Shown here one piece after another: positions 1-22,302 of a stretch of 22,302 nucleotides of DNA (the first letter of the stretch is position 1; the number at the start of each line of letters is the position of its first letter). Position numbers and translations under genes: made by a program. Under the pieces are notes generated by a model. It saw only the letters and a list, made by a program, of their open reading frames with translations, made no database searches and was not told the origin of the DNA. Source of the DNA: a virus; the IMG/VR virus record IMGVR_UViG_3300043395_000772, positions 1 through 22,302 of that record; one strand, written 5' to 3'.

Positions 1-528
1 CCGGAGCTGGGTCAACACCTGCCGGCCTTCTTGTGTCTCGGTGCGCCAGCCAAGGATCTGCCGGGGCGTGTAGGTCACCCAATAGGGACGACCCCCATTA
101 GCAGGTGCATCCACCAATGTGCCAACGTGGCCATAACGGACCATCTTGCGGGCGGCTTCATAGGTCCAAACGTTGAGGTCATTGCCTTGCAGGTCTACGT
201 CGAACAGTTGCTCGCGGATGATGTCAGCGGTGTCATCCAGTCGGACGGGCTTGCGGGTGAGCATGCCGGCCAGCATGCGTTCAAGGCGGATGTAATACGG
301 CGGGCAAACGCTACGGGCTAGGCGGTTGTCGTAAGACTCGTCTAGCTCTCGTGGCTCTTGCGGCAGGTAACGGCGATGCTTCTTGCGCATGCCGTAGGTG
401 CCCTGCAGTAGGTCCTCAATTAGCAGCCAATGCGGCTCTTGCGCGTACCAAGCAGTGTTGGGGTCGCTGACCTTCGATACGGTGCGCTGCGCTAGCGGCC
501 GGTCGTAAAAGTTGTACCCGCTATACAC
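1..528 (-). CDS. Phage portal-like protein (DUF4055 type), N-terminal part, cut by window edge
   Basis: Reverse-strand frame open from about 540 to the left edge; 176 residues are visible. The N-terminal pattern (an initial SKVSDPN segment, WLLIEDLLQGTYGMRKK, then YLPQEP, then YDNRLARSVCPPYYIRLER and MLAGMLTRKP) matches what I know of DUF4055 phage proteins, which act as the portal through which DNA enters the capsid. Its place directly downstream of the large terminase on the same strand supports this. No ATG lies upstream of the conserved region in frame; the first usable codon is GTG at 528, after a stop at 546-548, so the start is tentative. There is no clear Shine-Dalgarno sequence. The capsid and tail genes are expected further left, outside the window. 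Confidence 0.75.
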   Translation of the reverse strand, partial: MYSGYNFYDRPLAQRTVSKVSDPNTAWYAQEPHWLLIEDLLQGTYGMRKKHRRYLPQEPRELDESYDNRLARSVCPPYYIRLERMLAGMLTRKPVRLDDTADIIREQLFDVDLQGNDLNVWTYEAARKMVRYGHVGTLVDAPANGGRPYWVTYTPRQILGWRTETQEGRQVLTQLR

Positions 529-557
529 GACCGCTAGCTGCTGACAATGGTGTCAGT

Positions 558-701
558 TTACGGCTTCAGTCCTTGATGGCAGGCAGGGTGATTGTGATGC
601 GCCTCGGCGGCTTGATCACGACCGACGCTGATGCCGACGGCGTACATCATGAACAGCAGCGTCAAGGCTGCGCAGCGGTTGATCCAGCGATTGGTGACCA
701 T
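558..701 (-). CDS. 47-aa single-pass membrane protein, hypothetical
   Basis: A short ORF starting ATG at 701 and ending TAA at 558. The protein begins MVTNRWINRC, followed by a hydrophobic stretch (about residues 10-27, AALTLLFMMYAVGISVG) that could be one transmembrane helix, then a short His-rich tail (EAHHNHPACH). The positive N-terminus before the helix and the mildly acidic region after it suggest N-in orientation. It lies between the large terminase and the portal-like gene, where no other gene fits, and has its own promoter candidate 45 bp upstream. I do not recognise a family; His and Cys in the tail could bind metal, but that is speculation. The reality of the gene rests on promoter, position and composition. 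Confidence 0.55.
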   Translation of the reverse strand: MVTNRWINRCAALTLLFMMYAVGISVGRDQAAEAHHNHPACHQGLKP

Positions 702-745
702 GGTTGGGATGGTAGTGGTAGGGCGGCTTTGGCGGCCGTGCGCAC

Positions 746-774
746 AAGATACCAGCGTTTGCCGCCGTGGTCAA
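746..774 (-). promoter_or_regulatory. Sigma70-like promoter, cassette copy 1
   Basis: On the minus strand: -35 TTGACC (774-769), 17-bp spacer, -10 TATCTT (751-746). It overlaps the end of the large terminase gene and precedes the 47-aa membrane protein and then the portal gene. The element resembles the promoters at 9513 and 10722 through TTGACCAcGG and a spacer ending CTGG/TGG. An 8-bp palindrome GTGCGCAC sits just after the -10, about where transcription would start. Prediction by eye only. Confidence 0.5.
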
Positions 775-776
775 CC

Positions 777-2126
777 TTAGTAAAGCCTGACCCCGGTGCC
801 CCGGCCAGCGCCAGCGTGCAACGGGTTGAACTCACGCCACACCAGGTAGCCGAGCGCGTCGTTCATATGGTCAAACCCAGCGTCCTTATCCGGCTCGCCC
901 TTGTCGTTGTAGCACTGCAGCTCCAGGCACTCAATCACGCGACGGCAGCTTTGAGCCACCTGCAACCGCACCTGCCCTTTGCCGTTCTCCAGCAGCGCCT
1001 GCACGGCTGCTACCCGGTCACGCACTGGCGGATTGCTGCGTGGTGACTGATTGGACATGCCGTAGGACTCCAAGATCTGGATGTCGGTCTGGCTTGCGTT
1101 GGTGCTGCGGCTGCCACCGCTGGCGTCGGGGTAGATGTAGATCTGCTGCTGCGGGTGCCGGCGGCGGATTTCTTGCGCCAAGGCGTCAGTGTCATGGGCG
1201 CCTGCAATCTCGTCGATGACCAATAGGCCGTTGTTCAGCCGCACGGCGATCACTGCAGACATGTTGCCCACGTTGAAGTCAATGCCAACGCGCATAGGCT
1301 CGCGGCTGATGTCCGGCACTGTGGCTGTGACATGCTTCGCCCGATCGAAGCGGTCATATACCTGCCCTGTTGTCAGGTTGACGAACTCACCGTCAAGGTA
1401 CGCACGCAGCAGGCTTGGGTCGTAGTTGGCCTCTAGCCGCTCAATGAAGTCCGGCGGCAAATGCGGATTGTCCGCAGTTCGCATCTTGATGAGCTGCCGG
1501 TCTGGCCGCTGCTTAGCCTCATCGCTGCCGAAGGTGTTCCACATCCACCGGAAGCCTTCTGGCGTCGATGCCGCACCAAACTGCCGGACATTGCCAGAAC
1601 GCAAGCGGCCAAGGATCTTAGGAAATGCCTTATTGGCAATGCTTGGCGTGACGGTGTCGATCTCATCCGCCAACACCCAAGCAAGGTTCAAGCCGATGAT
1701 GCGTGACCAGTTTTCAAAGCTGCGGCACAGGATTTTTGTATCGCCGCCTGGCAGGTGCAGCATGTACTCCGGCAGTGGACTAGCGCGGAAGGTGTACGGG
1801 ATGTCGTACGCCTCTAGGAACGCCTCAAAGTCCGTCTGCCAGATGTCACGGATCAGCGGCCCCGTCGGCTCCATTACGCAGCCGATAAAGCCCTGATTAA
1901 CCGCTGCCAGCATCACGGCCTTAGCGCACAGCGCCCTGGTCTTGCCAGCGCCATAGCCCGCGCTGATGCCAAGGATCTGCGTTGCGGTGTCATCCACAAA
2001 CGCAAGCTGCCCAGGGTGTAAGTCAGCGCGGATGCGATCGAGTAAGTCGTCAGTATCCTCTGGCGTCTGCTGCTGCATGAAAGCAAGCAGCGGCACTGGT
2101 TCGCAGATGCCGCTGACGATGCTCAC
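777..2126 (-). CDS. terL: Terminase large subunit (TerL)
   Basis: ATP-driven packaging motor and headful or site nuclease, 449 aa, usual length for the family. Visible motifs: Walker A GYGAGKT at residues 57-63, Walker B WVLADE around 150-155, coupling motif AASTPEG around 185-191, then a C-terminal RNase H-like nuclease with acidic residues in VGIDFNVG (D283), YPDASGG (D334) and HMNDALGYL (D423). The start is GTG at 2126, overlapping the TGA of the preceding 41-aa gene (GTGA), which points to translational coupling; there is no strong Shine-Dalgarno. The portal-like gene follows, with a promoter and a tiny gene in between. Assignment is confident; only the exact start is open. Confidence 0.95.
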   Translation of the reverse strand: MSIVSGICEPVPLLAFMQQQTPEDTDDLLDRIRADLHPGQLAFVDDTATQILGISAGYGAGKTRALCAKAVMLAAVNQGFIGCVMEPTGPLIRDIWQTDFEAFLEAYDIPYTFRASPLPEYMLHLPGGDTKILCRSFENWSRIIGLNLAWVLADEIDTVTPSIANKAFPKILGRLRSGNVRQFGAASTPEGFRWMWNTFGSDEAKQRPDRQLIKMRTADNPHLPPDFIERLEANYDPSLLRAYLDGEFVNLTTGQVYDRFDRAKHVTATVPDISREPMRVGIDFNVGNMSAVIAVRLNNGLLVIDEIAGAHDTDALAQEIRRRHPQQQIYIYPDASGGSRSTNASQTDIQILESYGMSNQSPRSNPPVRDRVAAVQALLENGKGQVRLQVAQSCRRVIECLELQCYNDKGEPDKDAGFDHMNDALGYLVWREFNPLHAGAGRGTGVRLY

Positions 2127-2248
2127 AGAATCTTGCGGACAACAGTCTTGATGCTGCCATCAGGCTGAACGGCAATCCTATGCAGGATGCGCGGCTCCTC
2201 GCCTTTTGGCTTAAGCAGCCGACCAACGGCTGTAACAGTAGGTTTCAT
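2123..2248 (-). CDS. 41-aa basic hypothetical protein
   Basis: ATG at 2248, TGA at 2123-2125. The product begins MKPTVTAVGRLLKPKGEEPR and ends VRKIL; it is small, basic and without a membrane segment. Its start overlaps the stop of the upstream 43-aa gene (ATGA) and its stop overlaps the GTG of the terminase, so the three genes form a tightly coupled string. I do not recognise it. A role in packaging is only suggested by position. Confidence 0.6.
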   Translation of the reverse strand: MKPTVTAVGRLLKPKGEEPRILHRIAVQPDGSIKTVVRKIL

Positions 2249-2376
2249 TCTTCTTCAGCGTTAAACAGTGATTCCATCAACTCAGCCTTAGCGATCTCTA
2301 AACAGCCGATCAGCTCAACGGCTGTCAGCTCAGAGTCGTTCATGGCTTGAGCGACTGCAGCGAGGAAGTCTTCCAT
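2245..2376 (-). CDS. 43-aa acidic hypothetical protein
   Basis: ATG at 2374-2376, TGA at 2245-2247. The product (start MEDFLAAVAQAMNDSEL, end LFNAEEE) is acidic and probably all helical, with a leucine/alanine-rich face that could make a coiled coil or helical hairpin. It overlaps the next gene by ATGA. No Shine-Dalgarno is evident (the start is preceded by CACGTCACACC). No family recognised; support comes from the perfect operon spacing and sensible composition. Confidence 0.55.
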   Translation of the reverse strand: MEDFLAAVAQAMNDSELTAVELIGCLEIAKAELMESLFNAEEE

Positions 2377-2401
2377 GGTGTGACGTGGTGTCGGCTGGAG
2401 C

Positions 2402-3355
2402 TTAGCGCATCCCACGAGGTAAGCGGAAGCCTGGCTTTTTCTTGTTAACTTCTCGCAATGCCTTTGCTGGATTACTGTAAAAAGCTAAAGCGCGTTCTGC
2501 TCTCAGGTTCGACCTTGTTGTCTTGGCGCTCGGACGCCTAGCGAAAGATGCTTTGGAGCCCGCCGCTGCGCCAGTCCGTACATCAGCAGTGCGTTGACGG
2601 TTTGCTTCGGCTCTTTGTATACGACCGCTTTGACGGCGCATTTCTGCAATTCGACCGCGAATGCTCTCGTCTTGCTTGGCTGATTTTGCGGCTTGCTTTG
2701 CTGTGGTCCTCGGCCTAGTAGATGACATATTGCTTTGGAGTTGCAGCTTTTGAAGCCGCAAGCCAGCAGCATTTGGTCCGGCTTCTTTGATTTGAGCGTT
2801 CAGGTTGCGAAGTTTTTGGTTTTGCACCTTACGAACACTGGCATTAACTAAGTCCTGGGCTAATTTCGGCTTGGCCGCAACAGGGGCAACCCTGATGCTG
2901 TATCCACCTAGAGGGGTTTGACTAACTTCAACGCGCCTACCCGTTGCTTTTCCTAAGTCTGAAGCCTTCATTGCATCTGACTTTGTTAAACCAGTTCTGG
3001 ATTGAACCATATTTCTTGACTTTGTAGCGAGTTTGTCAAGTTGCTGATCTGCTGATTGCTTTTGTTTTTTGGCAGATCCTTTCGGTGTGGCGCCCCAAGC
3101 CTTCTGGGCAGCCGCTTCAAATTGCGCTTTTGTCAGGCCTGCAGCATTAGTTCTTGTTGCAGGCTTCGCCTTGATCGCTCCTGGCTTGAGCCCCTTGGGC
3201 TTACCGATGGTGCTTTTAGGCGCAGCCGATGCCTGCATGGTCTGCGTAGCACGCTTCTTGCCGCTGGCAGTCTTGAGCCGGCCGCCACGAGCAGTAGCGC
3301 CTGCGCCCTTTGGAGCGAACCTGCCTCGGTTGTCTCGTGCGTAACGACGTGCCAT
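2402..3355 (-). CDS. 317-aa highly basic phage protein between terminase subunits
   Basis: ATG at 3355. The protein is rich in Lys, Arg, Ala and Gln. It opens with MARRYARDNRGRFAPKGAG, a signature I associate with hypothetical proteins from cyanophages and cyanobacterial prophages that sit next to terminase genes. The middle contains long polar helical stretches (for example LNAQIKEAGPNAAGLRLQKL) with coiled-coil potential and no hydrophobic membrane segments. The function is unknown; the strong positive charge suggests nucleic-acid or scaffold contact in packaging. It lies between TerS (28 bp upstream) and the two tiny genes that lead into TerL. A start context without Shine-Dalgarno is typical of this window. 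Confidence 0.75.
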   Translation of the reverse strand: MARRYARDNRGRFAPKGAGATARGGRLKTASGKKRATQTMQASAAPKSTIGKPKGLKPGAIKAKPATRTNAAGLTKAQFEAAAQKAWGATPKGSAKKQKQSADQQLDKLATKSRNMVQSRTGLTKSDAMKASDLGKATGRRVEVSQTPLGGYSIRVAPVAAKPKLAQDLVNASVRKVQNQKLRNLNAQIKEAGPNAAGLRLQKLQLQSNMSSTRPRTTAKQAAKSAKQDESIRGRIAEMRRQSGRIQRAEANRQRTADVRTGAAAGSKASFARRPSAKTTRSNLRAERALAFYSNPAKALREVNKKKPGFRLPRGMR

Positions 3356-3383
3356 GGCTAACGCTGCAATACAGATAGGTTAG

Positions 3384-3707
3384 CTAGCTCATCTCAAACC
3401 GCAGCAGCCGGGCTTGCTTGTCTAGTGCAATCAGCGCGGTATTGAGCTGATCTTTATCTGCAGCGCGGCGTTCGTATTCCATCGCTCGTGCAATGGCAGC
3501 CTCTAGCCATTGAGACCGCTCCAACTTGGCATCAGCAGACAGCAGCTCACGAGCGCGAGCAATATAAGCATCAGCTTGACGTTCACCAACCCCCCAATTT
3601 TCTGCGGCAAACTGAATGATTTGCTTTCTACTATGAGCGCGCAAGAGCAAGTCATAGACAGCATTTGTGCGCTGTTCTGACTCTGTATTGTTGCACTTGC
3701 GCCCCAT
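3384..3707 (-). CDS. terS: Terminase small subunit-like DNA-binding protein
   Basis: 107 aa. The N-terminal part contains a helix-turn-helix-like segment (residues about 27-53: RKQIIQFAAENWGVGERQAD followed by AYIARARELL), as in small terminase subunits that recognise the packaging site. The rest is helical and charged (AIARAMEYERRAADKDQLNT), fitting the oligomerisation region. It has one of the few good ribosome sites here: GGGAG ends 7 bases before the ATG and lies within the last codons of the upstream clamp gene, so translation of the two is probably coupled. TerL is downstream on the same strand. An alternative would be a generic HTH regulator, but the context favours TerS. Confidence 0.75.
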   Translation of the reverse strand: MGRKCNNTESEQRTNAVYDLLLRAHSRKQIIQFAAENWGVGERQADAYIARARELLSADAKLERSQWLEAAIARAMEYERRAADKDQLNTALIALDKQARLLRFEMS

Positions 3708-3711
3708 TGTA

Positions 3712-4752
3712 TTACTCCCGGATTTGAATTGGCATGATGAGGTACGTCTGCTCTGTCATGCTAGTCGGCCTTAGCACGACCGGCGTCGTTGCACTATTGG
3801 CCGACAGTGTAACAGTCTCCGACTGCCGCATGGATTTAAGGCCATCGAGCAGGTAATGCACGTTGAAGGCCCAATGCCCCTTAGCGGTGCCGTCGTGATG
3901 CAGAAGCTCGCGGCCATTGTTGGCATCGGCTTCGGCGGTAATGATCAGGTCATTGTTGCGTGCTTCGAGCTTGACCACAGAGTTGTGCGCCTCTGCGATT
4001 AGTGCGACGCGCTCAAGGCACCGGGCAAAACGGTGCCGTTCCAGGGTGATGGTGTGCTCAAAGCTGCTCGGCACCAGCGCTGCCACGTTAGGAAACTTGC
4101 CGTCAAGGATGCGGCTGTAGATGGTGACGCCATCACCGGCATCGATGACGGCCTGCCCGGCTGCTGCTGCGACGGTGACGGTGCGGTCCTGCAGCAGCTT
4201 CATCGTGCTGGCTGGTAGCACCAGGTCGATGCCATCGGGCAGCGCTACGGGGATACGCATCAGCCGGTGGCCGTCGGTGGCCTCCATGAAGCCGGCTGCC
4301 ATGTGGATGCCTTGCAGGATCTGCTTACTGCTGTCGGTGCTGACGGCTGCCATGCAGGCACGCACACCAGCGGTTAGGTCCAACTCAGCGCTAGGAGCCT
4401 CCACAGCAGGCATGGACGGGTAATCCGCTGGATCCTGCACCGCAAGCCCATAAGAGCCGCTGGAAGCGCTCACAGCACCGTCTGACAGCGTCACAGGCTC
4501 ACCATCGTCCATGCGGCTCACAAGGCCAGCCAGCAGCCGATACGGCAGCGCCACGGTGCCAGGAGTATCCACGGCTGCCGGTACGGACACGGTGATGCCA
4601 AGGTCGAGGTTGAAGCCGGTGACGGTCATGGCTGCGCCATCAGCGGCAATGAGGCAACAGCTCAGGATCGGGTGGCTGTTGCCGGTGCCAACGGCTGGAG
4701 CAATGGTGCGGAGTGCATGACTGAGATCAGCCTGGGTGGTGATGAGTTTCAT
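3712..4752 (-). CDS. dnaN: DNA polymerase III beta subunit-like sliding clamp
   Basis: 346 aa, shorter than the roughly 370-390 aa of bacterial clamps. The N-terminus (MKLITTQADLSHALRTIAPAV, then HPILSCCLIAAD) and the C-terminus (YLIMPIQIRE, equivalent to the MPMRL-type ending of bacterial clamps) are characteristic of the three-domain beta clamp that tethers polymerase to DNA. Central phrases such as GIHMAAGFMEATDGHRLMRI correspond to the second domain (ATDGHRLA in bacteria). Three residues follow the usual end, which might affect client binding. The start ATG overlaps the stop of the 66-aa gene (ATGA). Phage-coded clamps of the bacterial type are uncommon; no polymerase gene is present in this window, so a host polymerase partner is likely. 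Confidence 0.92.
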   Translation of the reverse strand: MKLITTQADLSHALRTIAPAVGTGNSHPILSCCLIAADGAAMTVTGFNLDLGITVSVPAAVDTPGTVALPYRLLAGLVSRMDDGEPVTLSDGAVSASSGSYGLAVQDPADYPSMPAVEAPSAELDLTAGVRACMAAVSTDSSKQILQGIHMAAGFMEATDGHRLMRIPVALPDGIDLVLPASTMKLLQDRTVTVAAAAGQAVIDAGDGVTIYSRILDGKFPNVAALVPSSFEHTITLERHRFARCLERVALIAEAHNSVVKLEARNNDLIITAEADANNGRELLHHDGTAKGHWAFNVHYLLDGLKSMRQSETVTLSANSATTPVVLRPTSMTEQTYLIMPIQIRE

Positions 4753-4949
4753 GTGGCGGCATCGGTAAGGATGGAAACAATCCGCTCGTAGTCAGCGGCG
4801 AATGATGCAACCAGTTCAGCCGGGATGGGCTGCTGGTCATCTTGGGCATTGTCGCGGATGGCAGCGGCGTATGCAAGCGCATGCTCCATGGCGTCATGGA
4901 GCCGGTTGATCACGGGTTGCTGCTTGGCTGAGATGTTGATGAGATCCAT
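4749..4949 (-). CDS. 66-aa acidic hypothetical protein upstream of the clamp
   Basis: I place the start at the ATG at 4949 (MDLINISAKQQPVINRLHDA); the frame extends further upstream, but that part overlaps the RHH gene and has an unlikely, Arg/Ala-rich composition. The protein is predicted helical (MEHALAYAAAIRDNAQDD, then IPAELVASFAADYERIV), with no recognised domain. It overlaps the RHH gene by 40 bases and the clamp gene by ATGA, so it belongs to the same transcript. A replication or regulatory accessory role is possible but unproved. Confidence 0.65.
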   Translation of the reverse strand: MDLINISAKQQPVINRLHDAMEHALAYAAAIRDNAQDDQQPIPAELVASFAADYERIVSILTDAAT

Positions 4950-5182
4950 GTAATGACATAAGCGACAAGCTGCTCCACCATGCGCCGTGGGATATCCCCG
5001 CGCACATTGGCTAGCGCGTCGGACACTAGCCGGTGGTAACGCGCCACGGTAAGGCCGCTGTCGCAATTCGACACAAGCGCCCGACTGCGGATCAACTCCG
5101 ACCGGCTGACCCCTGCCATCGCTGCCTGCTGGTCCAGTGCCACCAGGTCTGCAGGCTCAAAACGGACTTTGACTTCTTTCAT
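4910..5182 (-). CDS. Ribbon-helix-helix (Arc/CopG-type) DNA-binding protein
   Basis: 90 aa. The N-terminal 35 residues match the RHH fold: a beta strand (EVKVRFEPADLVALDQQA) followed by AAMAGVSRSELIRSRAL, where the GVSRSELIR turn is typical of CopG-like proteins that bind operators as dimers. The remaining part is predicted helical. The start ATG at 5182 lies at the edge of a repeat array: its AGGA Shine-Dalgarno-like bases (5 bases before ATG) belong to the repeat unit TTAGGACCG. The protein could therefore repress its own operon (66-aa protein, clamp, TerS) or mark a replication origin by binding these repeats. This is inference from position; the fold call is firm. Confidence 0.8.
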   Translation of the reverse strand: MKEVKVRFEPADLVALDQQAAMAGVSRSELIRSRALVSNCDSGLTVARYHRLVSDALANVRGDIPRRMVEQLVAYVITWISSTSQPSSNP

Positions 5183-5429
5183 AACGGTCCTAACGGTCGC
5201 CTAACGGTGAGCGTTCGGCGCAAATCGCCCGCCACCACTGGGCTGAGCCCCTAACCTAACACTCCTAACGCTAAAAAAGACATATACATACAAGAGAGAA
5301 CACCCCACCCACCCACACACTTACACCCTCTCTCTTAAAGGGGGGCTCTTCTGAAAAAGCGTTAGGACCGTTAGGACCGTTAGTTTCCAGTCATACCAAG
5401 GGTTCTCGGCCGAACGCCTCCGAACGGTC
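5182..5429. repeat. Concentric inverted repeat with 9-bp repeats; origin or operator candidate
   Basis: The gap between primase and RHH genes. Left side: TAACGGTCC (5182-5190), TAACGGTCG (5191-5199), TAACGGTGA (5202-5210). Right side: two copies of GGACCGTTA (5365-5382). Three inverted pairs share one centre near 5314: GCGTTCGGC (5211-5219) with GCCGAACGC (5409-5417); TCCTAACGCT (5263-5272) with AGCGTTAGGA (5358-5367); AAGAGAGA (5292-5299) with TCTCTCTT (5329-5336). The arms 5211-5299 and 5329-5417 are both 89 bases. An A-rich stretch (CTAAAAAAGACATATACATA, 5271-5290) could be an unwinding element. A further relative, CGAACGGTCA, overlaps the primase stop. Iterons plus AT-rich DNA fit a replication origin; binding sites for the adjacent RHH protein fit as well. 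Confidence 0.7.
5303..5328 (-). other. Potential G-quadruplex at the centre of the inverted repeat
   Basis: The plus strand has C-runs at 5303-5306, 5308-5310, 5312-5314 and 5326-5328; the minus strand therefore carries four runs of three or more G with loops of 11, 1 and 1 bases. The runs fill the loop between the 8-bp arms AAGAGAGA and TCTCTCTT. One loop is long, so folding strength is uncertain. Confidence 0.4.
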
Positions 5430-7920
5430 AGGCGGCTTCGAGGGGGATTTTGGTGGCTCGACTGTTACCGCCTGAACCTTTGAACCAAATAACGCCCACC
5501 TTCTCGGCACCAGGCAAACGCGCCAGCACGGTTGACCAGCAGTTGCTCCATGGCGTGTCCGAGAGGATGGCGGCAATGGCGTTGGCGGTGTTGGACACGC
5601 AAATAGCGCCCTGCTCAGCCTTGATGCCATTGCGTCCGAGGGTGGCCACTGCCAGCTCGGTTGTTACAACCATGTCATTGCCATGGTGCAACGCAAGATC
5701 TACAAGTTCGCCAATAGTTCGGGTGACTGTTTTATCACCTTCAACGCGGATTTGATGCTGCAGGATGCGCTGTAAACAGCGCTTTTCATCTGGTATCTCA
5801 ATCGACTGGGAGTAGGGTTCCCAGTTGTTCTGCTCAATCAATTGCCATGCCTGATCTCGGGTGACGACCTCGCTGGACTGCAAAGACCACGCGCCTGCTA
5901 ATAGCGTGCCGTATTGATCACCAAGCCGTTGGCTATCAAATGCCTCAGCGGCTGCACGAGTGAAAATGCGCACACTGGCGCGGATTACGGGTATCAACGC
6001 AATGGTCCGTGCCTGCAATCGCTGGCCAATCGCTTCAGATACATGCTTGTCAAGGTCGCGGTCCAAGGATTCCCAGTGCGCAATACGTTCAGCTTTTGGT
6101 AGCTCATTTGGATTGCGCAATGTGAGCTGAGCAAAGCGTGACTTATCAGCGCCTTGTTTAAGTGCCGTAGCAATCGACGACATCAGAAACATTGACCGGA
6201 TGGTATAACGCTGTGTGTCACCTTCAGGGCTGCCCTTAAGTGTATGCGCTTTGGACTCTGAGCTGGCAACCCGCGCCAGGCCGAGGATGGCCTGCATCCG
6301 CTGCTGATCCGTGCGTTCATTGGATTCGGCCTCGTCAAAGACCACCGGCAGGGCATCGGCTCGTAGGGCTTGCCGGATACCTGGTTCCGTGGTGTTGCCA
6401 GCCACGACCAAGCCCATGTCCCCTAGCAGCGGCGAGATGTAACGGTCAAGAATGGCGGACTTGCCGGAGCCGGCGCCTGCGGTAAGCCAAGCATGAGGAC
6501 GCCAGTCCAGCGCACCGCAGATCGGGGCGAGTGCTGCCCAGCCGGCCAGCAGCAGGCCAGATGCTGGGACCTCCCAATGGAAACGCTCGGCTAGCTCGGC
6601 CAGAACAAAGGCCTCATCATCGGCTAGCGGCTTGGCATCTGCTGGACCACGCAGACGTGCAAGGCGTTGATACAGGTAGGCGCTCCCAAGCACTCCAGCG
6701 CTGACATCACGCGAGTCGCCGTCAACGACCAGGCGATCACCAAGGTGCAGCACACTGACGCGCTTATCCCACCAAGCGCCACGGCCACGGATGCGGTCTG
6801 GACTGTAGACACCAACGGCGGCTTGGCGTTCAAACAAGCTGCTTGCTGCTGCTGTCCAGTTGACGCCAGTCTTGGATGGGTACAGGGTCTCCCAGTAACT
6901 AAGAGGCGCCAGTGATACCAGATTTGTCCCGGTGTGGCTGCTGCGTGACAAGCGGGTCACTTGACCAGTGCTGTGCGGCTGGTAGTAGAAGCTGTCATTG
7001 TCAAAGCCAAGGCAGGTGAAACAGCTATCAGCCTGCGGTATCGGATCGGGTTCCGGCAGCGGCTCGGCTAGTAAGGGCTCAGCCACAGGATCCGGCAGCT
7101 CAACGGGCGCTGAGCGGTTGGACATGAGATGCGCTGCAGCTTGAGCTGGCGACCAGTCCGCATCAGCCAGGTCCCATCCTTCAGGCGCACCTTCTGGCGG
7201 ATGGACAATGCGCACTTGTGCGGCACCAGCAGCAAGCAACCGTGGCGCTAGCTTTGCCATTGCCTCACGGCCTGGCATGTCCGCATCAGGCCATAACACG
7301 CAACGGCGACCAGTAACAGGAGACCAGTCGGCCTTGCCAATGGCTTGGCAACCTGACGCCCAGGTCAATACGGCATGGCCGGGAAACAATGCAGCGGCTG
7401 CATCGGCGGTCTTTTCGCCTTCGACGATCAGCAGTGGCAGGTTTGCATCACGACGCGCCCAGTAAAGGGGACGTGGTGACGGTGGTGCCTTGCGCCGCCA
7501 CGCCTCGCCGTCAAACCAAAGGGGGCGGATTTCTTTGCCGCCATCCGGCAAATTGCGGCGCAGTACATAAAAGGTGTCTGTGTACCGCCAGTGCGCATCC
7601 CAGCCCTTGAGAGGGGGTGCTGGTATTGGCTTGGCTAGGCCGAGATGCTGCTCAACCCGCTGCGCTGCTTCGGCAAAGCTTAAGCCCGTGCGACGCATCA
7701 GCATGTCCATGCCGCTGCCCGCTCCGCCGGTGCCGGCTTTGCCGCCGCACTTGTTGCAGAACCACGAGCCCGAGCCATCTTGGTCGTCAAAGCGGTAACG
7801 GTCCTTGCCACCACAAAGCGGGCACGGCTGGTGCTTGTCAGTGAGCTGCTCGGCGGTCAAGCCGCCAAGTTTCTGCAGCAGGTCTGGCCACCTGCCGCGT
7901 GCTGAGTCGAGGGTGCTCAT
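5428..7920 (-). CDS. Phage primase-helicase (zinc ribbon, TOPRIM and P-loop ATPase)
   Basis: 830 aa, three functional parts in order. (1) Zinc ribbon: CPLCGGKDRYRF with Cys33/Cys36 and WFCNKCGG with Cys55/Cys58, which reads template DNA in primases. (2) TOPRIM-like domain: LLIVEGEKTADAA (VEGEK 166-170) and LWPDADMPGREA (DAD 212-214), the metal site for primer synthesis. (3) C-terminal helicase/ATPase: Walker A TAGAGSGKS (482-488) and Walker B LPVVFDEAE (526-532), similar to the DUF927/superfamily 3-like ATPases of prophage primases. It initiates and unwinds DNA at the phage fork. The ATG overlaps the stop of the upstream RHH gene (ATGA). The stop lies at the edge of the repeat-rich region. 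Confidence 0.92.
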   Translation of the reverse strand: MSTLDSARGRWPDLLQKLGGLTAEQLTDKHQPCPLCGGKDRYRFDDQDGSGSWFCNKCGGKAGTGGAGSGMDMLMRRTGLSFAEAAQRVEQHLGLAKPIPAPPLKGWDAHWRYTDTFYVLRRNLPDGGKEIRPLWFDGEAWRRKAPPSPRPLYWARRDANLPLLIVEGEKTADAAAALFPGHAVLTWASGCQAIGKADWSPVTGRRCVLWPDADMPGREAMAKLAPRLLAAGAAQVRIVHPPEGAPEGWDLADADWSPAQAAAHLMSNRSAPVELPDPVAEPLLAEPLPEPDPIPQADSCFTCLGFDNDSFYYQPHSTGQVTRLSRSSHTGTNLVSLAPLSYWETLYPSKTGVNWTAAASSLFERQAAVGVYSPDRIRGRGAWWDKRVSVLHLGDRLVVDGDSRDVSAGVLGSAYLYQRLARLRGPADAKPLADDEAFVLAELAERFHWEVPASGLLLAGWAALAPICGALDWRPHAWLTAGAGSGKSAILDRYISPLLGDMGLVVAGNTTEPGIRQALRADALPVVFDEAESNERTDQQRMQAILGLARVASSESKAHTLKGSPEGDTQRYTIRSMFLMSSIATALKQGADKSRFAQLTLRNPNELPKAERIAHWESLDRDLDKHVSEAIGQRLQARTIALIPVIRASVRIFTRAAAEAFDSQRLGDQYGTLLAGAWSLQSSEVVTRDQAWQLIEQNNWEPYSQSIEIPDEKRCLQRILQHQIRVEGDKTVTRTIGELVDLALHHGNDMVVTTELAVATLGRNGIKAEQGAICVSNTANAIAAILSDTPWSNCWSTVLARLPGAEKVGVIWFKGSGGNSRATKIPLEAA

Positions 7921-8081
7921 GGTTCGCGGCGTCCGGTAGCGGGCAGTAGACCACGGCTGTGCAGCCTCATGGCCTCTTCGACAACAAGACGTATGACAGC
8001 GCTACGGGACAGGCCAGCGGTCCGACGGGAATCCAGCCACTTCACCTGCTCGGGCGTGAACAAAACCGAGATGGGATGCAC
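7917..8081 (-). CDS. Small ribbon-helix-helix protein upstream of the primase
   Basis: Too short for usual length cut-offs (54 aa from the GTG at 8081). The sequence HPISVLFTPEQVKWLDSRR then TAGLSRSAVIRLVVEEAMR is a textbook RHH pattern: a beta strand, helix, GLSRSAVIR turn, helix. These proteins bind DNA as dimers and commonly repress their own operon. The TGA overlaps the primase ATG (ATGA), so the two are co-translated. The frame stays open up to about 8145 but offers no ATG; GTG 8081 is the best codon, with CTG upstream as an outside possibility. It is a second RHH factor in the same operon as the one at 4910-5182; their sequences are only distantly alike. Confidence 0.75.
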   Translation of the reverse strand: MHPISVLFTPEQVKWLDSRRTAGLSRSAVIRLVVEEAMRLHSRGLLPATGRREP

Positions 8082-8146
8082 GTTTTCGGCGTGGGGCTTG
8101 CGCAGCTTAGCGACTTTGGCTAAGGTTGCAAGGCCGCCAGCGCGTC

Positions 8147-9502
8147 ATGAACCTCCGCCCTTACCAGCAGCAGCTCATCACTGACATCCGACTGCAATAC
8201 CAGCTAGGCAAGCGCACGGTGCTGGCAGTGCTGCCGACCGGCGGCGGCAAGACGGTGTGCTTCAGCTACATCGCCCAAGCCGCCGCCCGCAAAGGCAACC
8301 GCGTCTGCATCCTGGTGCATAGGGCTGAGCTGCTGGATCAGGCCAGCCGCAGCCTCACGGCTATGGGCGTCACCCATGGCCGCATTGCAGCAGGCCGCAG
8401 CATGGACCTGAGCCATGTGGTGCAGGTGGCCTCAGTCCAGACCCTTGCCCGCAGGCTGCACAAGCTGCCGGGCGAGTTCTTCCAGCTCCTGGTTGTGGAC
8501 GAAGCCCATCACACCAATGCCGGGCAGTGGTCAACGGTGCTGCAGCATTTCCACAAGGCGCATGTGTTGGGTGTGACGGCAACGCCATGCCGTGGCGACG
8601 GCCGTGGCCTTGGTGACCACTATGAGGTCATGGTGCAAGGACCCAGCGCCGCATGGCTGACCGATAACGGCTACCTCGCCAGTGCCCGCGTGCTGGCACC
8701 ACCGGGTTTTGACAGCACCGGGCTGCGTAAGCGCATGGGCGACTTTGACACCAAGGACGCCGAGCAGCGCGTCGGCACCATCATGGGCGACTGCGTAAGC
8801 CATTACCGCAAGCACCTAACAGGCCAGACGGCTATTGCGTTCTGCTGCTCAGTGACGCATGCCGAGGCAGTGGCGGCGCTGTTTGTGAGCCAGGGAATCC
8901 CAGCCGCCAGCATTGACGGCACCATGACCGCCGACCAGCGCAGGGACCTGCTGACGGCACTAGGAACAGGCCGCATCAAGGTGCTGACCAGTTGCAGCCT
9001 GATTGGTGAAGGCGTGGACGTGCCAAGCGTCGGCGGGTGCATCCTGCTGCGGCCAACGCAGTCCGTCAGCCTGCACCTGCAGATGATCGGTCGATGCCTA
9101 AGGCCAAGCCACGGCAAAACCGCCGTGGTGCTGGATCATGTGGGCAATACGCTGCGGCTAGGCCACCACCTTGAGGACCGCGACTGGACGCTAGACGGTG
9201 TGCGCAAACGCGACCGCGAGCAAGCACCTAGCGTCAAGGTATGCCCGGTGTGCTTCACCACCAGCATGAGCGCCACGCAGGTGTGCCCAGGCTGCGGGCA
9301 TGTGTTTGCACCGCAGGAGACCAGAGAGCTGAAGGTGGTTGAGGGTGAGCTGCAGGAGTTGACCACACGTGAGCGCAAACGCGAGCAGGGCAGTGCTCAG
9401 TCCCTCGATGACCTCCGCAAGCTGGCGCAGCAGCGCGGCTACAAACGCGGCTGGGCAGAGCGCGTCTACCAGGCTAGGTTGGCCAAGCGTTACGGATTGT
9501 GA
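8147..9502 (+). CDS. SF2 DEAD/DEAH-box helicase with C-terminal zinc finger
   Basis: 451 aa from the ATG at 8147 (MNLRPYQQQLITDIR). Motifs: Q-like RPYQ near the start, Walker A LPTGGGKTV (31-36), DEAH box VVDEAHH (118-121), motif III GVTATPCRGD (144-150), then the second RecA domain with GEGVDVPSVGGCILLRPTQS and IGRCLRPS (motifs V and VI). The end has four cysteines, VCPVC and VCPGCGHVF, a zinc ribbon as in RadD/UvrB-like phage helicases. It probably remodels branched DNA during replication or recombination. An in-frame TTG at 8126 could extend it, but the ATG gives the expected N-terminus. It is the first gene of the plus-strand block, divergent from the small RHH gene; no clear promoter was seen in the 65 bp between. 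Confidence 0.92.
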   Translation: MNLRPYQQQLITDIRLQYQLGKRTVLAVLPTGGGKTVCFSYIAQAAARKGNRVCILVHRAELLDQASRSLTAMGVTHGRIAAGRSMDLSHVVQVASVQTLARRLHKLPGEFFQLLVVDEAHHTNAGQWSTVLQHFHKAHVLGVTATPCRGDGRGLGDHYEVMVQGPSAAWLTDNGYLASARVLAPPGFDSTGLRKRMGDFDTKDAEQRVGTIMGDCVSHYRKHLTGQTAIAFCCSVTHAEAVAALFVSQGIPAASIDGTMTADQRRDLLTALGTGRIKVLTSCSLIGEGVDVPSVGGCILLRPTQSVSLHLQMIGRCLRPSHGKTAVVLDHVGNTLRLGHHLEDRDWTLDGVRKRDREQAPSVKVCPVCFTTSMSATQVCPGCGHVFAPQETRELKVVEGELQELTTRERKREQGSAQSLDDLRKLAQQRGYKRGWAERVYQARLAKRYGL

Positions 9503-9512
9503 CAGACCACGC

Positions 9513-9540
9513 TTGACCACGGCCAACCATGCTGTATGAT
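9513..9540 (+). promoter_or_regulatory. Sigma70-like promoter, cassette copy 2
   Basis: -35 TTGACC (9513-9518), 16-bp spacer, -10 TATGAT (9535-9540). The DNA is built from ten-base units, GACCACGCTT, GACCACGGCC and AACCATGCTG (9506-9535), so GACCA-type half sites recur once per helical turn across the -35 and spacer. It lies in the only gap between the helicase and the 60-aa gene, and probably drives the 60-aa protein, methyltransferase-like protein and VRR-NUC genes. Shares motif and leader with the copy at 10722. Confidence 0.65.
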
Positions 9541-9566
9541 TTGGGGGTCCCAAACGGATTCCACCC
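9540..9566 (+). promoter_or_regulatory. 5' leader hairpin and conserved pre-start motif
   Basis: TTTGGG (9540-9545) and CCCAAA (9549-9554) form a 6-bp stem with a 3-base loop at the expected transcript start, so it may be an operator or an mRNA 5' cap hairpin. ATTCCACCC (9558-9566) touches the GTG start; exactly the same nine bases precede the ATG at 10792. No purine-rich Shine-Dalgarno is present. Confidence 0.5.
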
Positions 9567-9749
9567 GTGACCCTTCAAACCGTGCTTCAACTCAAAGCCG
9601 CCGAAAAGACTGCTAAAGATGCCTTCTACGCCGCTGCTGGTGCCGCTGGCAGCAAGATGACAGCCAAGCAAGTCAAGCTGCAAGCTGCCATGATCGCCGC
9701 CACCAAAGCCCGCCAAGCTGCCATGACTGCCTACGCCGCCAGCCTTTGA
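9567..9749 (+). CDS. 60-aa Ala/Lys-rich helical protein
   Basis: Starts GTG at 9567, TGA at 9747-9749. Composition is extreme: about one third alanine with regularly spaced Lys (KAAEKTAKDAFYAAAGAAG, then KMTAKQVKLQAAMIAATKAR). It should form one or two long amphipathic helices, without a true membrane segment. No family recognised; the Lys/Ala pattern recalls short histone-like or coiled-coil proteins, but that is only a resemblance. It has its own promoter and shares its stop with the start of the next gene (TGATG). As the first gene after the promoter it is probably well expressed. Confidence 0.65.
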   Translation: MTLQTVLQLKAAEKTAKDAFYAAAGAAGSKMTAKQVKLQAAMIAATKARQAAMTAYAASL

Positions 9750-10342
9750 TGCGTGTCTTGGTTGCCTGTGAATACAGTGCCCGTGTCCGTGATGCCTTTC
9801 GGCGTCGCGGGCATTTTGCTTTTAGCTGCGATCTGCTGCCATGTGAAGGCGACGCGCAGTGGCACCTGCAGCAGCCGGTCGAGGAGGTGTTGGACGATGG
9901 CTGGGATCTGATGATCGCCCATCCGCCATGCACGCATCTGGCGGTATCCGGCAGCAGGCATTTCCACCGCAAACGGCGTGAGCAGGCAGAAGCGCTCGAC
10001 TTTGTGAGGCTGCTTATGGCCGCGCCGATCGACCGCTGGTGCATCGAGAATCCCGTCAGCATCATTAGCAGCGCTATCAGGCCGCCATCCCAGACGATCC
10101 AGCCATGGCAGTTCGGCCATGGCGAGACGAAGGCCACATGTCTGTGGCTTAAGAACTTGCCAAAACTCAAGCCAACCAAGATTGTTGATGGTCGTGAAGC
10201 TCGCGTGCATTTGATGCCACCTAGCCCAGATCGCTGGAAAGAGCGCAGCCGCACTTATCAAGGCATAGCGGACGCTATGGCGCAGCAGTGGGGGGCAGTT
10301 ACGCTGCCACCACCGATGCGGCAGTTATCCCTTGTCATCTGA
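9749..10342 (+). CDS. DNA cytosine methyltransferase-like protein
   Basis: 197 aa, starting at the ATG at 9749 (MRVLVACEYSARVRDAFRRR). The N-terminus is a SAM-binding Rossmann-like start (VLVACEYSARV, then FSCDLLP). LMIAHPPCTHLAVSG (HPPC at 58-61) and RWCIENPVS (ENP at 100-102) resemble motifs IV (PC) and VI (ENV) of C5-cytosine methyltransferases. Similar short phage proteins are usually annotated as DNA methyltransferase. It is much shorter than a full enzyme (about 300+ aa) and no separate target-recognition domain is visible, so activity is uncertain. It overlaps the 60-aa gene by one base and the VRR-NUC gene by 11 bases. Confidence 0.75.
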   Translation: MRVLVACEYSARVRDAFRRRGHFAFSCDLLPCEGDAQWHLQQPVEEVLDDGWDLMIAHPPCTHLAVSGSRHFHRKRREQAEALDFVRLLMAAPIDRWCIENPVSIISSAIRPPSQTIQPWQFGHGETKATCLWLKNLPKLKPTKIVDGREARVHLMPPSPDRWKERSRTYQGIADAMAQQWGAVTLPPPMRQLSLVI

Positions 10343-10700
10343 ACAACAGATCCAGCAACAGATCCGAATTGCCTGCGGTGCTGGTGACACCAGGCTGTTC
10401 CGCAACAACACCGGCACGCTCAAGGACCAGCATGGCCGCCCGGTGCAGTTTGGGTTGTGCAAAGGCAGCGCTGACCTGATCGGCTGGCGCACGGTCACCG
10501 TAACGCCTGAGATGGTCGGCAGTCAGATGGCTGTTTTCCTCAGCATTGAAGTCAAGACGCCCACCGGCAGGCTGCGGCCAGAGCAGCAGCAGTGGCTGGA
10601 TGCGGTGCAAGCTGCTGGCGGGATCGCTGGTGTAGCGCGGTCTGTGGACGATGCAAGGGCTCTGGTTTGCGACAAAACCGATACATCAGTGCGCAACTGA
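10332..10700 (+). CDS. VRR-NUC domain nuclease
   Basis: 122 aa from TTG at 10332. The N-terminus SEQQIQQQIRIACGAGDT then RLFRNNTGTLKDQHGRPVQF matches the start of small phage VRR-NUC proteins, which supports this unusual codon; no ATG is available. The catalytic PD-(D/E)XK core is CKGSADLIGW (Asp48) and FLSIEVKTPTGRLRPEQ (Glu73, Lys75), and the end AGGIAGVARSVDDARALV is also typical. Such proteins act as structure-specific endonucleases, possibly on Holliday junctions or replication forks, and are often encoded near a phage helicase, as here. It overlaps the end of the methyltransferase-like gene by 11 bases. Confidence 0.88.
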   Translation: MSSEQQIQQQIRIACGAGDTRLFRNNTGTLKDQHGRPVQFGLCKGSADLIGWRTVTVTPEMVGSQMAVFLSIEVKTPTGRLRPEQQQWLDAVQAAGGIAGVARSVDDARALVCDKTDTSVRN

Positions 10701-10721
10701 TCAGCGGTTGTTGCAACAGGG

Positions 10722-10750
10722 TTGACCAAGGCCGACCATGGTGGTATAGT
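10722..10750 (+). promoter_or_regulatory. Sigma70-like promoter, cassette copy 3
   Basis: -35 TTGACC (10722-10727), 17-bp spacer, -10 TATAGT (10745-10750). GACCA occurs at 10725, 10735 and 10753; the first two are exactly ten bases apart, as in copy 2. It lies in the 91-bp gap after the VRR-NUC gene and precedes the 59-aa membrane-HTH gene. Confidence 0.7.
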
Positions 10751-10758
10751 GTGACCAC

Positions 10759-10791
10759 GCAGGCAACCGGCCTGCACTGCAAATTCCACCC
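10759..10791 (+). promoter_or_regulatory. 5' leader hairpin and conserved pre-start motif
   Basis: GCAGGC (10759-10764) and GCCTGC (10770-10775) form a 6-bp stem with a 5-base loop that begins close to the expected transcript start. ATTCCACCC (10783-10791) is directly followed by the ATG, identical to the leader at 9558-9566. Confidence 0.5.
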
Positions 10792-10971
10792 ATGACAACC
10801 ACACTGACCCTGATCCTTGCCCTGTTGCTGTTGCCGTTGCTGGTGCTGCTATGGGCAACGGAGTCAACCGAGCAACGCGCCAAGCGGCTGCGTGGCTATG
10901 GCTGGTCGCAGCGCCGTATTGCGGAGCACATGCACATCAGCCGCTACCGCGTCCGCCTAGCGCTCGCATAG
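10792..10971 (+). CDS. 59-aa membrane-anchored putative HTH protein
   Basis: ATG at 10792, TAG at 10969-10971. Residues 4-22 are strongly hydrophobic (LTLILALLLLPLLVLLWA), one transmembrane helix or an uncleaved signal anchor. After a short acidic linker (TESTEQR), the C-terminal part is basic: RLRGYGWSQRRIAEHMHISR then YRVRLALA. The spacing (GWSQRRIAEHMHISRYRV) fits a helix-turn-helix with recognition helix HISRYRVRLAL, similar to HTH segments in Tn3-resolvase or sigma-like proteins. That would place a DNA-binding unit at the membrane. I know no described family with this layout. It has its own promoter, leader and downstream hairpin, so it may be a monocistronic gene. Confidence 0.6.
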   Translation: MTTTLTLILALLLLPLLVLLWATESTEQRAKRLRGYGWSQRRIAEHMHISRYRVRLALA

Positions 10972-10976
10972 AAAAC

Positions 10977-10999
10977 GACGGGGGCGCCACACCCCCGTC
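10977..10999 (+). terminator. Possible hairpin terminator
   Basis: GACGGGGG (10977-10984) and CCCCCGTC (10992-10999) form a perfect 8-bp GC-rich stem with a 7-base loop, directly after the stop of the 59-aa gene. There is no T-tract after it (ATCCCTACC), so termination may be partial, or the hairpin may stabilise RNA ends. Confidence 0.45.
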
Positions 11000-11023
11000 A
11001 TCCCTACCAAAGCCATCCTACCC

Positions 11024-11212
11024 ATGACTTCAGACGACTTCTGGACATTCCAGACCGCCAAGCAGCACGGCGGCGGGTTTATCTCACGCCTTGCTGATGC
11101 AGGGCTCGTTGCTGACCCCAGCAACCGTCAGGTCCTGCTGCAAGCATTCCCGCAACTGCTGCATTGCTTTGGACCGCAGACCCTGATCCACCGCCAACTG
11201 AGGCAGAAATGA
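11024..11212 (+). CDS. 62-aa small phage protein upstream of the exonuclease
   Basis: ATG at 11024 (MTSDDFWTFQTAKQHGGGF then ISRLADAGLVADPSNRQ). The pattern, with an aromatic N-terminus, ISRLADA-type helix and AFPQLL near the end, resembles short proteins I have seen in phage recombination clusters, but I cannot name a function. Its TGA overlaps the ATG of the exonuclease gene (ATGA). The bases before its start, CATCCTACCC, resemble the ATTCCACCC context of two other genes; there is no Shine-Dalgarno. Probably part of the recombination operon. Confidence 0.7.
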   Translation: MTSDDFWTFQTAKQHGGGFISRLADAGLVADPSNRQVLLQAFPQLLHCFGPQTLIHRQLRQK

Positions 11213-11997
11213 CGATCTCTAACGCTGACTACCACGCCGACCCAGCCGTCAGCGCCAGTCATCTGAAGGCGGTAATGCAATCGCCTTACCACTACTGGAG
11301 CCGGTACGTTGACCCCAACCGCAAGCCGGTTGAGCCGACCGCTGCGATGAAGCTGGGCAGCCTTGCCCACTGCGCCATCCTCGAACCAGAGGAGCTGCTG
11401 AACCGCTACGGCATCTGCGCACCGCGCAACACCAAGGCCGGTAAGGATCAAGCTGCGGCCATGGAGGCCGAGGGCATCGAGGTAGTCACAAGCAGCGACA
11501 TGGCACTGGCCATGGGCATGAGCGCTGCAGTCCAGGCGCACCCTGCAGCAGCGGCATTGCTGGCTGACGGCAAGGCCGAGCAGTCCTTCTGGTGGACCGA
11601 CCCTGCTACAGGACTGCGCTGCAAGTGCCGCCCGGACTGGTACCAAGGCAGCACCATCGTGGACATCAAGACCACCACCGATGCCAGCCCGCAGGCATTC
11701 GCCCGTAGTGTGGCCACCTTCGGCTACCACATCCAAGCGGCGCATTACCTCGCTGGCCTGCACGGCGCTGAGCGGTTTGTGTTCGTGGCGGTCGAGAAGA
11801 CATACCCGCATGGGGTCGGGGTTTATGAACTTGATACCGAAGCCCTTGCATTAGGGCGGACCATGCGGGACAATGGCATGGACGTGATCGCTGCCTGCCA
11901 TGCGGTTGACGTATGGCCGGGTTATGGCGACACGATCATTCAGACCATCAGCCTGCCTAAGTGGGCGACAAATCCCATCGAAACTGAAACCTTCTAA
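11209..11997 (+). CDS. RecE-like PD-(D/E)XK exonuclease (DUF3799 type)
   Basis: 262 aa from ATG at 11209; a longer reading from an upstream TTG/ATG would overlap the previous gene. The N-terminus [20 protein letters not shown] then [10 protein letters not shown] is typical of exonuclease VIII/DUF3799-like phage nucleases. Catalytic core: [10 protein letters not shown] (Asp143), IVDIKTT (Asp152, Lys154) and a following QAAHYLAG helix. It degrades a 5' strand at duplex ends, giving the ssDNA for the annealase encoded next; the two genes overlap as TAATG. This nuclease-annealase pair is the phage recombination engine. Confidence 0.88.
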
Positions 11998-12749
11998 TGT
12001 CAACAGCAATCACCACCTGGACCCCCGACCAGGTCCAACTGATCAGCAGCACCATCGCACCAGGCTGCACTAACGACGAGCTGCGGCTGTTTGCCTATGC
12101 CTGCCAGCGCACCGGTCTTGATCCGTTTAGCAAGCAGATTTACGCCATCAAGCGTGGCGGCAAGATGACCATCCAAGCCGGCATTGATGGCCTCCGTGCC
12201 ATTGCCGAGCGCACTGGCCAGCTTGACGGCAGCCAGACCGAATGGTGTGGTGAGGAAGGCGACTGGCGTGATGTGTGGCTTGCATCCAAACCGCCGGCAG
12301 CAGCCAAGACCACCATCTGGCGCAAAGGCAGCCAGCATCCGTTTGTTGGTGTTGCCCGCTTTGCGGACTACAACGCTGGCCAAGGGTTGTGGTCCAAGAT
12401 GCCCGCCGCGATGATCGCCAAATGCTCTGAGGCGCTGGCATTGCGTAAGGCATTCCCTGCCGACATGTCCGGGGTGTACACCACCGACGAGATGGACCAG
12501 GCCAGTGAGCCCGTAACGGTCACCACTGAGGCCACACCTGCACTGCCTGCTGTCAAGGCCAAGGACACGAGCAAGACCTTCACTGCTGGTGCCGCTGCTA
12601 TCGCCAAGGCCAAAACCCTGCAGGACCTTGAGGACCTGCAACCGCGTATGGCAAAGCGGCTAGAAGACGGCGACTTGACGCAAGAGCAGCACGACAAGTT
12701 GCTGCAGCAGATGCTTGAAAAGGAGGCTGAACTTGTATCTGACGACTGA
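11997..12749 (+). CDS. bet: Single-strand annealing recombinase, Bet family
   Basis: 250 aa. The stretches [40 protein letters not shown] and [20 protein letters not shown] are hallmark sequences of phage Bet (lambda Red beta type, RecT superfamily) proteins, which anneal complementary ssDNA produced by the exonuclease. The middle [20 protein letters not shown] is the conserved C-terminal part of the core. The last about 80 residues (from [10 protein letters not shown]) are variable, Lys/Glu-rich and may contact SSB. The start overlaps the exonuclease stop as TAATG and the end overlaps the following Xis-like gene by 17 bases. Confidence 0.93.
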
Positions 12750-12936
12750 ACAACTAGCAGCACGCTGGGGCTTGAAGCCAAGCAGCATTAAATCCCAGCG
12801 GCTGCGCGGCCAAGGACCGTCTTACTACACGGTCCCACGGTTCGGTTTGCCACTAGGCGAATCGCGGGTCAGGTATCCCATAGCGGATGTGCTGGCCTTT
12901 GAAGAATCCAATTCCATTACCCCCATCAATCCATGA
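12733..12936 (+). CDS. Small excisionase/MerR-like HTH protein
   Basis: 67 aa starting with TTG at 12733. This start is decided by a perfect AGGAGG at 12721-12726, six bases upstream, the strongest ribosome site in the window; a TTG at 12715 would lengthen the protein but puts AGGAGG inside the gene. The sequence [20 protein letters not shown] followed by [17 protein letters not shown] and [15 protein letters not shown] is the winged-HTH layout of excisionase/AlpA-type proteins (HTH_17). It may direct excision with the integrase at 19001-19855 or regulate transcription. The stop overlaps the SSB start (ATGA). Confidence 0.8.
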
Positions 12937-13280
12937 GCCTTTATGCAACCGGTGTTGTTCGTATTATTAGCGAACCGCAAATTAAGTTTTTTGATTCTGG
13001 CACTTGTGTTTGCAACTTCGGTGGCGGCATCAGCGAAGGCAAAGACAAGGAAGGCAATTACATCAATAATGCAATTGATGTAGAAGTCTGGGGCAAGGGC
13101 GGCGAGATGATTGCCGACAACTGCAAAAAAGGTGACAGCATCATGGTGACTGGTGCCATCCGCCGCCAGGACTGGACTGACAAGGAGTCCGGCGCCAAGC
13201 GCAGCAAGCATGTGCTGAACGTGCAGCGGTTTGAGTACCTGCCACGGGCTAAGGCAACTGAGTCAGAGGCTGCATTCTGA
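12933..13280 (+). CDS. ssb: Single-stranded DNA-binding protein
   Basis: 115 aa OB-fold protein. Typical SSB features are ATGVVRIISEPQIKFF, VCNFGGGI, the VEVWGKGGEMIADNCKKGDS segment and VTGAIRRQDWTDKESGAK. It coats ssDNA at replication forks and supplies substrate for the annealase. It is shorter than host SSB and lacks a long linker; the end, ESEAAF, keeps a terminal Phe after acidic residues, perhaps a degenerate form of the DDDIPF-type interaction tip. Start and stop overlap neighbours (ATGA and TGATG). Confidence 0.92.
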   Translation: MSLYATGVVRIISEPQIKFFDSGTCVCNFGGGISEGKDKEGNYINNAIDVEVWGKGGEMIADNCKKGDSIMVTGAIRRQDWTDKESGAKRSKHVLNVQRFEYLPRAKATESEAAF

Positions 13281-13423
13281 TGAGCGACATCAAGCAAGAC
13301 AACGAGCGGCAGGAGCTGCTTGAGCGCTTATACCACGAGGATGGCCGGGATAAGCCCGACCACCCAATGCACGCACTCTACACGGGGCTTTATGAACAGC
13401 ACATCAATCAAGGCAGCGTTTGA
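13280..13423 (+). CDS. 47-aa charged hypothetical protein
   Basis: ATG at 13280 overlaps the SSB stop (TGATG); TGA at 13421-13423. The product opens MSDIKQDNERQELLERLY and continues HEDGRDKPDHPMHALYTG; it is acidic/polar, probably helical, with no membrane segment. I know similar short His/Asp-rich phage proteins only as hypotheticals. It overlaps the next small gene by 32 bases in another frame. Support comes from the coupled start and a plausible amino acid pattern. Confidence 0.6.
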   Translation: MSDIKQDNERQELLERLYHEDGRDKPDHPMHALYTGLYEQHINQGSV

Positions 13424-13535
13424 GGCATGGTGGCGTGACAGCTATGGGGTGCCTCCAGGCACCCATGCCGTCATGACCCACGTCGCCTTTGCTGAGTACA
13501 TTCTCAAGCTGATGGAGCTAAAGCAGGATGACTGA
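13392..13535 (+). CDS. 47-aa hypothetical phage protein
   Basis: I choose the ATG at 13392 (MNSTSIKAAFEAWWRDSYGV), not an earlier in-frame codon, because the extension would read through the previous gene in another frame. The core FEAWWRDSYGVPPGTHAVMT followed by HVAFAEYILKLME resembles short phage proteins with an FEAWW motif and an AVMTH-FAEYIL tail, known to me as hypothetical. The end overlaps the DUF3310 gene by 8 bases. Confidence 0.65.
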   Translation: MNSTSIKAAFEAWWRDSYGVPPGTHAVMTHVAFAEYILKLMELKQDD

Positions 13536-13731
13536 CATCGTCAACCACCCGCCGCACTACACACAAGGCGGCATTGAGTGCATCGAGGCAATCCAGGCAG
13601 CACTGACCCCGGAGGAGTTCCGGGGTTACTGCAAAGGCAATGTGCTTAAGTATGTCTGGCGTGAAAAGCACAAGCAAGGCACTGAATCCTTGCGCAAAGC
13701 CAATTGGTACATGCAGTGGCTGATCGGTTAA
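13528..13731 (+). CDS. DUF3310 family protein
   Basis: 67 aa. NHPPHYTQGGIECIEAIQAA, then FRGYCKGNVLKYVWREKHK and SLRKANWYMQWLI, is the full DUF3310 signature (NHPxHY, GN-KYVWR). This phage family is often labelled nucleotide kinase-like, but no kinase motif is visible and its biochemical role is unknown. It forms part of the tightly packed small-gene string and lies before the dCTP deaminase family gene, which would be consistent with nucleotide metabolism. Confidence 0.9.
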   Translation: MTDIVNHPPHYTQGGIECIEAIQAALTPEEFRGYCKGNVLKYVWREKHKQGTESLRKANWYMQWLIG

Positions 13732-13952
13732 ACAAAGGCCGCAACTTCACGGTCAACATCCGCATGAGCCGTGAAGAGATCGAAGCTGCTCGCAAGCTAG
13801 GCGACGGCAACATTAGCATGGGCTTCCGTCATGCCATTAGGTATGCCTGCTGGAAAGACATGCGCCCGATCAAACTCAGCACCATGCTGCGCAGTGCAGC
13901 AGTTATGGCACAAGATCTAGAAAATGCCCGCGATTCAAGTTCAATGCCCTAA
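13716..13952 (+). CDS. 78-aa hypothetical protein, possibly RHH-like
   Basis: Start taken at GTG 13716 (a TTG at 13704 is also possible; an internal ATG lies at 13764). The central part NFTVNIRMSREEIEAARKLG then DGNISMGFRHAIRYACW has the strand-helix-turn-helix rhythm of ribbon-helix-helix proteins (basic/hydrophobic strand TVNIRMS, helix EEIEAARKLG, turn, helix SMGFRHAIRYA), so a DNA-binding role is possible. The remainder is polar. It overlaps DUF3310 at its start and the zinc-ribbon gene by 29 bases at its end. Confidence 0.6.
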   Translation: MADRLNKGRNFTVNIRMSREEIEAARKLGDGNISMGFRHAIRYACWKDMRPIKLSTMLRSAAVMAQDLENARDSSSMP

Positions 13953-14136
13953 CTGCAACGGGTACAGCACTTATGTGATCGCTACCAACAGCACCGACAA
14001 AGGCATCATCCGGCGTCGTAAATGCACCAGTTGCAACTGCCGTTGGTACACAATCCAGCCACATGAGCTGCAGGTTTCAGCCCATGACATCATCACAGTC
14101 AACAAAAAACCACAACTGAGACATGATCCTCTGTGA
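13924..14136 (+). CDS. 70-aa zinc-ribbon protein (NrdR-like finger)
   Basis: ATG at 13924. Four cysteines in two pairs: QCPNCNGYSTYVI and RRRKCTSCNCRWYTIQ. The layout, with a strand of polar residues and RRRKC between the pairs, recalls the N-terminal zinc ribbon of NrdR, the repressor of ribonucleotide reductase genes, but the ATP-cone domain is missing. Similar solo zinc ribbons are frequent in phages and may bind DNA or other proteins. The end overlaps the dCTP deaminase family gene by 14 bases. Confidence 0.7.
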   Translation: MPAIQVQCPNCNGYSTYVIATNSTDKGIIRRRKCTSCNCRWYTIQPHELQVSAHDIITVNKKPQLRHDPL

Positions 14137-14674
14137 CACCGAGATCCATGACCTGATCCAGCAGGGCATGGTGCATGACTATCAGCCGGAACTGATCAAT
14201 CCTGCCAGCCTTGACCTGCGACTTGGCAATCTGATCATGCTTGAGTCGGTGGAATCACACCAGATGATTCCGCTGTCGATTAAGGACTACACCGCTGAAC
14301 ATCCGTATCAGTTGGTGCCAGGGCAGTTCATCCTGGCGCAGACGATCGAAACCTTTGTCATGCCTGAGGACGTGGCCGGGCTGTTTTTCCTCAAGTCCAG
14401 TCGCGCCCGTGAAGGTTACGAAAACCTGCACGCCGGGTACGCCGACCCCGGTTGGCATGGCAGTGCGCTAACGCTAGAGCTGAAGAATGCCCGCCAGTTG
14501 CAGCCGCTGCCGATCTACCCAGGACTCAAGATCGGTCAGATGGTGTTCTTCCGCATGAGCCAGCGGCCAGCACTTAGCTACGCCCTGACCGGCAGTTACA
14601 ACAACGACCAACTTGTGTCAGCCTCCAAGCAGTTCCTCAGCAGCGGCCAAATGCCACGGCTCGACGCTGCATGA
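14123..14674 (+). CDS. dcd: dCTP deaminase / dUTPase-superfamily protein
   Basis: 183 aa, typical length. The N-terminal NPASLDLRLGNLIMLES, the motif GLFFLKSSRAREGYENLHAG (compare KSSLAR in Dcd) and YADPGWHGSALTLELKN (D-PGW-G with catalytic Glu in TLEL) place it in the dCTP deaminase family. The enzyme makes dUTP from dCTP (or dUMP directly in the bifunctional form), supplying thymidylate precursors during phage replication. It closes the small-gene string; a possible oppositely oriented gene overlaps its last 57 bases. Which of the two activities it has cannot be told from sequence here. Confidence 0.88.
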   Translation: MILCDTEIHDLIQQGMVHDYQPELINPASLDLRLGNLIMLESVESHQMIPLSIKDYTAEHPYQLVPGQFILAQTIETFVMPEDVAGLFFLKSSRAREGYENLHAGYADPGWHGSALTLELKNARQLQPLPIYPGLKIGQMVFFRMSQRPALSYALTGSYNNDQLVSASKQFLSSGQMPRLDAA

Positions 14675-14854
14675 ACTAGCAGCCTCACGTACCAGCCAGT
14701 TGATTTGTGATCGCTGGCTGGCTTCTTGCTCTGCCAGCAGCAGTGCATATTCCAGCAGCGCATTCCAGTCTTGATGCTCGTGTAGCTGACGCAACACCTG
14801 GGCATTGGCAGCGCCGTGAAATTGTGCTTCTATCGTGTGAACCAATGGATTCAT
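14618..14854 (-). CDS. 78-aa acidic helical protein encoded against the sigma block
   Basis: A reverse-strand frame fills the gap between the dCTP deaminase family gene and the sigma gene. The product starts MNPLVHTIEAQFHGAANAQV and continues RQLHEHQDWNALLEYALL, LAEQEASQRSQINWLVREAA; it is predicted helical and soluble, with believable composition and no low-complexity signs. The ATG at 14854 lies just two bases from the sigma ATG at 14856, so the two genes are divergent with adjacent starts (an upstream ATG at 14857 even overlaps it). A start at 14872 is also open. I do not recognise a family. It could be a conserved cyanobacterial-phage small protein, or an artefact; the 57-base overlap with the deaminase gene lowers confidence. 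Confidence 0.55.
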   Translation of the reverse strand: MNPLVHTIEAQFHGAANAQVLRQLHEHQDWNALLEYALLLAEQEASQRSQINWLVREAASSCSVEPWHLAAAEELLGG

Positions 14855-14855
14855 C

Positions 14856-15746
14856 ATGTCGGACTCTATCAAAGATTATCTCAACAGTATCGCCAAATAT
14901 CCATTGTTGACACCGCAGCAAGAGATACAACTTGGCAGGCGGGTCGCAAGGCTTAAAGAGTTGCAGCAACTGGAAAGGCCTTTAACAAAGGATGAACAGC
15001 GCGAAATGCGCAGCGGTGAACGCGCCCGGCAGCGGTTTATTCAGTCCAACTTACAGCTTGTCGTGCATATCGCCCGCAAATACGACAAACGGCAGAACAA
15101 GACCCTTGAGCTGATGGACCTGATCCAAGAGGGCAATATCGGCCTATCCCGCGCCGTGGACTTATTCGACCCCACCAGGGGTTACAAGTTTTCGACCTAT
15201 GCCTACTGGTGGATCCGGCAAGGCATTACCAGGGCACTGATCAGTTATGACGCCATGATCCGGCTGCCGATTGGTGTGCATGAGATGCTGTACAAAGTCA
15301 ACCGCACCATCCAAGACCTCGGTCATCAATTGGGCGAGGCGCCTAGCACCAGCCAAGTAGCACAGCATTTGGACATGGATCCCAAGGACCTATCAATGCT
15401 GCTGCGGCAAAGCTACCGCGTCACCAGCTTGGATCAGTTCATTTCAGACTCTGAAAGCAACACTATTGCAGAAACAATTGCAGATCCTGCATCCAATCAA
15501 GAAGACGTTGCAATCCGTCAAGATATACAAAATGTAATGGAATGCTTCGCAAAATACCTTGACGAGACAACGCAAACAGTCCTTAAAGCACGGATGATCT
15601 GCCAGCCGATTACCTGGTCAGAACTGGAGCGCATGACAGGCATTAGCAAGACACGATTGCACAGCATTGAGCAGCGTGGCATCATGCGCCTCCGTATGCT
15701 GATGAGCAATCCACTGGCAGGCACGCCACTTGGAACCAACGATTGA
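14856..15746 (+). CDS. RNA polymerase sigma-70 factor (RpoD/group 2-like), phage-encoded
   Basis: 296 aa. Region 1.2: DSIKDYLNSIAKYPLLTPQQ (3-22). Region 2: RFIQSNLQLVVHIARKYDKR and LELMDLIQEGNIGLSRAVDL, with the -10-recognition part GYKFSTYAYWWIRQGITRAL (109-128). Region 3 follows (RLPIGVHEMLYKVNRTIQDL), and region 4 has ITWSELERMTGISKTRLHSI, the HTH that reads -35 DNA. The protein is complete and looks like cyanobacterial group 2 sigma factors. It sits last in the plus-strand block, where it could redirect host RNA polymerase to late phage genes; the TTGACC/TATnnT promoters at 746, 9513 and 10722 are candidate targets, though plain sigma70 would fit as well. There is no Shine-Dalgarno. The start is adjacent to the start of the oppositely oriented 78-aa gene. 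Confidence 0.92.
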   Translation: MSDSIKDYLNSIAKYPLLTPQQEIQLGRRVARLKELQQLERPLTKDEQREMRSGERARQRFIQSNLQLVVHIARKYDKRQNKTLELMDLIQEGNIGLSRAVDLFDPTRGYKFSTYAYWWIRQGITRALISYDAMIRLPIGVHEMLYKVNRTIQDLGHQLGEAPSTSQVAQHLDMDPKDLSMLLRQSYRVTSLDQFISDSESNTIAETIADPASNQEDVAIRQDIQNVMECFAKYLDETTQTVLKARMICQPITWSELERMTGISKTRLHSIEQRGIMRLRMLMSNPLAGTPLGTND

Positions 15747-15804
15747 AAAACACGGTGATGTATGGCGAGTTTGTCTAAACGGCATGTGCAAAGATCACGC
15801 GCAA

Positions 15805-15826
15805 GATTGGCAAGCAATCATTTTTT
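15805..15826 (+). terminator. Possible terminator at the convergent junction
   Basis: GATTG (15805-15809) and CAATC (15815-15819) form a weak 5-bp stem, followed after one base by six T (15821-15826). It lies 58 bases past the sigma gene and touches the stop of the opposite HNH gene. The T-run supports termination of the plus-strand operon; the stem is short. Confidence 0.35.
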
Positions 15827-16129
15827 ATCATCAGATGCTGAATCAATCAACCAGTCCTGAATCTTTAGAACGCGATCGACGGTCCATGACTCCTGGCGGT
15901 TAAACCACTCCCGCCATTCTTCGCTGCCCTTGCGACGGTTGCAATTCTTGCACGCTGGTACAAGATTGTTAGCAACTGTGGCGCCGCCCTTATGCCGTGG
16001 CTTGACGTGGTCTAACGTATCAGCCGGAACGCCGCAGTAAGCGCATTGGTGATTCCATGCCTCAAAAATTTGCTGTCTAAATTGATGCTTTGCGCTGCGT
16101 TTTGATACGAGGTTGGAGCCATCAATCAA
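15818..16129 (-). CDS. HNH endonuclease
   Basis: 103 aa from TTG at 16129, which overlaps the upstream gene by 8 bases; an ATG at 16189 would add 20 residues that overlap that gene heavily, so I prefer the shorter form. The HNH core is clear: NHQCAYCGVPADTLDHVKPR then HKGGATVANNLVPACKNCNR, with zinc cysteines at 29, 32, 60 and 63, Asp40-His41, and the NNL asparagines. HNH proteins nick or cut DNA; in phages they serve packaging, homing or recombination. It is the last gene of the right-hand minus-strand block, converging on the sigma gene. Confidence 0.9.
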   Translation of the reverse strand: MIDGSNLVSKRSAKHQFRQQIFEAWNHQCAYCGVPADTLDHVKPRHKGGATVANNLVPACKNCNRRKGSEEWREWFNRQESWTVDRVLKIQDWLIDSASDDKK

Positions 16130-16304
16130 ATGATCCACGCAATTCGGGGATGGGTAGCACCTGAACCGATAAGCCCAGGATGTGATCATTAGACGGCGCT
16201 AACTCAGTGAGCCGCGCCACAAAGTCATCTGATACTGCTTCCGGGTCGTCGCTGTCGCTTTCCACAACGATGGTGTACTCAATTTCAAGGACGTATTGCC
16301 TCAT
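16122..16304 (-). CDS. 60-aa acidic hypothetical protein
   Basis: ATG at 16304 overlaps the stop of the metallophosphoesterase gene (ATGA). The product begins MRQYVLEIEYTIVVESDSDD and ends LPIPELRGSFD; it looks like a small alpha/beta domain with an initial beta strand (YVLEIEYTIVV). I do not know its function. The tight coupling to the phosphoesterase gene supports it as a real gene. Confidence 0.65.
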   Translation of the reverse strand: MRQYVLEIEYTIVVESDSDDPEAVSDDFVARLTELAPSNDHILGLSVQVLPIPELRGSFD

Positions 16305-17152
16305 ACCGTTGGCCTGCAGGTGATGTCAACGCCACCGCGCTCCCGTGGCCGCAACGTCAGCCATATCCCACCAAGTGACTTAGGCATCACGATGCGCTCA
16401 ATCGCCCAGCCGCCTGTAGCGCCAAACTCCTGCTTGTAGGTGCCAGTTTGCAGGTGCCAGCGCTGCTCAATCCATGCCTTGCCGTTCTCTGCGATGCGGT
16501 AGCACGGATGCGCAACCATGCTGCGCTCGTGATTATGACCGTTGACCATGATGTCCGCATCAGGCGCAATCTGCGCATACCGGCCGCCGCCCATGGTGCC
16601 TTTGGTGACGATGCCGCCCCATGCGCCATGGTGGAAGAACAGCGTGCAACGGCGTGTGCGGCCGGCTGATTGGCGGAACGCAAACCGCACAAAGCCTTGG
16701 TAACCCATGTGCTCGGTGACGGCGCCATCGTTGCGCATGAGCCTGACCACGTTCTCTAGCGGGTCGATCTCTTGGTTGTTGAGCACGGCAGTCTCGTGGT
16801 TGCCGTCGCCCATCATCAGGATCATGTCGCCGTATGGCCTGAGCAGATCTGCCGACTCGCGGAACACCAGATCGAAGTAATTACCGCCTAGGTGCTCTGG
16901 CCGGATGTCGCCCTTGCTGCCGCGTCTGTCCTTTTTGCCCTGCATCAGGCAAAGCACATCTCCAAACATCAACGCATGACCGCCAATCGCCTTGCACTCC
17001 TCAAGGTGCTGCAGCAGCAGTTTGCGGTTGCATTTTGGGTTGTCCAGGTGGATGTCCGATAGCAGGAGGAAGGTTGCTTCTTCCTTCGTGCTGCTGTACG
17101 GTATCCGTATCTCCAAAAGCTCTGGCGATACTCGCGTAGACGTAATCGCCAT
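16301..17152 (-). CDS. Calcineurin-like metallophosphoesterase
   Basis: 283 aa. The metal-site motifs are in order: LLLSDIHLD (Asp33, His35), LMFGDVL (Asp65), MMGDGNHE (115-120; Asn118, His119), LFFHHGAWG (His174/175) and MVNGHNHE (His206, His208). This is the binuclear metal fold that hydrolyses phosphoester bonds, including nucleic-acid ends (Mre11/SbcD relatives), but no DNA-end-processing partner is next to it. Similar proteins occur in phages with unknown substrates. It lies 28 bases downstream of the endolysin, unusual for a lysis cassette, so it may be an inserted accessory gene. Confidence 0.9.
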   Translation of the reverse strand: MAITSTRVSPELLEIRIPYSSTKEEATFLLLSDIHLDNPKCNRKLLLQHLEECKAIGGHALMFGDVLCLMQGKKDRRGSKGDIRPEHLGGNYFDLVFRESADLLRPYGDMILMMGDGNHETAVLNNQEIDPLENVVRLMRNDGAVTEHMGYQGFVRFAFRQSAGRTRRCTLFFHHGAWGGIVTKGTMGGGRYAQIAPDADIMVNGHNHERSMVAHPCYRIAENGKAWIEQRWHLQTGTYKQEFGATGGWAIERIVMPKSLGGIWLTLRPRERGGVDITCRPTV

Positions 17153-17180
17153 GCCGTTGGTAGCGGCTTACACAGCGAGT

Positions 17181-18248
17181 CTAATAGTCCCAGCGCACTC
17201 GTGGCCTGCCTTTTCGGATGCCTAAGTGGACGAACCCCTTCGGCGCTCCATACCCGACGCTGTACGGCCACTCCCGATCGACCCATGCCTGCACCTTGTT
17301 GATATCAGCACCATCAACGTAAAAGTCCACAGCTCCCACGCTGGGAGCGTCGTAGAGGTGTTCGCTGCCTGATGCACCACCAACGGCGCGGTTGATCGCC
17401 GCTGGCCGGTAGCCGCTTGTGATGGTGATGCGCTTCCCGCCAAATGCGGTGCGCACGCGCTCCAGGAACGCCGCCAGTTCGGCAGCAGTGTCGATCTGAT
17501 GCTGAGCAACAAACCGCCGTGCCGGATCACCCAGCGCAAACTCGCCCAGGGTGAAATGCGCCGACAACTTGGTGCTGAATGGATCGCTGGGTTTCACTTT
17601 GTACGGCAAGGCTTGCGCAGTCTCGCCCCATAGCCTGCCTTCCGCTTGCCGGCGCCGCAACAGCCCTGCCTCGACACTGGTGCCAGGGTTGCGGTACAGC
17701 AGCATCGCCGCCGGCACTGCATCCCAATCTTTCTCACGCAACTCGCGGCTGATCGTCTCAAACCCAGCAGAGCCATAGAACCCACTGCCTAAGTTGTAGG
17801 CAAAGCTAATCAAGGCGCACTGCTTATCGCCATTCATGGCATTCCAGAACGGCACGCTTGCCCGCAGCTTGTCGGCAGTGCGCTCGATCTCAAGGTCCAG
17901 CAGCTTGCCGGCTTCAATGACGGTGATCTTGTCACCGCGCTGCACCTTGCGGCCGTCGCTGTATCTGGTGGTGCCATAGCCGATGGTCCAGGGATCGCCG
18001 CCACTGAGCGGGTCTGGGTAAGCCGACAGATGGCAGCCTTCAAACTCTTTGATTAGCTTTGCTGCTGCCTCATAGCCATGCAGCTTGCCGTCTTGGCTCC
18101 AAGTTTTGAACCATGACTGATCTCTGTTAAAGAGATCTGGCGCAACCTTTAACAGCTCGGCTTCCAATTCGGAGATCGCCGCCTGCTGATGCGGCAGTCC
18201 CTTCCAATAGCGAAACAGATCGCTTGGCTTGATCGGTGACTTAGCCAC
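17181..18248 (-). CDS. Two-domain endolysin: GH24 lysozyme plus M15 peptidase-like domain
   Basis: 355 aa from GTG at 18248. Domain 1 (about 60-210) is a phage lysozyme: LIKEFEGCHLSAYPDPLSGG then DPWTIGYGTT, with catalytic Glu70, Asp79 and the TIGYG threonine; it cuts the glycan strand. Domain 2 (about 220-350) has TLGEFALGDPARR at its start and SGYRPAAINRAVGGASGSEH (His297), AVDFYVDG (Asp308) and FVHLGIRKG (His341), the zinc-ligand set of the M15 D-Ala-D-Ala/VanY-like peptidases, which cut the peptide part. There is no obvious signal peptide, so export would need a holin; two small membrane proteins lie directly upstream. Confidence 0.9.
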   Translation of the reverse strand: MAKSPIKPSDLFRYWKGLPHQQAAISELEAELLKVAPDLFNRDQSWFKTWSQDGKLHGYEAAAKLIKEFEGCHLSAYPDPLSGGDPWTIGYGTTRYSDGRKVQRGDKITVIEAGKLLDLEIERTADKLRASVPFWNAMNGDKQCALISFAYNLGSGFYGSAGFETISRELREKDWDAVPAAMLLYRNPGTSVEAGLLRRRQAEGRLWGETAQALPYKVKPSDPFSTKLSAHFTLGEFALGDPARRFVAQHQIDTAAELAAFLERVRTAFGGKRITITSGYRPAAINRAVGGASGSEHLYDAPSVGAVDFYVDGADINKVQAWVDREWPYSVGYGAPKGFVHLGIRKGRPRVRWDY

Positions 18249-18250
18249 GA

Positions 18251-18391
18251 TCAGCGGCGCTTCGGGAACATCAGTTTCAGTGCCTGCAGCAGCAGTTGCA
18301 CCCAGCTATTCGACTTGAGAGGTGTCAGCGCGATGATCTCGCTGCCAGCAGCGATGACGATGGCGACGACGGCAACGGTCTGCGCGTCCAT
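18251..18391 (-). CDS. 46-aa small membrane protein, holin-like
   Basis: Start at the ATG at 18391; the longer open frame upstream is out of phase with the membrane gene before it and Arg/Pro-rich, so I reject it. Residues 4-22 (QTVAVVAIVIAAGSEIIAL) form one membrane helix; the end is basic (ALKLMFPKRR). Single-helix, basic-tailed proteins next to an endolysin are often holins or part of holin systems, but this is inferred from position. It ends two bases before the endolysin GTG. I recall similar small proteins in cyanobacterial phages, again as hypothetical. Confidence 0.7.
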   Translation of the reverse strand: MDAQTVAVVAIVIAAGSEIIALTPLKSNSWVQLLLQALKLMFPKRR

Positions 18392-18393
18392 GA

Positions 18394-18642
18394 TTAACGG
18401 TGTGGGCGTGCCTCTAGCGTAGCCACCCTCTGCTCGACGCCATTCAAACGGGCAAAGGTTTCTTTGCGGTCTGACTTGATGTCGCCATGGAGCACCTCCA
18501 GTTGAGTGGCGATGTGTTCGACGGCTGCGGTGAGGCGGATTACGGCGTCGCGGGCTTCGTCGCTGCGGCGGCTGAAGCCCATGGCCCCCATCGCAGCCAC
18601 GCTGATGGATGCCCCAGCAACAGCAGCGACCAGCTCGATCAT
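18394..18642 (-). CDS. 82-aa membrane-anchored coiled-coil protein
   Basis: ATG at 18642. Residues 2-22 (IELVAAVAGASISVAAMGAM) form an N-terminal membrane helix; the rest is a charged helix, AVIRLTAAVEHIATQLEVLH then DRKETFARLNGVEQRVATLE, with heptad-like leucines and valines. The layout is that of inner-membrane spanins or of accessory lysis proteins. The gene sits in the lysis cassette before the holin-like gene with only two bases between. Spanin identity is a guess: no partner lipoprotein was found. Confidence 0.75.
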   Translation of the reverse strand: MIELVAAVAGASISVAAMGAMGFSRRSDEARDAVIRLTAAVEHIATQLEVLHGDIKSDRKETFARLNGVEQRVATLEARPHR

Positions 18643-18658
18643 GCACTCAGGTTAGCGC

Positions 18659-18973
18659 CTACTGCCACGGCATCCCGCTGGCCTTGCTGGGATGACGCTG
18701 TTCGTCAAGCTGCGCCTGCAGGGCGGCATGGATCTCCTGCACCTTCTCGTCACCAAACTTGGGCAGCAGCCACTCCATGACCACCTGATCCTCGGTCAGG
18801 TCGGCGTAGGGGATCATGTTGCCTTCTGGGCGCTCCAAGCCGAGGCTGCCGTAGGCCGACGAGCGGTAGACGCCATCAGACGCTTCGACCGTGTAATGGA
18901 TCACGAAGACATACCCATCGGCTGTCTCGCGTTCCATGTTGGCGATGCGCCAACTAAACGTAGTTTCGGCCAT
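18659..18973 (-). CDS. 104-aa conserved phage protein (DUF7936-like)
   Basis: ATG at 18973 with AAAGG about six bases upstream, one of the few ribosome sites here. The sequence has GYVFVIHYTVEASDGVYRSS then AYGSLGLERPEG and MIPYADLTEDQVVMEWLLPK, a pattern (Y-V-HYT---DG-Y-S, then IPYADLTE-QV) I associate with short structural-region proteins of cyanophages. No catalytic motif is visible; the fold is probably a small beta sandwich. It lies between the integrase and the lysis cassette. The function is unknown. Confidence 0.75.
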   Translation of the reverse strand: MAETTFSWRIANMERETADGYVFVIHYTVEASDGVYRSSAYGSLGLERPEGNMIPYADLTEDQVVMEWLLPKFGDEKVQEIHAALQAQLDEQRHPSKASGMPWQ

Positions 18974-19000
18974 GCAATGCCTTTATTCGACGCCAATCTA

Positions 19001-19855
19001 TCAGATTTCTGGCATCGCATACTCTTGCGTGGTGTTGCAGTAATGCTTAAAAATCACCTCGCTGGTATTGCCGGCCCAGGCGGCCACCTGTGGCACCGGG
19101 ATGCCGGCCTCGATCCAGTGGCTGATGGCTGTGTGCCTGCAGTCGTATGGCCTGTACAGGTGTGAAATCAGACCAGCCTGGTGCAGCGGCTGCAGCTTCT
19201 TGCGGAAGTAGCTCTGAAATGCCAACCGATCCCATGGGAACAGGTAATCGGATTCTCGCGGCAAGGTGTCAAGGATTGCCTGGCACTTGCCGTTGAGCGG
19301 GACCCATCGCTTCTTGTTGGTCTTGGTGCTGTCCTTCAGACCATGGGTCAGCGTCCAGTTCTGATGCACCAGGATCTTGCTGTCTTTGATGTCAGCCCAC
19401 CGCAGCGCCCGCACCTCACCGGTTCGCATGGCGGTCTGCAGCATGAACTCGGTGTATTGCGACCAGTTGACGGTGCGGTAGGTCAGCTTTGCCTCAAGCG
19501 CTGCCAGGACCAGGCCGATCTCATTGCGCGGGATGACGATGATCTCTTCGTCACGCTGCGGCGCCTTGGGCATCTTGAAGCTGGCCAGCGGGTTGCGGTC
19601 CAGATAGCCGACATCCTCTTGCGCTGCCCACTTGTACATCGTCTTGGTGTACATCGCCACGCGCCGCGATGACAGGACGGGCTTCTGCCCCAGCACCCAG
19701 ATCATCACCTGCCGTGCCTGCTCCAGGTCCTGCACTGGGCAACGCCTGAGCCACTTGGTGACCTGCCGATAATCGGACGTCAGGCTGGTTGGGCACAGCG
19801 AAATGGAACGCTCCGTGAGGAAGGCGTCCCATAGCTCGCTGACTGTCAGTGACAC
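19001..19855 (-). CDS. int: Tyrosine recombinase, phage integrase
   Basis: 284 aa from GTG at 19855. The catalytic domain shows Arg144 (TAMRTGEVRALRW), a beta-hairpin Lys near 181-182 (TKTNKKRWVPL), Arg240-His241 in YRPYDCRHTAISHW, and the nucleophile Tyr272 in IFKHYC. The position usually held by the second His (as in LGH) is Asn263 in WAGNTSEVIF, and the box II HxxR reads YDCR, so the site is atypical, as seen in some cyanobacterial and phage integrases. It catalyses site-specific insertion and excision, which implies a temperate phage. An 11-bp palindrome TGTCAGTGACA overlaps the start. No attachment site could be recognised. Confidence 0.9.
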   Translation of the reverse strand: MSLTVSELWDAFLTERSISLCPTSLTSDYRQVTKWLRRCPVQDLEQARQVMIWVLGQKPVLSSRRVAMYTKTMYKWAAQEDVGYLDRNPLASFKMPKAPQRDEEIIVIPRNEIGLVLAALEAKLTYRTVNWSQYTEFMLQTAMRTGEVRALRWADIKDSKILVHQNWTLTHGLKDSTKTNKKRWVPLNGKCQAILDTLPRESDYLFPWDRLAFQSYFRKKLQPLHQAGLISHLYRPYDCRHTAISHWIEAGIPVPQVAAWAGNTSEVIFKHYCNTTQEYAMPEI

Positions 19856-19888
19856 TGTTTCATTTGTGAAGGTGACTACGACGCCTGG

Positions 19889-20107
19889 CTAAGGAGTGCG
19901 GCCAAGAAAACGTTGGTGCTCAAGGAATTGCTCCCAGCCATCACCTGAGATGTAGTCAAGGTGGTGGGGCGCCATGATCTGCTTGGCCTCAGGTCGCTGG
20001 GGCTCTACGTCCCAGACGGCATGGAGCTTGACGAACTTTCCCGCGCCATCGCTCTCAACGTCGTAGGTAGGCGAGTAGTCGCTGGGGGTGTAAAGAACTC
20101 TGGGCAT
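19889..20107 (-). CDS. 72-aa hypothetical protein
   Basis: ATG at 20107. The product begins MPRVLYTPSDYSPTYDVESD and ends QFLEHQRFLGRTP. It is soluble, mixed in charge, with no recognisable motif. It lies between the 108-aa gene (14 bases upstream) and the integrase on the same strand. No Shine-Dalgarno seen. I cannot name a family. Confidence 0.6.
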   Translation of the reverse strand: MPRVLYTPSDYSPTYDVESDGAGKFVKLHAVWDVEPQRPEAKQIMAPHHLDYISGDGWEQFLEHQRFLGRTP

Positions 20108-20121
20108 ACAAGTGGGAATGA

Positions 20122-20448
20122 CTACGAGGCTTTAGGCACCGGCTTGACGGCGGGACAACGCTCATCCAGTAACTGCGCGGCCAGAGTGAGCTGCCCTGCC
20201 GCGTAGGGCGCTTCGCTGTTGGCAGCCATCACGGCTTGTTCCAAAAGCCACGGGATCAGTGTTGCTGTTTCCTCGTCAAGCTCCTCCTCCGTCGGCCCCT
20301 GCAGCTCGGGCTGGGCAAGGTGCGTGCGGGCTTCAGACAGCAAATCAAGCTCGTCTTTTTCGCACCAGCCGTCCCACTTCATCAGCATTTCCAGCGCATC
20401 GGTCAGTCGCTGGATCAAGTCTCGGGGTGTGGCGTAATCTTGGGTCAT
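20122..20448 (-). CDS. 108-aa acidic hypothetical phage protein
   Basis: ATG at 20448 with GGAGG seven bases upstream (20456-20460 on the plus strand as CCTCC), one of the strongest ribosome sites here. The protein is acidic and probably helical: LIQRLTDALEMLMKWDGWCE, then LLSEARTHLAQPELQGPTEE and ELDEETATLIPWLLEQAVMA. Short proteins of this kind (L-ALE-...-EAR--L--PE-QGPTEEEL) are common in cyanophage genomes as hypotheticals. The function is unknown. The 119-bp region upstream has no convincing promoter. Confidence 0.7.
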   Translation of the reverse strand: MTQDYATPRDLIQRLTDALEMLMKWDGWCEKDELDLLSEARTHLAQPELQGPTEEELDEETATLIPWLLEQAVMAANSEAPYAAGQLTLAAQLLDERCPAVKPVPKAS

Positions 20449-20567
20449 CGTCGATCCTCCAATCGGCGGTCATGGGGCAGGGTGTTGACGCACCGCTGTC
20501 CCCACCACATTACACCCGTGTCAAGCCCAACCATCCGGTAATTCCAGATAGTTGAGCCAGACCTTGA

Positions 20568-21059
20568 TCAGTGGCGGGCGAATTCGCCATGGAGCGACTC
20601 GCGCAGTACTCGAACAGCGGCGGCACATTCGTCCTTGTCTTTGAAGTCACCTGCACGGTGCAATTTGCCTTTGTGCCAGACCTGACCTGACCAGCGATTG
20701 CGGGTGCTAATCCAGCTCACGCCCTTGATGCCAGAGGTGCTGTCCTTCCGCAGTTTGGTATTGCGCTGGTTCTGTGACACCGTGATTGGGCGCAGGTTTT
20801 CGATGCGGTTGTTGAGCTGATTGCCATCAATGTGGTCCAGCATCGGCACAGGGTCGTTGCCGTGCATGATCCAGATCAGGCGGTGTGCCATGCGCTGCTT
20901 GCCGTTGATAACGATCAGCACATAGCCGCGATTGCCAATGCAGCCAGCTTGCTCGCCAACCCGTGCCTTACCCCGGCGGACTTTCCAAAACAATTTGCCG
21001 TCCCTGTACTCCAGCAATGAGTGTAAAAAAGTGCTCGTCAATTCAACATCGCTTGGCAT
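20568..21059 (-). CDS. HNH homing endonuclease with AP2 domain
   Basis: 163 aa. The middle part is an HNH nuclease: MAHRLIWIMHGNDPVPMLDH followed by IDGNQLNNRIENLRPITVSQ (His59, Asp75-His76, Asn84-Arg85-Asn88), and the N-terminal piece, LHSLLEYRDGKLFWKVRRGK, is the usual cap of this type. The C-terminal 50 residues (SGIKGVSWISTRNRWSGQVW, then GDFKDKDECAAAVRVL) form an AP2-type DNA-binding domain. HNH-AP2 proteins are free-standing homing endonucleases; its place just behind the tail fibre gene, between late genes, fits an inserted mobile gene. Confidence 0.92.
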   Translation of the reverse strand: MPSDVELTSTFLHSLLEYRDGKLFWKVRRGKARVGEQAGCIGNRGYVLIVINGKQRMAHRLIWIMHGNDPVPMLDHIDGNQLNNRIENLRPITVSQNQRNTKLRKDSTSGIKGVSWISTRNRWSGQVWHKGKLHRAGDFKDKDECAAAVRVLRESLHGEFARH

Positions 21060-21137
21060 TGCCGCCGCTCGTGTGACAGGACTACTCTACTGTGGCTGAC
21101 CCGGTTATTGCCAAGCCAGCCAGACTTTCGAGTAGGA

Positions 21138-22302
21138 CTACGACGCCTTGAGAGCTGTTACTTCAGCTTCCAGGGTTTCAATGCGTCCAATGGCTTCCTG
21201 GAGTGCAGCAGTCAGCAGCGGCACCAGCTTGGACTGGTCGATGCCCTGGTAGACGGGGTTGCCGTCGTCATCCACGGCATCCTTTTCGCCCGTGACACAC
21301 TCAGGAACCACGGCCTGGGCTTCGTGAGCAAGAAAGCCATCAACTATCTTGTCAGGGTCTGCAATGAAGTTGAACTGGCTTGGCTTCAGCTGGTTGATGC
21401 GATCAATCGCGCCCGTCAATGGGACGACGTTTTCCTTCAGCCGGTAGTCAGAAGATGTCGCGTAAGTTGTGGCGGTTGTGGTGATGCTGATTGTTCCAAC
21501 CGGAGATCCAGCTAATCCGTTTGCATTGGACGTATGGAAAAACGCCATCACATTGCTGCCGTTCCTAGAGATACTTATTGATCCCACTGCTGCATTTGCA
21601 CTGACCCCATACCATCCAGTGCTATTAGTGGCGGCGGTGCTTCTAGTGATATTTACATCTTGACTACTATTGATAACCATCGCCTGCGTCGGGCTGCTCG
21701 CTCCGTCGGCGGTAGTGGAGAACACTAAGCGGCCCGGGTAGTCATTTGTCCCGGCAGTTCCATCAGCCGCTCCAAGAATCCATGCGTAGTCATTGCCGGA
21801 TGAATCGACAAATGCAATAGCGCCTAGATTTTCACCAGCAGTAATGGATGAGGCGGCTTCGTTTCTGGCGATTGAAACAATACCAAACTCGCTAACTGTA
21901 TTACCCAGTACTTGCAACTTGGAGTACTGTGCCAGTTGCCCTGCGCTAGCGCTCGAAGACGTGCCAACTAAAAAACGACCTGAACTATCGAATCGACCTC
22001 GCTCGCTGCCGTTGGCATAAAGACCTAATGCGCCGCTACTGTCAGCTTCTAATCCACTATTGTTGGCGAGGCTTCCGTGGCGCAGAAAGATTGTGGCGTT
22101 AGCAACATTGCTGGGCTGAACACGAATGCCAGCGCCACTGCCTGAAACTGTGAGAGTTGTGTCTGGGCTCGTAGTCCCCAGACCTACCCGACCACTGGAG
22201 TCAACAAACAGCCGGCCAGTACCGCCTGTGCTGATGGCGACCTGATCAGCACCGGGGCTGTAGATGCCGGTGTTGAGGTCGCCGGTGAAGGTGATGCTTG
22301 GC
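21138..22302 (-). CDS. Tail fibre/spike C-terminal part with S74 chaperone, cut by window edge
   Basis: Open minus-strand frame from the right edge to TAG at 21138-21140; about 387 residues are visible. The upstream part, in frame at the window edge, reads PSITFTGDLNTGIYSPGADQ then VAISTGGTGRLFVDSSGRVG, the repeat-rich beta fibre region of phage fibres. The end, SSDYRLKENVVPLTGAIDRI then FNFIADPDKIVDGFLAHEAQ, is the intramolecular chaperone (peptidase S74) that trimerises the fibre and cuts itself off; the Ser-Asp-x-Arg-Leu-Lys motif SSDYRLKE is present. The last part LLTAALQEAIGRIETLEAEV is a coiled coil. It mediates host recognition. The internal ATG/TTG near 21917 is not the real start. 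Confidence 0.93.
   Translation of the reverse strand, partial: PSITFTGDLNTGIYSPGADQVAISTGGTGRLFVDSSGRVGLGTTSPDTTLTVSGSGAGIRVQPSNVANATIFLRHGSLANNSGLEADSSGALGLYANGSERGRFDSSGRFLVGTSSSASAGQLAQYSKLQVLGNTVSEFGIVSIARNEAASSITAGENLGAIAFVDSSGNDYAWILGAADGTAGTNDYPGRLVFSTTADGASSPTQAMVINSSQDVNITRSTAATNSTGWYGVSANAAVGSISISRNGSNVMAFFHTSNANGLAGSPVGTISITTTATTYATSSDYRLKENVVPLTGAIDRINQLKPSQFNFIADPDKIVDGFLAHEAQAVVPECVTGEKDAVDDDGNPVYQGIDQSKLVPLLTAALQEAIGRIETLEAEVTALKAS

Follow-up and report, generated by a model that had tools for sequence, protein, structure and literature searches.

A promoter and predicted 5'-end hairpin cassette in front of variable small genes in uncultured cyanophage relatives of Synechococcus phages S-H1 and S-LBS1

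Among T4-type phages, small units of promoter and stem-loop, the PeSL (promoter early stem-loop) cassettes, are repeated between early accessory genes and have been proposed to shuffle gene modules (Arbiol et al., 2010; Comeau et al., 2014; as cited in PMC4503421). In cluster K mycobacteriophages, some genes have SAS/ESAS repeats immediately ahead of their start codons, and these repeats are kept with gene families across genomes; the SAS is a fixed 13-bp word present in 11-19 copies per genome, and about half of the SAS/ESAS have an inverted repeat upstream (PMC3203893). Stem-loops at the 5' terminus stabilise bacterial mRNAs such as those of ompA and papA (Emory et al., 1992 and others, as cited in PMC3997798). 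Finally, morons are added phage genes with their own promoter. The cassette described here shares traits with each of these. As reported for PeSL in the citing paper, a small unit of promoter and stem-loop is found between variable early genes and is common to unrelated genes (28 families, with several leader types per family). PeSL are presented there as promoter-terminator motifs of T4-like myoviruses, in which an early promoter is coupled to a stem-loop terminator, whereas the stem-loop described here is part of the 5' leader that follows the promoter, lacks a T-tract and belongs to siphophage-like cyanophages. Like SAS/ESAS, the cassette stands just ahead of the start codons of certain genes, but it is a promoter with 10-bp direct repeats whose leaders have many sequences and the same structure, it occurs in 1-3 copies per genome, and the 13-bp GGGATAGGAGCCC word was not found at the translation starts. 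Its stem-loop begins close to the predicted 5' end of the mRNA, as in the ompA/papA stabilisers; those cases, in the account cited, are single host genes, whereas here promoter and hairpin form one unit, with a putative stabilising role, before many unrelated phage genes. As far as these sources describe the known systems, the cassette differs from PeSL and SAS/ESAS in order, sequence, hairpin position and host. No earlier description of it was found in the literature searched, which is not proof of absence.

The stretch of DNA analysed, hereafter the window, comprises the whole of its IMG/VR record (22,302 bp). This record carries genes for terminase, DNA polymerase processivity factor, primase, helicase, methyltransferase, a VRR-NUC/Holliday-junction-type nuclease, exonuclease VIII, RecT, SSB, dCTP deaminase, a sigma factor, an endolysin, an integrase and a tail-fibre-like protein. 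The closest isolates are Synechococcus phages S-H1 (MK105819), in which the genes for helicase, methylases, VRR-NUC homologue, exonuclease, RecT and SSB are similarly ordered, and S-LBS1 (MG271909; PMC6157547), with which the window phage has an integrase in common. From these nearest isolates and the gene content, we infer a Synechococcus/Cyanobium-like host. A search for the cassette promoter found it in neither S-H1 nor S-LBS1, and the strict motif was present in 0 contigs among 84,980 bacterial and archaeal species genomes. A terminase query of host genomes matched a single contig, apparently mis-binned, so that no host or prophage can be named. One locus of our set (L277) is a contig of a Gammaproteobacteria MAG (MED810) whose terminase is 76% identical to that of the window phage; it is probably a mis-binned cyanophage contig.

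The pattern TTGAC-N16-19-TAnnnT occurs only three times in the whole window, at 9513 (+), 10722 (+) and 774 (-), precisely where the original prediction had placed three related promoter-like elements (Table 1). Under weight matrices derived solely from relatives, with the window phage left out of the model, all three copies scored above the maximum of 20 dinucleotide shuffles (4.5 bits for the 16-spacer model and 13.1 bits for the 17-spacer model). The hexamers at 9513 and 10722 match TTGACA/TATAAT at 10 of 12 positions, with the 16-18 bp spacing of sigma-70-type promoters. Enrichment of the motif in related phages, the check that had been proposed, was also observed: TTGACCA-N14-17-TAnnnT was counted 67 times in 161 loci fetched by protein similarity, where permuted -35 words averaged 4.2. 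The sequence ATTCCACCC precedes the start codon in copies 2 and 3, as first described; copy 1 has CATCCCAACC there.

Table 1. Cassette copies and associated genes in the window.
Feature	Position	Strand	Remarks
Copy 1 gene, 47-aa membrane protein	558..701	-	Homologue inside recombination operon in most relatives
Copy 1 leader	724..739	-	Predicted +1 A739; hairpin CGGC-cgccaaa-GCCG
Copy 1 promoter	746..774	-	TTGACC, 17-nt spacer, TATCTT; 20.3 bits
Copy 2 insert (promoter, leader, gene)	9503..9745	+	Between helicase and methylase
Copy 2 promoter	9513..9540	+	-35 TTGACC, 16-nt spacer, -10 TATGAT; 33.2 bits
Copy 2 leader	9547..9559	+	Predicted +1 G9547; RNA hairpin GTCC-CAAAC-GGAT, optionally extended by G run
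Copy 2 gene, 60 aa	9567..9749	+	GTG start; without family match; another leader type in relatives
Copy 3 promoter	10722..10750	+	TTGACC, 17-nt spacer, TG ahead of TATAGT; 41.9 bits
Copy 3 leader	10757..10775	+	Predicted +1 A10757; hairpin GCAGGC-aaccg-GCCTGC (10759-10775)
59-aa gene	10792..10971	+	Membrane segment plus helix-turn-helix; family in 66 of 95 relatives at this site
p62, conserved 62-aa gene	11024..11212	+	Read from copy 3, ahead of exonuclease, RecT, SSB
Exonuclease VIII, RecT and SSB genes	11164..13280	+	Core of copy 3 operon
Phage sigma factor gene	14856..15746	+	Regions 1.2, 2, 3 and degenerate 4; downstream of copy 3, same strand

In IMG/VR relatives, the same cassette of about 90 bp was found, composed of promoter, purine start, hairpin, short spacer and small gene. 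Its strict motif form was present in 114 IMG/VR stretches, from which 110 unique sites were read; a few of these, in unrelated phages, are chance matches. The promoter pattern is GTGAC-N9-nAnGG, with the nAnGG words at 10-bp steps around TTGAC, followed by TAGGAT. The distance from the -35 TTGAC, kept in nearly all relatives, to the -10 (TAGGAT/TATRNT) is 16-17 bp. Relative to the first T of TTGAC, GTGAC is located at -14 in relatives (9499-9503 for copy 2) and the nAnGG direct repeat starts at -5, +5 and +15, in steps of ten bases; its first two words flank TTGAC, and its third runs into a GGTG just 5' of the -10. In copy 3, CANGG is found at 10717, 10727 and 10737. With only the -35 and -10 required, CANGG was present at +5 in 45 and at +15 in 52 of 137 sites (all-offset mean, 1.7), and promoters located via the leader alone still had nAnGG, with 1.0-1.9 bits at its G positions. 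Thus, the repeats are no artefact of the search. In variant promoters such as TTGACAGGGG-N5-TAGGGTGTAGGAT, the repeat persists in an altered form, with TAGGG at -5 and +15, and at the helicase site of some relatives the TTGAC word is lost (TTGCGC) while CAYGG-N5-CATGG or close variants are kept. As the genomes are related, part of the spacer conservation could come from recent common descent or recombination rather than from binding. An inverted repeat in the spacer (ACCATG-N6-CATGGT) suited only some of the promoters, whereas the direct repeat fits both spacer classes. In three distant relatives (L017, L023, L311), a palindromic spacer replaces the direct repeats (TTGACACTGGGAGCAGTGCCTGTAGGAT). 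A second promoter is present in five loci (L108, L110, L112, L114, L258), some 200 bp ahead of the main cassette; one example, TTGACCAYGGTTGACCACGGTGGTARTAT, is a near-perfect TTGACCAYGG tandem. This second promoter is followed by a conserved stretch of about 100 nt with repeated CAYAAGCCGGATG and without a clear gene, possibly a small RNA.

The position of +1 was predicted from -10 spacing and purine preference: of 85 unique leaders, 82 have a purine seven bases 3' of the -10. Relative to this predicted start, a predicted hairpin begins at +1 to +4 in 71 of the 85, that is, where a 5'-terminal stem-loop is expected; starts at +2 to +5 were found in 72% of leaders versus 7.7% of shuffled leaders. 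The hairpins have 4-7 pairs, include the first few leader bases and are followed by a short unpaired stretch and the start codon. Their stems are distinct (GGAGGC/GCUUCC, GCAGG/CCUGC, GCCGG/CCGGC, CGGCC/GGCCG, GUCGCCA/UGGCGGC and others), the loops are often GNRA (GAGA, GCGA), and the sequences before the start codon are of CCACCC or CCGAGAACC types. Pairing was judged per leader with shuffles and on a small set of stems, an alignment of all leaders being too gappy for pair counts. Ten distinct stems presented 15 two-sided changes with pairing kept, compared with 4.0 in shuffles and 1-4 with a slid partner; the arms were picked from predicted hairpins, so that their 100% pairing is by construction. 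With an exact 24-nt hairpin as sole query, 39 distinct contexts were recovered, with the promoter at the same distance and a start codon nearly always 14 nt downstream. Type A leaders, the shortest (23-27 nt) and including that of copy 2, folded no better than shuffles, and 5'-end protection is therefore doubtful for them. No Rfam match was obtained at the leaders. In the window, the inverted repeats first noted at the transcript starts are all present as DNA: TTTGGG/CCCAAA at 9540-9554, GCAGGC/GCCTGC at 10759-10775 and GTGCGCAC at 738-745. The copy 2 repeat overlaps the -10, and the RNA hairpin there is a different one (Table 1); likewise, the RNA hairpin of copy 1 overlaps the end of the GTGCGCAC palindrome.

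Among 95 unique relatives holding both the VRR-NUC and the exonuclease genes, nearly all have the promoter between these two genes. It is followed by 0-3 variable small genes, a 59-64 aa protein, sometimes a 41-aa membrane protein, p62, exonuclease, RecT and SSB. Copy 3 is this conserved recombination-operon promoter with variable small genes inserted behind it. Hence, the original prediction that each promoter drives a tiny gene stands for the copies at 9513 and 774 and has to be revised for the one at 10722, which heads the operon in nearly all relatives. Of the small genes that follow the promoter, the most constant is the one for the 59-64 aa protein (10792-10971 in the window; L165, L186 and others), which has a membrane segment at its N terminus and, at its C terminus, a helix-turn-helix with Pfam matches below threshold (Sigma70_r4/HTH_23/HTH_38). 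This protein could be a candidate for the missing regulator. Between the 59-aa gene and p62, at 10979-11001, lies a strong GC hairpin (GACGGGGG-cgccaca-CCCCCGTC) without T-tract, and the p62 start is also preceded by CCTACCC. A protein of 104-134 aa recurs in the variable region upstream of the main cassette (L182, L201, L203 and others); its match to a DPBB-like domain (lytic transglycosylase/expansin type) is just below the Pfam cut-off.

Copies 1 and 2 look like moron-like additions. At the helicase/methylase junction, seven relatives have an empty site where the two genes overlap by 4 or 7 nt, while six records (the window and five others) have 243-274 bp filled with a cassette and a small gene; other small genes occur at this junction in L134/L167, L255 and L186. 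The junction thus combines an own promoter, an insertion between core genes and absence in relatives, as is known for morons. The promoter of copy 1 is located 2 nt after the stop codon of the terminase large subunit, and its 47-aa protein is of the same family as the 41-aa operon protein of relatives. Members of this family follow terL in five loci, of which three have kept an intact promoter, and 42 hits lie in the operon beside the exonuclease and p62; in the few contigs spanning both sites, it is present at one site or at neither. As with morons, a small gene and its promoter sit between co-oriented core genes for which empty sites are known. Unlike morons, the cassette shows no terminator, and its main copy is an operon promoter carrying cargo behind it. 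No T-tract terminator was observed on the + strand just after 9749 or 10971, so the small genes do not form the closed transcription units typical of classical morons.

At least 28 unrelated small protein families (median, 61 aa) use the cassette. Seven of the 13 multi-member families are found with two or more leader types, and one leader type serves 13 families. Promoter, hairpin and genes are shuffled between uncultured cyanophages related to S-H1 and S-LBS1. The three small genes of the window had no PHROG match, and Pfam gave only sub-threshold helix-turn-helix matches for the 59-aa protein; cargo families of the relatives were likewise sub-threshold or without assignment. Judged by their sequences, the three families are coding and loosely constrained, with median pN/pS of 0.38-0.65 versus 0.16 for p62. 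The proposal of a common regulon of small phage proteins is borne out in so far as the promoter-leader elements are related and many more copies exist in relatives; the co-regulation itself we infer.

The reading that we favour, and hold to be probable, is that a clade of cyanophages uses and shuffles a compact expression cassette, with a host-read promoter, a 5'-end hairpin and accessory genes swapped behind them. Host RNA polymerase with its housekeeping sigma would read the cassette early in infection. A phage or host DNA-binding protein, lying on one helix face over the nAnGG repeats, would turn the promoter up or down; that some protein other than sigma reads these repeats is probable. 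Protection of the mRNA 5' end is the likeliest role of the hairpin, whose position and structure suggest a shield against 5'-end-sensing decay by RNase E. Cyanobacterial hosts possess RNase E. The host enzyme is reported to be raised during infection by cyanophage P-SSP7 (review, PMC10989914). The near-identical 50-90 bp of the cassette could serve as recombination homology, plausibly for the phage's own exonuclease/RecT pair, and homologous recombination over it would swap accessory genes behind a working promoter. The main copy stands at the head of the recombination operon in nearly every relative, and extra copies travel with small genes into gene junctions, after the helicase and after the terminase.

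Whether the phage sigma or a host sigma reads the promoter had been left undecided, and our analyses narrow this to the host as the likelier of the two. The residues R584, E585 and R588 of RpoD contact the -35 element. In the phage sigmas, their equivalents are replaced and the R-E-x-x-R of RpoD/RpoS is missing: the region 4.2 helix reads SKTRLHSIE, SKTALYDIY, SKSKLQDLE or SRARMCEIQ among phages that share the promoter (TRERVRQIQ in RpoS). In a regulon of the phage sigma, the promoter element should change with the recognition helix, whereas here the helix varies and TTGAC stays constant. Because the -35 helix is altered and variable while the promoter remains the same, host sigma-70 is likelier to be the reader, and the phage sigma probably serves other, later promoters. 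That the cassette is instead the regulon of the phage-encoded sigma seems unlikely to us, even though the sigma gene is present in 31 of 33 long relatives and S-H1 lacks both the promoter and a detectable sigma gene. S-LBS1 carries a sigma (36% identical) and has no such promoter, and with its gene located downstream of copy 3 on the same strand, the window sigma would have to start its own synthesis.

Doubts of another kind concern the hairpin and the promoter likeness itself. Placed immediately after an early-type promoter at the head of a long operon, the hairpin could be a cis-acting antitermination or attenuation signal, similar to the put RNAs of phage HK022, instead of a stability element. 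A put-like element requires a conserved sequence, yet stems and loops vary freely here with pairing kept, and the leaders lack Rfam matches, which makes this role quite improbable. Even less probable is that the inverted repeats are DNA operators for a repressor at the start site: the start regions of copies 1 and 2 are indeed covered by short, perfect DNA palindromes, but the repeats are wholly different between leader types, whose common trait is pairing at a fixed distance from +1, and a common repressor would need a common sequence, which is found in the upstream nAnGG repeats. We give almost no credence to ordinary, unrelated sigma-70 promoters that look alike by chance or through the general consensus. 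A generic sigma-70 scan of 7900-15800 was indeed not enriched (5 matches versus 3.1 expected) and alone would have missed the cassette; however, conservation extends far past both hexamers, in many genomes, at a fixed distance to hairpin and start codon. Chance similarity of the three sites was ruled out by the shuffle scores, the permuted -35 words and the nAnGG words at leader-located promoters.

For the favoured host-read and hairpin-capped cassette, the 42-bp promoter signature followed by a hairpin at about +3 provides a simple rule for finding small, fast-changing genes of uncultured cyanophages, which are usually missed by annotation. Dozens of natural 5'-end hairpins, differing in sequence and placed behind one promoter, also make it directly testable whether phage mRNAs in cyanobacteria resist RNase E by design. 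Tentatively, and with less confidence than in the cassette as such, we suggest a general "expression slot", in which an early promoter, regulated by its own activator or repressor on the three 10-bp-phased nAnGG repeats, and a 5'-protecting hairpin would express a changing series of small host-takeover or counter-defence genes exchanged by the phage's own recombinase. If this is true, the cassette would be a sequence handle for host-takeover and counter-defence genes in uncultured cyanophages.
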